From: Pseudoalteromonas xiamenensis
GTDB lineage: Bacteria; Pseudomonadota; Gammaproteobacteria; Enterobacterales; Alteromonadaceae
Direction: 5' to 3'
NCBI RefSeq assembly: GCF_030994125.1
Contig: NZ_CP099917.1
Span: 1,364,001-1,428,000 of the forward strand
DNA length: 64,000 nucleotides
The notes below the pieces were generated by a model. The model saw nothing but the letters and a program-made list of their open reading frames with translations, had not been told where the DNA came from and made no database searches. Both the position numbers and the translations under genes were made by a program. This document shows, piece by piece, positions 1 to 64,000 of this stretch. Position 1 is the stretch's first letter; every line of letters starts with the position of its first letter.

Positions 1-10
1 AGGATAAGTC

Positions 11-1240
11 ATGAGTAAGGTATCGTTAGCAAAAGACAAAATTAAAATCCTTCTACTTGAAGGGGTACACCAAAGTGCGGTTGAAACACTCAAACGCAAT
101 GGGTACAGCAACATTGATTATGTAAAAACGTCCCTACCTGAAGATGAACTTATCGAACGCATTAAAGACGCGCATTTTGTTGGCATTCGTTCTCGTACAC
201 ACCTCAATGAACGTGTATTGGAAGCAGCGGAAAAGTTAGTAGCGGTCGGTTGTTTCTGCATTGGTACTAACCAAGTCGACTTAAACGCAGCACGGGTTCG
301 TGGTGTTGCCGTTTTTAATGCACCTTTCTCAAATACCCGTTCAGTTGCTGAGTTAGTGTTGGGCGAAATTCTACTACTGCTCCGCCGTATTCCTGAGCGA
401 AATGCCATGGCGCACCGTGGAATTTGGCAAAAGACGGCCAATGGCTCATACGAAGCACGAGGAAAAACACTCGGGATCATAGGCTACGGTCACATTGGCA
501 CGCAACTTGGTATCATGGCAGAAAACATCGGTATGAAAGTCGAGTTTTATGACATTGAAGACAAGTTAACGCTAGGTAATGCGACACAAATTCAAAACAT
601 GACGCAGCTTTTACAACGAGCTGATGTCGTAAGCCTACACGTACCAGAAACACCACAAACTAAGAATTTGATTGGTATGGCTGAACTCGAAGTGATGAAA
701 CACGGCGCAATTCTAATTAACGCCTCTCGCGGAACTGTCGTCGATATTGATGCACTTGCTGAAGCGTTGCGTGATAAACGCATTTCAGGTGCAGCAATTG
801 ACGTTTTCCCAGTCGAGCCAAAAGGTAATGACGAAGAGTTTGTTTCTCCTCTACGCGAATTTGATAATGTAATTCTGACGCCACACATCGGTGGTTCAAC
901 TCAAGAAGCACAAGAAAACATTGGTATTGAAGTTGCGGGTAAACTTGCTAAATACTCGGACAATGGTTCGTCATTAAGTGCAGTAAACTTCCCTGAAGTA
1001 TCACTTCCTGAGCTTTCTGGCCGTAGCCGTTTATTGCATATCCACCAAAACCGCCCAGGTGTATTAACGCAAATTAACCAAGCGTTTGCACAGCATGGTA
1101 TCAACATCGCTGCGCAGTACCTACAAACGGATGCCTCTATTGGTTATGTTGTTATCGATGTCGACAGTGACCATTCTGAAGTCGCACTTAAAGAACTCAG
1201 TGCTGTCGAAGGCACAATCCGCGCGCGTATTTTGCACTAA
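11..1240 (+). CDS. serA: D-3-phosphoglycerate dehydrogenase
   Basis: Catalyses the NAD-dependent oxidation of 3-phosphoglycerate to 3-phosphohydroxypyruvate, the first step of serine synthesis in the cytoplasm. The 409 residues match the usual length of the E. coli-type enzyme. The nucleotide-binding motif GYGHIG is at residues 158-163, and the catalytic Arg240, Glu269 and His292 sit in NASRGTVVD, FPVEP and TPHIGGST. A C-terminal ACT domain (about 340-409, with HQNRPG and GINIAAQYLQ) is the part through which serine inhibits this family. An AGGATAAG ribosome site precedes the ATG. A strong terminator follows. serB, the last enzyme of the pathway, lies 4 kb away on the other strand. Confidence 0.97.
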   Translation: MSKVSLAKDKIKILLLEGVHQSAVETLKRNGYSNIDYVKTSLPEDELIERIKDAHFVGIRSRTHLNERVLEAAEKLVAVGCFCIGTNQVDLNAARVRGVAVFNAPFSNTRSVAELVLGEILLLLRRIPERNAMAHRGIWQKTANGSYEARGKTLGIIGYGHIGTQLGIMAENIGMKVEFYDIEDKLTLGNATQIQNMTQLLQRADVVSLHVPETPQTKNLIGMAELEVMKHGAILINASRGTVVDIDALAEALRDKRISGAAIDVFPVEPKGNDEEFVSPLREFDNVILTPHIGGSTQEAQENIGIEVAGKLAKYSDNGSSLSAVNFPEVSLPELSGRSRLLHIHQNRPGVLTQINQAFAQHGINIAAQYLQTDASIGYVVIDVDSDHSEVALKELSAVEGTIRARILH

Positions 1241-1266
1241 ATTTGTGGTTCATCATAAATTAACAT

Positions 1267-1296
1267 AAAAAAGCGAGACTTAGGTCTCGCTTTTTT
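1267..1296. terminator. Bidirectional terminator between serA and radA
   Basis: A perfect 13-bp stem, AAAAAAGCGAGAC paired with GTCTCGCTTTTTT around a TTAG loop, lies 26 bases after the serA stop. The A and T runs on either side allow it to act in both directions, serving serA on + and radA on -. Confidence 0.9.
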
Positions 1297-1382
1297 ATGG
1301 CTGTTCACATTCGTTTTATTCGCCCTCAATGGAACGCCTTTAAACGAGATGACGAGTGTTATACGTCATAGATAAACCGAAT

Positions 1383-2753
1383 CTAGAACAGCGCTTCAAG
1401 TGCTCTTGACAGGTGATCCACCGCCACAATCTCCATGCCTTCTATTGGTTCTTTTGGTTTATTCGCGGAAGGGACGATTGCTTTTGTAAAACCGTGTTTA
1501 GCAGCCTCTCTTAATCGCTCCTGTCCACTTGGAACCGGACGTATTTCACCACCGAGACCCACCTCACCAAAGACGACTAGTTGTCTATCGAGAGAGGTGT
1601 TTTTGAAACTCGACACGAGAGCTGCAATTAAGGCTAAATCCGCAGACGTTTCGGTGACTTTGACACCACCAACAACGTTTACAAACACATCTTGATCGGA
1701 CACTTGCAAGCCACCATGTCGGTGGAGTACAGCCAACAACATCGCGAGACGATTTTGCTCAAGGCCGACTGTCACCCTTCTTGGGTTGCTCAGCTGAGAG
1801 TAATCCACTAACGCTTGTACTTCGACGAGAAGTGGTCGAGTCCCTTCCCATATAACCATGACAAGCGATCCCGGAGTCTGCTGTTCTCCCCGGTTTAAGA
1901 AAATTGCAGAGGGGTTGTTCACCTCACGTAGGCCATTGCCCGTCATCGCGAAAACCCCTAACTCATTCACTGCACCGAAACGGTTTTTATTGCCACGAAG
2001 CGTCCTAAAACGACTGTCGCTACTCCCTTCGAGCAAAATTGAGCAATCGATACAGTGTTCAAGCACTTTAGGACCCGCTAAGGTACCGTCTTTTGTCACA
2101 TGGCCCACCATAATAATGGCAACCTGATTTTGCTTTGCAAAACGGGTCAAATAGGCTGCACTTTCACGCACTTGAGAAACACTGCCAGGTGCAGACTGGA
2201 TATCCGTCATGTGCATGACTTGTATTGAATCGATAACCATAATGCTCGGCTTTTCACGAAGCGCTAATTGGCAAATCGTTTCGACGTTAGTTTCAGCTAA
2301 AGTTTTTAGTTTATTGGTTGGTAGCCCTAATCGCTTCGCGCGCATGGCGACCTGCTGCAATGATTCTTCACCCGTTACATAAAGGGTATTCATGTTCTCA
2401 GCGAGCATACACATTGTTTGCAGTAACAGCGTACTTTTACCCGCTCCAGGCTCACCACCTATCAATATCGCACTACCAGGCACGACACCACCACCCAAGA
2501 CTCGATCAAACTCAGCAAAGGATGTGGAAAAACGTGGGAGGCTGTCTAAATTGACTTCATCGAGCGTTTGCACCTTCGCCTCTACCATGCCAGCGTAACC
2601 TGCCATGTTCGATCCCGATGCGACTGTTTTTATTGAAGGAACACGGTATTCCGTAACTGTATTCCAAGCTTTACATTCTGAACATTGTCCTTGCCAACGA
2701 GCAAATTCCGCTCCACAATCACTACAGACAAATGCGGTTTTCTTTTTTACCAT
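1383..2753 (-). CDS. radA: DNA repair ATPase RadA (Sms)
   Basis: RadA is a RecA-like ATPase that drives branch migration of recombination intermediates during DNA repair. The 456-residue protein has an N-terminal zinc finger (Cys10, Cys13, Cys24, Cys27), a Walker A motif GGEPGAGKST at 99-108, the RadA-specific KNRFG motif at 256-260, and a C-terminal Lon-protease-like domain. Length and order match the family. In E. coli radA follows serB in one operon; here the two are on the same strand but separated by the PilZ gene on the opposite strand. It is divergent from that gene across about 150 bp. Confidence 0.97.
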   Translation of the reverse strand: MVKKKTAFVCSDCGAEFARWQGQCSECKAWNTVTEYRVPSIKTVASGSNMAGYAGMVEAKVQTLDEVNLDSLPRFSTSFAEFDRVLGGGVVPGSAILIGGEPGAGKSTLLLQTMCMLAENMNTLYVTGEESLQQVAMRAKRLGLPTNKLKTLAETNVETICQLALREKPSIMVIDSIQVMHMTDIQSAPGSVSQVRESAAYLTRFAKQNQVAIIMVGHVTKDGTLAGPKVLEHCIDCSILLEGSSDSRFRTLRGNKNRFGAVNELGVFAMTGNGLREVNNPSAIFLNRGEQQTPGSLVMVIWEGTRPLLVEVQALVDYSQLSNPRRVTVGLEQNRLAMLLAVLHRHGGLQVSDQDVFVNVVGGVKVTETSADLALIAALVSSFKNTSLDRQLVVFGEVGLGGEIRPVPSGQERLREAAKHGFTKAIVPSANKPKEPIEGMEIVAVDHLSRALEALF

Positions 2754-2903
2754 AGACTTACATAAGGCATGTTAATTGCTTAATAAAATCCTACTTAAAG
2801 TAGGTGCTTGAATTTGCCAATCTTTTGGCAGATGAAGAAATAATAATAACGAATCGTGCGTGAAGGAGTATAGCAACTTTTTACGCAACGGGTGACAAAT
2901 ACA

Positions 2904-5396
2904 ATGGCTGAAGATAAATTATTGAAATATCAAGATTTGATCAACGAGTTGAAACTTCAGCTCGGCGATCCTAATTTTGATAAAATCTTTCGCCAAATGA
3001 CATCCCACCTGTCAAAGCCAGACCAGTTTCTTGTCAAAATGGAGATGAACCGCCTTTCACAGCCGGTTGCTCGATTTATCGATTTACGGGGACAAGTTTC
3101 AGGTGAAGTAAAGCCCTACGAATATGAGGGCAAGCAACATTTTATGGACGATGTTGCAGTTTCAGTGTTTGAAGAGGAAATCGCTAGACACGGCAAATAC
3201 ACGCTCGCCGTTTACGAAGCGGTCATGAACACCGAAAATAATTTCAAAGTCATGCAAAAAGCCGCGCAAGAGCGAGAAGCTTCTGGTGAAGTTCTGCCTG
3301 AAGAAAACCCAAATAACGTTAAGCTTATCCGCTTTGCCTCGTATGAAAGTCGTGTAGAAGAGCGGATGAATTATTCGATTAAAATCTCGGTTAGTTTGCC
3401 AAAAGGTCGAGAAGTTAGCGCATCCACATCCGATATTTCATTGAGCGGCGCAAAAATCAAGCTATCACCAAAGCATGCCGTGCAACCTGGTGATATGCTC
3501 ACAATCCGATTGGTAGGTCTAGAGCAAGAATTTGAGCTTGGTCTAAAAAGCGGTATCCAATATGAAGTGGTCGCCGTTGAGCCTGTCACACGAGAATACA
3601 ATCATATTCGTTTGAAACGCACGTTTGTCGAAAACAATAAAAGTTTTGATGACTTTTTAAATAGCTTTATTCATGGCAATAAACGTCGATATAAGATCAA
3701 CCTCGATAACACGATGGATGCCATTATTTGCAAAAGTTACGAACAATATTACATCCCTAGGGTAATGTCATTGTTCGTTTTTTTGAGCAAAAAGGAGTCA
3801 ATACTCTATCCATCGATGGCATTGCACAATGAAAATAGCCTATTCATTCAACGCTATTTCCAAGACGAACGACAAACGTCGTGTTTGTACAATATTTTCA
3901 ATCAAAAGCGCCTGAAAACGCTGTTAGATCAACATACTTCAGTTAAAGAATTACTACTCTATACTTTCACGCATACCGTAGGCGGAAAAATTTATTTTTA
4001 CTCCGCTACTTCTCAGGAGCTTAACCAAAACCCAGAACTGAAAGATCTGTTTTTTGCGTATGGAAGTAACAAAGAGAGTTGGATGGTGTTTAAGCTACAA
4101 CTGATGCCAAGTACACATGAAGATGCCTTTATTCCTCTTTCATTACCTGAATCACTCGGCAAAAGTTTAGAAAAACTCAACAAGCCCCCTACCCCAAGAG
4201 TTCAAGGGCTTATACAGAATGTTCAATATTTAGCGGTTTTGACTGAGGTCAGTATTCCCGCGGTTCGTGAACATTACAAGAAACTAAGTTATAAACCGGA
4301 ACTGTTACCCCAACTGAAACTGTTTGGGCACGGAAAGTCAGCCAATCCCCCACCTTTAGAAGCCGTTGCGCTCGAGTACGTGAACCTACGAGCTCACAAA
4401 CGTTATCTCTATAAAACCATGGTTGAAATCAATCAAGATGCTGACACTAAGGTTACAGGGTTTACACGTGACTTTTCAGTGATGGGCATGCAAATTGAAG
4501 TTGCCGCGCCGTTGGACGTAAAAAAAGGTCATTTGATTTACTTATCCTTACCGGAACTACAACGCATCACGACCAAGCATAACCTACATAATCTCTGCTA
4601 CGAGGTCATGGCGGTAAGTAAATCGAAAACCATTATTAATTTAAAAGTGAATCAGCCAACCGAGTCAAAAAGTCTGGCCGTACAGTTCTTTACTCAGTTA
4701 ATTGACATGAACAAAAGCAAGTTGCAAGCTTGTGAAGAAACACCGAAGATCCCGGGCTTATCGGGCGCTTTACGTAACATGGTTACTAAAAGCATTTGTC
4801 AATTCCCCATTTATTTCCATAAGCAAGCTGCTCACTATAAAATAGGTGCGGTGGGCCTTGGGCTTTATCGTACAGCATTACACCGTATCTTGGGCCAGTT
4901 TGATACAAACAATCCGACGCTTATTACCACTGAACAACTCTTTCCAGATGGTTTCACAGAAACCACTCTTAGTGACGCGATTCGGATGCAAACGAGACAA
5001 GATAAACCGCTTCAGTACATACTCTTTGTCCGCTTTGATCCAACAAAAATGAAGATTCAAGAAGCAATAAAGAGCCAATGTATTGCCGCCACGGATCCTC
5101 TCGACTCGCTCTATTTGTTTACCAAAAAAGCAGTGAAAAAGGAACTATTGTTCGTTTATCGTGTGTACATATCTAAAACCGGGAAACCCGATATTGACTA
5201 TCTTGCCAACGAATTAAAATACGTAAGTCATTACGCGCTGCATAAAGCGAAAGATTTAGAGGAAACACTCTGGTCTGTTACTGCGGTGGGTGATTTGGTG
5301 GATGTTTCGGACAAGGTTATCGATTACTTTGATATCGACATAAGAACGCTTGAAGCCATGCGTGCTCGTCGCCAAGCATGGCTTGATAAATTTTAA
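2904..5396 (+). CDS. Large cytoplasmic protein with two PilZ domains
   Basis: An 830-residue protein with no signal peptide or membrane segment. Two PilZ-type modules are visible. The first (about 150-245) has an arginine-rich entry (ERMNYS) and a DISLSG motif near residue 177. The second (about 495-590) has AHKRYLYK and RDFSVMG. PilZ domains of this form bind cyclic di-GMP, so an effector role in motility, adhesion or surface behaviour is inferred. The regions between and after the domains are not recognised. An in-frame GTG lies 12 bases upstream, but the ATG at 2904 has a GGGTGA site about 8 bases before it and was preferred. The stop overlaps the serB stop by 4 bp in convergent orientation. 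Confidence 0.8.
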   Translation: MAEDKLLKYQDLINELKLQLGDPNFDKIFRQMTSHLSKPDQFLVKMEMNRLSQPVARFIDLRGQVSGEVKPYEYEGKQHFMDDVAVSVFEEEIARHGKYTLAVYEAVMNTENNFKVMQKAAQEREASGEVLPEENPNNVKLIRFASYESRVEERMNYSIKISVSLPKGREVSASTSDISLSGAKIKLSPKHAVQPGDMLTIRLVGLEQEFELGLKSGIQYEVVAVEPVTREYNHIRLKRTFVENNKSFDDFLNSFIHGNKRRYKINLDNTMDAIICKSYEQYYIPRVMSLFVFLSKKESILYPSMALHNENSLFIQRYFQDERQTSCLYNIFNQKRLKTLLDQHTSVKELLLYTFTHTVGGKIYFYSATSQELNQNPELKDLFFAYGSNKESWMVFKLQLMPSTHEDAFIPLSLPESLGKSLEKLNKPPTPRVQGLIQNVQYLAVLTEVSIPAVREHYKKLSYKPELLPQLKLFGHGKSANPPPLEAVALEYVNLRAHKRYLYKTMVEINQDADTKVTGFTRDFSVMGMQIEVAAPLDVKKGHLIYLSLPELQRITTKHNLHNLCYEVMAVSKSKTIINLKVNQPTESKSLAVQFFTQLIDMNKSKLQACEETPKIPGLSGALRNMVTKSICQFPIYFHKQAAHYKIGAVGLGLYRTALHRILGQFDTNNPTLITTEQLFPDGFTETTLSDAIRMQTRQDKPLQYILFVRFDPTKMKIQEAIKSQCIAATDPLDSLYLFTKKAVKKELLFVYRVYISKTGKPDIDYLANELKYVSHYALHKAKDLEETLWSVTAVGDLVDVSDKVIDYFDIDIRTLEAMRARRQAWLDKF

Positions 5397-6331
5397 GGCG
5401 TACTTAGGAAGTAAACCAATTGCAATAGTGAACCATGGCAAATTGCCGCATCGGCTTCGTACACCACTTTTTCTTTACCATGAATTGCGACACCCAACTG
5501 AGCTTTGGCCATCATCATTAAATCGTTTGCTCCATCACCAATTGCTACTGTTTGAGTCGATGGAATATCATATCGCGCGGCCAGTTCACAAAGCGTTTCT
5601 TGCTTTGCTTTGGCATCAATAATGCGGCCAATTACGTTACCACTTAATGCAGTTCCATCAAATGCCAGTTCATTAGCAACGATCTCATCCAACTGCAGCG
5701 ACTTACGGAGTTGTTCAGCAAAAAGAGTAAAACCGCCTGATGCAATAGCCAACTTCCAGCCATTTGCTTTTAACACGCTGCAAAGCAGCTCAATACCCGG
5801 CATGAGCGGTAAATCAAACCGAATTGTATCGAGCAAGGACATTTCAATGCCCTTCAATTTCGCAACTCGTTGCACTAGACTATCACTGAACGCCAATTGT
5901 CCTGCCATCGCAGCTTGAGTAACGGCAGCCACTTCATCATAGACTCCAGCCAAACGTGCAATTTCATCAATACATTCTATTTGAATAGCGGTCGAATCCA
6001 TGTCCATCAACAATAAACCTGGGCTTTGCAACGAGGGGGCATTCTCGATGATGGCGGCTTCTAAACCATGCTCAGCAAAAATAGCCCTCACTCTAGCTTT
6101 AAATGCTTGAGTTAGAGCACTCGGTTGAATATTGAGTGAAAAACTTGCAGCCGTCTCAAGTAAATCATGTGGTTTAAACAAGGCAACATGCGTGGCGAAA
6201 ATGCTTTCGTCCATTAAACTCGTGACTAATTTGCCCAACAACGTGGCATCGATTGAGTGCCCAAACACCACCAGTCTTTGTTTGCTTTGTGGGGGGTAGA
6301 CACAGACTGAAGGCTTGGTAATTCTTTCCAT
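5393..6331 (-). CDS. serB: Phosphoserine phosphatase (N-terminus probably frameshifted)
   Basis: Hydrolyses phosphoserine to serine, the last step of serine synthesis. The catalytic HAD motif is intact (MDMDSTAIQIEC, nucleophile Asp110), as are GGFT and GDGANDL, and an N-terminal ACT-like region precedes it. The longest open frame starts at 6331 with almost no ribosome site. A better start, ATG at 6351 with AGGAG 8 bases upstream (6360-6364), is in another frame and reads MQAAHIEWKELPS, which resembles the start of E. coli SerB (MPNITWCDLP, from memory). Adding one C to the C6 run at 6291-6296 (minus strand) would join the two frames into a 319-residue protein, the normal length. See findings. 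Confidence 0.93.
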   Translation of the reverse strand: MERITKPSVCVYPPQSKQRLVVFGHSIDATLLGKLVTSLMDESIFATHVALFKPHDLLETAASFSLNIQPSALTQAFKARVRAIFAEHGLEAAIIENAPSLQSPGLLLMDMDSTAIQIECIDEIARLAGVYDEVAAVTQAAMAGQLAFSDSLVQRVAKLKGIEMSLLDTIRFDLPLMPGIELLCSVLKANGWKLAIASGGFTLFAEQLRKSLQLDEIVANELAFDGTALSGNVIGRIIDAKAKQETLCELAARYDIPSTQTVAIGDGANDLMMMAKAQLGVAIHGKEKVVYEADAAICHGSLLQLVYFLSTP

Positions 6332-6418
6332 TCAATGTGAGCTGCTTGCATTTCTTATTCTCCTGTAACTGCAACGCTGTTGTATCATGTCACTTGCCAA
6401 GTGTCAGCAAGGTTTTGC

Positions 6419-7213
6419 TCAACTTGAAATTTCCACACCTAAGACGTCATAAGTATTGCGTGCAAGCGCAGCAGCAATGTCCACTTTGGGTTCCATTCGT
6501 AACAAGCAAAAGGATTCAAACACCTGCACTAATTGCTCAGGCTCATTACGCTTTCCTTGATACCCATTAAGTGGCATTGACGGACCATCCGTTTCAAGAA
6601 CAAACGCATCAAGAGGTAGTTCTGCCACTACGTTTTTGGTTTTTTGCGCGCGCTCGTAGGTGATTGTGCCCCCAATTCCGAGTTTGAAACCAAGATCTCG
6701 GTAATAATGCGCTTGCTGAAGCGAGCCACTAAAGGCGTGAATAATCCCACCCTGTTTTGGCTTTATGTTCTTAAAAGATCGCGCTATTAGATGGTGGCTT
6801 TGTCGATGATGCACAATTAGAGGAAGCTTATGGTGATTGGCGATGTGGATCTGACCTTCAAAAAGCCTTGTCTGCCTATCTATATCCCCCACGCTCGAGT
6901 CGAGCCCACATTCTCCAACCGCAACAATGCGAGCATGATTCATTTCAATCAGCTGTTCCAACAATTGAAGATCGGAATCTTGATGCTGTGCTAAAAAATA
7001 AGGGTGCAGCCCTAGGGCAAAAAATACGTCACCAACAGGCACAGTTAACGCAAGCAACGCTTTACTTTGCTGGAGTGTCACACCCGGAATGACCCAACCT
7101 TTGACGCCCTGTACAAAAGCGCGCTGAACAAGCTCGTCTCTGTCCGGCGCGAATTCGTCGAAATCTAGATGACAATGACTGTCAATTAGGGATTCAGGCG
7201 CTCTACTTGCCAA
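6419..7213 (-). CDS. TatD-family metal-dependent hydrolase (YjjV-like)
   Basis: A 264-residue TIM-barrel hydrolase of the TatD family, whose members are metal-dependent nucleases or phosphodiesterases. Metal ligands are visible in DSHCHLDF (His13, His15), VGECGLD, the histidine-rich [14 protein letters not shown] and ETDGPSMP. The only usable start is TTG at 7213, because an in-frame stop lies just upstream; this overlaps the end of pdxH by 28 bases and suggests translational coupling. E. coli yjjV also lies in the prfC neighbourhood, which supports the YjjV assignment over TatD proper. Confidence 0.88.
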
Positions 7214-7824
7214 TTACCATCATCCTGTTTTGCATATATAAAGCGGTCATGTAACCGGTGTTCACCACCTTGCCAAAACTCGATTTTATGGGGTACTACA
7301 CAGTAACCACCCCAAAAATCCGGTAACGGTATGTCACCATTGGCAAACTTACTTTTCATCGCGTGAAAGGTTTCCATCAGCATTTTGCGTGACGAAACGG
7401 GTCTCGACTGCTGAGATGCCCATGCTGCAAGCTGGCTCTCTTTAGGGCGAGATAAAAAGTATTTCGCGACTGCAGAGGTTGGCAACGGTTTCGCCTCCCC
7501 GTACACGATCACTTGTCGCTCAATACCATGCCAAGGAAAGTGCAAACACACTTTACTGTTCTGCTGTATTTCCTGTGCTTTACGAGAGCCTGTATTTGTG
7601 AAAAAGACGAAACCTTGCTCATCCATGTGCTTGAGTAGCACGATACGCTGAGACGGCTGCCCATGCTCATCCACTGTCGCTACAACCATTGCAGTTGGAT
7701 CGGGAAAACCGGCATCGACCACTTGCTTGAGCCACGTATCGAATTGAGAAAATGGTGACTCATCCAACATATCACGACGCAGGCCACCTTTCGTGTATTC
7801 GCGGCGAATATCTTCTAACTTCAT
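7186..7824 (-). CDS. pdxH: Pyridoxine/pyridoxamine 5'-phosphate oxidase
   Basis: FMN-dependent oxidase that converts pyridoxine or pyridoxamine phosphate to pyridoxal phosphate, the cofactor needed by many amino acid enzymes. The 212-residue length fits the family (about 218 in E. coli). The C-terminal signature around [14 protein letters not shown] is intact, as are the phosphate-binding and FMN regions ([21 protein letters not shown]). The ATG at 7824 has AGGAG 5 bases upstream; a GTG two codons earlier lies inside that ribosome site and was rejected. The gene lies directly after the argS terminator and is coupled to the TatD-family gene. Confidence 0.96.
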
Positions 7825-7842
7825 GTTCACTCCTTACAAAAA

Positions 7843-7861
7843 AGCCGCAGATTCTGCGGCT
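7843..7861 (-). terminator. Terminator of argS
   Basis: Read on the minus strand, an 8-bp stem AGCCGCAG/CTGCGGCT with a three-base loop is followed by six T. It lies 11 bases after the argS stop and separates argS from pdxH. Confidence 0.85.
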
Positions 7862-7871
7862 TCTAGCAAAC

Positions 7872-9614
7872 TTACATTTGCTCCATTACTTCGATACCGA
7901 GCAACTCAAGTCCCGTAGCCAGGGTCTTGGCAACTAGGTTACACAGTAACAGGCGACTTTCTCTGACGTTTTGTGCCACATCCTCTTTTAGAATTGGGCA
8001 TGCTTCATAGAAACTCATGTACAAACTCGCCAATTCATAGAGGTATCCACACAATACGTGTGGCGTTGCTTCACTGATCATCAGATCAAGGACTTCTTCA
8101 AGTTGAAGCAATTTCAATGCTAATGCTTTTTCTTGTGGCTCATTGATTTCAATATTGCCCGCAAGATTTGCACTATCAACACCCGCTTTACGGAAAATAC
8201 TTCTGACGCGAGTATAAGCATATTGTAAGTAAGGTGCCGTCGCCCCTTCAAAGCTCAGCATCGTATCCCAGTTAAAGATATAGTCGCTTGTACGGTGTTT
8301 TGATAGATCCGCGTATTTAACTGCACCAATACCAACTTTACGTGCAATTTCAGCTCGCGCTTCTTCACTTAAATCCGACTCACGAGCCGCAAGTTTATCT
8401 GTTGCTCGGCTTATTGCTTCATCAAGTAAATCAGCCAGTTTAACCGTGCCACCAGTACGTGTTTTGAAAGGCTTGCCATCGTCGCCCATCATCGTACCAA
8501 ATGGACAAAATTCGTAACTTGTTGCGTCGCGAAGGAAACCCGCTTTTCGCGCAGTCAGTTCAACTTGGCTGAAGTGAAGGCTTTGGCGAGCATCAACAAA
8601 GATAAGAATGCGATCTGCGTTCAATTGGTTTGAACGGTAGTCACAAGCAGCAAGATCCGTCGTTGCATAAAGGAAACCGCCACCTGATTTTTGCACGATA
8701 AACGCAGAAGGCTCACCATCTTTATTCGCCAGTTCCTCTAAGAACACCACTTGTGCGCCTTGGTCTTCAACCGCAAGACCTTTCGCTTTTAGCGTTTCAA
8801 TAACACCAACTAAAGCATCGTTGTATGCACTTTCGGCCATGATGTCTTCGCGCTTTAACGTCACGTTTAACTTGGCGTACACTTCTTCAGAATGCTTTAC
8901 TGATGTATCAATGAACAACTGCCACAACTTTGCACAATGCGCATCTCCACCTTGTAGCTTCACTACATAGTCACGCGCTTTATCTGCAAAACCTTCTTCG
9001 TCGTCAAAACGCTTTTTCGCGTCACGGTAGAATGTTTCCAAATCCGCAAGCGCAACTTTTTCCAAATCGATACCTTGGTTAAGCAAGTCTTCAAGATGCG
9101 CGATAAGCATACCGAATTGCGTACCCCAGTCACCCATGTGGTTTTGACGAACAACCGTGTCGCCACGGAATTCTAATGCACGTACAACGGCATCACCGAT
9201 GATAGTTGAACGCAGATGCCCTACGTGCATTTCTTTGGCTAGATTTGGCGATGAAAAATCAACCACTACTTTCTGCGCATTACCATGTTCAGAAACGCCT
9301 AACTTAGCATCTTTCTCTGCATTCATTAGGCTTGATGCCAAGAATTCTGGTTTTAGATGAATGTTAATAAAACCCGGACCCGCAATTTCAACCGTTGCAG
9401 CGATATCAGCTACATCTAGGTTATCAATAATCTTTTGCGCAAGTTCACGAGGATTCATCTTGAGTGCTTTTGCCGCGCCCATCGCGCCATTAATTTGGTA
9501 ATCACCAAACTGCGCACGAGTACTTTGTGTAACGGCTGGGTTTGAACCTTCAGGCACGCCCGCCGCATTCATTGCTGCAATCGCTTTTTCTACTAATATT
9601 TGCTTAATGTTCAT
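7872..9614 (-). CDS. argS: Arginyl-tRNA synthetase
   Basis: Class I synthetase that charges tRNA-Arg with arginine. The 580 residues match the bacterial enzyme. The HIGH-type motif is HVGH at 130-133 within [13 protein letters not shown]; the second signature is the non-canonical KTRTGG region typical of ArgRS. An N-terminal tRNA-binding domain and the C-terminal DALR anticodon-binding domain ([12 protein letters not shown] onward) are present. AAGGA precedes the ATG. The gene starts 23 bases after prfC on the same strand, so the two are probably co-transcribed. Confidence 0.97.
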
Positions 9615-9637
9615 GTCTAAATCCTTATCCGCAGCGA

Positions 9638-11227
9638 TTAATGTTCACGAGTCTGATGGAACTCAACGTCTGGGTAACGTTCCATGGTCAGGTTCAAGTT
9701 CACACGACTTGGTGCGATGTACGTCAAATTGTCACCACCATCTAAAGCCAAGTTCAATTCACACTTACGTTTAAATTCTTCAAACTTTTTACCGTCTTTG
9801 CAGGTGACCCAACGCGCCGTTTGCACTTGTACAGGCTCGTATAATGCATCTACGTTGTATTCTGACTTCAGACGCGCAACAACGACGTCAAACTGCAGCA
9901 CACCAACTGCTCCAACGATCAAATCGTTGTTAATCAGAGGCCTAAACACCTGTACTGCACCTTCTTCCGAAAGTTGCACCAGGCCTTTTAATAATTGCTT
10001 TTGCTTAAGTGGATCACGTAAGCGAATGCGGCGGAACAATTCAGGTGCGAAGTTAGGAATACCCGTGAACTTCAACGTTTCACCTTGCGTAAACGTATCA
10101 CCAATTTGAATCGTGCCGTGGTTATGTAAACCAATGATATCACCAGCAAATGCCTCTTCAGCACGCTCACGATCACCCGCCATGAACGTTACCGCATCTG
10201 AAATATTCACTGTTTTACCAATACGCACATGGTTCATTTTCATACCTTGCGTGTATTTACCAGAAACAATTCGCATAAACGCTACACGGTCGCGGTGTTT
10301 CGGGTCCATGTTTGCCTGGATTTTGAAAACGAAACCAGAGAACTTTTCTTCTGTCGCCTCTACAGCGCGGTCTTCTGATTTTCGTGGTTGTGGTGAAGGA
10401 GCCCAATCGGTTAAGCCGTCTAGCATGTGATCAACACCAAAGTTACCTAGTGCGGTACCGAAGAATACTGGCGTTAACTTACCTTCTAAAAACAATTCTT
10501 TGTCAAACTCATGCGACGCACCAACTACAAGCTCAAGTTCTTCACGTAGTTGTTCTGCCAAATCACTGCCAACCGCGCTATCCAATTCAGGGTTATCAAT
10601 CCCTTTGATAATGCGTTTTTCTTGAATGGTATGGCCCTGACCCGTTTGATACAAAATCGTCTCATCGCGGTGAATATGATAAACACCTTTAAACTCTTTA
10701 CCACAACCAATCGGCCAACTCACTGGCGCACACATGATATTCAACTCGGTTTCTACTTCATCAAGTAGCTCCATTGGATCCCGAATATCACGGTCAAGTT
10801 TGTTCATAAAGGTGACGATTGGCGTATCTCGTAAACGTGTAACTTCCATCAATTTACGGGTACGATCTTCAACACCTTTGGCCGCATCTATGACCATTAA
10901 ACAAGAGTCAACCGCAGTCAGCGTGCGATACGTGTCTTCAGAGAAGTCTTCGTGTCCAGGCGTATCAAGAAGATTCACCAACGCTTCATTATAAGGGAAC
11001 TGCATCACCGACGTTGTTACGGAGATACCACGTTCTTTTTCCATTTCCATCCAGTCAGATTTAGCATGTTGGTTTGAACCACGGCCTTTTACTGTACCGG
11101 CTTTTTGTAACGCCTTTCCGAATAATAATACTTTTTCAGTAATCGTTGTTTTACCCGCATCCGGGTGCGAGATAATAGCAAACGTTCGTCTACGCGAAAC
11201 TTCTTGCTGGAATGGTGAATTTGACAT
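9638..11227 (-). CDS. prfC: Peptide chain release factor 3
   Basis: Translational GTPase that removes release factors RF1 and RF2 from the ribosome after termination. The 529 residues match E. coli RF3. The P-loop is HPDAGKTT (21-28), followed by the switch II motif DTPGHEDFS and the guanine-specificity motif NKLD. Its neighbourhood (holD and rimI nearby on the same strand) is the E. coli arrangement, but a sensor kinase gene on the other strand has been placed between prfC and rimI. Confidence 0.97.
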
Positions 11228-11488
11228 TAATTAATCTTCTTAACTATCGAGGACTCGAATGGCACTGACAAATTACAGTTCCCAGAAAACACCGTTTTCC
11301 ATCGAGTCAAAAAGTTGAATGTGAATTGCGTTATTTTCGCCGATCTTGGCATATTTCTCAATCAACGGATTCACGGATAAGGATAAAAAACAATATATTT
11401 ATGCATTTCGTGGTTTGACTTGTCCCTTGCCCGTTATCCGCTTATTATTTAGCAATAATGTTTTTGACATCGGACCGTCATTACCTCC

Positions 11489-14158
11489 ATGAAAACCAGC
11501 AAGCTAAGCCTTAGACTTTTATGGTATATCACTCCTTTGGTGATCTTGCCTTTGCTGTTTCTTGGCGGGTTTACGCTGTCCAACGTGACGAATTCCACAC
11601 AGCAGCAGGCGGAGCTGGTCGTCGGTCGGTTTGTTGAGCAACAACAACAAAAAATTCTCAACTACATCAACATCTACCAATCCACAACAAAGTTACTCAG
11701 TAGTTCACCCGTCTTGAACGACTTTATGGCATTGAGTGGTGCGGAGTCTGATGTCTATACCTCTAGACTCAGCGCACTTTTGGATGTCTTCGCAAGCTAC
11801 AGTGAAGCCTATCCCGATATTGTTAGTATTGATTTACTCAGCCCTAACGGTGAGAGCATCGCCTATTATTCAAGTGAGTTGAGTGAGCTACCCAGCGAGT
11901 ACCCTTTCTTCCAGCGCCTACAAAACAGCAATGTTCGCCAACAATATTTTATATCTCCCGCAGGAGAGCAAACCGCTAAATTGTATTTTGTACAACAGAT
12001 TTACGGAATTGATTATCAACTCAAACGACCTCAACGTCAGGGATACGTGGTGTTGAAGGTCGATCCCAGTTTAATTTCCACGAGCATTCTTGAAGCGCCA
12101 TTTGACCACACGTTAAACCTCATTTTTAACCAAGAAGGTCTGATTTTATTTAGCTCTGACGCTAACTTACGTGGTCTCTACTTGCAACATGATGAAATGG
12201 CAAGAATGCAAAAACAGTCAGAGCAAACGAAACTCGCCGCGGCGATGTTCCCAAGCATCGATGAAATGGAACGAATGATCTATTCCATTCAACTGGCCAA
12301 CGGTTATTACTACATTTCAACTATTCCTAAATCTTTGCTCTACGAATCAGGCCGCATTATTAGTTTAATTACTGCGCTCATTATCATTTTCTCCGTTTTT
12401 GCTCTGCCATTCTTAATTTTTGTCGTTGTCCGTGGCCTGCTCCTATCGCCCATTGAATTACTAGGTGAGGCTAGTCATAAAGTCGGGGATGGTGATTTAG
12501 AAGTCTATTTGCCTGCGCACAATAAAGATGAAATTGGTATTTTGTTCACTGACTTTAACCACATGGTAGGGCAAATTCGGGATACTCAACTAGAGCTAAA
12601 AGGATTCAAAGAGCACCTTGAAGAAAAAGTCGAGACCCGCACTCGCGCGCTTGAGGAAATGAATCAGCAGCTTGCCCTTGCCATCACGCAAGCAGAACAA
12701 GCAAACCAATTAAAAAGCCGCTTCTTAGCAAACATGAGTCACGAGATACGTACCCCATTAACCGCCATTATGGGATTTACCGAGCAGCTTATTCAAAATC
12801 CGAGCTCGGCAAGCAATGAACAATATCTAGGAACAATTCTCAGAAATTCCAAACACTTGCTTGAATTAATCAATAACATTCTCGATTTATCAAAAATTGA
12901 AGCCGAAAAATTAGCGGTCGAAAAAACCAAGATGAACGCCGTCGCTTTAGTACGAGATATTGAGGCTATCGTCGCGCCAATGGCGAGTGAGAAACTGCTT
13001 ACGTTTGAAATATTTTACGACCTACCTATTCCAAAATACTTATACAGTGACGTAACGCGTTTAAAACAGATCTTACTAAATATCACGAGTAATGCCGTTA
13101 AGTTTACTGAGATTGGTGGTATTACCTTTACGGTTAAATTTAACGAGATTACTGCGTGTTTTGAGTTCATCGTTAAAGACACAGGGATTGGTATGTCTAG
13201 TGCTGAAATCGAACGCGTATTCAAGCCCTTCGAGCAAGCAGACAGCACAACTACACGGCGCTTTGGCGGCACCGGTCTCGGCCTGTGTATCTCTAAAAAC
13301 CTCGCACAATTGCTTGGTGGAGACGTATCGGTTTACAGCAAGCAAGGTGCAGGCAGCGAGTTTGTCGTCACCGTTGCAGGAAATTATGAAAACAAACCGT
13401 ATGAATTACTCGCAAAAATTGAAGAAGAACAAGCACCGCTTGATGTTAACACTGAGCTTAGTGCGATGCAGCTTGATGCGAAGATTCTGCTTGCCGAAGA
13501 CAATCCAGATAACCAAATGCTGGTGAAGCTTTTACTTGAAGCCTGGGGGCTGACCCCTGATATCGTAAACAATGGTGCCGAAGCCGTTGAAGCGGCATTG
13601 GTGAATGATTACCACTTAATCCTGATGGATATGCAAATGCCTGTAATGGGCGGCCTTGAGGCAACGCAGATGCTGCGCCATGCCGCGTATGATGGCCCAA
13701 TCGTCGCCTTAACCGCGAATGTAATGAAGCAGGATATTGATACGTATCTCGCTGCGGGCTGTGATGCCACGCTCGCCAAACCAATAGACAAACGTTTGCT
13801 TGGTGAAGTGCTGGTAGAGTATCTGCAATTACAAGAAAACAACGAGAGCCGGTGGGATGCACTACTTCAAAGCGAGAAATTCAAACAGATCAGTGAGAAT
13901 TATCGCAGCAAATTGCCCGAACAACTCGAGCTGTTGAATCAGTACTATCTTGAGCATGAGTGGGAATCTTTGCGCGCGCTCGCCCACAGTTTAAAAGGAA
14001 GTTCAGGGTGTTTTGGGTTTATGAACATTCATGAAGCTGCGGGACAACTCGAGCAATCGCTTAAAGAACGTAATGCGGAGAGATGGCATTACAACCATTT
14101 ATTGCTTATTGAAGCGATAAAATACACGTTAAGTATGCCTGCAGAAAAGCTTAATTAA
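11489..14158 (+). CDS. Hybrid sensor histidine kinase with HAMP, REC and Hpt domains
   Basis: An 889-residue inner-membrane sensor. Two membrane helices (about 6-33 and 288-314) bracket a periplasmic region of about 250 residues that looks Cache-like. They are followed by HAMP (about 310-362), a coiled coil, HisKA with the phospho-acceptor His418 in NMSHEIRTPL, and HATPase with DTGIGM and GGTGLGL. A receiver domain follows with Asp714 in LMDMQMP, and a C-terminal Hpt domain with His833 in HSLKGSSG. This is a complete His-Asp-His relay, so phosphate should pass to a separate response regulator; none is encoded nearby. The signal is unknown. Confidence 0.92.
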   Translation: MKTSKLSLRLLWYITPLVILPLLFLGGFTLSNVTNSTQQQAELVVGRFVEQQQQKILNYINIYQSTTKLLSSSPVLNDFMALSGAESDVYTSRLSALLDVFASYSEAYPDIVSIDLLSPNGESIAYYSSELSELPSEYPFFQRLQNSNVRQQYFISPAGEQTAKLYFVQQIYGIDYQLKRPQRQGYVVLKVDPSLISTSILEAPFDHTLNLIFNQEGLILFSSDANLRGLYLQHDEMARMQKQSEQTKLAAAMFPSIDEMERMIYSIQLANGYYYISTIPKSLLYESGRIISLITALIIIFSVFALPFLIFVVVRGLLLSPIELLGEASHKVGDGDLEVYLPAHNKDEIGILFTDFNHMVGQIRDTQLELKGFKEHLEEKVETRTRALEEMNQQLALAITQAEQANQLKSRFLANMSHEIRTPLTAIMGFTEQLIQNPSSASNEQYLGTILRNSKHLLELINNILDLSKIEAEKLAVEKTKMNAVALVRDIEAIVAPMASEKLLTFEIFYDLPIPKYLYSDVTRLKQILLNITSNAVKFTEIGGITFTVKFNEITACFEFIVKDTGIGMSSAEIERVFKPFEQADSTTTRRFGGTGLGLCISKNLAQLLGGDVSVYSKQGAGSEFVVTVAGNYENKPYELLAKIEEEQAPLDVNTELSAMQLDAKILLAEDNPDNQMLVKLLLEAWGLTPDIVNNGAEAVEAALVNDYHLILMDMQMPVMGGLEATQMLRHAAYDGPIVALTANVMKQDIDTYLAAGCDATLAKPIDKRLLGEVLVEYLQLQENNESRWDALLQSEKFKQISENYRSKLPEQLELLNQYYLEHEWESLRALAHSLKGSSGCFGFMNIHEAAGQLEQSLKERNAERWHYNHLLLIEAIKYTLSMPAEKLN

Positions 14159-14265
14159 CCTTTATCAATCAACGATTCTAATAACACTTATCTGTTCTAA
14201 ACTTTGTTTTGTACATAGACAGGTCAATAAGGACGTTAAAGTAAGTTCAACTCCTTAAGTACGCG

Positions 14266-14724
14266 TTAGAGTCCAAACTCACCGAAAAACGACATCCCCA
14301 TCAAAATTGCGTCTTCATTTCCATGTGCGGTCGGGTAATAGTTTTTACGGATCCCCATTTCGATAAAACCTGCTTGTTCATAAAGATGAATCGCATTTAT
14401 ATTCGACGCACGCACCTCTAAAAACACATTTTCAGCGTCACGTGCTGTACACGTGTCAATAAAATGAGTAAGGAGTTGTTTCGCAATACCACGACGCTGC
14501 CAAGTTGGGTGAACACATATATCCATGAGCGTATAGTCTGGCCCTGCTTGTTCTCCGACATAAAACGCAATTAACGTTTCGCCATCAAACACCGCTAAGT
14601 TGAAATAGCGACCACCAATACAAGACTTCATGGTATTTTGAGACCATGGGAATGAATGACACGCGAGTTCCACGTTCATTAGTGCATCTAAATAGGATTC
14701 ATCAACCGACTTAAATTCATACAT
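14266..14724 (-). CDS. rimI: Ribosomal protein S18 alanine N-acetyltransferase
   Basis: GNAT-family enzyme that acetylates the N-terminal alanine of ribosomal protein S18. The 152-residue protein has the acetyl-CoA-binding signature (VHPTWQRRGIAKQLL) and the RimI-type LEVRASNINAIHLYEQAGF segment. Its start overlaps the end of holD by 8 bases, as expected for a coupled holD-rimI operon; the same pair occurs in E. coli. It ends convergent to the sensor kinase gene across 107 bp with no clear terminator. Confidence 0.93.
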   Translation of the reverse strand: MYEFKSVDESYLDALMNVELACHSFPWSQNTMKSCIGGRYFNLAVFDGETLIAFYVGEQAGPDYTLMDICVHPTWQRRGIAKQLLTHFIDTCTARDAENVFLEVRASNINAIHLYEQAGFIEMGIRKNYYPTAHGNEDAILMGMSFFGEFGL

Positions 14725-15010
14725 AAGCTTGTACTTGTTTCCAAAGGTGTTTTTTTTGTTCCGCGGTTAACACTTGGGCTGGCAATATGAGCTTATTTTC
14801 ACTCACATGAATATCGTCACCAAGTTCAAGATCAAACGTCAACGCTTGACCGAAAACGAGCGTTAAATCGATAAACCATTGAAACTGTCTAAGCTGCTCA
14901 AGTGGTCCTACAGAAATGGACGGAACTGTCTGTAATTGTGTTTCTGTAACATACTTTCCTCTTGGTTGAAGCAATTCAAGGCCAAAAAGACTGTGCAGTG
15001 TTGAAGACAT
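14717..15010 (-). CDS. holD: DNA polymerase III psi subunit (HolD)
   Basis: A 97-residue protein resembling HolD, which links the polymerase III clamp loader (through chi) to single-strand-binding protein. Sequence identity in this family is low, so the call rests on the N-terminal segment (LHSLFGLELLQPRG, similar in style to known psi proteins), on size, and on position directly before rimI with an 8-base overlap. The ATG at 15010 was preferred to a TTG at 15022. The gene lies 67 bases downstream of tRNA-Trp on the same strand, without a visible terminator between them. Confidence 0.75.
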   Translation of the reverse strand: MSSTLHSLFGLELLQPRGKYVTETQLQTVPSISVGPLEQLRQFQWFIDLTLVFGQALTFDLELGDDIHVSENKLILPAQVLTAEQKKHLWKQVQAYV

Positions 15011-15077
15011 AGGTTTATTCAATCAGAAAATGACTAGGCGCTTACTATAAGGGGAAATATCTTGAAAATAAAGGAAG

Positions 15078-15154
15078 TGGCAGGGGCGGCAGGACTCGAA
15101 CCCGCAACCATCGGTTTTGGAGACCGCTGTTCTACCAATTGGAACTACGCCCCT
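15078..15154 (-). tRNA. tRNA-Trp (anticodon CCA)
   Basis: A 77-base gene with encoded 3' CCA (15078-15080). The acceptor stem AGGGGCG/CGCCCCT with G discriminator is the usual form for tRNA-Trp. The D stem GTTC/GAAC and the T arm (GCGGG, TTCGAGT loop, CCTGC) fold normally. The anticodon CCA is at 15118-15120 in a CTCCAAA loop. One G-A mismatch is seen at the base of the anticodon stem (positions 27-43 in standard numbering). Confidence 0.97.
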
Positions 15155-15167
15155 GCAATGTCGACGC

Positions 15168-15195
15168 ATTATAATGAGCAAATCCAAAAGGTAAA
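15168..15195 (-). promoter_or_regulatory. Promoter of tRNA-Trp
   Basis: On the minus strand a perfect -10 TATAAT (15168-15173) lies 13 bases before the tRNA 5' end, with a partial -35 TTTACC (15190-15195) at a 16-base spacing. The position is right for transcription starting a few bases upstream of the mature tRNA. Confidence 0.65.
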
Positions 15196-15369
15196 GAAAA
15201 AAATCACGATTTAAATTCAACTGCTTCTTAAATAAACAATATAATGGGTTTTATGACCATTCCGAAACTTTCCTTCGCTTAGTCTCTTTAATAAATCAAG
15301 AGAAGGAGGCTTAAGAGGTCGACTATGTTCTACCACTAAAAAGAATACTGTCAATGTCGCCTAGGTTCT

Positions 15370-16179
15370 CTAGTGCACCAACGCCATCACTAAAAACACT
15401 ATAATCAGCAGCAAAACGTAGACTTTTGCATAGATATAATCTGGAATTTCTTTGGCCCAAAGCGACGCAAGACGAATGCCAATGAATGATCCAAAAGCCT
15501 GTACCACTAAAGCTCGTAGATCAACGAATCCTACATACCCTCCCTCTAAAGTCTTGGCGTTTGGTGCCGCTAGGATATATGTCAGAGATCCACTAATAGC
15601 AATTGGCAACGATAACGGACTAGCCATTGCAGAAGCTTGCAGCATGCTAGCTCCACGACGACGCATTAGTGGCACCGTCATAACACTTCCCCCTACCCCC
15701 AATAAAGACGCTATAGCGCCAACTAGAGTACCAGTAATCGCAGTTACTAATCGCCCCATGGGGTCAATATCCCGACGCTCCAGAGACAAAAACCCAGGTC
15801 TTAAAACGATGTCAGCGATGGTGCATCCCAAATAGCCCACAAACATCCAACGCACCCACTTCCCGCTTAAGGATACAGCAGCCAACGCCCCACCTATTGC
15901 GCCAATCGAGATATAACCTACTTATGGCTGTACCATACCCCATTTCACTGAACGCATTCTGTGGTGTTGTAAAGTCGACATTGAAGCAGAAAATCTCATT
16001 AGAGTTGTAGAAGTCGCTACCGCAATATGCATTGCCGCGAGGCCCACACCAGAATTTTGAGCATGGGAGTAACTTAAAGATGCGTACATGAGAGGGACAA
16101 CAACAAAACCCCCACCAAATCCAAATAGCGCACTAGTAATACCAGTCAAACAACCGCAAATCAGCAAAATGCCGTACAC
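15370..16179 (-). pseudogene. TSUP-family (TauE/SafE) membrane permease split by one in-frame stop
   Basis: The N-terminal 85 codons (GTG at 16179, AGGAG 7 bases upstream) read as a TSUP permease start, with ALFGFGGGFVVVPL, the first of the two glycine-rich repeats of the family. A TAA at 15922-15924 interrupts the frame. Beyond it the same frame continues without a shift for another 183 codons, including the second repeat (ASLLGVGGSVMTVPL) and further membrane helices. Restoring one sense codon gives a protein of about 269 residues, the normal size. Such permeases move sulfite, sulfonates or other organic anions; the substrate here is unknown. It is divergent from an AraC regulator that probably controls it. 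Confidence 0.85.
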
Positions 16180-16285
16180 AACGTATCTCCTGAATTAAAT
16201 TCAGCAGATACTATATTATGAAAAATAATGGCCCAGTCTCGTCGATTGGACAATAATAGGCGCATATCAGCCAAAATTGACCATC

Positions 16286-17086
16286 ATGCTTAATATTCCA
16301 CTAGTTGAAGTAGATCATGCGCCTCGTTCCGTTGTGGCTATCGGCACTGACTACCCCAGCGGAACCTTACTCGATTTCCACTCTCACCGTCGAGCTCAAT
16401 TTCTTTATGGCATGTCAGGCCTTATGGAAGTTGACACCGAAGATGGTACATGGATGGTCCCACCCTATAACGGCGTTTGGTTACCCGCAGGCAAAATTCA
16501 TCGAGTTCGGATGAATAACGTCAGTACTCGTAGCCTCTACATTGAGCCAAAAATGGTACCGCGTCCTTCCGTCAACTGTGAAGTATTGGTTGTCACACTA
16601 CTTTTTCATCAACTCCTATTAGCCTCAGCAGGCATACCTGCGCTTTATGACGAAACAGGTCGCGATGGCGCTATCGCACAATTATTGCTCTTTGAACTGC
16701 AAAGTGCACAACCACTACCTTTGTTTGCCCCTTTGCCACGGCATGATAGTTTAGAAAAGTTGTGCCGAGATTTTCTTAGCCAACCCAATATTCGTGTTCA
16801 ACCTGAAATTTGGGCGCAGCAACTGCATTGTAGCAATCGAACGTTCAGCCGATTGTTTCGTCAACAAACGGGTATGTCTTTTTCGACTTGGCGCCAGAAA
16901 GCCTGTTTAATGGCAGCAATACCAAAGTTGCTTTCTGATATTTCAGTTACCCAAACTGCACTGGAACTTGGCTACGATAGCCCAAGCGCGTTCTCTAGTA
17001 TGTTTCAGAAGGTACTGGGACAGTCCCCTAAGGCTTTTCTGCTTTCATTAACCAGAAAATTTGGGGAAGACAGCAAAAATGCGTGA
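16286..17086 (+). CDS. AraC-family regulator with N-terminal cupin (NimR-like)
   Basis: A 266-residue regulator. The N-terminal cupin-like sensing domain has HSHRRAQFLYGMSG and WLPAGKIHRV. The C-terminal AraC DNA-binding domain (about 160-255) has two helix-turn-helix units and the typical VTQTALELGYDSPSAFSSMFQKVLGQSP signature split over residues 215-245. Layout and length resemble E. coli NimR (YeaM), which controls a divergent transporter. Here the divergent neighbour is the broken TSUP permease, so the likely target is that gene. A TTG nine bases upstream is in frame, but the ATG was preferred. No clear ribosome site is seen for either. Confidence 0.85.
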   Translation: MLNIPLVEVDHAPRSVVAIGTDYPSGTLLDFHSHRRAQFLYGMSGLMEVDTEDGTWMVPPYNGVWLPAGKIHRVRMNNVSTRSLYIEPKMVPRPSVNCEVLVVTLLFHQLLLASAGIPALYDETGRDGAIAQLLLFELQSAQPLPLFAPLPRHDSLEKLCRDFLSQPNIRVQPEIWAQQLHCSNRTFSRLFRQQTGMSFSTWRQKACLMAAIPKLLSDISVTQTALELGYDSPSAFSSMFQKVLGQSPKAFLLSLTRKFGEDSKNA

Positions 17087-17253
17087 GACAAATTAAGTAA
17101 TGTCGCATGAAAGAGGCATGACAGGGATACCGTGTTGCCTGATACTATCGACACACGACTCTTTTTTGCGAGCAGAAGCACTACAGGTAATACAGATAAA
17201 ATCCGCCCAAGGTGTGAGCCCGCTATAGACAACTACTTACTACATCACAAAGC

Positions 17254-17275
17254 TCGCCCTGAACACTCAAGGCGA
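17254..17275 (-). terminator. Possible terminator hairpin
   Basis: TCGCCCTGA and TCAAGGCGA pair around an ACAC loop with one mismatch, 28 bases after the stop of the discoidin-domain gene. The minus-strand tail is only weakly T-rich. The rest of the 217-bp gap 17087-17303 shows nothing else. Confidence 0.35.
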
Positions 17276-17303
17276 ATTTATGTTCTATATCAGAGAGAGA
17301 TTT

Positions 17304-18134
17304 TTACTCGCTGTATTCAATCTCTGCAATGGAGACTTGTGGGTTGTCAAAACTGAGTTTGTAGTAGCGGTATTTGGTACTGTTATTTACACTAAATGGC
17401 GCTGAGAATGAATCACAAGTCAGATTATCTTTTTGGTTTTCGGTAACAGTGCTAAGTAGATCCCAATTTGTACCGTCCTGACTAGCCAGAACTTTCCAAG
17501 TTGTCGGAATCCAGTTATCTGAAAAACAGTAGCCCTTTGCCATTTTGTATGATTTTAAAATCATCCCATTTTGACCAAAATCAGCCGTAAGCCAAGGTGC
17601 TTGGTCCGTTCTCGAAGAAAACCATACGTTTGCGGTATTGTTTCCAAAAACACCATCAATCGCTTTTTCTGGTCCATAGTTACCATCATAAATCGAGCTG
17701 CTGGTCATTTGTTGCGGTACAAACACAATTCCCGTTTCTGAACCTGGAATGTATTCCGTCAACTCAAAATCCCCTTTGCGGCCATCATGACCATACCATG
17801 TTCCAACATAAGAGCCATTGTTTTCCGATATGCCAACATAGTATGTGAGGAAATTTGACTCTGAAACCGTAAACTGAATACGATTAAAAACCCCATTGCC
17901 CGACTCTTGAGCAACAATGTAATGACCTGAAAGCAAGTTATCACCAGACTCCGATTTACCAATCAAGATGTCTGCTTGTTTCGAAACAAGAAACTTTGAT
18001 TGACTATTTGATTCTGCCAATACTCCGTTAAGTATCATGTCTTGCTTTAATAAAAATGGATGCTCTTCAAGCTGTTGACTTGAACACAAAGATGAAAAGC
18101 TTAAAAGGATGACACTAGCGATTGATTTTTTCAT
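17304..18134 (-). CDS. Exported protein with C-terminal F5/8 type C (discoidin) domain
   Basis: A 276-residue protein with a cleavable signal peptide (MKKSIASVILLSFSS, cleavage probably just before the QQ at about residue 20). Residues 25-130 are not recognised. Residues about 138-276 look like an F5/8C domain: SIYDGNYGPEKAIDG at its start, a WFSS...WLTADFG strand pair, and a closing YRYYKLSFDN...VSIAEIEY. Such domains are beta-sandwich modules that bind sugars or cell surfaces. No catalytic domain is visible, so a secreted or periplasmic binding role is inferred. An AAGGAG site precedes the ATG. It lies alone between the AraC gene and guaA. Confidence 0.75.
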   Translation of the reverse strand: MKKSIASVILLSFSSLCSSQQLEEHPFLLKQDMILNGVLAESNSQSKFLVSKQADILIGKSESGDNLLSGHYIVAQESGNGVFNRIQFTVSESNFLTYYVGISENNGSYVGTWYGHDGRKGDFELTEYIPGSETGIVFVPQQMTSSSIYDGNYGPEKAIDGVFGNNTANVWFSSRTDQAPWLTADFGQNGMILKSYKMAKGYCFSDNWIPTTWKVLASQDGTNWDLLSTVTENQKDNLTCDSFSAPFSVNNSTKYRYYKLSFDNPQVSIAEIEYSE

Positions 18135-18464
18135 TGTTACTCCTTGTTTTTATCTAAATCACCACCCCAACTTTAACCTTAAGGTGATAATAAATATAGT
18201 AATGATCGAACTATATAATTTTCTATTTCTTGCCTTGAGATAATAGTAAATACTACACTTTGTATAATAACTTCGGTTTGTTTAAGATGGATTAATCTTG
18301 CTCACAACCATAAGTTATTTACTTACAATTTTTGTAAAAACTCTATTTTTACTGCTGTTTGTCTGGAACAATTAAACAACAAGTTAGCTAGAAGCGTTAT
18401 AATGTTATTGGATTCGCGCAAACGCAATGATACAGCTCAAATCGTTTAGCTAAACTTCCATATA
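18135..18464. other. AT-rich intergenic stretch without a gene
   Basis: About 330 bases between the discoidin-domain gene and the guaA terminator. It contains the ribosome site of the former gene and an isolated TATAAT on + at 18398-18403 without a fitting -35. No open frame, repeat or RNA gene was recognised. Confidence 0.5.
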
Positions 18465-18470
18465 CAATAA

Positions 18471-18494
18471 AAAACCCGCTACAAAGCGGGTTTT
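18471..18494 (-). terminator. Terminator of guaA
   Basis: A 10-bp stem (AAAACCCGCT/AGCGGGTTTT) with a four-base loop; on the minus strand it runs into a T6 tail. It lies about 40 bases after the guaA stop. Confidence 0.88.
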
Positions 18495-18535
18495 CAACAA
18501 GACTGTCTAATACATCTCAGGCAATTAATGGAAAA

Positions 18536-20110
18536 TTATTCCCACTCAATCGTCGCAGGTGGTTTACCAGAAATATCGTAAACAACGCGCGAGATACCAT
18601 CAATTTCATTGATGATGCGATTTGATACGCGACCCAAGAAATCGTATGGAAGATGTGACCAACGTGCCGTCATGAAGTCGATAGTTTCAACACAACGTAG
18701 TGAAACTACCCAATCGTATTTACGTGCATCGCCCATTACACCTACCGATTTAACTGGTAAGAACACGGTAAATGCTTGTGATACTTTATGGTAGAGATCC
18801 GCATTGTGTAATTCTTCAATAAAGATAGCGTCTGCACGGCGCAGTAAATCGCAGTATTCTTTCTTGATTTCACCAAGTACACGCACACCAAGGCCTGGAC
18901 CTGGGAATGGGTGACGGTACAGCATGTCGTAAGGAAGACCAAGCTCAAGACCAATCTTACGTACTTCGTCTTTAAACAGTTCGCGAAGTGGCTCAACTAG
19001 ACCCAACTCCATGTCTTCAGGAAGACCACCTACGTTGTGGTGAGATTTGATTACGTGCGCTTTACCTGTCGCAGAGGCAGCAGACTCAATAACGTCAGGG
19101 TAAATAGTCCCCTGCGCTAACCATTTTGCGTTAACGCGTTTTGACGCTTCCTCATCGAATACTTCAATGAACGTATGGCCAATTGCCTTACGTTTTGCTT
19201 CTGGCTCGTCAATACCTTCTAGTGCATTTAGAAAACGCTCTTCTGCATCAACCTTAACAATGTTCAATCCAAATTTGTCGCCAAACATGTCCATAACTTG
19301 TTGACCTTCGTTTAAACGAAGCAAGCCATTGTCTACGAATACACACGTTAATTTATCACCAATCGCGCGATTGATTAGCATCGCAACCACTGACGAATCT
19401 ACCCCGCCCGACAAGCCAAGGATCACTTCGTCATCACCGACCTTTTCTTTGATGCGAGCAATTGCGTCTTCGATGATTTGCGCTGGAGTCCATAGCTTTT
19501 CACAGCCACAGATATCAATCGCAAAACGCTCAAGTAAACGTAAACCTTGGTGAGTATGCGTTACTTCTGGGTGGAATTGTACACCATAGAAACGCTTTTC
19601 TTCCCAAGACATAGCAGCATGTGGACAGGTGTCCGTTTTAGCCGATGTTTGGAACGTTGATGGGATCTCAACCACTTTATCACCGTGGCTCATCCACACA
19701 TCTAGAACACCCAGACCGTTTTCAACATGATCTTGAATGTCTTTAAACAGTGCGCAATCCGACACTTTTTCAACTTTCGCATAACCAAATTCTTTTTGGT
19801 TTGAGCTTTCCACACGACCGCCAAGTTGCATCGCCATTGTTTGCATGCCGTAGCAGATACCAAGCACAGGTACGCCTGCATTAAACACATACTCAGGTGC
19901 TCGTGGGCTGTTTGTTTCAGTCGTAGATTCTGGACCACCAGAAAGAATGATACCTTGCGGATTGAACTCGCGGATCTGTTCTTCAGTTACGTCCCATGCC
20001 CAAAGTTCACAGTACACACCGATTTCACGGATACGGCGGGCGATAAGTTGCGTGTATTGCGAACCGAAATCCAAAATAAGGATACGGGAATCATGAATGT
20101 CTTTGCTCAT
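18536..20110 (-). CDS. guaA: GMP synthase (glutamine-hydrolysing)
   Basis: Converts XMP to GMP using glutamine and ATP, the last step of guanine nucleotide synthesis. The 524-residue protein has an N-terminal class I glutamine amidotransferase domain with the nucleophile Cys86 in GICYGMQ and the FHPEV histidine. It is followed by the ATP pyrophosphatase domain with the P-loop LSGGVDSS and a C-terminal dimerisation domain ending in the typical PPATIEWE. It lies 95 bases downstream of guaB on the same strand, the usual guaBA operon. Confidence 0.98.
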
Positions 20111-20175
20111 TGATAGTCTCGTGATTAAAAATCGAAAACTAAGTAAAACAGTGGCTGTTTTACGGAATAATTAAT

Positions 20176-20199
20176 TAGGGCCAGCCGAAGCTAGCCCTA
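20176..20199 (-). terminator. UUCG-loop hairpin between guaB and guaA
   Basis: On the minus-strand RNA a 10-bp stem (TAGGGCTAGC with GCTGGCCCTA, one G-U pair) closes on a TTCG tetraloop, a very stable fold, seven bases after the guaB stop. No T run follows, so it may be a processing or stability element or a partial terminator rather than a full stop. Confidence 0.5.
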
Positions 20200-20205
20200 T
20201 TCACC

Positions 20206-21726
<1,521 letters not shown>

Positions 21727-21817
21727 TTATCAGCGTAATTGAAATGAGTAAAGCATCATCGGCAAAAAAATGCTAAAGTACGACCACTGCGTTGTTCTAT
21801 ATTGGAATTTATTTTTG

Positions 21818-23164
21818 ATGCAATCGGCTATTTCTTCTCCTCTTTACAGTGTTTCGAAATTAAACCGAGAGATCCGAGCGTTGCTCGAACGTGGGTTTAC
21901 CAACATTCAGCTCACTGGCGAAATATCCAATTTCATCGCAGCGGCATCTGGCCATTGGTACTTTTCACTTAAAGATGACAAAGCACAAGTCAAAGCGGCA
22001 ATGTGGCGCGGTAACAACCGCTACGCACGTTTTCGTCCTGACAATGGCGCGCAAGTGCTTGTCACCGCCAGAGTATCCGTATATGAACCGCGCGGTGAAT
22101 ATCAACTCATCGTCGAGCACATAGAGCCTGCTGGTGAAGGTTTACTCAAACAGCAATTTGAGGCTTTGAAAATGCGTCTCGCTGCGGAAGGGCTTTTTTC
22201 GGCTGCGCACAAACGTCCAATGCCAACACAAATACACCGCGTTGGAATAGTCACCTCAGCCACAGGTGCAGCGATTAAAGACATTCTCACCGTGCTAAAA
22301 CGCAGAGCGCCACAGCTTGAAGTGGTTATTTATCCGTGTCTTGTGCAAGGTGGTGAAGCTCCCTCACAAATCGCGCAGAAAATTGCGCTTGCTAATGCGC
22401 GAAATGAGGTCGATGTGTTAATTGTAGGGCGCGGAGGCGGTTCTCTTGAAGATTTATGGAGTTTCAACGAAGAAGTCGTTGCTCGAGCCATTTTTGCAAG
22501 TCAACTCCCAATCATCAGTGCAGTTGGTCACGAAATTGATACCACGATTTCCGATTACGTGGCCGACCTTCGTGCACCAACACCATCGGCCGCGGCTGAA
22601 CTAGTATGCCCTGATCAACATCAACTGCTTACGCGCTTGAATTCCCTCACGCAGGCACTCGTTCACGCATGGAAAGTACACCTGACTCAAAAGCGAGCTC
22701 ACCTAACCTCACAGATCCACCAGCTTCAACTACTTCACCCTGAAAGGCAATTGCAACAGCAACAACAGCGTTTGGATGAGAGTTTGGCGCGTTTGCAGCG
22801 TGCCGCAGTTAGTGTAATAGCACATCATACTAAGCAGCTCGACAACCTGAGTTTTAGGCTTCATAAACAAGCGCCGAACTTGAAGCTTATTCAGTTTCAG
22901 CACCAGCACAACGCGCTCTCTGAACGACTAGAGCGTGCAATTGGGCAGCATTTAGATACGCACAACAAACGCTTGGCCATGTTAAGTGCACAATTAAACA
23001 GTGTTAGTCCGCTGCAAGTTCTGGCTCGTGGTTACAGCATTACAAAGCAAGATGAAATCGTGATAAAAAACGTGTCAGAGATCGATCACAGCAAACCTTT
23101 GGTCACCGATCTAGTGGATGGGCAAATTATCAGTCACATTGCATCTATTTCAACGAAATCGTAA
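21818..23164 (+). CDS. xseA: Exodeoxyribonuclease VII large subunit
   Basis: Large subunit of the single-strand-specific exonuclease VII, which acts with XseB. The 448-residue form starting at 21818 (MQSAISSPLYSVSKLN) matches the family; an ATG at 21770 adds 16 residues unlike family N-termini. The OB-fold is at the N-terminus (FTNIQLTGEISNF, WYFSLKDDKAQVKAAMW). The catalytic region includes VGIVTSATGAAIKDI and GRGGGSLEDLWSFNEE, and the long coiled-coil C-terminal part carries the LARGYSI motif. It is divergent from guaB with a 142-bp gap. Confidence 0.95.
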   Translation: MQSAISSPLYSVSKLNREIRALLERGFTNIQLTGEISNFIAAASGHWYFSLKDDKAQVKAAMWRGNNRYARFRPDNGAQVLVTARVSVYEPRGEYQLIVEHIEPAGEGLLKQQFEALKMRLAAEGLFSAAHKRPMPTQIHRVGIVTSATGAAIKDILTVLKRRAPQLEVVIYPCLVQGGEAPSQIAQKIALANARNEVDVLIVGRGGGSLEDLWSFNEEVVARAIFASQLPIISAVGHEIDTTISDYVADLRAPTPSAAAELVCPDQHQLLTRLNSLTQALVHAWKVHLTQKRAHLTSQIHQLQLLHPERQLQQQQQRLDESLARLQRAAVSVIAHHTKQLDNLSFRLHKQAPNLKLIQFQHQHNALSERLERAIGQHLDTHNKRLAMLSAQLNSVSPLQVLARGYSITKQDEIVIKNVSEIDHSKPLVTDLVDGQIISHIASISTKS

Positions 23165-23263
23165 GCACCCTACTCAAAACGTAAAATATTGCCAAATACC
23201 TGTGCTGTTTAATTGAATTTAATTCGTTCAGTAGCCGTACTTTGGCAAAATAAATCTCTGCAA

Positions 23264-23956
23264 TTATTGTGTTTCTTGTGGTGTCTTTTGCCATTGAGTT
23301 GTGGCAAAAATAACCAGTTGTTCATCCGTAGAGCGGGAGGTCATGGCTTGAAATTTCTTCCACCACGGTGTTTCATGCAACTTGTCACTCAGTTCCCGCC
23401 ACAGTTTAGAATCAAACTCGTCAGAATCTTTAGGCACGAAATGAATCTCGCACACACTAGTTTTACACCCTACTTGCTTGACTTCGACACGCTCTGAAAA
23501 ACCAAATTGATAAATAAAATCTCTGACCTGCATTTCGGTTTCATCAGCAAAAACAGGATCTCGATTCTCTTGTATGAAGATGTTGCGAAGCTGTTCCGCC
23601 ATCTCAGGCATTGTTGAATTGGCGTTGATCTCACTTTGCAAATTCGCCAGCTCAGCCAAAAGACGTGCGTTCTCTTTTTCTAGTCGAAACACCGTATCTT
23701 TCTCTGCTTCTCGCGCTTCATTCAGTTCTAGGATCGCGGCTTGATTTACTGGCTGAGCAACGATGCTCACGGCAGTCTTTGATTGCGCGCTTCGCTGGCG
23801 CACTGCCTCATGGGTCAGGGGTTCTGGAGTCTTCGTTTTTACAGGGGAAGCTTGTTCTGAGGAGGATTGATCGAACAATGTGTCACTAATCAATCCACGA
23901 GTAGAAAATCCGATTAGTATGCCAGCAAGGAGCAGCGCAATGTCTTTTATCTTCAT
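23264..23956 (-). CDS. Membrane-anchored coiled-coil protein of unknown function
   Basis: A 230-residue protein with one N-terminal membrane helix or uncleaved signal (DIALLLAGILIGFSTRGLI). A proline-rich linker follows, then a coiled coil (about 75-115, LNEAREAEKDTVFRLEKENARLLAE region) and a C-terminal periplasmic domain with two cysteines in GCKTSVCEIHF that could form a disulfide. No family with known function was recognised. The ATG at 23956 was preferred to a TTG three codons upstream; no strong ribosome site is seen. It follows cysE in the same direction after about 40 bases and may be co-transcribed with it. Confidence 0.7.
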   Translation of the reverse strand: MKIKDIALLLAGILIGFSTRGLISDTLFDQSSSEQASPVKTKTPEPLTHEAVRQRSAQSKTAVSIVAQPVNQAAILELNEAREAEKDTVFRLEKENARLLAELANLQSEINANSTMPEMAEQLRNIFIQENRDPVFADETEMQVRDFIYQFGFSERVEVKQVGCKTSVCEIHFVPKDSDEFDSKLWRELSDKLHETPWWKKFQAMTSRSTDEQLVIFATTQWQKTPQETQ

Positions 23957-23998
23957 CACATTCAATAAAAGGTGAACAATCTGCTCAAAGTAGCGGGT

Positions 23999-24817
23999 TT
24001 ACTTTATCGATGCAACCGCCAATGCGGCTTCATCATCATTTTGCTCTTCTAGGAAGTTTTGGTCCATGCTTTCTGCCGGACAAACACACGCTTTACCAAC
24101 GACTTTTGCAGGAATCCCCACAACAGTAGTGTGCTCAGGAACTGCTTTCAAGACAACAGAGCCAGCACCGACGCGAGCGCCTTCACCCACAATGATGTTA
24201 CCCAACACTTTCGCACCTGCACCGATAAGCACGCCATCTCTGATTTTTGGATGGCGATCGCCCTGCTCGTTACCCGTCCCACCAAGCGTAACGCCCTGAA
24301 GGATAGAAACGTTATTTCCAATTACCGCGGTTTCACCAATGACTATACCAGTCGCATGGTCAAACATAATACCATGACCGACTTTACAAGCAGGATGGAT
24401 GTCAACACCAAATACTTCGGAGGTACGGCTTTGGACAAAGCGAGCGAGTTCTTTTCGGTTTTGTCGCCATAAACAGTGAGCCAGTCGATGAGCTTGGATT
24501 GCATGGAAACCTTTCAAATTTAATAACACGTTGAGATAACTATCGGCAGCGGGGTCGCGATCTTTAACCGCTTTTATATCGTGAGCTACGTGCGTCAACA
24601 TACGGTCACAATCTACGAAGGCTTGGTCGAATAATTCTCTGATTGTAAATGCAGATACAACGGCATCTGAAAGCTTATGTGCAACGATAAAGCTAAGTGC
24701 AGAACCCAAACATTCATGATTCAGCACACTAGAATATACGTGACTTGCAAGCAGCGGCTCTCGTGTTACTAAATCCGTTGCTTCTTCTCTTAGTTTTTGC
24801 CAAATCTCGTGACGCAT
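23999..24817 (-). CDS. cysE: Serine O-acetyltransferase
   Basis: Transfers acetyl from acetyl-CoA to serine, the first step of cysteine synthesis, and links the serA/serB product to sulfur assimilation. The 272 residues match the E. coli enzyme. The N-terminal helical domain holds the Asp-His region (DRDPAADSYLNVLLNLKGFHAIQAHR), split here over residues 86-111. The C-terminal left-handed beta-helix has hexapeptide repeats (IVIGETAVIGNNVSI, VLIGAGAKVLGNI). In known CysE proteins the tail binds CysK and feedback cysteine. Confidence 0.96.
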   Translation of the reverse strand: MRHEIWQKLREEATDLVTREPLLASHVYSSVLNHECLGSALSFIVAHKLSDAVVSAFTIRELFDQAFVDCDRMLTHVAHDIKAVKDRDPAADSYLNVLLNLKGFHAIQAHRLAHCLWRQNRKELARFVQSRTSEVFGVDIHPACKVGHGIMFDHATGIVIGETAVIGNNVSILQGVTLGGTGNEQGDRHPKIRDGVLIGAGAKVLGNIIVGEGARVGAGSVVLKAVPEHTTVVGIPAKVVGKACVCPAESMDQNFLEEQNDDEAALAVASIK

Positions 24818-24949
24818 GGTTCACCTCTTCAAAATACCCGTCGCATCAATATTGGGATAGTCTACCTAAATTCCAATCTGATGTGGCGATACACAATTGC
24901 ACTTATCGTTATATATAATAACTTTTTAGCACAAACACGAACAAAAAAA

Positions 24950-24978
24950 CCGCATTTCGCGTCAATTGCAAAATGCGG
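24950..24978 (-). terminator. Terminator of the M16 protease gene
   Basis: On the minus strand CCGCATTT pairs with AAATGCGG around a 13-base loop and is followed by seven T. It begins about 35 bases after the protease stop codon and precedes cysE. Confidence 0.8.
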
Positions 24979-25012
24979 CTTAATTTAGTATCAATTTACC
25001 GTAGGTAAAACG

Positions 25013-27901
25013 TTACTTAAAGACATCCTCAACGTTCATCACTTCGATGTTTTTAGCCGGAATACCTAGAGGGTATTTCGCAATTTCAGAGTCTTCGGTC
25101 ACTAACTCTGCTGGCTTTTCCGTATTGTACGTCATTGGCGAGGTTTGTTCTTTGGCAAGACGAGCTTGCATGTCTTTCGCATCACCCGTGATGAACACAT
25201 AGTGCATGTTTTCAGTTTGTAAGTTTTCACGGATCACTCGGTTTACGTCTTCAACGGTGAGACTCGCTAGTTGCTTACGAACATATTCAACGAAACTCTC
25301 TGTGTTGTAGAACTCACTATCAAGTGCATAGCCCAGTTGACGGTCTTGACTCGCAACAAGTTGTGGAACGAAATTCGTCAGGAAGTTACGTGTGGCCTCA
25401 AAATCGGATGAAGACATACCCTCTTTAATCAATTTATCCAACTCAAACAAAGCAACGCGAGACGCAAACTGCGCGTCGTTGTTTGAACGAAGTGGACGCA
25501 ACCACACTTGGAAAATTTGTTCCGAGCGACCTAAATTTGCATCAGGTTTAGTTTGGAACATACCACGTGGGAAATACTCGATATACGCATAGTCACCATA
25601 GTTCATGCCTCGAACTTGGCGAATTCGTTGATACAGGAAACTATTTGAACTGCGGTGTTCACCAAAGTACGAACGCACAAGCCATAGCGCTGTCCAATCT
25701 TTACTTGAACGCACGGTATCAATTGGGAAACCAAATGAAACCGCGGTCGATTGAGCACTTTTCTCTACGATTGTTGCGTGTTTGCCCTTTAATGTAGGTG
25801 CATCTGGCACACTTAAGCGAGATTCATTGCCAAGCGGTAAGCGCGTTAAGTCCGTCAGCATTTTTGCTTTTACATCGCTATTCAGTGCCCCAGTGATCCC
25901 AAGGTTTAGTTTCGCTTGTGTAAGCTCTGCACGATAGAAAGCTTTAACGTCATCTAGCGTTAAGGCTTCTAAATCGGAAAGATCGCCTAAGTTGTATGAA
26001 GCGTAAGGATGACCTTGATAAAGTGCGCTATACAGCACTTCTTTACCTAGTTCTTCATCGTTTGATGCTTTCAAACCTGATTTGATGTTATCAATCAGCT
26101 CCTTCTTCAAACGATTGAAATCATCTTCTCTGAAGCCAGGATTAAGAAGTTGTTCAGAGACCAGCGCGTACCATTTGTCCGCGTTATCTTTGTGCACTCG
26201 TCCACGAAATGACAGCATTTCTTTATCGATTTGATATGAAAAACTACCCGCGATCGGATACAACGCCTTTTGAATTTCTTTGAATGATTTCGTTTGGCTT
26301 CCGCCTTTGGCAATCATTGCCGCCGTCAGTGCCGCTACCCCTTTCTTACCTTTAGGGTCGGCTGCAGCACCGGTGTAGAAAAGGAAGTTAACATCCACCA
26401 ACGGTGATGCATTGCTCTTGTCTAGTACCTTGAAATGACGCTCGGTCGGCTTGCTTGCCTGCACAACTAAGTTTTCAAGCGACACTTCTTTATCAAAACC
26501 CGCGACCTTATCAAGAGCTGACATGGTCACGGTAGTACGGCTCGAATCAACGAAATATTCGTTTGCAATACGACGAATATCTTCTGCGGTTACCGCATCT
26601 GAGCTCGCGTACAGTTCGTTAATCACTTCTGGATTACGTTCAAAATGCATGTAGCTTGCAAGTACATCAGCAATCGCCTGAGAAGAATCAAGACCATTGA
26701 TAAAGCTGTATTTCAAATTTGATTTAAGCGCAGCAAGTTTTTCTTCTGAGACAAGTTCTGTACGAGCTTTAGCGTAAGTGCGATTAATCGCATCACGTGC
26801 TACCGCTAAGTCACTTTCTTTATCTACTTTGACAAAAACGTGTATTAAACCAGTGTCTTTAGTCTCAGGATTATAAGTAAACATCTGACTTGCGATCTGC
26901 TTTTCAACAACTAGCTCTTGGTACAATTCAGAATTTTCCGAAAAATACAGCTGAGAAATTAAATCCAAAGCAGAGCGGTCTTTTTTCGTTGGGATCCAAG
27001 GCGTACCTTTATAAGAGACCAACAGCCAATGTCCTGGAAGTCCATCATATTTCTCATGAACATAACGCGGCGCAGCTTGCTTAGGCTCTTTAGGAATATC
27101 GACTGAGTAATTGCCTTTTTTCCATGCTCCCCAATGTTTTTTCACCATTGCGATCGTTTCTTTCGGGTCAACATCACCCACGATAACTAGCGATACGTTT
27201 TCTGGTTTGTAGAAATGCTTGAAGAATTCTTGGCCGTAAGCCATTTGATCCGGCATCGCCTCAATGTCTTCAAAAAAGCCCATTGTCGTGTGTTTATAGG
27301 TATGTTTGTCGAAAGCTTCTTTTCTAACCGCACTTAACAGCTTACGGACAGGACTTGCATTATTTTTTAGGTATTCACCTTTTACCGTTAACGCTTCTGT
27401 CCTGAACTGTTCTTCTGAGTACGTTAAATCTTGGAAGATATCCGCTTGGATTTCGAGCACTTTATCCAAATGTTCTTTAGAAAAGTTAAGGTGGTAATTG
27501 GTGTAATCATTCGTTGTATAGGCACGATTATCGACGCCTGAATTCTTTAAAATATCTGAATAGACATCTTGTGGAAACTTCTTCGACCCTTTAAACATCA
27601 TATGTTCAAAGAAATGCGCAAAACCGGTTTTACCCGCTTCGACTTCATTTCTAGAACCTACGGAAACAGGAATTTGTAGCGAGACTACGTCTGGATAGTC
27701 AGTTTTAACGACCATGACTCTAAGGCCATTATCTAACTCTTCCAACACATAATCTTGAGAGAAGACTTTATTGCTTGAGGCTGCAGCCACCATTTGGCTT
27801 GCATCATTATTCTTTGTTGTCGCACATCCGCTAAGCGCGAGTGCAACCGCCATACTTGTTGCTAATAATTTGAAATTCATAGAACTCAACTTTGTTATCA
27901 T
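25013..27901 (-). CDS. M16-family zinc metalloprotease, lipoprotein
   Basis: A 962-residue two-part insulinase-family (M16) protease. Counting from the ATG at 27901 (AGGG just upstream), a lipoprotein signal ends in LALSGC with Cys26 as the lipidated residue, so it is anchored in an envelope membrane. The inverted zinc motif HFFEH is at 96-100 with the distal Glu near 176, in the first half. The second half has the M16 fold without zinc ligands, as usual. Family members degrade peptides in the periplasm or process peptide precursors. It is divergent from the tandem peptide genes across 399 bp. Starts at 27880 and 27943 are also possible. Confidence 0.9.
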   Translation of the reverse strand: MITKLSSMNFKLLATSMAVALALSGCATTKNNDASQMVAAASSNKVFSQDYVLEELDNGLRVMVVKTDYPDVVSLQIPVSVGSRNEVEAGKTGFAHFFEHMMFKGSKKFPQDVYSDILKNSGVDNRAYTTNDYTNYHLNFSKEHLDKVLEIQADIFQDLTYSEEQFRTEALTVKGEYLKNNASPVRKLLSAVRKEAFDKHTYKHTTMGFFEDIEAMPDQMAYGQEFFKHFYKPENVSLVIVGDVDPKETIAMVKKHWGAWKKGNYSVDIPKEPKQAAPRYVHEKYDGLPGHWLLVSYKGTPWIPTKKDRSALDLISQLYFSENSELYQELVVEKQIASQMFTYNPETKDTGLIHVFVKVDKESDLAVARDAINRTYAKARTELVSEEKLAALKSNLKYSFINGLDSSQAIADVLASYMHFERNPEVINELYASSDAVTAEDIRRIANEYFVDSSRTTVTMSALDKVAGFDKEVSLENLVVQASKPTERHFKVLDKSNASPLVDVNFLFYTGAAADPKGKKGVAALTAAMIAKGGSQTKSFKEIQKALYPIAGSFSYQIDKEMLSFRGRVHKDNADKWYALVSEQLLNPGFREDDFNRLKKELIDNIKSGLKASNDEELGKEVLYSALYQGHPYASYNLGDLSDLEALTLDDVKAFYRAELTQAKLNLGITGALNSDVKAKMLTDLTRLPLGNESRLSVPDAPTLKGKHATIVEKSAQSTAVSFGFPIDTVRSSKDWTALWLVRSYFGEHRSSNSFLYQRIRQVRGMNYGDYAYIEYFPRGMFQTKPDANLGRSEQIFQVWLRPLRSNNDAQFASRVALFELDKLIKEGMSSSDFEATRNFLTNFVPQLVASQDRQLGYALDSEFYNTESFVEYVRKQLASLTVEDVNRVIRENLQTENMHYVFITGDAKDMQARLAKEQTSPMTYNTEKPAELVTEDSEIAKYPLGIPAKNIEVMNVEDVFK

Positions 27902-28300
27902 TGTCCCTTCATAGCACCCAATTTCCGCAAAACGTTCAAACAATTTGCGATGAATTGAATGCCATGCTCCTCGTTCTTCAACCTCACATTATGCCCCAAA
28001 ATAGGAAACTTACCGAAAAAGCTGCGCTAAATTATGTAAACAATTGTTTTGATGTAAATCTCAATTCTCTCGAACACCTTCGCTTTAATTCACAAAGGAA
28101 AATAATAAAAAAAACCTCTCTGCCCCAATGACAAAAAATTCATTTAATTACAGCTAGATAAGGACATAGATGCAATAAAAGGTAAATTTATTATTTAATT
28201 TTGTTAATTTTTAATGAATAAAATATTGACTAAATTATTCTTCAATGGCACGTTAGTTCAAGAAGTAATCACTTCGTTAACCTATAAAAGGAAATTCACT
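27902..28300. other. AT-rich divergent intergenic region
   Basis: About 400 bases between the M16 protease and the first peptide gene. It should hold both promoters. A TTGACT hexamer lies at 28226-28231 on +, but no convincing -10 sits at the right distance. An in-frame extension of peptide 1 back to 28214 exists but lacks a ribosome site and has no counterpart in copy 2. Confidence 0.5.
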
Positions 28301-28456
28301 ATGTTGAAAATCAATAAGAAGAAAATGAAAGAATTGTCTAACTCAGTTAAGGCAATGCCAATCGAGCAAACCCCAGCAGTAGCAGGTGGCTGGGCTCCTA
28401 CACAAGATGGCACAGGTAACATGACGTGCGTTGTTGAAACGTGTAAGAAAAAATAA
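28301..28456 (+). CDS. Double-glycine leader peptide, copy 1 (putative RiPP or secreted peptide precursor)
   Basis: A 51-residue peptide. Residues 1-30 are lysine-rich and amphipathic, beginning MLKINKKKMKELSNS and closing with the motif TPAVAGG, which resembles leaders cut after Gly-Gly. Residues 31-51 form the putative core: it starts WAPTQDGTG, has Cys43 and Cys48 (spacing CX4C) and ends in three lysines. The ribosome block AAAAGGAAATTCAC directly precedes the ATG. Copy 2, 59 bases on, encodes exactly the same peptide with 21 silent changes. No modifying enzyme or peptidase-containing exporter is encoded in the window. Function is unknown. Confidence 0.85.
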   Translation: MLKINKKKMKELSNSVKAMPIEQTPAVAGGWAPTQDGTGNMTCVVETCKKK

Positions 28457-28515
28457 TTTTATTGTCGATTCTCCAAGTAGATAGCAACCTCTGAAAAATA
28501 AAAAGGAAATTCACC

Positions 28516-28671
28516 ATGTTAAAAATCAATAAAAAGAAAATGAAAGAGCTTTCTAATTCAGTTAAAGCTATGCCAATTGAACAAACGCCTGCGGTGGCAG
28601 GTGGTTGGGCACCTACACAAGATGGTACAGGCAACATGACGTGCGTTGTTGAAACCTGCAAGAAAAAGTAA
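28516..28671 (+). CDS. Double-glycine leader peptide, copy 2 (identical product)
   Basis: It encodes the same 51 residues as copy 1. Twenty of 51 codons differ, all synonymously (for example ttg/ctt for Leu12 and tgt/tgc for Cys48). The 14-base ribosome block AAAAGGAAATTCAC is also conserved, while the rest of the 59-base spacer is not. The pair therefore looks like an old tandem duplication kept by selection on the protein. A strong terminator follows at once, so both copies probably share one transcript. Confidence 0.85.
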   Translation: MLKINKKKMKELSNSVKAMPIEQTPAVAGGWAPTQDGTGNMTCVVETCKKK

Positions 28672-28683
28672 TCGGTCCTTGTT

Positions 28684-28710
28684 AGCAAACTGAGCTTGTC
28701 TCAGTTTGCT
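28684..28710 (+). terminator. Terminator of the tandem peptide genes
   Basis: A perfect 11-bp stem AGCAAACTGAG/CTCAGTTTGCT with a five-base loop followed by TTTTTCC, 12 bases after the stop of copy 2. Confidence 0.92.
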
Positions 28711-28872
28711 TTTTCCTCATCCCCCATTTTTAACGTAATTTTCCATTCAATTTCTGTCCCAAGCTTTATGTGTCTTCAGCTTTAACCAATTGAAATCTCT
28801 TACTCTTCCCTCTTTATTGCGCAAATCAACATGAACAAAATTCATAATCATTGAAATTCTTTCACCAAAAAA

Positions 28873-28896
28873 ATCTATCTAGACGTCTAAATGGCT
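28873..28896 (+). promoter_or_regulatory. Putative MetJ operator (met boxes)
   Basis: A perfect met-box octamer AGACGTCT at 28881-28888 is flanked in register by weaker octamers ATCTATCT (4 of 8) and AAATGGCT (5 of 8). MetJ binds tandem 8-bp boxes of this consensus. A possible -35 TTGAAA lies at 28851-28856, so the boxes would cover the -10 region of a promoter for the MetF-like gene. Confidence 0.6.
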
Positions 28897-28941
28897 GCTA
28901 TATTACATCCTATAAGCAAGATTACGCTGGGAATGAGGAAC

Positions 28942-29910
28942 ATGGCGCTTTCACTCGAAGAGAAAATTTTAGACCCTAATCAGGGGGTCTACTTGATTGG
29001 TACCACACCACCAAAACACGGCACAGACGACGAGCAATTAAAAAGTATTGCTGAAAAACTGTTAGGTCGCCTGCATGAAATTGAATATGACGGTGTGGTG
29101 ATTTATGACATTCAAGATGAAAGCAGCCGCACTGAGCTGCCACGTCCATTCCCTTTTAAGCAAACCGTTGACCCACGTAAATACAGTCAACTTTTGCGAG
29201 AAATTTCACATTTAGACGTCATAACTTATAAGAGTGTGGCACAGCGAGGTAAAGCGGAATTTAGTGAATGGCTAAACGAAACTAAGCGCGAATATGGCCT
29301 AAAAAACCTTGTATTAGTGGGGAGTCCATCGTCGCACGGAGACATAAAACTGTCTTTAAATGACGCATATCAAACGCTTGAGTCCCATGATGAGTCGTTC
29401 TTTTTAGGCGGTGTGACGATTGCTGAACGTCATGCAAACAAGCGTAATGAACACCAACGTCTCATTGAGAAAACGGCACAAGGTTGTGAGTTCTTTATTT
29501 CTCAAGCCGTTTACAACGCACAAGCGACGATTGATTTAATCACTAGCTATGCAAGAACCTGTCGCCAACAAGGGATTGAGCCAAAGCGTATCATTTTAAC
29601 GTTTACACCTTGTGGTGGTGAAAAAACACTTACGTTTATGGAGTGGCTAGGCATTTCCGTTCCAGAGGCAACAAAATGGCGGATCTTAGATTCAAAGGAA
29701 CCTCTAAGTGAATCCATCCGTATTTGTCGAGAAAACCTCGATTTAATCCTAAAAAGTTGCTCACATTTAGATGTACCGCTTGGTTTAAACATTGAAAGCT
29801 TAACCAACCGCAAAGAAGAAATTGACGCATCCATGAATCTTTATCGATTATTGAAAGCGACGATGGAGCTTTGCCTTGCTGAAAAGCAAATATCAGCCGT
29901 ATCAGCTTAA
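28942..29910 (+). CDS. Methylenetetrahydrofolate reductase-like protein (MetF superfamily)
   Basis: A 322-residue TIM-barrel protein of the methylenetetrahydrofolate reductase superfamily, with FFLGGVTIAERH and CEFFISQAVYNA corresponding to the folate/FAD region. It is divergent enough from classical MetF to be a paralogue; the exact reaction is not certain. The MetJ-type operator just upstream supports a role in methionine or one-carbon metabolism. The frame is open back to 28891, but that ATG lies inside the operator. The ATG at 28942 with GAGGAA close by was chosen, and 28933 is an alternative. Confidence 0.8.
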   Translation: MALSLEEKILDPNQGVYLIGTTPPKHGTDDEQLKSIAEKLLGRLHEIEYDGVVIYDIQDESSRTELPRPFPFKQTVDPRKYSQLLREISHLDVITYKSVAQRGKAEFSEWLNETKREYGLKNLVLVGSPSSHGDIKLSLNDAYQTLESHDESFFLGGVTIAERHANKRNEHQRLIEKTAQGCEFFISQAVYNAQATIDLITSYARTCRQQGIEPKRIILTFTPCGGEKTLTFMEWLGISVPEATKWRILDSKEPLSESIRICRENLDLILKSCSHLDVPLGLNIESLTNRKEEIDASMNLYRLLKATMELCLAEKQISAVSA

Positions 29911-29936
29911 TCCCGAAAAATTCCTATATGCTTGCT

Positions 29937-29970
29937 AAAAGCCATGCAATTGCCAATGCATGGCTTTTTA
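29937..29970. terminator. Terminator after the MetF-like gene
   Basis: GCCATGCA pairs with TGCATGGC around an eight-base loop and is followed by TTTTTA on +. An A-run upstream gives weaker activity on the minus strand for the convergent helicase gene. Confidence 0.88.
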
Positions 29971-30009
29971 TCTTTTAGTACTTACTCCGAATAACGAGTT
30001 ACTCCGAGC

Positions 30010-31236
30010 TTAACGACGCTTCTTCGCTCGCTGCCCAAGAATGCGTTTCTTATCTCTTGCTTTTCGAGCGCTCGTGGAATTCCGTTTGATACTCTTTGGC
30101 TCTCGTGTTAAATCCGGTTCAAACCCTGAAACCCATTGAGGTGTCAAACGCTCATCGAGCAGGACTTCTAACTCTTGTAGCATCCAGTCTTCATCTACGC
30201 TGACAAACGACAGTGCCAAGCCTTCTTTACCAGCACGCCCTGTTCGCCCGATACGATGAATGTAATCTTCTGCTACAAACGGGAGTTCCAAATTCATCAC
30301 AACAGACAATTCAGGAATGTCTATCCCTCGGGCGGCAACATCGGTTGCAACCAATACGCGAATTTTCCCTTCTTTAAATTGCTCTAGGGCTTTGTTTCTG
30401 TGGCCTTGAGTTTTGTCGCCATGCAGTGCGGAAGCTTGCAACCCATCTAAATTAAACTCTTTTACGTACTCATCCACTAATTGTTTTGTTCGTGCAAAAA
30501 CCAACACTTGACGCCAATTGTTTTTGCCAATTAAATACGCCGCCAATTTTTGCTTTTTCTCTTCATCAACGGCAAAAAACTGTTGTGTAATTGGCGTAGC
30601 AGCTTTATTGGTTCCTTCAACACTTACCCTTATCGGATTCTGTAGCAGTGTTTGCGCCAATTCTTCAATGGCTTTGTCTATCGTGGCGGAAAAGAGTAAA
30701 GATTGGCGACGAGCAGGTAACCGTCGTCGAATACGTTGAATTTCATCTTTGAACCCCATGTCTAACAGGCGATCCGCTTCGTCGAAAACAACGCTTTGGA
30801 TATCGTCTAATTTTAGGGAGCCTTTAATTAGGTGATCCAATAATCGCCCAGGCGTCGCCACCACAATATCAACACCTTTTTCAAGCTTTTCACACTGAGG
30901 ACCGATATTTGCTCCACCTTGTAACAGAACAAACTGAATTGACGTGTCCTCCGCTAATGCTTCACCATGCTTCATAATTTGCTGAGCTAATTCACGTGTC
31001 GGTGCAAGGACAAGGGCTCTTGGGATCCCAAGGTCCGAGTGCTTCATTATTTGGTTTAACACAGGCAATAAAAAGGCTGCCGTTTTCCCACTGCCCGTTT
31101 CAGCACTCGCAAGCAGATCGTTGCCAGTAAGTACGGCAGGAATTGCATCACGTTGAATTGGCGTCGGTGAAGTGAACCCCAGTTTAGTCAGGGTTTCCAA
31201 CAGGATTGGATCAAGGCTCAAAGATTGGAAGGACAT
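30010..31236 (-). CDS. DEAD-box RNA helicase (RhlE-like)
   Basis: A 408-residue ATP-dependent RNA helicase that probably acts in ribosome assembly or RNA turnover. All core motifs are seen in order: the Q motif (FTSPTPIQRDAIP), SAETGSGKT, PTRELA, TPGR, VFDEADRLLDMGF, SAT, and HRIGRTGRAG. The C-terminal tail is short and very basic (SARKARDKKRILGQRAKKRR), typical for RNA contact. RhlE-type is the best fit by motif wording, but DEAD-box subfamilies are hard to separate by eye. Confidence 0.92.
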   Translation of the reverse strand: MSFQSLSLDPILLETLTKLGFTSPTPIQRDAIPAVLTGNDLLASAETGSGKTAAFLLPVLNQIMKHSDLGIPRALVLAPTRELAQQIMKHGEALAEDTSIQFVLLQGGANIGPQCEKLEKGVDIVVATPGRLLDHLIKGSLKLDDIQSVVFDEADRLLDMGFKDEIQRIRRRLPARRQSLLFSATIDKAIEELAQTLLQNPIRVSVEGTNKAATPITQQFFAVDEEKKQKLAAYLIGKNNWRQVLVFARTKQLVDEYVKEFNLDGLQASALHGDKTQGHRNKALEQFKEGKIRVLVATDVAARGIDIPELSVVMNLELPFVAEDYIHRIGRTGRAGKEGLALSFVSVDEDWMLQELEVLLDERLTPQWVSGFEPDLTREPKSIKRNSTSARKARDKKRILGQRAKKRR

Positions 31237-31292
31237 AGTGACTCGCTTTTAACAGTAAGTCTCTATTATACCAGCCCTTAACAGATTAGTAA

Positions 31293-31328
31293 GTGCTCAT
31301 CCTGATGTAACATCAATTGGACGAGCAC
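31293..31328 (-). terminator. Hairpin between the DUF3581 gene and the helicase gene
   Basis: GTGCTCATCC pairs with GGACGAGCAC (all pairs satisfied on the minus strand with one G-U), extended by TGATG/CATCA with a TAA loop and a three-base bulge. It starts 16 bases after the stop of the upstream gene. No T run follows. Confidence 0.45.
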
Positions 31329-31343
31329 ACCGTTGAACTCGGT

Positions 31344-32039
31344 TTAGCGAAGTGTCGTTTTACGATTGTTGTAGTACTCAATCAAAGAAGCGACTTCTTG
31401 TTCACAGTACGATTTAATGCCTGATACCAGCATGTGCTTTTCACCATGACCAACCACGACTCCATCACTAACGAGATCGAATCGAAGCACTATCTTGCCT
31501 CGTTTACCATCAAAGCTAAATTCATGCTTTCCAGGTTCCAAATCCACTGTTTTGATGTCGAGTTTTTCTAAAGAAATACTCATCGATTCATAGATAACCA
31601 TAGGGCGAGCAGGATTAATCATCACATCCTGCTCAGCCATAAGTGGAATAATGACATGAGGGAAAGTCGTACCAGAGAATGCGACATAATTGCGGATCAG
31701 CGTTTCAACGAGTGTTTTACACAAACTCGACTCACCTTCACGCTCCACCACCAGCATGGTTTTTTCGCCACTAACGATTTTAATTTCACTACTTGCTTCA
31801 GGAAATTCAAGGCGTGATGTCTCATCAACCATTCCCGCAAAGCTGAATGTCATGGATTGGCTAACACCATAGTGTTCCAATACAAGTGAAAAGAGTAAAT
31901 CTCCTGGAACACAAAACTTTTTTGCATCAATGTCATGCAAGGGATTGAAGTCATCTGCGATTTGCTTAGCAAAGGCACTGCCTTGTTCACGGCTAATGAC
32001 AACGTAATTTTCATCGTGTTGGAAGAACGGCGTTAACAT
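31344..32039 (-). CDS. DUF3581-family protein
   Basis: A 231-residue cytoplasmic protein that I recognise as the DUF3581 family of marine gammaproteobacteria. The segment DDFNPLHDIDAKKFCVPGDLLF resembles the hot-dog fold hydratase motif D-x-N-P-x-H, here split as FNPLHD at about 31-36. A thioesterase or hydratase-like fold is therefore inferred, with no known substrate. It stands alone between the helicase gene and a divergent SDR gene. Confidence 0.7.
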   Translation of the reverse strand: MLTPFFQHDENYVVISREQGSAFAKQIADDFNPLHDIDAKKFCVPGDLLFSLVLEHYGVSQSMTFSFAGMVDETSRLEFPEASSEIKIVSGEKTMLVVEREGESSLCKTLVETLIRNYVAFSGTTFPHVIIPLMAEQDVMINPARPMVIYESMSISLEKLDIKTVDLEPGKHEFSFDGKRGKIVLRFDLVSDGVVVGHGEKHMLVSGIKSYCEQEVASLIEYYNNRKTTLR

Positions 32040-32159
32040 AATTCACTTCTATTTCCACATTAAAACCGGAGCATATTACCAGAAAACCGATAAATAGAGG
32101 TCGAATCTGTTAAAAGAACGTGTCATATTCGAATCATTAAGACTCATTTTAGATGCACA

Positions 32160-32954
32160 ATGACAACAATAACAAACAAAGTCATCTGGATAACGGGTGC
32201 TTCAGGCGGTATTGGAGAAGCGCTTGCCATTCAATTCGCCGCGTTGGGGGCGAAAGTCGTGTTGAGTGCGAGACGCAAGGACGCACTGGAACTGGTTCGT
32301 TTAAAAATGAACAACGCAGATTCTCATCTTTGCCTTCCACTTGACATTACCGACACCGCCGCGTGTGAAACTGCGTTAACCACAATCCGGGCACAGTATG
32401 GACATATTGATTGGCTCATCAATAACGCAGGGCTCAGCCAACGAGCTCTGATTATCGATACTACGATTGAGACAGACCGTCGCTTGTTTGAAGTCGATTT
32501 CTTTGCCCAGCTTCAGCTCACGCGTATTGCGTTAGATACCCTTATTGCACAAAAGGGAAAAGTTGTCTTCGTGTCTAGCGTCGCCGGCCTCGTTGGGACG
32601 CAATATCGAGGCAGTTACAGCGCAGCGAAAGCCGCGCTTCACATGTGGGGAAATTCACTTCGCGCAGAACTTGGCGATACGGGACTCACGGTCGCCAACG
32701 TGTTCCCTGGCTTTGTAAAAACGGATGTTTCGATAAACGCGCTAACAGGGGATGGAAAGCCGCTAGGTGAAATGGACAATGCGCAAGCAAATGCCATGTC
32801 AGCACAGGAGTTCGCGCAAAAAACACTCGCGGCACTACTCAAAAACAAAAATTATATTGTCGTTGGTGGCTTCAAGGAGCGACTAGCCGCTTGGGTTTCA
32901 CGTTTCTCACCCGAATTACTCTATAAAATGATCCGAAAGAGTAAAGTACGTTAA
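32160..32954 (+). CDS. Short-chain dehydrogenase/reductase
   Basis: A 264-residue SDR with the cofactor motif TGASGGIG at 13-20, NNAG near 90, the catalytic Ser in SSVAG, and YSAAK. Arginines after the first strand (SARRKD) favour NADP. The C-terminal extension (about 220-264, with FKERLAAWVSRFSPELLY) resembles the DltE/YqjQ type of SDR that works near lipids or membranes. The substrate cannot be told from sequence. Confidence 0.9.
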   Translation: MTTITNKVIWITGASGGIGEALAIQFAALGAKVVLSARRKDALELVRLKMNNADSHLCLPLDITDTAACETALTTIRAQYGHIDWLINNAGLSQRALIIDTTIETDRRLFEVDFFAQLQLTRIALDTLIAQKGKVVFVSSVAGLVGTQYRGSYSAAKAALHMWGNSLRAELGDTGLTVANVFPGFVKTDVSINALTGDGKPLGEMDNAQANAMSAQEFAQKTLAALLKNKNYIVVGGFKERLAAWVSRFSPELLYKMIRKSKVR

Positions 32955-32964
32955 TCTTTGCTTT

Positions 32965-32990
32965 GCAGATAGCTTTGGCGAGCTATCTGC
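32965..32990 (+). terminator. Probable terminator of the SDR gene
   Basis: A perfect 10-bp stem GCAGATAGCT/AGCTATCTGC with a six-base loop, 11 bases after the stop. The tail ATTTCG is weak. Confidence 0.55.
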
Positions 32991-33119
32991 ATTTCGCCAA
33001 TTTAAAGCCCTTTACTTCGTTCAAACTCACTTCTCCCGACAAAAACACCCACATTACGTGCGAATTCATGAATATAGATTACAGTTAATGGTGAACCATC
33101 CAGACAGGTAATCACAACA

Positions 33120-34757
33120 ATGCAGTTAAGCAACTTATCAATGAAACAAAAGTTTTTACTGTTATCTAGTTTGATTTGCGCCATTTTTATCCTTTCTATG
33201 TGGGCAATAAAATTATCCAATGACCGAGTTGCCAATAATTTCAGCCACTTTTATAACGACAACTTTAGAGTATTACGCTTAAGTGCCGAAATAGAGCGTA
33301 CGCAAGTCGAAATAACCTCTGAAATTAGAGGGTTGCAAGTCGTTTATCTACTAAAACTCAATGACCAAGCAGGTGAATTCATCGACCGAATCGACGATAA
33401 ACTCGCACTGACACCTAAGCTTTTTAGTGAGCTCAAACGCTATTATCAGGGCGATATCAGCCAGATAAATCAAATGGATAGGTTACTGAGTAACTACCAA
33501 AAGGCCGCTGCACTTTTTAAGCAAGAAATGGAAAGCCAACCAGATAACAAAGCGCCCTACCCCGTGTTCAAGGCCTTTGTGGATGCCCTCACCGAGTTGA
33601 ATCAGTTTTATTCCAAATTTACTGAGCTGAATGAACAAAGCGCGAATTTGGCAAAACAAGATAACGATGTTGCTATTTCTCAAGCCAACTGGCTGTTTTA
33701 CTTGTCCGCCATTGTGGCAATTTGCTTATCTGTACTATTAAGCCACCTGATTGCCGCAAAGGTGAATCAAGGCTTGAGCAAGCTGCGCCAAAGTGCCAAT
33801 GCGTTGGAAAACGGTGAACTCGATTGTTTATCCAGTGTTGAAGGCGAAGACGAAGTTGCTGCATTGAGCTCCGCGTTAGACGCAACCATCAAACATTTAA
33901 ACAACACCTTACAAAGCATCAAACAATCTGCGGACATTGTTGGAGAAAATAGTCTGGCGCTAAAAAAGTCTAACAACGATATTCATCAAAGTGTCGTGGA
34001 GGTTTCCGACAACACCACACAAGCCGTTACTGCCATTGAAGAATTATCGGTGACGAGTCGTAGTATTGCTGTGAACACCTCAGAGACAGCTCACGCTAGC
34101 GACTCAATGATGAGTTTGGCACAGTCAGGTCTCAGCGCCTCCGAGCAAACAAAAGACGCGGTAGTGCAACTCTCTGAAACGCTGGCCAATGCCGCGAGTG
34201 TCGTCAATAAACTTCAAGCCGAGTCAAATCGCATCGAGACCATCCTCGATGTCATTCGTAATATTTCCGAGCAAACCAATCTCCTCGCGCTCAACGCTGC
34301 TATTGAAGCGGCTCGAGCAGGAGAGCAAGGGCGAGGCTTTGCCGTTGTCGCCGACGAAGTCAGAACGCTCGCTCAGCGCTCACATTCGTCAGTAAATGAA
34401 ATAGAAACCATGCTTTCGCAATTAAAAACGGCAAGCGAAAATGCAGTAGGGATGATGAATGACAGCACTGAGGTAGCAGCAAATGCCGAGCAGAAAATGA
34501 CGGAGAGCAATCAGCTGATTTCACAAATTATGAACACCATCCATCAAGTGAATGACCAAACCCAGCAAATTGCAACCGCTGCAGAAGAGCAAAGTGCTGT
34601 TGCGGGTGACATCAGCTCTAACATGCATGAAATTCAAACGCTTAGCGACCGAACCTCACAAATTGCCATCACGACAACGACGGCAAGCAACGAAGTCGCC
34701 GCACAAATTCAAGATGTGTTGAAAAAAGTCGCGTTTTTCAAGTTTCATCGAAAATAA
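33120..34757 (+). CDS. Methyl-accepting chemotaxis protein
   Basis: A 545-residue chemoreceptor. Membrane helix 1 is at about 12-31 and helix 2 at about 185-207, and they enclose a helical periplasmic sensor of the four-helix-bundle type. HAMP follows (about 208-262), then the long cytoplasmic coiled coil. The highly conserved hairpin tip is present near residue 383 ([19 protein letters not shown], then [12 protein letters not shown]), where CheA and CheW bind. The C-terminus ends in FFKFHRK without an NWETF-like pentapeptide, so CheR/CheB tethering is not expected. The ligand is unknown and no che genes are nearby. Confidence 0.94.
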
Positions 34758-34762
34758 TCTCA

Positions 34763-34796
34763 AAAAACAAAGCCTCCCAAGGGAGGCTTTGTTTTT
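34763..34796. terminator. Bidirectional terminator between the chemoreceptor gene and gltX
   Basis: A 16-bp perfect stem, with AAAAACAAAGCCTCCC on one side and GGGAGGCTTTGTTTTT on the other and an AA turn. T runs on both strands serve both convergent genes. Confidence 0.92.
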
Positions 34797-34811
34797 AGCG
34801 CGATTAAGTGC

Positions 34812-36296
34812 TTATGCTTTTGGGTAATCGCGATACGCTTTTTCGAGCGACTTAGCTTGTTTCTTTGACACACCAATGTGGTTAAGCGCCACACGCAAAC
34901 GAGCACGTGATAGGTCAGAACCAAGAATTTCCATTGCATCAACGACAGATGTAGATGATGTTTTTCCCGTAATCGCGACGAAAATAGGCTCTAAGAAATC
35001 TTTAATCTTCAATTCATGGAATGTCGCAACCGCTTTTGCAATCGCAAAAATTTCCGTTTTGTTCCATGTACGTAGCGCTTCCAATTCCCAAATAAAGAAT
35101 TGCAGTGATTGACGCACGACCTCTTCATCCACTTTACCTGCAGTCAAAAGTGCAGCATCATACTGTGGAATACCCGCAACAAAATGACCAGCCAAATCAA
35201 CAAGATCCGCTAAAGTATTAATACGTGTTTTAGCTTCAGGCAAAACGCGATTGAATAACTCAGCATTAAATTTCCAATTGATAAAGCGAGCCATCAACTC
35301 TTCATTGCTCAAGTTTTCACGGATCCAAAGACCATTTAACCAATTAAGCTTATCAATATCGAAAATTGGGCCACCAAGCGAGACACGTTTCATGTCAAAG
35401 TTTTCAATCATATCTTGAAGCGAAAACTTTTCACGACCATCTGGCATTGACCAGCCCATGCGGCCTAAGTAGTTCAATAACGCTTCAGGTAAATAACCCA
35501 TTTCTTTATAGTAATTGATTGAAGTTGGATTCTTGCGCTTAGACAGCTTCGATTTATCTGGGTTACGAAGTAGCGGTAAGTGCCCCAATTCAGGTGCTGT
35601 CCAACCTAAATCTTCATATAGTTTAAGTAATTTAGGTGCAGAGTTGATCCATTCTTCACCACGGAAGATATGACTAATTTGCATGTGATGATCGTCAACA
35701 ACGTTTGCTAAGAAGTACGTTGGGAACCCATCTGCTTTTAAAAGCACTTGCATATCAACGTTTTCCCACGGGATTTCAATCTCGCCACGTAGGTAATCGT
35801 TAAACTTAAATGTCCCTTCTGCTGGGATTTTCATACGGATAACGTATGGCTTACCCGCTTTTAAATTCGCGTTGATTTCGTCTTCAGAAAGTAAAAGACC
35901 ACGACCGTCGTACTTAGGCGTTAAACCTTCCGCCATTTGTGCTTCGCGCATCGCATCAAGTTCTTCCGATGTCGCAAAACAATAGAACGCTTTACCCGTT
36001 TCAACCAATTGCTGAGCATATTTTTGATATAGTTCTGTACGCTCTGATTGACGGTATGGACCAAATTCACCACCCACATCAGGACCGTGATCCCAATCCA
36101 GACCTAACCAACGCAGGCTGTCCATAATTGCTTGTTCAGACTCTTTAGTACTACGTACTTGGTCAGTATCTTCAATACGAACAACAAACTCCCCACCTTG
36201 CTGTTTTGCAAAGCAGTAGTTGAAAAGTGCAATGTATGCGGTACCTAAGTGCGGATCACCCGTTGGCGATGGCGCGACACGTGTGCGGATAGTCAT
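34812..36296 (-). CDS. gltX: Glutamyl-tRNA synthetase
   Basis: Class I synthetase that charges tRNA-Glu, which also feeds haem synthesis. The 494 residues are normal. The HIGH-type motif is in [16 protein letters not shown] at the N-terminus, and the KMSKS-type motif is [10 protein letters not shown]. The C-terminal anticodon-binding part follows. An AGAGA ribosome site precedes the ATG. Confidence 0.97.
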
Positions 36297-36413
36297 GTTG
36301 AATCTCTTTTACTTAGTGTAATAAATGGAGGCGATCCTATCATAGCCGATAACGGTCTCAAATAGGTGTTGATAAGTTTGACGAGGGTATTTGACCATGG
36401 TGTTGCAAATCAC

Positions 36414-37379
36414 TTAGAAAAGTTCGATATCACTGTCATCCAACTGACTTTCGGGCAAATTTAACGCCGTAAACGCAGTGACGCGATTCCGTCCTTGATG
36501 CTTTGATTCGTAAAGTGCCATGTCTGCTCGATTGACCAAGGAGGTTACTTGGCAAAAATCTCGTACTTCTACGAAGCCAAGACTAACGGTGACTCGCCCC
36601 ACCTGAGGAAATCGGTGTGCACTCACTACTTCCCGCAATCGCTCTAACGCTTGCATTGCGGCGGTTTCGCTTACACATTGAAATAATGTGGCAAACTCCT
36701 CCCCGCCATAACGAAAAACATAGTCTTCTGCTCGAAAATTTTGTTTCAGTAACTGTGCAACCATGAGGATTACTTCGTCTCCGATGACATGCCCATAGTT
36801 GTCATTGACGGACTTAAAGTGATCAATGTCAATCATCGCTAGAAACCAAGTTCGCTCAGGCTGGCCTCCTCTGGGCTGGTTAAAGCCCGAGCCCGCCATA
36901 ATTTGTACCACTTTTTGCTCGAAGGTCTGACGATTAAGCAATTCGGTTAAGGGATCAAGCCTCGCATGACGAAGCGTCGCAAGTTGATTGATGTACACAG
37001 ACGAAAGATAGGCCAACACGACGAGTAGAGTATCTTCCAATTTACCCATAGAGCTGATGCATACGATACCAAACGTTTTCTCTTTGTGCCGAATTGGCAA
37101 TACGATAAGCCCCTTCCGGGTGAAAAAAATTTGGTTCAGAGGCAGATTTGCTGCTCGTTCAAAATACGACTCGACGTCGAGCGAGTGAATAAGCTCATGG
37201 CCGTAAATAAACGAAGGTAAAAGATCTGCGACAAAAGTGCGATTTAGCCAGAGCCCAAATGTTCCACCATGAAGCGCTTTTTCTAAGATACATTGATATA
37301 CGTCGTCCAGATCCGAGTCGTCGAGTTGTTCGGTTAAGGCAATAGCCCATTCATGACCACAACGTAACACTTTATCCAT
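36414..37379 (-). CDS. GGDEF-domain diguanylate cyclase with N-terminal GAF-like region
   Basis: A 321-residue soluble protein. Residues about 10-135 look like a degenerate GAF-type sensor. Residues about 140-305 are a GGDEF domain with GGEEF at 225-229, the sign of an active cyclase. RAED at 216-219 sits exactly five residues upstream and is the inhibitory product-binding site (RxxD). It should make cyclic di-GMP under product control. The PilZ protein at 2904 is a possible effector in the same cell, though nothing links them specifically. It lies downstream of proB on the same strand. Confidence 0.9.
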   Translation of the reverse strand: MDKVLRCGHEWAIALTEQLDDSDLDDVYQCILEKALHGGTFGLWLNRTFVADLLPSFIYGHELIHSLDVESYFERAANLPLNQIFFTRKGLIVLPIRHKEKTFGIVCISSMGKLEDTLLVVLAYLSSVYINQLATLRHARLDPLTELLNRQTFEQKVVQIMAGSGFNQPRGGQPERTWFLAMIDIDHFKSVNDNYGHVIGDEVILMVAQLLKQNFRAEDYVFRYGGEEFATLFQCVSETAAMQALERLREVVSAHRFPQVGRVTVSLGFVEVRDFCQVTSLVNRADMALYESKHQGRNRVTAFTALNLPESQLDDSDIELF

Positions 37380-37393
37380 ATTGACCTAAGAGG

Positions 37394-37424
37394 ACCTGAG
37401 CAAAGCTTGCTCGCTAGCTCAGGT
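37394..37424 (-). terminator. Hairpin between proB and the GGDEF gene
   Basis: ACCTGAGC and GCTCAGGT form an 8-bp stem around a 15-base loop that can pair further internally. It lies 25 bases after the proB stop and directly upstream of the GGDEF ribosome site. Without a T tail it may be a weak terminator or a translation-control structure. Confidence 0.4.
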
Positions 37425-37448
37425 TAAGTACTTGACAATACTGTAAGC

Positions 37449-38600
37449 TTAGTTGAATTTTTGAGTTTTGTAGGCAATTTCAGTGTGTTCACCTTGGAGG
37501 ACAACTAAGTCGTCACGGTGTAACACAACACTCGATGGTATGTACCCAAGCAAACTGTGTAATTCGCTCGAATGTGCACCTTTGATTAGCGCGAGTTCCT
37601 CATGATTAAAGCGACTTAACCCTTTGGCAAACACGGCGCCTTTTTCATCACACAATGACACTAATTCCCCTATTGAAAACTCGCCTTCAACTCGAGTAAT
37701 CCCTTTTGCAAGTAAACTCGCACCTTTGTCTTTAAGTGCATGCACGGCACCATCATCACAAATGATTTTACCGCTGCTTTTCGGCCCTGCTAACAACCAT
37801 TTTTTACGCCCATCAATCGGTGCTTTGAAGCAGACAAACGTTGTACTTGGCGCGTTGCCTGCGAGTGCATCAGTGATAATATTGGGCGCACTTCCTCTGG
37901 CAATGAGCACTTCCACACCGGCACGCGTGGCAATTTCTGCGGCTTGCAGTTTTGTCGCCATTCCGCCCGTACCCAATGAAGTACCACTGCCACCCGCCAA
38001 TGATTTCAATTCGTCAGTGATATGGTGCACTTCATGAATAAAGGCTGCATCAGGATTGTTTCGAGGATCGGCTGTAAACAGGCCCGCCTGATCCGTAAGC
38101 AACATCAACTTGTCGGCATTGGCGAGAATCGCCACCATTGCCGACAAATTATCGTTATCACCGACTTTAATTTCTGCCGTCGCGACAGCGTCGTTTTCGT
38201 TGATAATCGGGATCACCTCAAACGCCAGCAGTTGAGTCAGAGTATCGCGCGCGGTTAGGTAACGACTGCGCTCTTCAACATCAGCACGAGTCAGCAACAT
38301 CTGCGCGACAGTAATACCATATAAAGCAAATAAATTTTGCCACAAATGAATAAGTTGCCCTTGTCCAATGGCAGCCAGCATTTGCTTTTCAACTAAACTA
38401 TTGCCACAAGGTCGATTAAGCGCCGCTCGTCCTGCTGCTACCGCCCCACTTGAGACAATAACCACTTGATGTCCTTGTTTTTTCAGTTGAGCACACTGCC
38501 TAACTAATTCCACCATTTGTGCGGTGTTAAGTGACGCTTGCCCTGCTGTTAACACACTAGTGCCCAGCTTGATTACAATAGTTTGTGACTTACCTTCCAC
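37449..38600 (-). CDS. proB: Glutamate 5-kinase with PUA domain
   Basis: Phosphorylates glutamate as the first step of proline synthesis and is feedback-inhibited by proline in known enzymes. The 383-residue protein has the amino acid kinase fold (VIKLGTSVLT, SSGAVAAGR, NENDAVAT, GTGGMATKLQAA) and a C-terminal PUA domain (about 285-375). The start is GTG with GGGGAATGAG upstream. proA, usually the partner gene, does not follow; a GGDEF gene does. Confidence 0.95.
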   Translation of the reverse strand: MEGKSQTIVIKLGTSVLTAGQASLNTAQMVELVRQCAQLKKQGHQVVIVSSGAVAAGRAALNRPCGNSLVEKQMLAAIGQGQLIHLWQNLFALYGITVAQMLLTRADVEERSRYLTARDTLTQLLAFEVIPIINENDAVATAEIKVGDNDNLSAMVAILANADKLMLLTDQAGLFTADPRNNPDAAFIHEVHHITDELKSLAGGSGTSLGTGGMATKLQAAEIATRAGVEVLIARGSAPNIITDALAGNAPSTTFVCFKAPIDGRKKWLLAGPKSSGKIICDDGAVHALKDKGASLLAKGITRVEGEFSIGELVSLCDEKGAVFAKGLSRFNHEELALIKGAHSSELHSLLGYIPSSVVLHRDDLVVLQGEHTEIAYKTQKFN

Positions 38601-38760
38601 GACTCATTCCCCAATTTTCGTGACGTTGCTTTAAACGTGTTGCAGTGCACAGAAGATAACGGCTTTTTATTGATCTAAACAAGTAAATTTTCTTCAATCT
38701 CATTCTATCGAATACCGTGCGCTGTGATACCATTCTCGCGTCTTGAATGGGAGTCTAAAA

Positions 38761-39678
38761 ATGCCAGCAGGCTTGTGTCTTTTAATTGCTACTATGCTTT
38801 GGGGTAGCTCGTTTGTTGCCTTGAAATTTGCGATTGACTTGTACGATCCCCATGTGGTCATTTTCTTTCGCATGTTGACCACGCTTATCTTGTGCGTCGT
38901 CCTGTTCCGTTACACTAAACGCTTCACCTACCAGCCTGGCGATCTTAAATACCTCCTTGCTATGTCTTTGGCTGAGCCTTGCTTGTACTTTCTCTTTGAA
39001 GGGCACGCAATCGAATACACCTCCGCCTCACAAGCTGGAGTCATTGTGGCCTGCTTGCCGCTTATCGTCGCCTTGTTGGCGTATTTTTTACTTAAAGAGC
39101 GATTGAGTAAAAGCATCGTGAGCGGCTTTACCTTGTGCATTGGAGGCTCAATTGCACTGACATTACTGTCACCAAGCTCCGAACAAGCGCCCAACCCCTT
39201 GCTTGGCAACACATTGGAATTTTTAGCAATGATTTGCGCTGCATTTTATACGGTAAGCGTAAAACGCTTAGCCACGCGTTATTCGCCGCTCGCCCTTATT
39301 GGCGTTCAAGGGTTGAGCGGCAGTGTCTTTTTTGCCTGCTTTTTACCGTTTAGCGATTTACCCGATTTTTCAGCGCTAAACCAAGATGCAGTGTTGAGTA
39401 TTTTGTACTTAGGCTCGGTTGTGACACTGGGTGCCTATGGGCTTTATAACTACGCAATAAGCCGTGTATCTGTTTTAACCGCAGCGGCTTACTCTAACCT
39501 CGTCCCAGTTTTTACTTTGCTGTTTTCGGCCGTCCTACTCGCAGAGCGTTTAAATTTTTGGCAATGGGCAGCGATTGCCTTAGTCTTCGCGGGTGTAGCC
39601 ATTAGCCAACGTCATAAAGAAGTGCATTTACTAGAAGACACCCCTGCTGATTCTGAATTAACTGTAACGCAACCTTAA
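38761..39678 (+). CDS. EamA/DMT-family membrane transporter
   Basis: A 305-residue inner-membrane protein with ten predicted helices in two EamA repeats, beginning LLIATMLWGSSFVALKF, the typical DMT opening. Members export metabolites or amino acids; the substrate is unknown. The ATG at 38761 has GGGAG 7 bases upstream, so an in-frame TTG at 38743 was rejected. It is followed after 9 bases by a small membrane protein gene and is probably co-transcribed with it. Confidence 0.9.
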   Translation: MPAGLCLLIATMLWGSSFVALKFAIDLYDPHVVIFFRMLTTLILCVVLFRYTKRFTYQPGDLKYLLAMSLAEPCLYFLFEGHAIEYTSASQAGVIVACLPLIVALLAYFLLKERLSKSIVSGFTLCIGGSIALTLLSPSSEQAPNPLLGNTLEFLAMICAAFYTVSVKRLATRYSPLALIGVQGLSGSVFFACFLPFSDLPDFSALNQDAVLSILYLGSVVTLGAYGLYNYAISRVSVLTAAAYSNLVPVFTLLFSAVLLAERLNFWQWAAIALVFAGVAISQRHKEVHLLEDTPADSELTVTQP

Positions 39679-39687
39679 GGAATAGTG

Positions 39688-39897
39688 ATGACTAAACATA
39701 ACGGGAAAAAAGAACTATCTATGCTGCCTTTGCTGTTTGTGGTGATAGTGATGTGCGTTGGAGGTCATTTTATTCTTCAACCGAATTATCAAGACAGCCA
39801 TTTTGCCGAGTATTTCCTTGCCGCGCTGCCTTTTCTTATGTTTGGCATTGTGGTGATTGCGATTCGAAAAGCAATAAAAGCGGAAAACAAAGAATAG
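39688..39897 (+). CDS. Small two-helix membrane protein
   Basis: A 69-residue protein with two hydrophobic helices (MLPLLFVVIVMCVGGHFIL and YFLAALPFLMFGIVVIAI) and charged ends. It is not recognised. AAGGA lies 7 bases before the ATG, overlapping the end of the EamA gene, which suggests coupled expression and perhaps a partner role. Its stop codon sits inside a long hairpin. Confidence 0.75.
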   Translation: MTKHNGKKELSMLPLLFVVIVMCVGGHFILQPNYQDSHFAEYFLAALPFLMFGIVVIAIRKAIKAENKE

Positions 39898-39924
39898 GGG
39901 CAACCTCGTTGTCCTTATTCTTTG
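39888..39924 (+). terminator. Long hairpin spanning the stop codon
   Basis: CAAAGAATAGGGGCAAC pairs with GTTGTCCTTATTCTTTG over 17 bp (15 standard pairs and two G-U on the + RNA) with a three-base CTC loop. The TAG stop at 39895-39897 lies in the first arm. There is no T run, so RNA protection or Rho-linked termination is as likely as intrinsic termination. Confidence 0.55.
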
Positions 39925-39940
39925 CCGTACCTAAATGCCG

Positions 39941-40441
39941 TTATAAAATATGATAACCAAACCAATCAGGGTTTAGGGTTTGTGATTCGCCGCTCGGGAT
40001 TAAATGGATATGATATTCTGTGTCGAGTAAGTCAATCGAAAAGCAATCGTCGACTTCATGCAAATTGTCTTTGTGCTGATGCGACATACCCACTAACAAT
40101 TGCGATTTAGCTTTTTCTTTTGCTTCATGTTCATTTGTGGCTGCGATTAGCGCAAATTCATGTTGCTCAGCCAAGCTTGTTGGAATGTAACCACCTAAAT
40201 TGACAAAGTACAATTTCAATTCTGAACTATTGGCTTCTTTTTTTAATTCAACTGAATAGCCATCAACATGCTTTACTTCCACGTAGCTATCCATATGAAC
40301 CGCATTTTTATCGCCAACCCATTGCGCTTTCAACTTGGCATAAGTTTGTTCAATCGTTTCGCCAATAACAAAGCGAACATCGTGCATTTCGATATGGCAA
40401 CCAGCAACTCGGCCACCAAGATAAACCATAAATAACTTCAT
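39941..40441 (-). CDS. DUF1543-family protein
   Basis: A 166-residue protein with two copies of the DUF1543 pattern: KLFMVYLGGRVAGCHIEMHDVRFV at the start, and KLYFVNLGGYIPTSLAEQHEFALI near residue 76, where a strand-GG-strand unit with a His/Glu turn is repeated. The family has no known function and is cytoplasmic. It is convergent with the small membrane protein gene. Confidence 0.78.
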   Translation of the reverse strand: MKLFMVYLGGRVAGCHIEMHDVRFVIGETIEQTYAKLKAQWVGDKNAVHMDSYVEVKHVDGYSVELKKEANSSELKLYFVNLGGYIPTSLAEQHEFALIAATNEHEAKEKAKSQLLVGMSHQHKDNLHEVDDCFSIDLLDTEYHIHLIPSGESQTLNPDWFGYHIL

Positions 40442-40537
40442 TCTATTCTCCCTAAATTCAGCATAAGTCTATCTCACACCTCTGGGCGATTACACGTTAA
40501 TTTGATAGGGTGAGAAAAAATCAACAAGGACATCAAC

Positions 40538-42199
40538 ATGAAAAAATGGCTTATCGCTGGGTTGTCGCTGATTTGTACAAGCGCACTGGCCAATACAACG
40601 CTAATTCATAATATCTCTGGCTATACACCCACCCTAAAGGGAGCTACACACTCCTTTTCTGTACTTGTTGTACGAGATGGCAAAGTCGTTGCGACGGGCA
40701 ACGACGACATGCTGAAACAATTTCCTGAGGCAACTCGTTATGATGGTAATGGAAAAACCCTATTACCCGGCCTGATCGATGCACATGGTCACATTATTGG
40801 TCTTGGTAATAACCTTGTGGAGCTTGACTTACGCGGCATGACGTCAATTGAGCAAATCGGAGAAAAACTGAAAGCGTACAGTGACCACTTTGATGGAGAA
40901 TGGATAGTCGGCCGAGGCTGGGATCAAACGCTTTGGCCTTCCCAACAATTTGGCAGTGCAGCAGACTTAGACAAATACGTAGGTAACCGCCCCGTAATGC
41001 TCACTCGTGTGGATGGCCACGCAATTTGGGTCAACTCCAAAGCGATGCACATAGCGGGTATTGATGAAAAGACGACGGCACCAGAAGGTGGTGAAATCAT
41101 TTACGCTGGCAACCACCAACCAAGCGGCGTATTTGTCGATAAAGCCGAGGAACTCGTTCGAAAACATGTACCCGCAGCATCGGAGCACGATGTGAAGCGA
41201 GCATTGAACAAAGCATCTGAACACTTACTTAGTCTTGGTATTACGTCTGCGCACGATGCGGGAATCGATTATACAACATGGCAAGTATATCAAGAACAAG
41301 CTAAAAACAAGGCAATCCCAATTCGCATTTACGCGATGTTAAGTGCGTCTGATCCAAAATTAGAGACCATGCTTAAAGCTGGCATCATCAAAGATCCGAA
41401 CGACCACCTCTCTGTTCGTAGCGTGAAGATCTACGCTGATGGCGCATTAGGAAGTCGTGGAGCGGCACTTATCGATAGCTACAAAGACCGACCGGGCCAT
41501 CATGGATTGATGTTGGAAACATACGATAAACTGCGTGAACTAATGAGACTGTCGTTTAAACATGGCTTCAGCGCAAACACCCACGCTATCGGTGATAAAG
41601 CAAACCGAGTAGTGCTGGATGCCTACGAGGCTGAATTCAAAAAAACAGGGGGTAAGTTGCTACGCAATAGAATAGAACATGCCCAAATTGTCACGCCAGA
41701 AGATATCCCAAGATTTAAAACGCTTGATATTATTCCTTCAATGCAACCGGTTCACGCTACTTCTGACATGCACATGGCAGAGAAAAGACTTACCGATAAT
41801 CAATTAGCGGGCGGTTATGCATGGCAAACCTTTTTAAAACAAGGCAGTAAAATTGCTGCTGGGTCCGACTTTCCTGTTGAGCTGGCCGAACCGTTCCACG
41901 GACTTTACTCCGCGGTAACACGTCAAGATCCACATGGGCAACCGCAACAAGGCTGGCGAGCAGAGGAAGCGTTAAGCCGAGACCAAGCACTGCGCGCGTT
42001 TACTTTAGATGCTGCCTACGCTGCGTTTCAAGAACATAAACTGGGTAGTTTAGAAAAAGGCAAATGGGCAGATTTTATTTTAATTGATAAAGATTATTTC
42101 AATGTTCCTGCACTTGAAATTCGAGATATTCAGGTTGATGAAACGTGGGTAGCGGGACAGTTGGTGTATAAGCGAATGGGGCAAAAAGACGATAAATAA
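40538..42199 (+). CDS. Exported YtcJ-like amidohydrolase
   Basis: A 553-residue metal-dependent hydrolase with a signal peptide (MKKWLIAGLSLICTSALA). The amidohydrolase fold starts with KTLLPGLIDAHGHIIG, where HGH gives the first metal ligands. It continues with SVKIYADGALGSRGA, NTHAIGDKANR, IEHAQIV and AAGSDFPVE, the pattern of the YtcJ/amidohydrolase_3 group. These enzymes cut amide or ester bonds of small molecules; the substrate is unknown. The enzyme should act in the periplasm. Confidence 0.9.
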   Translation: MKKWLIAGLSLICTSALANTTLIHNISGYTPTLKGATHSFSVLVVRDGKVVATGNDDMLKQFPEATRYDGNGKTLLPGLIDAHGHIIGLGNNLVELDLRGMTSIEQIGEKLKAYSDHFDGEWIVGRGWDQTLWPSQQFGSAADLDKYVGNRPVMLTRVDGHAIWVNSKAMHIAGIDEKTTAPEGGEIIYAGNHQPSGVFVDKAEELVRKHVPAASEHDVKRALNKASEHLLSLGITSAHDAGIDYTTWQVYQEQAKNKAIPIRIYAMLSASDPKLETMLKAGIIKDPNDHLSVRSVKIYADGALGSRGAALIDSYKDRPGHHGLMLETYDKLRELMRLSFKHGFSANTHAIGDKANRVVLDAYEAEFKKTGGKLLRNRIEHAQIVTPEDIPRFKTLDIIPSMQPVHATSDMHMAEKRLTDNQLAGGYAWQTFLKQGSKIAAGSDFPVELAEPFHGLYSAVTRQDPHGQPQQGWRAEEALSRDQALRAFTLDAAYAAFQEHKLGSLEKGKWADFILIDKDYFNVPALEIRDIQVDETWVAGQLVYKRMGQKDDK

Positions 42200-42213
42200 G
42201 CGGTAAAAAAATT

Positions 42214-42231
42214 GGCGAGCTATTGCTCGCC
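42214..42231 (-). terminator. Terminator of the small YgjV-like gene
   Basis: GGCGAGC/GCTCGCC with a four-base loop; on the minus strand it is followed by AATTTTTTT. It lies 22 bases after the stop of the 42254-42484 gene. Confidence 0.82.
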
Positions 42232-42253
42232 ACATCAAATGCAACAACCGAGG

Positions 42254-42484
42254 TTAATCGATTGTTGGCTCTCTCTCAATGTGCAACTTGTACAAATGAT
42301 AAATGTTTAAAATGGACAGTAACCCGTTTGTAATGGCAACAGGCAATGCTTCAATCGCCAGACCATAAATGGTAAAACAGATACAACCGACCAAATTAAA
42401 CCATCTCAGCTTCACCACATCCGTCATAGTGAGCGAGATAACCAAAAAAGCGGAAGCAAAATAGCCTAAATATTCCCAACTCAT
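42254..42484 (-). CDS. Small YgjV-like membrane protein
   Basis: A 76-residue integral membrane protein with two or three helices: YLGYFASAFLVISLTMTDVV, LRWFNLVGCICFTIYGLAI and TNGLLSILNIYHLYKL. It resembles one half of the YgjV family, and short members are common in marine bacteria. Function is unknown. A run of GAGAGAGG-like sequence precedes the ATG. Confidence 0.75.
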   Translation of the reverse strand: MSWEYLGYFASAFLVISLTMTDVVKLRWFNLVGCICFTIYGLAIEALPVAITNGLLSILNIYHLYKLHIEREPTID

Positions 42485-42701
42485 TTGTTCTCTCCTCTCT
42501 CTTAGGTTAGCATAACCAATGGTGAGCTAAGATTAGCAAATAAAGAAGCCAACTCACCAGAAACCCAAAAAACTAGGTACAACCCTAACGTAAGCTCAAA
42601 ACACGGGAAGCTGGGCCAAGCTTTTTTGGTAAACCAAAAAAACAGGAGTGAGTTAGCATGAAAACTATGTCGGCAAGGGCCCATACCCCCTGCCTCAGTA
42701 G

Positions 42702-42730
42702 TTGTCATACTAACTTCATTAGAACGTAAT
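42702..42730 (+). promoter_or_regulatory. Putative promoter of the Crp/Fnr-type gene
   Basis: TTGTCA (42702-42707) and CGTAAT (42725-42730) are spaced by 17 bases. Transcription would start near 42737, at the edge of the palindrome below. Only four of six -10 positions match the consensus. Confidence 0.4.
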
Positions 42731-42736
42731 AAAATA

Positions 42737-42748
42737 GGACAATTGTCC
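42737..42748. promoter_or_regulatory. Perfect 12-bp palindrome, putative operator
   Basis: GGACAATTGTCC is a perfect palindrome 14 bases upstream of the regulator ATG, at the predicted transcription start. The placement suggests repression, perhaps by the gene's own product. The rest of the gap 42485-42701 holds only an A/T-rich inverted repeat at about 42621-42641 and no convincing gene. Confidence 0.45.
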
Positions 42749-42762
42749 GAAGAGCCGTCTAG

Positions 42763-43413
42763 ATGTTCCAATATCATTTTTCAACCAATCTTGTCGATCA
42801 GTTATTGTCCTTCGCTGGCAATACTTATCATCACAGTAAAAAAGATGTGCTTATTCACCAAGATGAACCACTAACGAAGCTCATTTTGGTGCGCAGTGGG
42901 ACCGTGTCATTTAGTTACGACGTGGGGAATGGTCGCCGTTTGCTGTTAGGCCAATTGGATTGTCAAAATACTTTGATTGGCGAAATTGAAGCGCTAAGCA
43001 ATGACCCGTGCGTGTACACTGTTACCTGTTTAAGTGACGTACAATACAATTTAATTGAGCTCAAACATTGGCGCCAATTGCTGCTGGATAAACCTGAACT
43101 CAGTTTATACACAGCTCAAACGATTGCAGCGAAGTTCACCGAAAATCAAAAGGTGAACTTAGATAAATTATTGTTACCTTTGTCGTATAACATTGCTCGT
43201 GACTGCCTACTTCGAGCGGAAAACAATCATCCTACACTCTTACGCGCGTATCCTACCGTGAGTGCAGAAGCTGAACGATTTGCTACCACTGAGCGCGCCT
43301 ATCGCCGGGTAGTGACTGAACTTGTCGATAAAGGCCTCATTGTTCGCTCGACTGATGGTTTAAAGCCTGTTGATATCGATAAACTTGCGGACTTTGTTGA
43401 TAGCTTTATCTAA
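42763..43413 (+). CDS. Crp/Fnr-family transcription regulator (YeiL-like)
   Basis: A 216-residue regulator with an N-terminal cyclic-nucleotide-binding-type beta-roll (about 20-115, DVLIHQDEPLTKLILVRSG then VSFSYDVGNGR) and a C-terminal helix-turn-helix (about 160-200, ERAYRRVVTELVDKGLIV). Cysteines of the Fnr iron-sulfur type are absent at the N-terminus, so it is not an Fnr oxygen sensor. The arrangement recalls E. coli YeiL. The effector and targets are unknown. Confidence 0.85.
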   Translation: MFQYHFSTNLVDQLLSFAGNTYHHSKKDVLIHQDEPLTKLILVRSGTVSFSYDVGNGRRLLLGQLDCQNTLIGEIEALSNDPCVYTVTCLSDVQYNLIELKHWRQLLLDKPELSLYTAQTIAAKFTENQKVNLDKLLLPLSYNIARDCLLRAENNHPTLLRAYPTVSAEAERFATTERAYRRVVTELVDKGLIVRSTDGLKPVDIDKLADFVDSFI

Positions 43414-43427
43414 TTTTGCGCTGGGAT

Positions 43428-43458
43428 AAAAAAAGCCAACCTCTGGTTGGCTTTTTTT
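43428..43458. terminator. Bidirectional terminator
   Basis: AAAAAAAGCCAACC/GGTTGGCTTTTTTT, a 14-bp stem with a TCT loop, between the convergent Crp/Fnr-type and phosphoribosyltransferase genes. Confidence 0.92.
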
Positions 43459-43472
43459 ATTTCGAAACGAAA

Positions 43473-44036
43473 TTACTTAACAAATAATTCTTTGATATTT
43501 GCCAAGTCAGATTTGCCATTGAGTAGCTCATCTTGTGTTAAACCAGAAAGTTCGTGTGGGAACACCAACCATTCATCGGACTCAATCACGTAATAATCCG
43601 GCTTCATCGGCACTTTCGTGTTTTTTGGCTTGTAATACGGGCAAGCTACACGAATATCCGTAGGCAGGTTAAGACGCATCAGTTCGCCTAATTTCTCTTT
43701 AAGCGCATAAATACTGCGACCCGAATCAAATACATCATCAACGATAAGTAATGAGTTATCTGCGTTCGCATTTTCGATGATGTAGTGCAAACCGTGAACT
43801 TTGATTTCTTTCGATTGCTTACCAATGCCATAATACGATGAAGTGCGCACAGCGATATGGTCCGTGTCGATACCTTTAAAATCGTAGAATTCTTGTACTG
43901 CGATACCAATTGGCGCACCGCCACGCCAGATACCAATAATGAAATCAGGGCGAAAGCCATCTTCATAAACTTGAGCCGCTAAACGAAATGAATTTTCAAG
44001 CAATTGCTGAGCGGTGATAAAAACCTTGTCTGACAT
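43473..44036 (-). CDS. Hypoxanthine/xanthine-type phosphoribosyltransferase
   Basis: A 187-residue purine salvage enzyme that joins a purine base to PRPP. The PRPP-binding loop LLIVDDVFDSGRS is clear, and IIGIWRGGAPIGIAV is the N-terminal substrate loop. The C-terminal segment SDEWLVFPHE is typical for this marine xanthine/hypoxanthine group. Base preference cannot be fixed by eye. The ATG at 44036 was preferred to a TTG 11 codons upstream. Confidence 0.85.
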   Translation of the reverse strand: MSDKVFITAQQLLENSFRLAAQVYEDGFRPDFIIGIWRGGAPIGIAVQEFYDFKGIDTDHIAVRTSSYYGIGKQSKEIKVHGLHYIIENANADNSLLIVDDVFDSGRSIYALKEKLGELMRLNLPTDIRVACPYYKPKNTKVPMKPDYYVIESDEWLVFPHELSGLTQDELLNGKSDLANIKELFVK

Positions 44037-44189
44037 GTACAAAAATCCCGTGGATGCATTTAACCGCAAAGTTTAGCAAAAACGTAATAAAAAATCAGCG
44101 CCCAGATCAACAAAGCGAATTATCAACGCGCAATCTGGCTTTTCGCTTTTTAATTTCACCCTACCGGTCTACTTATCGTTTCACATAAA

Positions 44190-44213
44190 AAAGCCCACGT
44201 TTTCGTGGGCTTT
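44190..44213 (-). terminator. Terminator of parC
   Basis: A 10-bp stem AAAGCCCACG/CGTGGGCTTT with a four-base loop and a T-rich tail on the minus strand, four bases after the parC stop. Confidence 0.88.
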
Positions 44214-44217
44214 GCGT

Positions 44218-46545
44218 TTATTCGTCGTTCTGTTCAAGCGACTGATTTATTGAATCCAGTGGTTCTTCTACCACCGCTTCAACTGCAGGCGCCTGATATT
44301 CAATTTCAAACTCATCAACACGCTGAAGACCGCGAGGAAGTTTATTCCCTCGACGACCACGCTCACCGTAATAGTGTTCAAGATCGCTTGGCTTAAGCGT
44401 TAACTTTCGCTTACCAGCGTGCAGTGTCACGCATGCGCCATTTGGCACAACCGCTAAGACTTTCACGAATTCCTCACGCGCTTGTACTTTAGCACTTGGG
44501 ATAGAAATAATTTTATTTCCTTTACCTTTGCCAAGTTTTGGCAAATCTCTCAGCGGGAACAATAACATTCTGCCTTCGCTTGAAATCGCCATACACAAAT
44601 CAGTCGTGAGATCGTTAACTTCTATTGGTGCCATTAACAATGCACCATTTGGCACGGTTACAAGCGCTTTACCGTTCTTATTTTTCGACACCAAGTCTGT
44701 GAATTCAGAGATAAACCCGTAACCACCATCGGTAGCCATCAAATACAGTTGCTTATCTTCACCCATAATGACGTGTTCGAAGTTAGTCCCCGTGGCCAAA
44801 TTAAATCGACCCGTCATCGGTTCACCCTGACTTCGAGCTGATGGAAGGCTATGTGCGTCCGTTGCAAACGCACGACCTGACGAATCAAGGAATACGGCGG
44901 GTTGATTGCTACGTCCGTGTGCTTGAGCTTTGAAACTATCGCCCGCACGGTAACTGAGCCCCTCAGCGTCAATATCGTGCCCTTTAGCAATGCGTGCCCA
45001 GCCTTTTTCGGACAAGACTACGGTCACTGCTTCCGTTGGCATCAATTCTTTTTCCGTGAGCGCTTTGGCTTCCGCACGTTCAACGACAGGCGAACGACGG
45101 TCATCGCCATACATCTCTGCCGCTTCTTGAATTTCTTTTTTCATTAACGTCGACATACGACGCTCAGAGCCTAACGTTTTCTCTAGATTGTCGCGCTCTT
45201 TCGCAAGCTCGTCTTGTTCACCTTTGATCTTGAACTCTTCAAGCTTGGCCAAGTGACGTAATTTAAGTTCTAGAATGGCTTCAGCTTGCTTATCGCTCAA
45301 GCCAAACCGCGACATCAACTCAACTTTTGGTTCATCGTATGTGCGAATGATCTCAATCACTTCATCAATGTTGAGATAAGCGATGAGTAAACCTTCTAAG
45401 ATATGCAGGCGGTTTAATACTTTATCGAGACGATACTGCAAACGACGGCGCACTGTTTCACGACGGAAATCCAACCACTCGGATAAAATCGTGCGTAAGT
45501 CTTTAACTTGAGGACGACCATCAAGACCTATCATGTTTAAGTTGATGCGGTAACTTTTCTCAAGGTCCGTTGTCGCAAATAAATGCGCCATCAACGGTTC
45601 CACTTTTACTCGATTCGAGCGCGGCACAATAACGATACGAGTCGGGTTTTCATGATCGGATTCATCACGTAAGTCCGCAACCATCGGTAACTTTTTTGCG
45701 GTCATTTGCGCAGCAATTTGCTCAAGGACTTTTGCGCCTGAACATTGATGTGGTAACGCCGTAATGACTATTTCACCTTGCTCTTCGGTGAAAACCGCAC
45801 GCATTTTGATTGAACCACGGCCAGACGTGTAAATTTTTTCAATTTCACTACGTGGAGTAATAATCTCAGCTTCTGTCGGATAATCAGGCGCTTGTACCAA
45901 ACCAAGTAACTCTTGAAGTTCAGTTTTTGGGTTGTCCAACAGCAAACAACACGCACTGGCCACTTCACGGACGTTATGTGGTGGAATATCCGTAGCCATA
46001 CCAACCGCAATGCCCGTAACCCCATTGAGTAGAATATGCGGCAAACGCGCTGGCAATACTTTTGGTTCATCCATCGTACCGTCGAAGTTAGGTGTCCAGT
46101 CCACCGTACCTTGACCTAATTCTTTGAGAAGCACTTCCGAGAATTTAGATAAACGCGCTTCGGTATAACGCATTGCAGCAAAAGATTTCGGATCATCCGC
46201 TGCACCCCAGTTACCTTGTCCATCCACCAGTGGATAGCGATAACTGAATGGCTGAGCCATAAGCACCATCGCCTCGTAACATGCACTGTCACCGTGAGGG
46301 TGATATTTACCTAATACGTCACCGACTGTCCGCGCGGATTTTTTGTACTTCGCGCTCGCGGATAATCCCAGCTCACTCATCGCGTAAACGATACGACGTT
46401 GCACAGGTTTTAAACCATCGCCAATGTGTGGCAAAGCACGATCCATGATGACGTACATGGAATAATTTAAATAGGCGTCTTCAGTAAAACGCCCCATACT
46501 TTGCTGCTCAATGCCCTGCAAAGACAGGGTTTCTAAATCACTCAT
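44218..46545 (-). CDS. parC: DNA topoisomerase IV subunit A
   Basis: The DNA-cleaving subunit of topoisomerase IV, which unlinks daughter chromosomes. The 775 residues are normal. The catalytic tyrosine is Tyr127 in [11 protein letters not shown]. The quinolone-resistance region reads [10 protein letters not shown] (82-91) with Ser87 and Glu91, the drug-sensitive residues at positions equivalent to E. coli Ser80 and Glu84. The C-terminal beta-pinwheel follows. It starts 8 bases after the dehydrogenase gene, so the three genes parE-dehydrogenase-parC look like one operon. Confidence 0.97.
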
Positions 46546-46553
46546 TTAACACC

Positions 46554-47654
46554 CTATTTCTTGTTATAACTGATGCGATAAATAGCATCAGCAAAGTCAT
46601 CCGACACCAATAAACTGCCATCTTCAAGTTCGGCAAACGCGACTGGACGACCGTAGGTTTGTTCGTCTTTCATAAAGCCTGTAATAAAGGGCTCATATCC
46701 CGTAATTTGGCCATCCTTAACCGTCGCAAGCATCACTCTATAGCCGGATTTTTTACTACGATTCCATGAACCATGTTCCGCGACAAACAATTTATTCTTC
46801 ATTTGTTGAGGGAATTGTTTGCCACGATAGAAATGAATGCCTAACGGCGCGACATGAGCGCCCAACGCTAGTTTCGGTGCAACAAACTCTGAGGCTTTAC
46901 GGCCCGCATTAAATTCAGGATCGGGGATCCCACCGGCATGAAAATACGGGAAACCGAAATGGTCGCCAATGTCATTTAAACGATTAATTTCGCAAGGTGG
47001 AATATCGTCACCCATCATGTCGCGGCCATTGTCCGAAAACCAAAAGCCTTGTGTTTCTGGATGAAAATCAAATCCGACTGAGTTACGCACCCCTTTCGCC
47101 CACGTTTTTAGTGTTTTCGTTTCGAGGTTTAATGCAACAATCTCACCAAACGGCGCCTCTTCTTTACATACATTACAAGGCGCACCTATCGGAATAATCA
47201 GTTCACCTTCGGGTGAAAAACGGATGAACTTCCAACCGTGATGACGTTTGTCTGGTAATTTGTCGTAGAACACGTCATAACTTGGTGAGTTCAAGTTCTT
47301 ATCAATTTGCTTAAAACGCAGGATTTTGTCTACCGCTGCAACGTACAAGTCACCGTCTTTAAGCGCAAGACCTGATGGCATTGTTAAACCTTCAGCAAGC
47401 AAAATGGTTTTGTCGGCAACACCGTCTTTATTAAAGTCAATCAACGCGTGTACTTTACCTGCCTTGCGCGAACCGACGTACACAATACCTTGTTTTGATA
47501 CGGCAATTTGACGCGCATTTTCGACATTGTCGGCGAACAAGGAAAGGCTATATCCACTTGGTACTTGTAAACGTGATAGATCCGGTTTCGCAAGCGCTGC
47601 CAAAGGTAGTAACAACGATAAAACAGCAACGGATTTTGTCATCAATGAGTTCAT
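46554..47654 (-). CDS. Exported PQQ-type sugar (sorbosone) dehydrogenase-like protein
   Basis: A 366-residue secreted beta-propeller protein with a signal peptide (VAVLSLLLPLAALA, cut before KPD). Family marks are FADNVENARQIAVSK, GLTMPSGLALKDG, HHGWKFIRFSPEGELIIPIG, the CNVC pair, and HIGDHFGFPYFHAGG-like wording (NDIGDHFGFPYFHAGG), with FVAEHGSWNRS near the end. Such proteins are called soluble glucose or sorbosone dehydrogenases and use PQQ; the real substrate is unknown. It lies between parE (5-base gap) and parC (8-base gap). GGAG lies 9 bases before the ATG at 47654. Confidence 0.85.
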   Translation of the reverse strand: MNSLMTKSVAVLSLLLPLAALAKPDLSRLQVPSGYSLSLFADNVENARQIAVSKQGIVYVGSRKAGKVHALIDFNKDGVADKTILLAEGLTMPSGLALKDGDLYVAAVDKILRFKQIDKNLNSPSYDVFYDKLPDKRHHGWKFIRFSPEGELIIPIGAPCNVCKEEAPFGEIVALNLETKTLKTWAKGVRNSVGFDFHPETQGFWFSDNGRDMMGDDIPPCEINRLNDIGDHFGFPYFHAGGIPDPEFNAGRKASEFVAPKLALGAHVAPLGIHFYRGKQFPQQMKNKLFVAEHGSWNRSKKSGYRVMLATVKDGQITGYEPFITGFMKDEQTYGRPVAFAELEDGSLLVSDDFADAIYRISYNKK

Positions 47655-47659
47655 CCTGT

Positions 47660-49552
47660 TTACTCCGTTACCGCACGATCACCATGCTCTTCTAGCCATT
47701 GTTTGCGGTCGCCCGAACGTTTTTTGGCCAGTAACATGTCCATCACTTCAAGTGTTTGTTCTTCTTCGTCCAATGTTAGCTGCACAAGTCGACGCGTATT
47801 AGGGTCCATTGTCGTTTCACGCAGTTGCAGCGGGTTCATCTCACCCAAACCTTTAAAGCGTTGAACGTTGACTTTGCCCCGCTTTTTCTCTGCTTCAATT
47901 CTATCAAGGATGCCTTTCTTCTCATCCTCATCGAGCGCGTAGTAAACTTCTTTACCCACGTCAATTCGATACAGAGGAGGCATCGCAACAAAAACATGGC
48001 CTTGTTTTACGAGTACAGGGAAATGCTTAACGAACAATGCGCACAATAGCGTAGCAATATGCAGACCATCCGAGTCCGCATCCGCGAGGATACACACTTT
48101 TCCGTAGCGAAGGCCGCTTAAGTCTTCAGAATCGGGATCAATTCCTAAAGCAACAGAGATATCATGCACTTCTTGAGACGCTAATATTTGGCCTGACTCT
48201 ACTTCCCAGGTATTTAGAATTTTACCTCTAAGCGGCATAATTGCTTGAAACTCACGGTCTCTTGCTTGCTTTGCCGAGCCACCTGCAGAGTCCCCTTCCA
48301 CAAGGAAAATTTCCGCACGCTCCGTTTCGCTACCCGAACAATCCGTCAGTTTACCCGGCAATGCTGGGCCAGAAGTGACTTTTTTACGCACCACCTTTTT
48401 GGCTGCACGTAACCGTTTTTGCGCATTGTTGATACACAGTTCAGCAATTAATTCCGCAGTATCTGTGTGTTCGTTAAGCCAAAGACTAAACGCGTCTTTT
48501 ACGATGCCAGAAACAAACGCTGCGCACGAACGTGAACTGAGCTTTTCTTTCGTTTGACCCGCAAATTGAGGGTCTTGCATCTTCACCGACAATACATAGC
48601 TGCATTTATCCCAAATGTCCTCTGGGGTGAGCTTTACGCCCCTTGGCAACAAATTTCGGAACTCACAGAATTCACGCATAGCCTCAAGCAAACCTTGACG
48701 CAATCCATTGACGTGCGTACCGCCTTGCGCGGTTGGGATTAAGTTTACGTAGCTCTCTTGCAGTGACTCGCCGCCTTCAGGCAACCAAAGTAACGCCCAA
48801 TCAACGCCTTCCGTTGAACCGGAGAAACTTCCTGTAAATGGATTATCTGGCAACGTTTCAAAGCCTGAAACACTGTCTTTTAAGTAATCTTGCAGTCCGG
48901 CTTCGTAGAACCATTCTTGCGTTTCTTTCGTCTGTTTGTTCACGAAACGTATGCGCAGGCCCGGACATAAAACGGCTTTCGCTTTTAACAGGTGATTTAG
49001 CTTAGAAAGCGAGAAGTTAGCGGAATCAAAATAGCTGGCGTCCGGCCAAAAGTGTACACTTGTACCCGTATTGCGCTTTCCAACGGTGCCTGTGACTTCC
49101 AAGTCTTGAACTTTGTCGCCATGTTCAAACGCCATTTCGTACACTTGTCCATCGCGACGCACACTAATTTCAACACGAGTTGAAAGCGCGTTCACCACAG
49201 AGATCCCTACCCCGTGTAGACCGCCTGAGAACTGATAATTTTTGTTGGAAAATTTACCGCCCGCATGCAGTTTTGTCAGGATAAGTTCAACACCTGGGAT
49301 CCCTTCTTCTGGATGAATGTCCACCGGCATCCCACGACCATCATCAATCACTTCAAGTGAGTTATCTTCGTGAAGAATCACGTCAATTTTCGTTGCGTGT
49401 CCTGCAAGCGCCTCATCGACACTGTTATCGATAACTTCTTGGCCTAGATGGTTTGGTCTTGTCGTGTCCGTGTACATACCCGGGCGACGTTTGACGGGTT
49501 CTAGTCCGTTTAATACTTCTATCGCTTCCGCGTTGTAATTTTGCTGACTCAT
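47660..49552 (-). CDS. parE: DNA topoisomerase IV subunit B
   Basis: The ATPase subunit of topoisomerase IV. The 630 residues match E. coli ParE. The GHKL ATP-binding motifs are present (EVIDNSVDEALAGHA, DDGRGMPVD, GGLHGVGISVVNALS), as are the TOPRIM motif EGDSAGGSAKQARDR and the C-terminal PLRETTMDPNTRRL. It follows yqiA by 32 bases, as in E. coli. Confidence 0.97.
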   Translation of the reverse strand: MSQQNYNAEAIEVLNGLEPVKRRPGMYTDTTRPNHLGQEVIDNSVDEALAGHATKIDVILHEDNSLEVIDDGRGMPVDIHPEEGIPGVELILTKLHAGGKFSNKNYQFSGGLHGVGISVVNALSTRVEISVRRDGQVYEMAFEHGDKVQDLEVTGTVGKRNTGTSVHFWPDASYFDSANFSLSKLNHLLKAKAVLCPGLRIRFVNKQTKETQEWFYEAGLQDYLKDSVSGFETLPDNPFTGSFSGSTEGVDWALLWLPEGGESLQESYVNLIPTAQGGTHVNGLRQGLLEAMREFCEFRNLLPRGVKLTPEDIWDKCSYVLSVKMQDPQFAGQTKEKLSSRSCAAFVSGIVKDAFSLWLNEHTDTAELIAELCINNAQKRLRAAKKVVRKKVTSGPALPGKLTDCSGSETERAEIFLVEGDSAGGSAKQARDREFQAIMPLRGKILNTWEVESGQILASQEVHDISVALGIDPDSEDLSGLRYGKVCILADADSDGLHIATLLCALFVKHFPVLVKQGHVFVAMPPLYRIDVGKEVYYALDEDEKKGILDRIEAEKKRGKVNVQRFKGLGEMNPLQLRETTMDPNTRRLVQLTLDEEEQTLEVMDMLLAKKRSGDRKQWLEEHGDRAVTE

Positions 49553-49584
49553 AAGCGCTTTCTTGTTGTTTAAGTCGATTTGTT

Positions 49585-50145
49585 TTACGTGATTTTTAAA
49601 AAATTAACAATAGCGGGCAAATACCGCGCTAAGCCTTGAAAACTATGATCACCTTCGAAATCAACGTACTGCTTCGTACTTTGATAATAACGGACTGCAT
49701 CCATATAGGGCAAAACTTCATCGCCCATTTGTTGCAGTAACAGCAATCTTTCAGGGTAAGGCAATTGCGGCAAGTATAACGTATCAAGTGCCGCAACATG
49801 TGATTCATCTAACTGATAATGACAGTCCTGATAAGGATTGTATTGAGGCCCAAGAAACTCTGCAAGTAATCTTGCGGGTCTCACTGCAGGATTGATTACC
49901 ACAGCATCAATTTGGTGTGTTTGCGATAAATAGGTCGCATAAAAGCCTCCAAGTGAACTTCCAATGAGCTTCGTCTCACTTGTCAGCATGGCTTCAAGTT
50001 GTGCAATCGCAACCCTCGGGTCGTAGTGCAACCTTGGGATAGCATATTCTACATCAAAGTCGCGAAGCCACTCACGCAAAGCCACCGCCTTTGCAGAGTG
50101 TTCTGAACTATTAAAACCGTGTACATAGAGTATTTTCAAACCCAT
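49585..50145 (-). CDS. yqiA: YqiA-type esterase
   Basis: A 186-residue alpha/beta hydrolase of the YqiA family with the nucleophile elbow GSSLGGF, the opening LKILYVHGFNSS and a closing FEGDHSF histidine region. In E. coli it is an esterase that prefers short acyl chains. It lies in the conserved nudF-DUF1249-cpdA-yqiA-parE run. The ATG at 50145 overlaps the end of cpdA by 10 bases; a GTG three codons earlier is also in frame. Confidence 0.9.
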   Translation of the reverse strand: MGLKILYVHGFNSSEHSAKAVALREWLRDFDVEYAIPRLHYDPRVAIAQLEAMLTSETKLIGSSLGGFYATYLSQTHQIDAVVINPAVRPARLLAEFLGPQYNPYQDCHYQLDESHVAALDTLYLPQLPYPERLLLLQQMGDEVLPYMDAVRYYQSTKQYVDFEGDHSFQGLARYLPAIVNFLKIT

Positions 50146-50903
50146 TTGACCCACGTGGCAAACTTGTCATCTGTTAACGCCAACAATCGATATGCTGGAC
50201 CAAGGTTTTGCTGTTGCCATGTAGAGCTGTGACGACTGAACTGAATAGAGGTTGCTGGTGTGGCATAAACAGGCAGAGCTCGATACGAGAGAAAGTAATC
50301 ATTGTGGACATGCCCATGCACTACAGCATTGACTCGATTGCTTTCGGCGCAAAGGTTTAAAAGTGCCGGCCCATTTTCCAAAATGTGTTTGTCTAAATAC
50401 CCCTGAATAGGCATTGGGTGATGATGACAAATTACGGTCGATGTGCCGTCAAAGGCCTCTATCATGGTTTTAAGTTCTAGCAAATGAGTTTGCTTACACC
50501 AACCTGCAGGTGTTGAACCTTTGCTGTTCGCCAGCAGAACTTGTTGCGTTTGTGTTTGAATCACCTTGGCCGCATGAATTTGACCCACACTAATTTCCTG
50601 CAGGTATTCAATGTCATCGTGATTGCCAGGTACCCACAGCACCGGACAGGTCAAATTTGATTGGTGGATCAGTTCAGCGAACAGACGGTAGGATTCAAAC
50701 GTGTGATCTTGCGTTAAATCGCCACCGAACACAACAGCATCGATGTCTTCAAGACTCAAGCGCGCTAAGACCTGCGAAAAATGATGTGCCGTATCAACTT
50801 CAAAATAACGGCCCTTGGTTGTCGCAAAGAGATGTGCGTCCGTTATGTGCGCAATAGCAACATGTGGTTTATCTATGCGCAGAACCTCGTTAAACCAAGT
50901 CAT
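50136..50903 (-). CDS. cpdA: 3',5'-cyclic AMP phosphodiesterase CpdA
   Basis: A 255-residue calcineurin-like phosphoesterase. All five metal motifs are present: ITDAHLF, GGDLTQD, GNHDD, CHHHP and GHVHND. By position and length it is the CpdA (Icc) enzyme that degrades cyclic AMP. It overlaps the DUF1249 gene upstream by 14 bases and yqiA downstream by 10, indicating tight coupling. Confidence 0.92.
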   Translation of the reverse strand: MTWFNEVLRIDKPHVAIAHITDAHLFATTKGRYFEVDTAHHFSQVLARLSLEDIDAVVFGGDLTQDHTFESYRLFAELIHQSNLTCPVLWVPGNHDDIEYLQEISVGQIHAAKVIQTQTQQVLLANSKGSTPAGWCKQTHLLELKTMIEAFDGTSTVICHHHPMPIQGYLDKHILENGPALLNLCAESNRVNAVVHGHVHNDYFLSYRALPVYATPATSIQFSRHSSTWQQQNLGPAYRLLALTDDKFATWVKWV

Positions 50904-51342
50904 TGTTCACTTCCCAGTGAAAATTACTGCGTCCGTTTTCAACACACGCTGTGAGCCAATCACCTAGAAATGCATTGACTTGGTATTTCTCATCTTTTTG
51001 GTGCATATCCGGATTCGGATAACCATATGACGGTTTCACTCTTTGATGATAGTTGGGGTACACAACTTCCGCGACGCGTGCGTCATGATAAAGTCGTACA
51101 TGCATCCCCCACAGAGGAAGGTCTTTAATCAGCGAATGGCTTTGAGCGATTTCGACATCTGTGGTGTATTTCGCACAGTGCGTGATTTCAAGGCGGTATT
51201 CGTTCCCAGCGATTCGAATGGTTTTTTGCTCACCTTTTACCTCTTCAGGTAACAGTCGCAATAAACGCAGGTAATTACGTTCACACAAAGTAATGTACTT
51301 CGGTAAAGACTGAACATAATCACGCGCCGAAACGATACTCAC
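50890..51342 (-). CDS. DUF1249-family protein (YqiB-like)
   Basis: A 150-residue cytoplasmic protein of the DUF1249 family, always found in the nudF-cpdA-parE neighbourhood. Conserved wording includes YITLCERNYLRLLRLLP and the C-terminal KDEKYQVNAFLGDWL. Function is unknown. The start is GTG with AGGAG 7 bases upstream, ten bases after nudF. Confidence 0.88.
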   Translation of the reverse strand: MSIVSARDYVQSLPKYITLCERNYLRLLRLLPEEVKGEQKTIRIAGNEYRLEITHCAKYTTDVEIAQSHSLIKDLPLWGMHVRLYHDARVAEVVYPNYHQRVKPSYGYPNPDMHQKDEKYQVNAFLGDWLTACVENGRSNFHWEVNNDLV

Positions 51343-51352
51343 TTCTTCACTC

Positions 51353-51976
51353 CTATTGCCATTTGTCGAGCAGTTCTTTTTTATGCAAGGCTAACCATTG
51401 TAGACTAATCACCGTCGCAGCGTTATCTATTTCCTCACTATTCAATCGCGCCATTGCTTCATCAAATGAGATCACATGCGTTTTAATATCCTCTCCTTCG
51501 CTTGGCAATCCGTACACTCCACCGGCATGTGTCAAATCAGCTTTAGCAACATACAAATACAAACGTTCCGTTGTACCACCAGGGCTTGATAAGTACGACG
51601 TCATGTAATGCAACTCATCAAGCTCTAGGCCTGCTTCTTCCTTGGCTTCTTTACGCGCAACCCCTTCGTAGTCATCGCTTCCCTCGGCCATACCAGCTAT
51701 ACATTCGAGCAACCAAGGTGAGTCCTTTGAGACCATTGCGCCAATCCGAATTTGCTCAATCAACAACACCGAATCGGTTTGCGGATCGTAAGGCAATACC
51801 GCAACAGCGTGCCCTCTTTCTAAAATCTCACGGCGGATAGTCTCTGACATGCCTCCGTCGAACAAAGCATGTTTAAAATAATACGCATCGATTTTAAAAA
51901 AGCCGTTAAAAACCCGCTCTGTTTCTAATATTTGTACATGCTCATTGGCAAATTCATTAATTGTCGATTTAGTCAT
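51353..51976 (-). CDS. nudF: ADP-ribose pyrophosphatase
   Basis: A 207-residue Nudix hydrolase that cuts ADP-ribose to AMP and ribose phosphate. The Nudix box is in EGVARKEAKEEAGLEL, preceded by LLECIAGMAEGSD. Length and context (divergent from tolC) match E. coli NudF. The ATG at 51976 was preferred to a TTG at 52009. Confidence 0.94.
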   Translation of the reverse strand: MTKSTINEFANEHVQILETERVFNGFFKIDAYYFKHALFDGGMSETIRREILERGHAVAVLPYDPQTDSVLLIEQIRIGAMVSKDSPWLLECIAGMAEGSDDYEGVARKEAKEEAGLELDELHYMTSYLSSPGGTTERLYLYVAKADLTHAGGVYGLPSEGEDIKTHVISFDEAMARLNSEEIDNAATVISLQWLALHKKELLDKWQ

Positions 51977-52151
51977 TTTTTGCTCTTTGAATAACGAAAT
52001 TCGCCCCAATATTGGTTATTTGTCGTTTATTTCGTGCTAATTATATTCTGTTACACTTGTTCGAAATGATTTACGTTATTTTTTTTCGTTATCTTAAAAA
52101 AACAGGTTAACATGGCTTTAGCTCAAAATTTGTCTAAGGACTGCATTCATA

Positions 52152-53492
52152 ATGAAAAAAACCATCTTATCTCTATTGGTAGGTCTTGGCTGCGCACTTA
52201 GCGCGAACGTAGCATACGCAGAAGACTTACTACAAGTATACGATATCGCAACGCAAAATGATCCTGCGGTGAATCGTGCAAAAGCACAAGCAGATGCTCA
52301 AGCATCAGCTAAAGATATTGCATTCGGTGCTCTACTACCGCAAGTGGCGGCAAGTATCGGCTATAAACAATCTGATTTTACTGGCGCTCCTAACTCCCAA
52401 AATGACCAGACTGGTTACATTAAGGGTGATGGTTTTGAAGATACCTTTTCGCGCGGTATCGTGCTGACACAATCAATTTTTAATCTTGCAACTTGGGACC
52501 AACTTGGTATTGCAGAGAAACAAGCAATGCAAGCGGTCACGTCTTATGAGCAAGCAAAACAAGATCTAATCGTTCGTATTGCTGACGGCTACTTTGCGGT
52601 ATTACGCTCGTTAGACAATCTTGAGTTCGTAAAAGCTGAAAAGCGTGCAATTGAACGTCAACTTGAGCAAACAAAACAACGCTACAAAGTTGGTTTAACT
52701 GCTATTACTGACGTTCATGAAGCTCAAGCTCAATTTGACCGAGCTGTGGCAAATGAAATTGTTGCAGAGAATAACGTTGAAACAGCACGTGAAACTCTAC
52801 GCACAATTACTGGCAAGTACCATGCGCAACTTGATGCGTTGAATACTGAAAAGTTCTCAACGGTAAAACCAGCAAAGAAAGTAGACGCGTTTATCGAAAC
52901 AGCAAAAGCACAAAACTTGTCACTACAAGTAGCGAAAGCCAATGTTGAAATCGCTAAAGACCGTATCGACAACGCACAGGCTGGACACTACCCAACACTA
53001 GATTTAGAAGCGCGTTACGGTGATTCACTTGCTGATTCGGATGGTCGTGTAAATGCTCCTCGCGGTGACCAAACCTCTATTGGTTTGTCACTAAATGTGC
53101 CTATTTACTCGGGTGGTCGTGTTGAATCATCCACTGATCAAGCTCGTGCTCTCTTTGTTGCTGCAAGCCAAGATTTAGAGTCGAGCCTACGCAATGTAAC
53201 TCGCTCAGTGATTACGTCTTACAACCAAGTGAATGCAAACGTTGCGACGTATCGCGCACTTGAGCAAGCCGTTATTTCCGCAGAAAGCGCATTGAAAGCA
53301 ACGGAAACCGGCTTTGAAGTAGGTACTCGTACTATTGTTGACGTATTAATCAGTACGCAGAATTTATATAACGCTAAACGTAACTTGGCTGACATCCGTT
53401 ACCAATACGTCATGTCATCGCTACAACTAAAACAAGCTGAAGGCACATTGTCTCGCGCGGATCTAGAAGCGATAAACCAAGGCCTTAAATAA
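52152..53492 (+). CDS. tolC: Outer-membrane efflux channel TolC
   Basis: A 446-residue outer-membrane channel used by multidrug efflux pumps and type I secretion. The signal peptide is MKKTILSLLVGLGCALSANVAYA. Two repeated halves hold the family pattern: ENNVETARETLRTITG-type helices, YSVGTRTIVDVL-like wording (FEVGTRTIVDVLISTQNLYNA), and LSLNVPIYSGG. It is shorter than the 493 residues of E. coli because the C-terminal tail is reduced. It is divergent from nudF, as in E. coli. Confidence 0.95.
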   Translation: MKKTILSLLVGLGCALSANVAYAEDLLQVYDIATQNDPAVNRAKAQADAQASAKDIAFGALLPQVAASIGYKQSDFTGAPNSQNDQTGYIKGDGFEDTFSRGIVLTQSIFNLATWDQLGIAEKQAMQAVTSYEQAKQDLIVRIADGYFAVLRSLDNLEFVKAEKRAIERQLEQTKQRYKVGLTAITDVHEAQAQFDRAVANEIVAENNVETARETLRTITGKYHAQLDALNTEKFSTVKPAKKVDAFIETAKAQNLSLQVAKANVEIAKDRIDNAQAGHYPTLDLEARYGDSLADSDGRVNAPRGDQTSIGLSLNVPIYSGGRVESSTDQARALFVAASQDLESSLRNVTRSVITSYNQVNANVATYRALEQAVISAESALKATETGFEVGTRTIVDVLISTQNLYNAKRNLADIRYQYVMSSLQLKQAEGTLSRADLEAINQGLK

Positions 53493-53512
53493 ACATCTCT
53501 TAAGGTAAGCGT

Positions 53513-53544
53513 AAAAGCCAAGTAGCGAGAGTTGCTTGGCTTTT
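53513..53544 (+). terminator. Terminator of tolC
   Basis: AAAAGCCAAG/CTTGGCTTTT, a 10-bp stem with a 12-base loop, followed by GTTTTTTTT. Confidence 0.88.
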
Positions 53545-53602
53545 GTTTTTTTTGCTCTAAATCGTTAAACTAGCGCGGATGTTTTCATAATGAGAAGCGG
53601 TA

Positions 53603-54526
53603 GTGGTCACTAAACCCCCTTTTAAATTGTCCTATCTTGCCCCCAAATATTGGTTAACTTGGGTCGGTGTATTCATGCTATACACTTTGTCTTGGCTACC
53701 ACAACGTGTGCAATTTTTTCTCGGCAAGTTACTTGGCAAACTCGTCTACCGTTTAATGAAAAAGCGTCGTCATATCGCTGAAGTAAATGTAAAACTCTGT
53801 TTTCCTGAGTTAAATGCGGAACAACAGACCATCATGGTCAAAAAGAACTTAGAGCACACCGGTATCGCCACCTTCGAAACAGGTATGGCTTGGTGGTGGC
53901 CAACTTGGCGCATTAAGAGAACGCTTGGGTCGATTACGGGACTTGAACACCTTGAAAACGCAGCTCGCAAAGGAAAAGGTGTATTGTTACTTGTCCCGCA
54001 TATGTTACATTTAGAAATGACGGGAAGAGTGCTTGGGCTCGAAAAGCAAGGTATTGGTTTTTACCGCCCTCACAATAATCCGTTAATGGAGTTTTTCATG
54101 ACGCGTGGGCGTCTACGTTCCAATGAGTTTTTGATTGGTAAGCGTGATGTAAAAGGACTCTTAAAAGCGTTAAAAGATGGAAAGCTATGCTATTACCTGC
54201 CCGATCAAGACTATGGACGAAACCGTAGTGAATTCGTTCCTTTCTTTGCAGTAAAAGAAACTGCAACGACCACAGGAACGTTACTTTTTGCCAGCAGCAA
54301 CAACTGCGAAACGTTAAGTTTGACCAGCTACCGCGATGCACAAGGCAAATATCACTTGAACGTACTACCTGCCCTTGAGGACTTTCCGAGCGAATCGCCA
54401 AAAGACGATGTGACGAGAGTAAATGAGCGCATGGAACAAGCCATTATCTTGGCGCCAGAGCAATACATGTGGGTACATCGTCGTTTTAAAACGAGACCCA
54501 ATGAAACCGATCCGTCGTATTACTAA
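53603..54526 (+). CDS. LpxL/LpxM-family lipid A acyltransferase
   Basis: A 307-residue inner-membrane acyltransferase that adds a secondary acyl chain to Kdo2-lipid IVA or a relative. The catalytic H-x4-E is His133 and Glu138 in VPHMLHLEM. An N-terminal membrane anchor (YWLTWVGVFMLYTLSWLP) and the later YYLPDQDYGRNRSEFVPFF region are typical. Which of LpxL, LpxM or LpxP it replaces cannot be said. The start is GTG with a weak GAGAAGCGG site. Confidence 0.9.
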   Translation: MVTKPPFKLSYLAPKYWLTWVGVFMLYTLSWLPQRVQFFLGKLLGKLVYRLMKKRRHIAEVNVKLCFPELNAEQQTIMVKKNLEHTGIATFETGMAWWWPTWRIKRTLGSITGLEHLENAARKGKGVLLLVPHMLHLEMTGRVLGLEKQGIGFYRPHNNPLMEFFMTRGRLRSNEFLIGKRDVKGLLKALKDGKLCYYLPDQDYGRNRSEFVPFFAVKETATTTGTLLFASSNNCETLSLTSYRDAQGKYHLNVLPALEDFPSESPKDDVTRVNERMEQAIILAPEQYMWVHRRFKTRPNETDPSYY

Positions 54527-54554
54527 TAGCGGATCAGAATGAAGTATAAAGACA

Positions 54555-55163
54555 ATGACAAATAAAACTAAAAAACGATTATCTAATGCTTGGTTTTGGA
54601 TTAAACACTTATCACTTGCTGGCATTTTGATATGGGCTGCCTATTACTTTTTATATGGTGCAATGCCGTCGTTCGATATGCGAGAAACGAAAAACGCGGC
54701 TGCACAAGGTTTATCTCAGTTTTACGAAAGCTTTCGTAATCGAGTTAACGATAAAGATTTAGACCGAGATAAATACGTTATCAATTTAGGCAAACAAACG
54801 TTTCCTCTCGAAGACGCCTTACAACAGCGAGGTTTAGTTGTAAAACCGTCCCCTGTAAATTGGAAAGGCCAAGTACAACCGCGCCGTTTTGACAGTGGTG
54901 ATACGCTCAAAGGGGTGCTCACTCGCTACGCGCACGATGAAGACATTGAGCTCTTTTGGTACTTAGAAAAAGACTACGTTGTAAAACTGAATTTCCGTGT
55001 TGATACCAACTTTGTCTCAACGCTTTATCAAGTTAGCCGTGCGATAAACGATGATTTCGAATTTGAAGTGTATGCGTTCTACTGCCATCGTCAACGCGCT
55101 GCGGTCATAACTGAGAATCCTTCCGAATTTGTGCGTACAAGCTGCCGAAAACTCGAAAGCTAA
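54555..55163 (+). CDS. Membrane-anchored protein with TcpQ-like C-terminal domain
   Basis: A 202-residue protein with one N-terminal membrane helix (LAGILIWAAYYFLYGAM). Its C-terminal part (about 80-195) has the layout of the TcpQ domain seen in pilus assembly proteins: a tryptophan followed by SGDTLKGVLTRYAHDEDIELFW and a YVVKLNFRVDTNF strand, then a closing YCHRQRAAVI. The domain usually contacts a secretin or peptidoglycan. It follows the acyltransferase by 28 bases and ends convergent to glnE. The match is by pattern only. Confidence 0.6.
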   Translation: MTNKTKKRLSNAWFWIKHLSLAGILIWAAYYFLYGAMPSFDMRETKNAAAQGLSQFYESFRNRVNDKDLDRDKYVINLGKQTFPLEDALQQRGLVVKPSPVNWKGQVQPRRFDSGDTLKGVLTRYAHDEDIELFWYLEKDYVVKLNFRVDTNFVSTLYQVSRAINDDFEFEVYAFYCHRQRAAVITENPSEFVRTSCRKLES

Positions 55164-55175
55164 TGACGAAAACAA

Positions 55176-55208
55176 TTGGCAATGGGTTATGCAAACACCC
55201 ATTGCCAA
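55176..55208 (-). terminator. Terminator of glnE, stem inside the coding end
   Basis: A perfect 12-bp inverted repeat TTGGCAATGGGT/ACCCATTGCCAA with a nine-base loop. On the minus strand it is followed by TTGTTTTCG. The upstream arm lies within the last codons of glnE. Confidence 0.65.
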
Positions 55209-57988
55209 GCCTCTACAACGTGTGCCGTTGCTTGCTCAAACTGTTGTTTTTCAACACAACGACTCTGATTGTTTAAGGATAGTACGTGGTAGGTATCCCT
55301 AAACAAACAATACGCTTGAGTAAGATTAGTTTGCATCGACTCTTCAATGATCCCCGCCGCAAACGCCAGTTCAAAAATTCGAATATTGTCTGTATAGGTC
55401 GTCAGCATTGGGAAAGTAGAGGCGTATTTCAACACCAAATATTGCGCCATAAATTCAATGTCAGTCATACCGCCTAAACCTTGTTTAAGGTCAAAAGACT
55501 CCACGGTATCTTTGGCAAGATGCTGCCGCATTTTCTCACGCATCTCAATAACATCGGTTTTGAGCTTAATTTCATCGCGTGGTAGCGATAGTATTTCCTG
55601 GCGAATTTCACCAAATCGAGTTTTAAGACTATTGTGACCATAGATCAACCTAGCTCGCACAATGGCTTGATGCTCCCAAGTCCATGCTTGTGTACGCTGA
55701 TACTCGTAATAACTCTCGATATTGATTGCCAGTAACCCCGAATTGCCCTCTGGCCTTAAACGTGTATCCAATTCATACAAAATACCCGATGCTGTACGAG
55801 TGTTAAACAAATGCATTAGCCGCTGCGCAAGTTTTAAATAGAATTGACGTGCAGCGGTTGCATTTACACCATCTGTAACAGCATTGCCATCACTGTTGTG
55901 GACAAAGACTAAATCAAGATCACTGTCGTATCCAAGTTCAAAACCGCCAGTTTTTCCATACGCAATAACGGCAAACCCTTTGTTATCTATGTCTGTACCT
56001 TCCGGTTTACCGAAACGGCTCACCATTTGTTCCCACGCTAAATTAACCGCTTGTTCGACTATAGCCTCTGCCAAGGCAGTTAAGTGATCACTTACTTTCA
56101 TAAGATCAAGCACACCTGTTGCGTCGGCTGCCGCAATTCGTAGTTGTTGCGTTTGTTTGAACTGCCGCAAGGACTCCATTTGCAGCTCCAAGTCGTCACT
56201 CTCTAGGCGTAAAAAGAATTGTCGAACTTCAGCTTTATAGGCGCTCAGCGGCAAGGGGCGGTATAGAAGTGCGGGATCTATCAGTTCATCAAGCAAAATT
56301 GGATAACGAGCAATGTGCTCACCAATCCACTTACTGTGTGCACAAAGCTTGATTAACTGTTGGAGCGCGCCTTGATTTTCATAAAGTAATTCCAAATACG
56401 TTGTTCTAGAGGCAACCTTCTCAATCACTTGAGTAACTCGCTCAAAAGTAGAAATAGCGTGATCAGACTCAATAAGATAGGCCAGAACGCGCGGCATTAG
56501 CTTATCTAGAATATCGCGTCCTCGCGCGCCAATCGGTTTTTTGCTGAGTCGAGAACGAAACTCCATCACGGCGTTTTGCCAGTCGAGCTTGAGGGGTTCC
56601 TGCAACCGTTCCATGGCACTCCAATCGTTTTGCTCCCACGACAGGCTAAAACATTCAGGAAGCGCGCTTTCTTCCTCTGGCTCATCGCCTATCACTTGCT
56701 TGAATTCTTCTCGTACAATTGCCATAGTTTGTTCAATGAAAACAACAACCTCATTCCAGTCATTCACGCCTAACAGCATCACTAAACGAGCTTTATCTAA
56801 TTCATTGTCCGGCAACGTTTGAGTTTGTTTGTCGTCAAACGCTTGCAAAAATTGCTCGATTCGACGCAAATGTAAGTAACTCGTACGGAGCTGTGTTGCG
56901 ACCTGACTAGGAATGATATCTAAGCGCTCTAATTCGCTCATTGCGACGAGTAACGATTGAACCTGCAGCGCTTTTTCACGACCTCCACGGATCATCTGGA
57001 GTGCTTGAACAATAAATTCCACTTCGCGAATGCCACCACCACCCAACTTGATGTTGTTGACTAACCCCTTACGCCTAACTTCTTGGGCAATCATGTGTTT
57101 CATTTTACGAAGTGATTCTATTACGGAGAAATCAATGTAACGGCGGTAAACAAAAGGCCTAAGTAAGGTGTAAAACTCTTGCCAATATACGTTTGGCTCT
57201 CCGAGTAAACGTCCTTTTAGCATTGCGTAACGTTCCCACTCTCGCCCTTGATCTTGATAATAATCTTCCATCGCTGCGAAACTCATCACCAATGGACCGC
57301 TATCACCAAAGGGACGTAGCCGCATATCGACACGAAACACTTGCCCATCCGCGGTCGTTTGATTGAGTGCAGCAATTAGTTTTTGTGCAACTTTGGTATA
57401 GAACACTTGGTTTTCGATGCTACGACGACCGCCTTGTGTTTCACCCGCGCGAGGAAAAGCGAAAATAAGATCGATATCAGAAGAGAAGTTCAGCTCTTGT
57501 CCGCCCAACTTTCCCATACCAAGTACCAACATCGGTAGTCGATTGCCATGCTCATCCATTGGCATACCATTTAATTTGGCGACATCATTAAATGCCCAGC
57601 GATTTGCACTGTCGATTAACTTCTCCGCGAGCAACGAGACATAACACACACTGTCGTCAATGGCATTGTTATGCACTAAATCGAGCCACATCACTTTGAG
57701 CCAATACTGCTGTCGATAGCGACGTAAAAGACGACTACACGTTACGTCATCAAGGCCATCGAGGTCTTCAGGTAACGGATCTGGTATTTCGCGATTGTCT
57801 CTATGCTCCGACTTCTCAAGCCAATCAACAAGTTCTGGTCTTGATTTTAAAATGCGGTGGGCAAAATCGCTCAAGGCAACAAGTTGAGCAATGTCAGGAT
57901 GCGTCGCAACATCCAAATCGAGTTCTCGCATTCGGGCGACAGATAATTCTCTAAGTTGAGGCGTCCATTTCACACCAGACAGTGACAT
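55187..57988 (-). CDS. glnE: Bifunctional glutamine synthetase adenylyltransferase/adenylyl-removing enzyme
   Basis: Controls glutamine synthetase by attaching and removing AMP in response to PII proteins. The 933-residue protein has two nucleotidyltransferase domains. The N-terminal one (GMGKLGGQELNFSSDIDL, adenylyl-removing) and the C-terminal one (AYGKTGGFELGYDSDLDLVF, adenylylating) each keep the paired aspartates. The ATG at 57988 has GGAG 6 bases upstream; a TTG at 58000 was rejected. Confidence 0.96.
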   Translation of the reverse strand: MSLSGVKWTPQLRELSVARMRELDLDVATHPDIAQLVALSDFAHRILKSRPELVDWLEKSEHRDNREIPDPLPEDLDGLDDVTCSRLLRRYRQQYWLKVMWLDLVHNNAIDDSVCYVSLLAEKLIDSANRWAFNDVAKLNGMPMDEHGNRLPMLVLGMGKLGGQELNFSSDIDLIFAFPRAGETQGGRRSIENQVFYTKVAQKLIAALNQTTADGQVFRVDMRLRPFGDSGPLVMSFAAMEDYYQDQGREWERYAMLKGRLLGEPNVYWQEFYTLLRPFVYRRYIDFSVIESLRKMKHMIAQEVRRKGLVNNIKLGGGGIREVEFIVQALQMIRGGREKALQVQSLLVAMSELERLDIIPSQVATQLRTSYLHLRRIEQFLQAFDDKQTQTLPDNELDKARLVMLLGVNDWNEVVVFIEQTMAIVREEFKQVIGDEPEEESALPECFSLSWEQNDWSAMERLQEPLKLDWQNAVMEFRSRLSKKPIGARGRDILDKLMPRVLAYLIESDHAISTFERVTQVIEKVASRTTYLELLYENQGALQQLIKLCAHSKWIGEHIARYPILLDELIDPALLYRPLPLSAYKAEVRQFFLRLESDDLELQMESLRQFKQTQQLRIAAADATGVLDLMKVSDHLTALAEAIVEQAVNLAWEQMVSRFGKPEGTDIDNKGFAVIAYGKTGGFELGYDSDLDLVFVHNSDGNAVTDGVNATAARQFYLKLAQRLMHLFNTRTASGILYELDTRLRPEGNSGLLAINIESYYEYQRTQAWTWEHQAIVRARLIYGHNSLKTRFGEIRQEILSLPRDEIKLKTDVIEMREKMRQHLAKDTVESFDLKQGLGGMTDIEFMAQYLVLKYASTFPMLTTYTDNIRIFELAFAAGIIEESMQTNLTQAYCLFRDTYHVLSLNNQSRCVEKQQFEQATAHVVEAWQWVFA

Positions 57989-58082
57989 GTTGATCTCCAA
58001 AAGTGGCTAGTACTCAATCATTTGGGTGTTTTCTATTTAGCCGTTATAGTAGCAGTAAGTTAACTTGAACCTTACACCTTGT

Positions 58083-58976
58083 ATGCTTGATTTGTCTTTA
58101 GCCAACATAAATTTTTTAGCGATTTTAGTGAGTTTCACCATTATTAGTGCAGCAATCATCGTGCTGCGCCGCATTACAGAATGGCGGGCGAAGAAAACGC
58201 TGTCCGATGAACTCGCTCAACGTGACAACTTTGCCCTTGGAATTAACTACGCAACACAGATTGCCGTAGTGTGTATCAGCATGGCATTTCTATTTGATGA
58301 AATAAGTTTGCATACGGCACAACAAGAACCAGTTCACGTATTTCTGCTCATAACACTGTTTTTCGTGTTTATCTTTTTAGGTCAGCTTATTCACCGAAAG
58401 TGGGTTTTGCACCGCTTTAACGAAGAGTCCGCGATTTTAAAGCAGAATATTTGTGCAGCACTTGTTGACTCAGGTATGTTGCTAGGCAATTGTGTGGTTG
58501 TACTTGGTCTTTATCGCTGGGTGCATCCTCAAGGCCTTAGTAATCTCTTAATTGTGACGCTCGCCTTTTTGTTGCTACAGGCAATTTTTGCTATCGACAG
58601 CCGCGTACGAGAAACCCGATTTGCCAAATTCAACCAAGGGGCGTCGCTTCAAGAGAATTTCAATCTTGATAATACGTCAATCGGTATTCGCTATGCAGGA
58701 AAATCCATTGGTTTGTCTTTAGCGCTTTACGCCGGACTTAGCACTGCGCCTTACGTTGATGCAAAACTTGTCGATAATCTTTTCGCGTTAGCCGCGCACT
58801 GTGGCGCAATGTGGCTGATACTTTACGTTGGAACAATAATTCTTAAACATTTATCGCTCCCCAAAATAGACATTGGCCTCGAAGTAGACCACCAAGATAA
58901 CATCGGCGTAGCGTGTTTGGAATTTGCTGTTTTTTGTGCAATGGGCTATTTACTAATAAGTATGTTTTCTGTGTAA
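58083..58976 (+). CDS. DUF350-family membrane protein
   Basis: A 297-residue protein with about eight membrane helices built from repeated DUF350 units (FALGINYATQIAVVCISMAFLF and TSIGIRYAGKSIGLSLALYA are matching repeat starts, each followed by a further helix). DUF350 proteins such as YjfL have no settled function. A TTG at 58065 would add six residues; no strong ribosome site marks either start. It is followed after 25 bases by an unknown gene on the same strand. Confidence 0.75.
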   Translation: MLDLSLANINFLAILVSFTIISAAIIVLRRITEWRAKKTLSDELAQRDNFALGINYATQIAVVCISMAFLFDEISLHTAQQEPVHVFLLITLFFVFIFLGQLIHRKWVLHRFNEESAILKQNICAALVDSGMLLGNCVVVLGLYRWVHPQGLSNLLIVTLAFLLLQAIFAIDSRVRETRFAKFNQGASLQENFNLDNTSIGIRYAGKSIGLSLALYAGLSTAPYVDAKLVDNLFALAAHCGAMWLILYVGTIILKHLSLPKIDIGLEVDHQDNIGVACLEFAVFCAMGYLLISMFSV

Positions 58977-59001
58977 ACGTTATAGCGCAAAGGAATGCTC
59001 T

Positions 59002-59511
59002 ATGAACCCCAACTCGGCGATAGATATGCTCTTAAACGTTGATGCCCTATTACTCGTGGACACGAATACCGAGTTCACCAAAAGCTTTGCAGAGTGCCAT
59101 TTTAGCGAAGCGCATCAACGTCCCAGTAACTTAATTGTGGCGGGAGATAACACTCGGATCTTAGTGAAAATGATGTTCCAAGAACTCATTAAAGATTATT
59201 GCTATTGTGACATTAGCAACGAGATTAGCGTATCAGAGCTTGCTTCCTACCTGCATGAACACCACAACGTTTCAGCTGTGCTGATTAACGCTCATGACTA
59301 CACCTTAGCTGACGACGAACAAAAGTTTATCTTTAATTCACTTCATCCCGTTCGCTATCTAGTCGAAGAAAATGAACTCGGGGAATTTTATTTTGAACGC
59401 TTACTAGACGTAGGCCACGACAATCATTTGTCCTGCAGCAGCAAAGTAGCCGAAGTCACAAATGACATCTCCGAGTCACTGTGCAAAATGGACTCTGAAG
59501 AACAATTTTGA
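59002..59511 (+). CDS. Protein of unknown function
   Basis: A 169-residue acidic cytoplasmic protein; no family recognised. It has a GDNTRILVKMMFQELIKDYCYCDI segment (central) and a YLHEHHNVSAVLINAHDY segment that read like a small Rossmann-type alternation of strand and helix. There is no signal peptide or membrane helix. AAAGGA lies 8 bases upstream of the ATG. It is probably co-transcribed with the DUF350 gene. Confidence 0.7.
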   Translation: MNPNSAIDMLLNVDALLLVDTNTEFTKSFAECHFSEAHQRPSNLIVAGDNTRILVKMMFQELIKDYCYCDISNEISVSELASYLHEHHNVSAVLINAHDYTLADDEQKFIFNSLHPVRYLVEENELGEFYFERLLDVGHDNHLSCSSKVAEVTNDISESLCKMDSEEQF

Positions 59512-59581
59512 ACGAATAACTTGTCCCGCTCAGTCTTCCTTCGTACCATTAGTACAACTGTAACTTATTTCATATTTTCCT

Positions 59582-60316
59582 ATGCGAATTCCACATATTT
59601 ATCAACCATCTGAACTCGCTCTCAATGTGTGTGTGCAATTAGATGATGACGCGGCCGGTCATATAGGGCGAGTCTTGCGCATGCGCGAAGGCGACAAAGT
59701 TTCTCTGTTTAATGGCGAAGGTGGTGAATACCTTGCAACGCTTACGGAAGTAGGAAAGAAAACGGTTACCGCAACGCCATATGAATTTGTAGATCGCTGT
59801 GTCGAATCACCGCTACGAATCCATTTAGGTCAAGGTATTTCTCGTGGTGACAAAATGGATTTCACGATTCAAAAATCCGTGGAGCTTGGCATTACCGAGA
59901 TAACTCCCCTGTTCACGGAGCGCTGCGGGGTAAAACTCTCTGGTGACCGACTGGAAAAGAAACATCAGCAATGGCAAAAGATAGCCATTGCCGCGGCAGA
60001 GCAATCAGGGCGAAACAGCGTACCCGTTGTCCATTTTCCAAAAGAAATTAACGTTTGGTTGAAAGAACAAAGTGACGAATTGAAGTTAACATTGCACCCG
60101 CGTGCAGAGCATTCAATTAAAACGTTACCAGCACCTACGCATGGAGTACGTTTTCTGGTCGGCCCTGAAGGCGGTTTTACCGACAATGAAATGCACCTGA
60201 CTCAAGAACAAGGCTTTGTCGATGTTCGCTTAGGTCCTCGCGTCCTGCGCACTGAAACAGCTGCATTGACTGTGCTTAGTGCACTGCAATTGCAATTTGG
60301 TGATTTAACGGTTTAA
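59582..60316 (+). CDS. rsmE: 16S rRNA (uracil1498-N3)-methyltransferase
   Basis: Methylates U1498 of 16S rRNA with S-adenosylmethionine. The 244-residue SPOUT enzyme has an N-terminal PUA-like domain (HIGRVLRMREGD) and the knotted SAM-binding C-terminus (FLVGPEGGFTDNE, LGPRVLRTETA). It heads the conserved rsmE-gshB-yqgE-ruvX run. Confidence 0.96.
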   Translation: MRIPHIYQPSELALNVCVQLDDDAAGHIGRVLRMREGDKVSLFNGEGGEYLATLTEVGKKTVTATPYEFVDRCVESPLRIHLGQGISRGDKMDFTIQKSVELGITEITPLFTERCGVKLSGDRLEKKHQQWQKIAIAAAEQSGRNSVPVVHFPKEINVWLKEQSDELKLTLHPRAEHSIKTLPAPTHGVRFLVGPEGGFTDNEMHLTQEQGFVDVRLGPRVLRTETAALTVLSALQLQFGDLTV

Positions 60317-60371
60317 AAACAAAGCGTACATCCCCATATTGAAACAAACGATGAAATGAAAGGTATCTACC

Positions 60372-61328
60372 ATGGCAATTAAACTGGGCATTATTTCAGA
60401 CCCTATCAGCGGATTTAATATTAAAAAAGACACTGGCTTTGCCATGATGATGGCGGCGCAAAGTCGCGGTTACGAACTTTACTACATGGAAATGAATGAC
60501 CTGTTCTTATTGCAAGGCGAAGCAAAAGCTACGGCTGCAAAAGCGCAGGTTTTCAACGATTCAACTCGCTGGTATGAACTTGAAGAAAAACAAGAAATTA
60601 ATCTGGCGGATCTGGATGTTATTCTCATGCGTAAAGATCCACCATTTGATACTGAATACATCTACGCAACGTATATTTTAGAACGCGCCGAAAACGCAGG
60701 CACCCTAGTAATCAACAAACCACAAAGCTTGCGCGATGCAAACGAAAAGCTCTTCACGGCTTGGTTTAGCGAACACACGCCAGAAACACTGGTGACACGC
60801 CAGCAAGCACAAATTCGTTCTTTCCTAAACAAGCATCAAGACATCATCTTAAAACCGCTTGACGGCATGGGTGGCGCTTCCATTTTCCGCGTTCGAGCAG
60901 ATGACCCGAACATCGGTGTAATTTGTGAAACGTTGACGGAACACGGTTCACGCTTTGCCATGGCGCAAACCTATATTCCCGCGATCAAAGACGGTGATAA
61001 ACGCGTGTTGGTTGTTGATGGCCAAGTCGTTCCGTATTGCCTTGCTCGTATTCCTCAAAATGGCGAAACAAGAGGTAATCTTGCCGCCGGTGGTCGAGGT
61101 GAAGCTCGTCCTATTAGCGATGCAGACCGTCGTATCGCGGAAGCTGTGGCTCCGGTATTGAAAGAAAAAGGTCTTATTTTTGTCGGCTTAGACATCATTG
61201 GCGATCGCTTAACCGAAATTAACGTCACTGCGCCAACGTGCGTTAAAGAAATTGAAGCAGCGTACGATATTTCTATTATGGAAATGCTTTTTGACGCGAT
61301 AGAGTCAAAACTAGGCCATACTAAATAG
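60372..61328 (+). CDS. gshB: Glutathione synthetase
   Basis: Joins gamma-glutamylcysteine and glycine to make glutathione. The 318-residue ATP-grasp enzyme has MRKDPPFDTEYIYATY, the ATP-grasp core DIILKPLDGMGGASIF and the metal-binding ENVTAPT-like segment (EINVTAPTCVKEIE). AAAGG precedes the ATG. Length and context match E. coli. Confidence 0.97.
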   Translation: MAIKLGIISDPISGFNIKKDTGFAMMMAAQSRGYELYYMEMNDLFLLQGEAKATAAKAQVFNDSTRWYELEEKQEINLADLDVILMRKDPPFDTEYIYATYILERAENAGTLVINKPQSLRDANEKLFTAWFSEHTPETLVTRQQAQIRSFLNKHQDIILKPLDGMGGASIFRVRADDPNIGVICETLTEHGSRFAMAQTYIPAIKDGDKRVLVVDGQVVPYCLARIPQNGETRGNLAAGGRGEARPISDADRRIAEAVAPVLKEKGLIFVGLDIIGDRLTEINVTAPTCVKEIEAAYDISIMEMLFDAIESKLGHTK

Positions 61329-61348
61329 AAGATAATAAAGGGGGCTTT

Positions 61349-61906
61349 ATGAAATCGCTCGAAAATCATTTTCTTATTGCAATGCCAAGCATGGATGACC
61401 CCTTTTTCAAGCGCTCCGTTGCGTACATTTGTGAGCACAACGACGACGGTGCAATGGGTTTAGTCCTCACTCATCCCATCAACGTGACCGTTGGCGAATT
61501 ATTGGACCAAATCGACATCGATAATGACAAAAGCAACTCAGCTTCAGGCCAAGCGGTCTTGGCAGGTGGGCCTGTCAAAGTTGACCGTGGTTTTGTGCTG
61601 CATTCGCCCAAACGTGGCTTTACGTCAAGCCAAGCGTTGAGTTCTGAGCTGATGATAACAACGTCAAAAGACGTGCTCGAAACGTTGACTCGTGACGATG
61701 CCCCCGAGGCATTTATCATTACGCTTGGGTACGCAGGCTGGTCAAAAGGTCAGCTAGAGCAAGAGCTCCTTGATAACGCATGGCTCGTCGTTGAAGCGGA
61801 TGCTAATTTAATCTTTAATACCCCGGTTGAAGAACGTTGGGAAAAAGCGGTGAAAATGCTGGGTATTGACGTTGCTCAACTTAGTCTTCAGGCAGGCCAC
61901 GCTTAA
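61349..61906 (+). CDS. yqgE: YqgE/AlgH-family protein
   Basis: A 185-residue DUF179 protein of unclear molecular function that is always linked to gshB and ruvX. Typical wording is HFLIAMPSMDDPFFKRSV at the start and GYAGWSKGQLEQEL near 130. An AAAGGGGG site lies just before the ATG, 20 bases after gshB. Confidence 0.94.
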   Translation: MKSLENHFLIAMPSMDDPFFKRSVAYICEHNDDGAMGLVLTHPINVTVGELLDQIDIDNDKSNSASGQAVLAGGPVKVDRGFVLHSPKRGFTSSQALSSELMITTSKDVLETLTRDDAPEAFIITLGYAGWSKGQLEQELLDNAWLVVEADANLIFNTPVEERWEKAVKMLGIDVAQLSLQAGHA

Positions 61907-61980
61907 TTTTACGTGGTCTTTCTAATGACGTTGTCAGACTTCAAGTTATTCAAAGTTGCCAAAGTTAGCTAGAATACGTG

Positions 61981-61999
61981 TTCAGAAGAACCTTCTGAA
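61981..61999. promoter_or_regulatory. Perfect inverted repeat upstream of ruvX
   Basis: TTCAGAAG and CTTCTGAA are separated by AAC. It lies 63 bases before the ruvX ATG in a 155-bp gap and could be an operator or a leader hairpin. No terminator follows yqgE. Confidence 0.3.
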
Positions 62000-62062
62000 A
62001 TGACGTAATGTCGTCGTTTAATTGTTACTTTTACCCTTTTCTCGAGTTTGCAAAACACACCT

Positions 62063-62515
62063 ATGAACAAAAAAACAACTACCCCAGCGGGACAGCGCGC
62101 CGTAATGGGCTTTGATTTCGGCACAAAAAGCATTGGTGTTGCCATTGGCCAAGAAATTACAGGTACAGCATCCAGTTTAGGGGCATTAAAAGCTCGTGAT
62201 GGAATACCTGATTGGAATGCCTTAGAGAAATTAGTTAACGAATGGCAACCCGATCTAATCATTGTCGGCTTACCATTGAATATGGATGGCACCAATCAGC
62301 AGGTAACATTTGCAGCGAAAAAATTTGCAAATCGAGTACATAACCTGACTCGAAAGCCAGTAGAGACGCATGATGAACGGTTAACCACAACCGATGCAAA
62401 AGCTCGCTTATTCGAACAAGGTGGCTATCGGAACTTGGCCAAAGACAACATTGACGGTATGGCCGCAGTGATCATTTTAGAAAGCTATTTCGAACAACAA
62501 TGGGGTGATGTTTAA
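62063..62515 (+). CDS. ruvX: Holliday-junction resolvase-like protein RuvX (YqgF)
   Basis: A 150-residue RNase H-fold protein implicated in 16S rRNA 5'-end processing, with resolvase-like fold. [14 protein letters not shown] supplies the first catalytic aspartate, DERLTT the second region, and DGMAAVIIL the last. The ATG at 62063 was chosen; a TTG five codons upstream is in frame. Confidence 0.94.
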
Positions 62516-63412
62516 TCACTTCGAGTGCGGATTGATAACCGTATAACGGGTTAAATCTGGAATAAAGCCTGCTTGCTCGTAGGCTTTTTTAATTCGCCCT
62601 TGTGCACGTAATACTGACAACCCTTTTTCTATCGCTTGATACGCTCTTTCGCCTTCGGGGTGATTTTTGGACACCACAAAATGTCGGCTACCATCCAACT
62701 CTAGAATAAATTTAGGATGCGCCACAAGGCGAATATCTTCAAGTTGATAGGCATTATCGAGGCTTGGCATGAGTGGCATCATCATAAAATCGGCCCATTG
62801 ACGATGAACCATTTGAGCCTGCGCGAGCCATTCATGTTCGATAAACAACTCTTTTAAAGGTAATCCAGTTAACGTTTGCCAATCCGTACGCCAACGAGGA
62901 GTTGAAACAGCGGTCAATTTCTCAAAATCTTCGATTCGGGATAGAGTTTTCACCTTTTCGTTCGTTGGATTTGCGTAAATTCCTGCAAAATATTCTCCTT
63001 TTCGTATCACCGGAGCACTAATAAACAATTTATCGGCCAGCGCTTTTGCGTCTGCTAACCAATAGCTATCAAAACTGAGCAGCAACTTGCCTTGTTCTAA
63101 TAACCGAGTATTGCGGAAATTCACTTTGCCTGGTCGGTATTGAAATGTCTTTTTGTATCCCCCCAGCATGAGCGCTTGCTGTACGATGATCATATCGACA
63201 ACATCACGACGGATGTAATGCCCTTTAAAATTATCAACGTCTAAGGGAGAGCGACCATTGAGAAATCGAAGATAGTCTTCATACACATCATCGCGGATAA
63301 ACATTTCCACAGATTCTGTGGCGTAGACATAAGGTATAGCGGGTAGCCATAAGGCCACCAGCACAACCCATTGGAGCAATCGCGTAACAGGTTTAATCTT
63401 TACCCAAACCAT
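62516..63412 (-). CDS. Exported solute-binding-like protein (SBP_bac_3 type)
   Basis: A 298-residue periplasmic protein with a signal peptide (LLQWVVLVALWLPAIPYVYA, cut before TES). The rest reads like a type 3 solute-binding fold: FQYRPGKVNFRNTRLLEQGK, LFISAPVIRKGEYF, an inner repeat with ERAYQAIEKGLSVLRAQGRIKKAYEQAGF at the end. No permease or ATPase gene is adjacent, so it may be a stand-alone sensor or binding protein. Its start overlaps pilU by 20 bases, so it is translated from the pilU transcript. Confidence 0.75.
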   Translation of the reverse strand: MVWVKIKPVTRLLQWVVLVALWLPAIPYVYATESVEMFIRDDVYEDYLRFLNGRSPLDVDNFKGHYIRRDVVDMIIVQQALMLGGYKKTFQYRPGKVNFRNTRLLEQGKLLLSFDSYWLADAKALADKLFISAPVIRKGEYFAGIYANPTNEKVKTLSRIEDFEKLTAVSTPRWRTDWQTLTGLPLKELFIEHEWLAQAQMVHRQWADFMMMPLMPSLDNAYQLEDIRLVAHPKFILELDGSRHFVVSKNHPEGERAYQAIEKGLSVLRAQGRIKKAYEQAGFIPDLTRYTVINPHSK

Positions 63413-64000
63413 CTACGGTGACACCTTGCAAGAAGCCAGCTCCCTTTTGCTCATTATTTTGAAGTTTAATCATCAAACGTAAGTCGTTTGGCGAGTCTGC
63501 ATGATGAAGCGCATCCGCGTAGTTGATTTGTTGTGTTCGATATAGTTCGAACAAAGCTTGGTCAAACGTTTGCATGCCTTGCTCTTTGGATTTAGCCATC
63601 ACTTCTTTGATAGAGCCAACATCGCCTTTCTTAATCAACTCGGCGACTAATGGCGAATTCAACATGACTTCAATGGCTGCAACACGGCCTTCGCCATCCG
63701 ACGTTGGGATCAACTGCTGAGCGACAATCGCGCGCAAGTTCAACGCTAAATCGTATTTAAGCTTGTCATGTTTCTCTTTTGGCACTAAGTGCATAATACG
63801 GTCAATCGCTTGGTTCGCATTGTTCGCGTGCAATGTTGCAACGCATAAATGCCCGGTTTCCGCAAAACTTAACGCGTATTCCATTGTTTCTTGAGAACGA
63901 ATTTCACCAATGAGAATAACATCTGGCGCTTGACGCAATGAGCTTTTCAACGCGGCTTCAAAACTGTCGGTATCAATACCAACTTCCCGTTGCGTAATCA
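63393..64000 (-). CDS. pilU: Type IV pilus retraction ATPase PilU, 3' part
   Basis: The C-terminal 201 residues of a PilT-family secretion ATPase; the frame is open to the window edge, so the N-terminus is outside. The Walker B region is LRQAPDVILIGEIR, followed by the His box ATLHANNANQAIDRI. The ending MQTFDQALFELY...DALHHADSPNDLRLMIKL is the PilU form rather than PilT. It helps retract type IV pili. In many gammaproteobacteria a PilT/PilU gene sits next to ruvX, as here. Confidence 0.92.
   Translation of the reverse strand, partial: ITQREVGIDTDSFEAALKSSLRQAPDVILIGEIRSQETMEYALSFAETGHLCVATLHANNANQAIDRIMHLVPKEKHDKLKYDLALNLRAIVAQQLIPTSDGEGRVAAIEVMLNSPLVAELIKKGDVGSIKEVMAKSKEQGMQTFDQALFELYRTQQINYADALHHADSPNDLRLMIKLQNNEQKGAGFLQGVTVDGLGKD

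What the first reader, a model, noticed from the sequence alone, without database searches (positions are those of the whole stretch)
28301..28671. Tandem genes for one identical 51-residue double-glycine peptide
The two genes differ at 21 nucleotides in 20 codons, all silent, and encode the same 51 residues. This is strong purifying selection on leader and core alike. The leader ends in TPAVAGG and the 21-residue core starts WAPTQ, holds Cys43 and Cys48 and ends in three lysines. The shape is that of a RiPP or bacteriocin-like precursor, or a secreted signal peptide. The 14-base ribosome block is also kept, while the spacer is not. The peptide family is not one I recognise.
Basis: partly seen in the sequence, partly recalled or inferred. 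Interest (0 to 1): 0.85.

Follow-up and report, generated by a model that had tools for sequence, protein, structure and literature searches.

The report
Scattered twin lanthipeptide precursor genes
Two adjacent genes make the same 51-residue peptide, which appears to be one of about a dozen raw materials, most of them scattered, for a single ring-forming peptide factory elsewhere in the same bacterial genome.

Summary
In detail: genes at 28301-28456 and 28516-28671 differ at 21 sites in 20 codons, all silent. Their 30-residue leader belongs to a family spread through this genome: 12 profile matches at E<=0.01, 9 of them outside the cluster, at 8 loci. Three more lie in a class I lanthipeptide cluster about 0.76 Mb away, which holds the genome's only LanB, two LanC and two C39 peptidase-exporters. 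Of 99 genomes examined, the 29 with the leader family are exactly the 29 with LanB. Shared ancestry explains much of that: 3 changes on one gene tree, plus three genomes outside the genus. Matches run from 1 to 75 per genome, 745 in all. Leaders are alike, cores differ, and 107 of 111 collected cores carry Cys. Best reading: a class I lanthipeptide substrate modified in trans, a class I analogue of the class II prochlorosins. Class I lanthipeptides of Pseudoalteromonas are already in print (pseudorosins, PciA). My ten paper searches showed no scattered class I repertoire. Modification, export and function are inferred.

The parts
28301..28456 (+). Precursor gene 1 (51 aa plus stop): leader residues 1-30 ending TPAVAGG, core residues 31-51 WAPTQDGTGNMTCVVETCKKK
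28516..28671 (+). Precursor gene 2, same 51-residue product, 21 silent differences from gene 1
28286..28299 (+). Shine-Dalgarno block of gene 1 (AAAAGGAAATTCAC), family-typical
28501..28514 (+). Shine-Dalgarno block of gene 2, same 14 bases
28684..28710 (+). Terminator-like hairpin followed by a T run, after gene 2: suggests one two-gene transcript (inferred)
27890..28825. Approximate lineage-specific insert holding the pair: almost no blastn match to the same interval of 56 other same-genus genomes; in 57 of 59 other same-genus genomes the gap between the flanking genes is 237-521 nt, against 1059 nt here
25013..27943 (-). Left flanking gene, M16 (insulinase-type) peptidase; ordinary neighbour
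28942..29910 (+). Right flanking gene, conserved 322-aa protein; no Pfam match, weak sub-cut-off likeness to a methylenetetrahydrofolate reductase domain; ordinary neighbour

Best explanation
The pair encodes one precursor of a class I lanthipeptide system whose enzymes lie about 0.76 Mb away and act in trans. Proposed steps: (1) both genes, probably co-transcribed, give the same 51-mer. (2) The shared leader (consensus MKLKLNKKKxKxLSxDxKxLPxxxTPxVAGG) is recognised by the single LanB, which dehydrates Thr in the core (Thr34, 38, 42, 47; there is no Ser). (3) LanC adds Cys43 and Cys48 to the resulting dehydrobutyrines, forming up to two methyllanthionine rings. (4) A C39 peptidase-ABC exporter with its HlyD partner cuts after Gly-Gly and secretes a 21-residue cyclic peptide with a KKK tail. 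Shown here: the genes, the leader family, its scatter, the intact enzyme set, the co-occurrence with LanB, and the fixed core. Inferred: steps 2-4, co-transcription, and that two copies serve dosage. The product is most likely a secreted peptide with one specific target (signal or antagonist), because the core took no replacement while its silent sites changed; which of the two cannot be told.
For: Own genome: leader paralogues. Cluster with LanB (PF04738 410.6 bits, PF14028 213.6 bits), two LanC (PF05147) with motifs GWCYG and CHG, two C39-ABC exporters each beside a HlyD gene; LanB matches NisB by sequence, E 1.5e-28. Co-occurrence in the same 99 genomes: a single-sequence search gives 29, the leader profile the same 29, LanB the same 29. 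C39 alone is in 65 of 99, 16 of them same-genus genomes without the leader family, 5 of those 16 with strong C39 matches (E<=2e-30). The LanB label needs 3 changes on a 60-row tree. In a sample of 394 genomes of the order, all 5 leader-positive genomes (E<=1e-4) have LanB at 222 bits or more, 3 of them outside the genus. Of 111 different collected proteins, 107 cores contain Cys and 101 at least two; Cys is 11.5% of core and 0.2% of leader. NCBI's class I leader model L1b gives weak hits (E<=1, best 0.00095) to 10 of 31 members.
Against: No transcript, peptide or modification was seen. NCBI leader models are never met at their cut-offs, and the window peptide itself does not hit L1b. 4 of 111 cores have no Cys. 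The co-occurrence rests on few separate events (3 changes in the genus, two lineages outside), not on 29. 11 of the 16 same-genus genomes with C39 but no leader have only weak C39 matches, so the case that LanB rather than export is the partner rests mainly on 5 genomes. No homologue of the whole core was found in the 99 genomes; three species share only its first residues WAP.
Confidence: 0.82

Rival explanations
1. The peptide is an unmodified double-glycine bacteriocin or signal exported by the C39 transporters; LanB modifies only some precursors of its own cluster.
For: The leader ends in a classical GG motif and two C39 exporters are present. The cluster holds many small GG/GA frames of other leader types, some without Cys, that may be exported unmodified. 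All 29 leader-positive genomes also have strong C39 matches.
Against: Five same-genus genomes with strong C39 matches and no LanB (G019, G026, G054, G056, G057) have no leader-family match, nor do 11 more with weak C39 matches. Scattered and in-cluster members share the leader. Collected cores are rich in Cys with Ser/Thr.
Confidence: 0.13
2. The pair is a leftover of a lanthipeptide cluster that once stood at this place; in three other genomes (G003, G017, G034) LanB lies 2.6-6 kb from the same right-hand neighbour gene.
For: Coordinates of LanB and the 322-aa gene in G003, G017 and G034; in G034 a family precursor lies just upstream of that gene.
Against: Both frames are intact with 21 of 21 changes silent, which is not decay. 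In 58 of 59 other same-genus genomes the interval between the flanking genes holds no such peptide, and in G003 and G017 the cluster lies on the other side of that gene. 137 of 150 listed family hits are not within 20 kb of LanB on the same contig, so scattered genes are usual in this family.
Confidence: 0.08
3. History only: the silent divergence reflects two alleles from different strains brought together by recombination rather than an old tandem duplication.
For: The insert was seen only in this genome of 60, yet the copies differ at 21 of about 31.5 silent sites, more than orthologues between species G036 and G044 (0.25-0.34 of silent sites).
Against: No other species with this core was found. 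GC3 of the two genes is similar, 0.43 and 0.37.
Confidence: 0.3

Closest known systems
Pseudorosins A-C and dehydratase PsfB, Pseudoalteromonas flavipulchra S16 (doi 10.1021/acschembio.3c00135, not held; named in a passage of PMC12819058)
   Same: Class I lanthipeptides of what is probably the same genus, with a LanB-type dehydratase (from the title in the reference list).
   Different: I saw only a citing sentence and the reference; I could not compare precursors or learn whether scattered precursors were noted.
PciA/PciC of Pseudoalteromonas citrea DSM 8771 (PMC9993889, passages seen)
   Same: Class I lanthipeptide of the genus, modified on expression in E. coli.
   Different: Shown in those passages as a gene cluster; no scattered family is mentioned in them.
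Prochlorosins/synechococsins, ProcM/SyncM (PMC10783134, passages seen)
   Same: One promiscuous enzyme, tens of precursors (29; [quoted passage not shown]
   Different: Class II LanM with Nif11 leaders in picocyanobacteria; here LanB plus LanC, a different leader, another phylum.
NCBIfam lant_leader_L1b (NF038158) and L1a (NF038153), class I lanthipeptide leaders
   Same: Weak matches within about the first 20 leader residues.
   Different: Always below the curated cut-off, so this is a distinct leader family.

Membership tests
Class I lanthipeptide system | LanB dehydratase with glutamylation and elimination domains | tested here: met
   PF04738 (profile 2-649 of 649) and PF14028 (1-255 of 255) in one 1047-aa frame; NisB matched by sequence. 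Which domain does which step is recalled.
Class I lanthipeptide system | LanC cyclase with zinc ligands | tested here: met
   Two LanC genes with GWCYG and CHG motifs; that these are zinc ligands is recalled from NisC
Class I lanthipeptide system | Precursor with leader and a core holding Ser/Thr and Cys | tested here: met
   Window core has 4 Thr and 2 Cys; 107 of 111 collected family cores have Cys
Class I lanthipeptide system | Precursor gene beside the enzymes | tested here: not met
   About 0.76 Mb from LanB. Not treated as disqualifying because the family co-occurs with LanB in 29 of 29 genomes; 13 of 150 listed hits lie within 20 kb of LanB
Class I lanthipeptide system | Lanthionine rings in the product | not testable with these tools
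   Needs mass spectrometry
NCBIfam L1b/L1a leader families | Score above curated cut-off | tested here: not met
   L1b: best 22.7 bits against a cut-off of 27, 0 of 99 genomes over it; L1a: 12.2 bits against 22
Prochlorosin (class II) | Nif11-type leader | tested here: not met
   No Pfam match and no Nif11 model among NCBIfam matches of the window peptide
Prochlorosin (class II) | LanM-type synthetase as the modifying enzyme | not tested
   No genome-wide LanM search was made; the cluster's LanC proteins reach 74 bits against a LanM cut-off of 304
Double-glycine peptides exported by C39 ABC transporters | Leader ending in GG plus a C39 exporter in the genome | tested here: met
   Leader ends AVAGG; two C39-ABC genes over the cut-off; cleavage itself not tested

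The most novel reading that the evidence does not exclude
A class I (LanB/LanC) counterpart of the prochlorosins: one enzyme set per genome serves up to 75 precursors, mostly stand-alone genes. Each core, once made, is held almost invariant by selection and only now and then replaced behind an unchanged leader, so the genome carries a library of fixed secreted ring peptides.
Probability: 0.6. Interest if true: 0.75.

Novelty: new variant of a known kind. Interest (0 to 1): 0.62.

Why it matters
Tools that look for lanthipeptide precursors only near the enzymes miss scattered ones: the survey PMC7268733 says its limit of seven genes either side of the LanC-domain gene left out distant prochlorosin genes (passage). 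If this reading is right, one bacterial genus holds hundreds of candidate class I precursors (745 profile matches in 29 genomes). In the one species pair measured, 11 of 13 cores are conserved, so they probably have specific jobs. What scattered lanthipeptide libraries are for then becomes testable in a marine genus for which genome editing is reported (PMC12819058, passages): one lanB deletion should silence the whole set.

Tried and rejected
Pfam and NCBIfam on the single peptide: nothing above cut-off; a weak FxLD lanthipeptide match (E 0.095) was treated as chance. Search of about 5.8 billion proteins: only the peptide itself, as two entries, one with 7 contigs and one with 1. A scan of named genomes gave two short matches, 20 residues in a Williamsia and 18 in a Chloroflexi MAG, judged spurious. 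A shared upstream motif beyond the Shine-Dalgarno block was sought in 110 upstream stretches by k-mer counts; none exceeded the shuffle maximum. Core conservation was first measured on 13 cross-species pairs picked by core similarity (leader 0.030 and core 0.028 replacements per site); since that choice favours conservation, it was redone on 13 syntenic gene pairs matched by flanking DNA. Reading the 29-genome match as 29 independent events was rejected; the hypergeometric figure printed is not used for that reason. Naming the host failed (one search gave one 79-base match in a cyanobacterial plasmid); 'Pseudoalteromonas' is my inference from the two-replicon layout and the known kin and comes from no call. 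Of 8 L1b genome matches, the one in G029 lies in a 550-aa frame and is probably chance. Structure prediction was not used.

Full report
CHECK OF THE OBSERVATION. Two genes at 28301-28456 and 28516-28671 (+) encode the same 51 residues, MLKINKKKMKELSNSVKAMPIEQTPAVAGG | WAPTQDGTGNMTCVVETCKKK. They differ at 21 sites in 20 codons, all silent; 21 of 21 silent under random substitution has a chance of about 4e-15. By most parsimonious paths the leader has 15 silent changes at 18.5 sites and 0 replacements at 71.5, and the core 6 at 13 and 0 at 50. A 14-base Shine-Dalgarno block is shared and a terminator-like hairpin follows gene 2. The repeat unit is 172 nt at 87% identity.

WHERE IT SITS. The pair lies between an M16 peptidase gene and a conserved 322-aa gene. 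In 58 of 59 other same-genus genomes the M16 gene was found upstream of the 322-aa gene with no such peptide between. In 57 of these the gap is 237-521 nt; in G055 it is 1562 nt, where the 322-aa gene has two copies. In the remaining genome, G034, no M16 match was found in the fetched stretch and a family precursor lies just upstream of the 322-aa gene. In the window the gap is 1059 nt, and about 27890-28825 has almost no match to the interval of 56 other genomes. So the pair sits in an insert seen only in this genome of the 60.

A GENOME-WIDE FAMILY. Searching the window's own genome (4.60 Mb in two contigs, the larger 3.68 Mb) found leader-sharing peptides elsewhere. A profile of 38 leaders (A2) finds 16 places at E<=10, 12 of them at E<=0.01 (the same profile in the 99-genome run counted 11). 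Three of the 12 lie in or beside one cluster and 9 at 8 other loci, one on the second contig. Two of those 8 loci are copies of one duplicated stretch, and the weakest two, on C2 and at 1196503, were not read. The cores read differ from one another.

THE ENZYMES. The cluster at C1:2155863-2180316 encodes a full-length LanB, two LanC, two C39 peptidase-ABC exporters each with a HlyD partner and an ATP-grasp enzyme. It also holds some 34 small frames with GG or GA near the N-terminus, picked by that very filter, so some may be chance. LanC motifs GWCYG and CHG are intact. It is the only LanB match in this genome, and it matches NisB by sequence. Its best plasmid-borne relatives, in Bacteroidota, are about 30% identical.

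CO-OCCURRENCE. In the same 99 genomes (60 same genus, 39 same order), the single peptide finds relatives in 29 at E<=0.01, the leader profile finds 29 and LanB is in 29. I compared the lists by hand and the three sets are identical. C39 alone is in 65 of 99, including 16 same-genus genomes without the leader family, of which 5 have strong C39 matches. A tree of the neighbour protein from 60 genomes needs 3 changes of the LanB label, so shared ancestry explains much of the count. The LanB carriers fall in a large group, the G003/G017/G034 group and G032, the latter two nested among LanB-less genomes. In a sample of 394 genomes of the order, 5 have the leader at E<=1e-4 and all 5 have LanB; three are outside the genus (G312, G397, G155). 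Three further genomes have distant LanB-like matches of 18-72 bits and no leader match. In G312, G397 and G155 the leader matches lie about 1.6-2 kb from LanB (cut by contig ends in G155), and the one G032 match listed lies 1.5 kb from it.

SCALE AND SCATTER. Profile matches at E<=0.01 run from 1 to 75 per genome, 745 in 29 genomes; in the two richest (G018, G013) not all candidates were scored, so those are lower bounds. Of the 150 hits listed (the listing was cut), 13 lie within 20 kb of LanB on the same contig. Many genomes are drafts, so distance across contigs is unknown there; in two-contig genomes such as G058, G055 and G028 listed hits lie hundreds of kb or more from LanB on the same contig.

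LEADER AND CORE. In 1500 random draws of pairs from the collected family, mean leader identity is 54% and core identity 20%. Among 111 different collected proteins, 107 cores have Cys and 101 have two or more; Cys is 11.5% of core and 0.2% of leader. From 16 stretches of G036 and 14 of G044, 11 locus pairs were matched by flanking DNA and 13 gene pairs from 10 of them were compared. For 11 gene pairs the cores have 13 replacements at 942 sites against 79 silent changes at 258. The other 2 have cores with 18 replacements at 52 sites and 15 at 105, while their leaders have none. So most cores are held fixed and some are replaced. The window pair fits the fixed mode. Among 11 different adjacent gene pairs in the earlier collection none has identical cores, and five with related cores have replacement fractions of 0.18-0.32 in the core. 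A four-gene array in G036 does hold two genes with identical cores and a third one residue off, so twin genes with one product are unusual in this family but not unique.

HOW IT MOST LIKELY WORKS. The leader is bound by LanB in trans, Thr residues are dehydrated, LanC closes rings on Cys43 and Cys48, and a C39 exporter cuts after GG. These steps follow from general knowledge of class I lanthipeptides and are inferred here. Two genes before one terminator-like site suggest a two-gene transcript and a dose effect (inference). Function is open; a secreted signal or antagonist with a specific target fits the fixed core.

COMPARISON WITH WHAT IS KNOWN. Class I lanthipeptides of Pseudoalteromonas are in print: pseudorosins A-C (a citing sentence and reference in PMC12819058) and PciA (passages of PMC9993889). 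Scattered precursor libraries are known for prochlorosins, class II (passages of PMC10783134). A genome survey limited itself to seven genes around the LanC-domain gene and says distant prochlorosins were missed for that reason (passages of PMC7268733). Passages of a review on promiscuous lanthipeptide enzymes (PMC12328550) do not mention the genus. The ten paper searches listed no paper that I could see describing scattered class I precursors; most subscription papers are not held, and I read no listed paper whole. NCBI's L1b leader model gives 8 sub-cut-off matches in 99 genomes, all 8 in LanB-positive genomes, one of them probably chance. I therefore call it a new variant of a known kind.

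LIMITS. No expression or chemistry data. The host name is inferred. The leader profile was built only from LanB-positive genomes, but the single-sequence search, not so trained, gave the same 29. Co-occurrence rests on about five lineages. Other modifying enzymes (LanM, YcaO, radical SAM) were not searched genome-wide.

Noticed in passing
L011 (G000:C1:2174372-2176020): Array of 13 tandem tiny GG/GA-leader frames with near-identical products in two groups (8 and 5), without Cys, beside the second C39 exporter; probably a separate peptide family.
   Followed up: no
L010 (G000:C1:2167197-2170955): MvdD-like ATP-grasp enzyme (below NCBI cut-offs) near five MHPFSL...GG peptides: possibly an ATP-grasp RiPP inside the lanthipeptide cluster.
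   Followed up: no
L251 and L267 (G036, G044): Syntenic precursor genes with identical leader protein and about 97% identical flank but largely different cores, as if the core alone was exchanged or hypermutated.
   Followed up: partly
L245 (G036:C173:475400-478200): Four tandem precursor genes, three of them nearly identical (4-9 nucleotide differences between them), two with the same core.
   Followed up: partly
L181, L182, L183 (G034, G003, G017): LanB lies 2.6-6 kb from the same conserved 322-aa gene that flanks the window pair, upstream of it in G034 and downstream in G003 and G017; a possible insertion hot spot.
   Followed up: partly
L004 and L005 (G000:C1:1044013-1047102 and 1168487-1171576): A precursor gene lies in a duplicated stretch of at least 3.09 kb, the copies differing at 52 of 3090 positions.
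   Followed up: no
L189 (G055:C1:2425200-2431100): The 322-aa neighbour gene is present twice in tandem in this genome.
   Followed up: no
window 28214-28300: The frame of gene 1 is open upstream to an ATG at 28214, predicted as an 80-aa protein on one public contig (P0002) with one residue differing; the Shine-Dalgarno block favours the start at 28301.
   Followed up: partly
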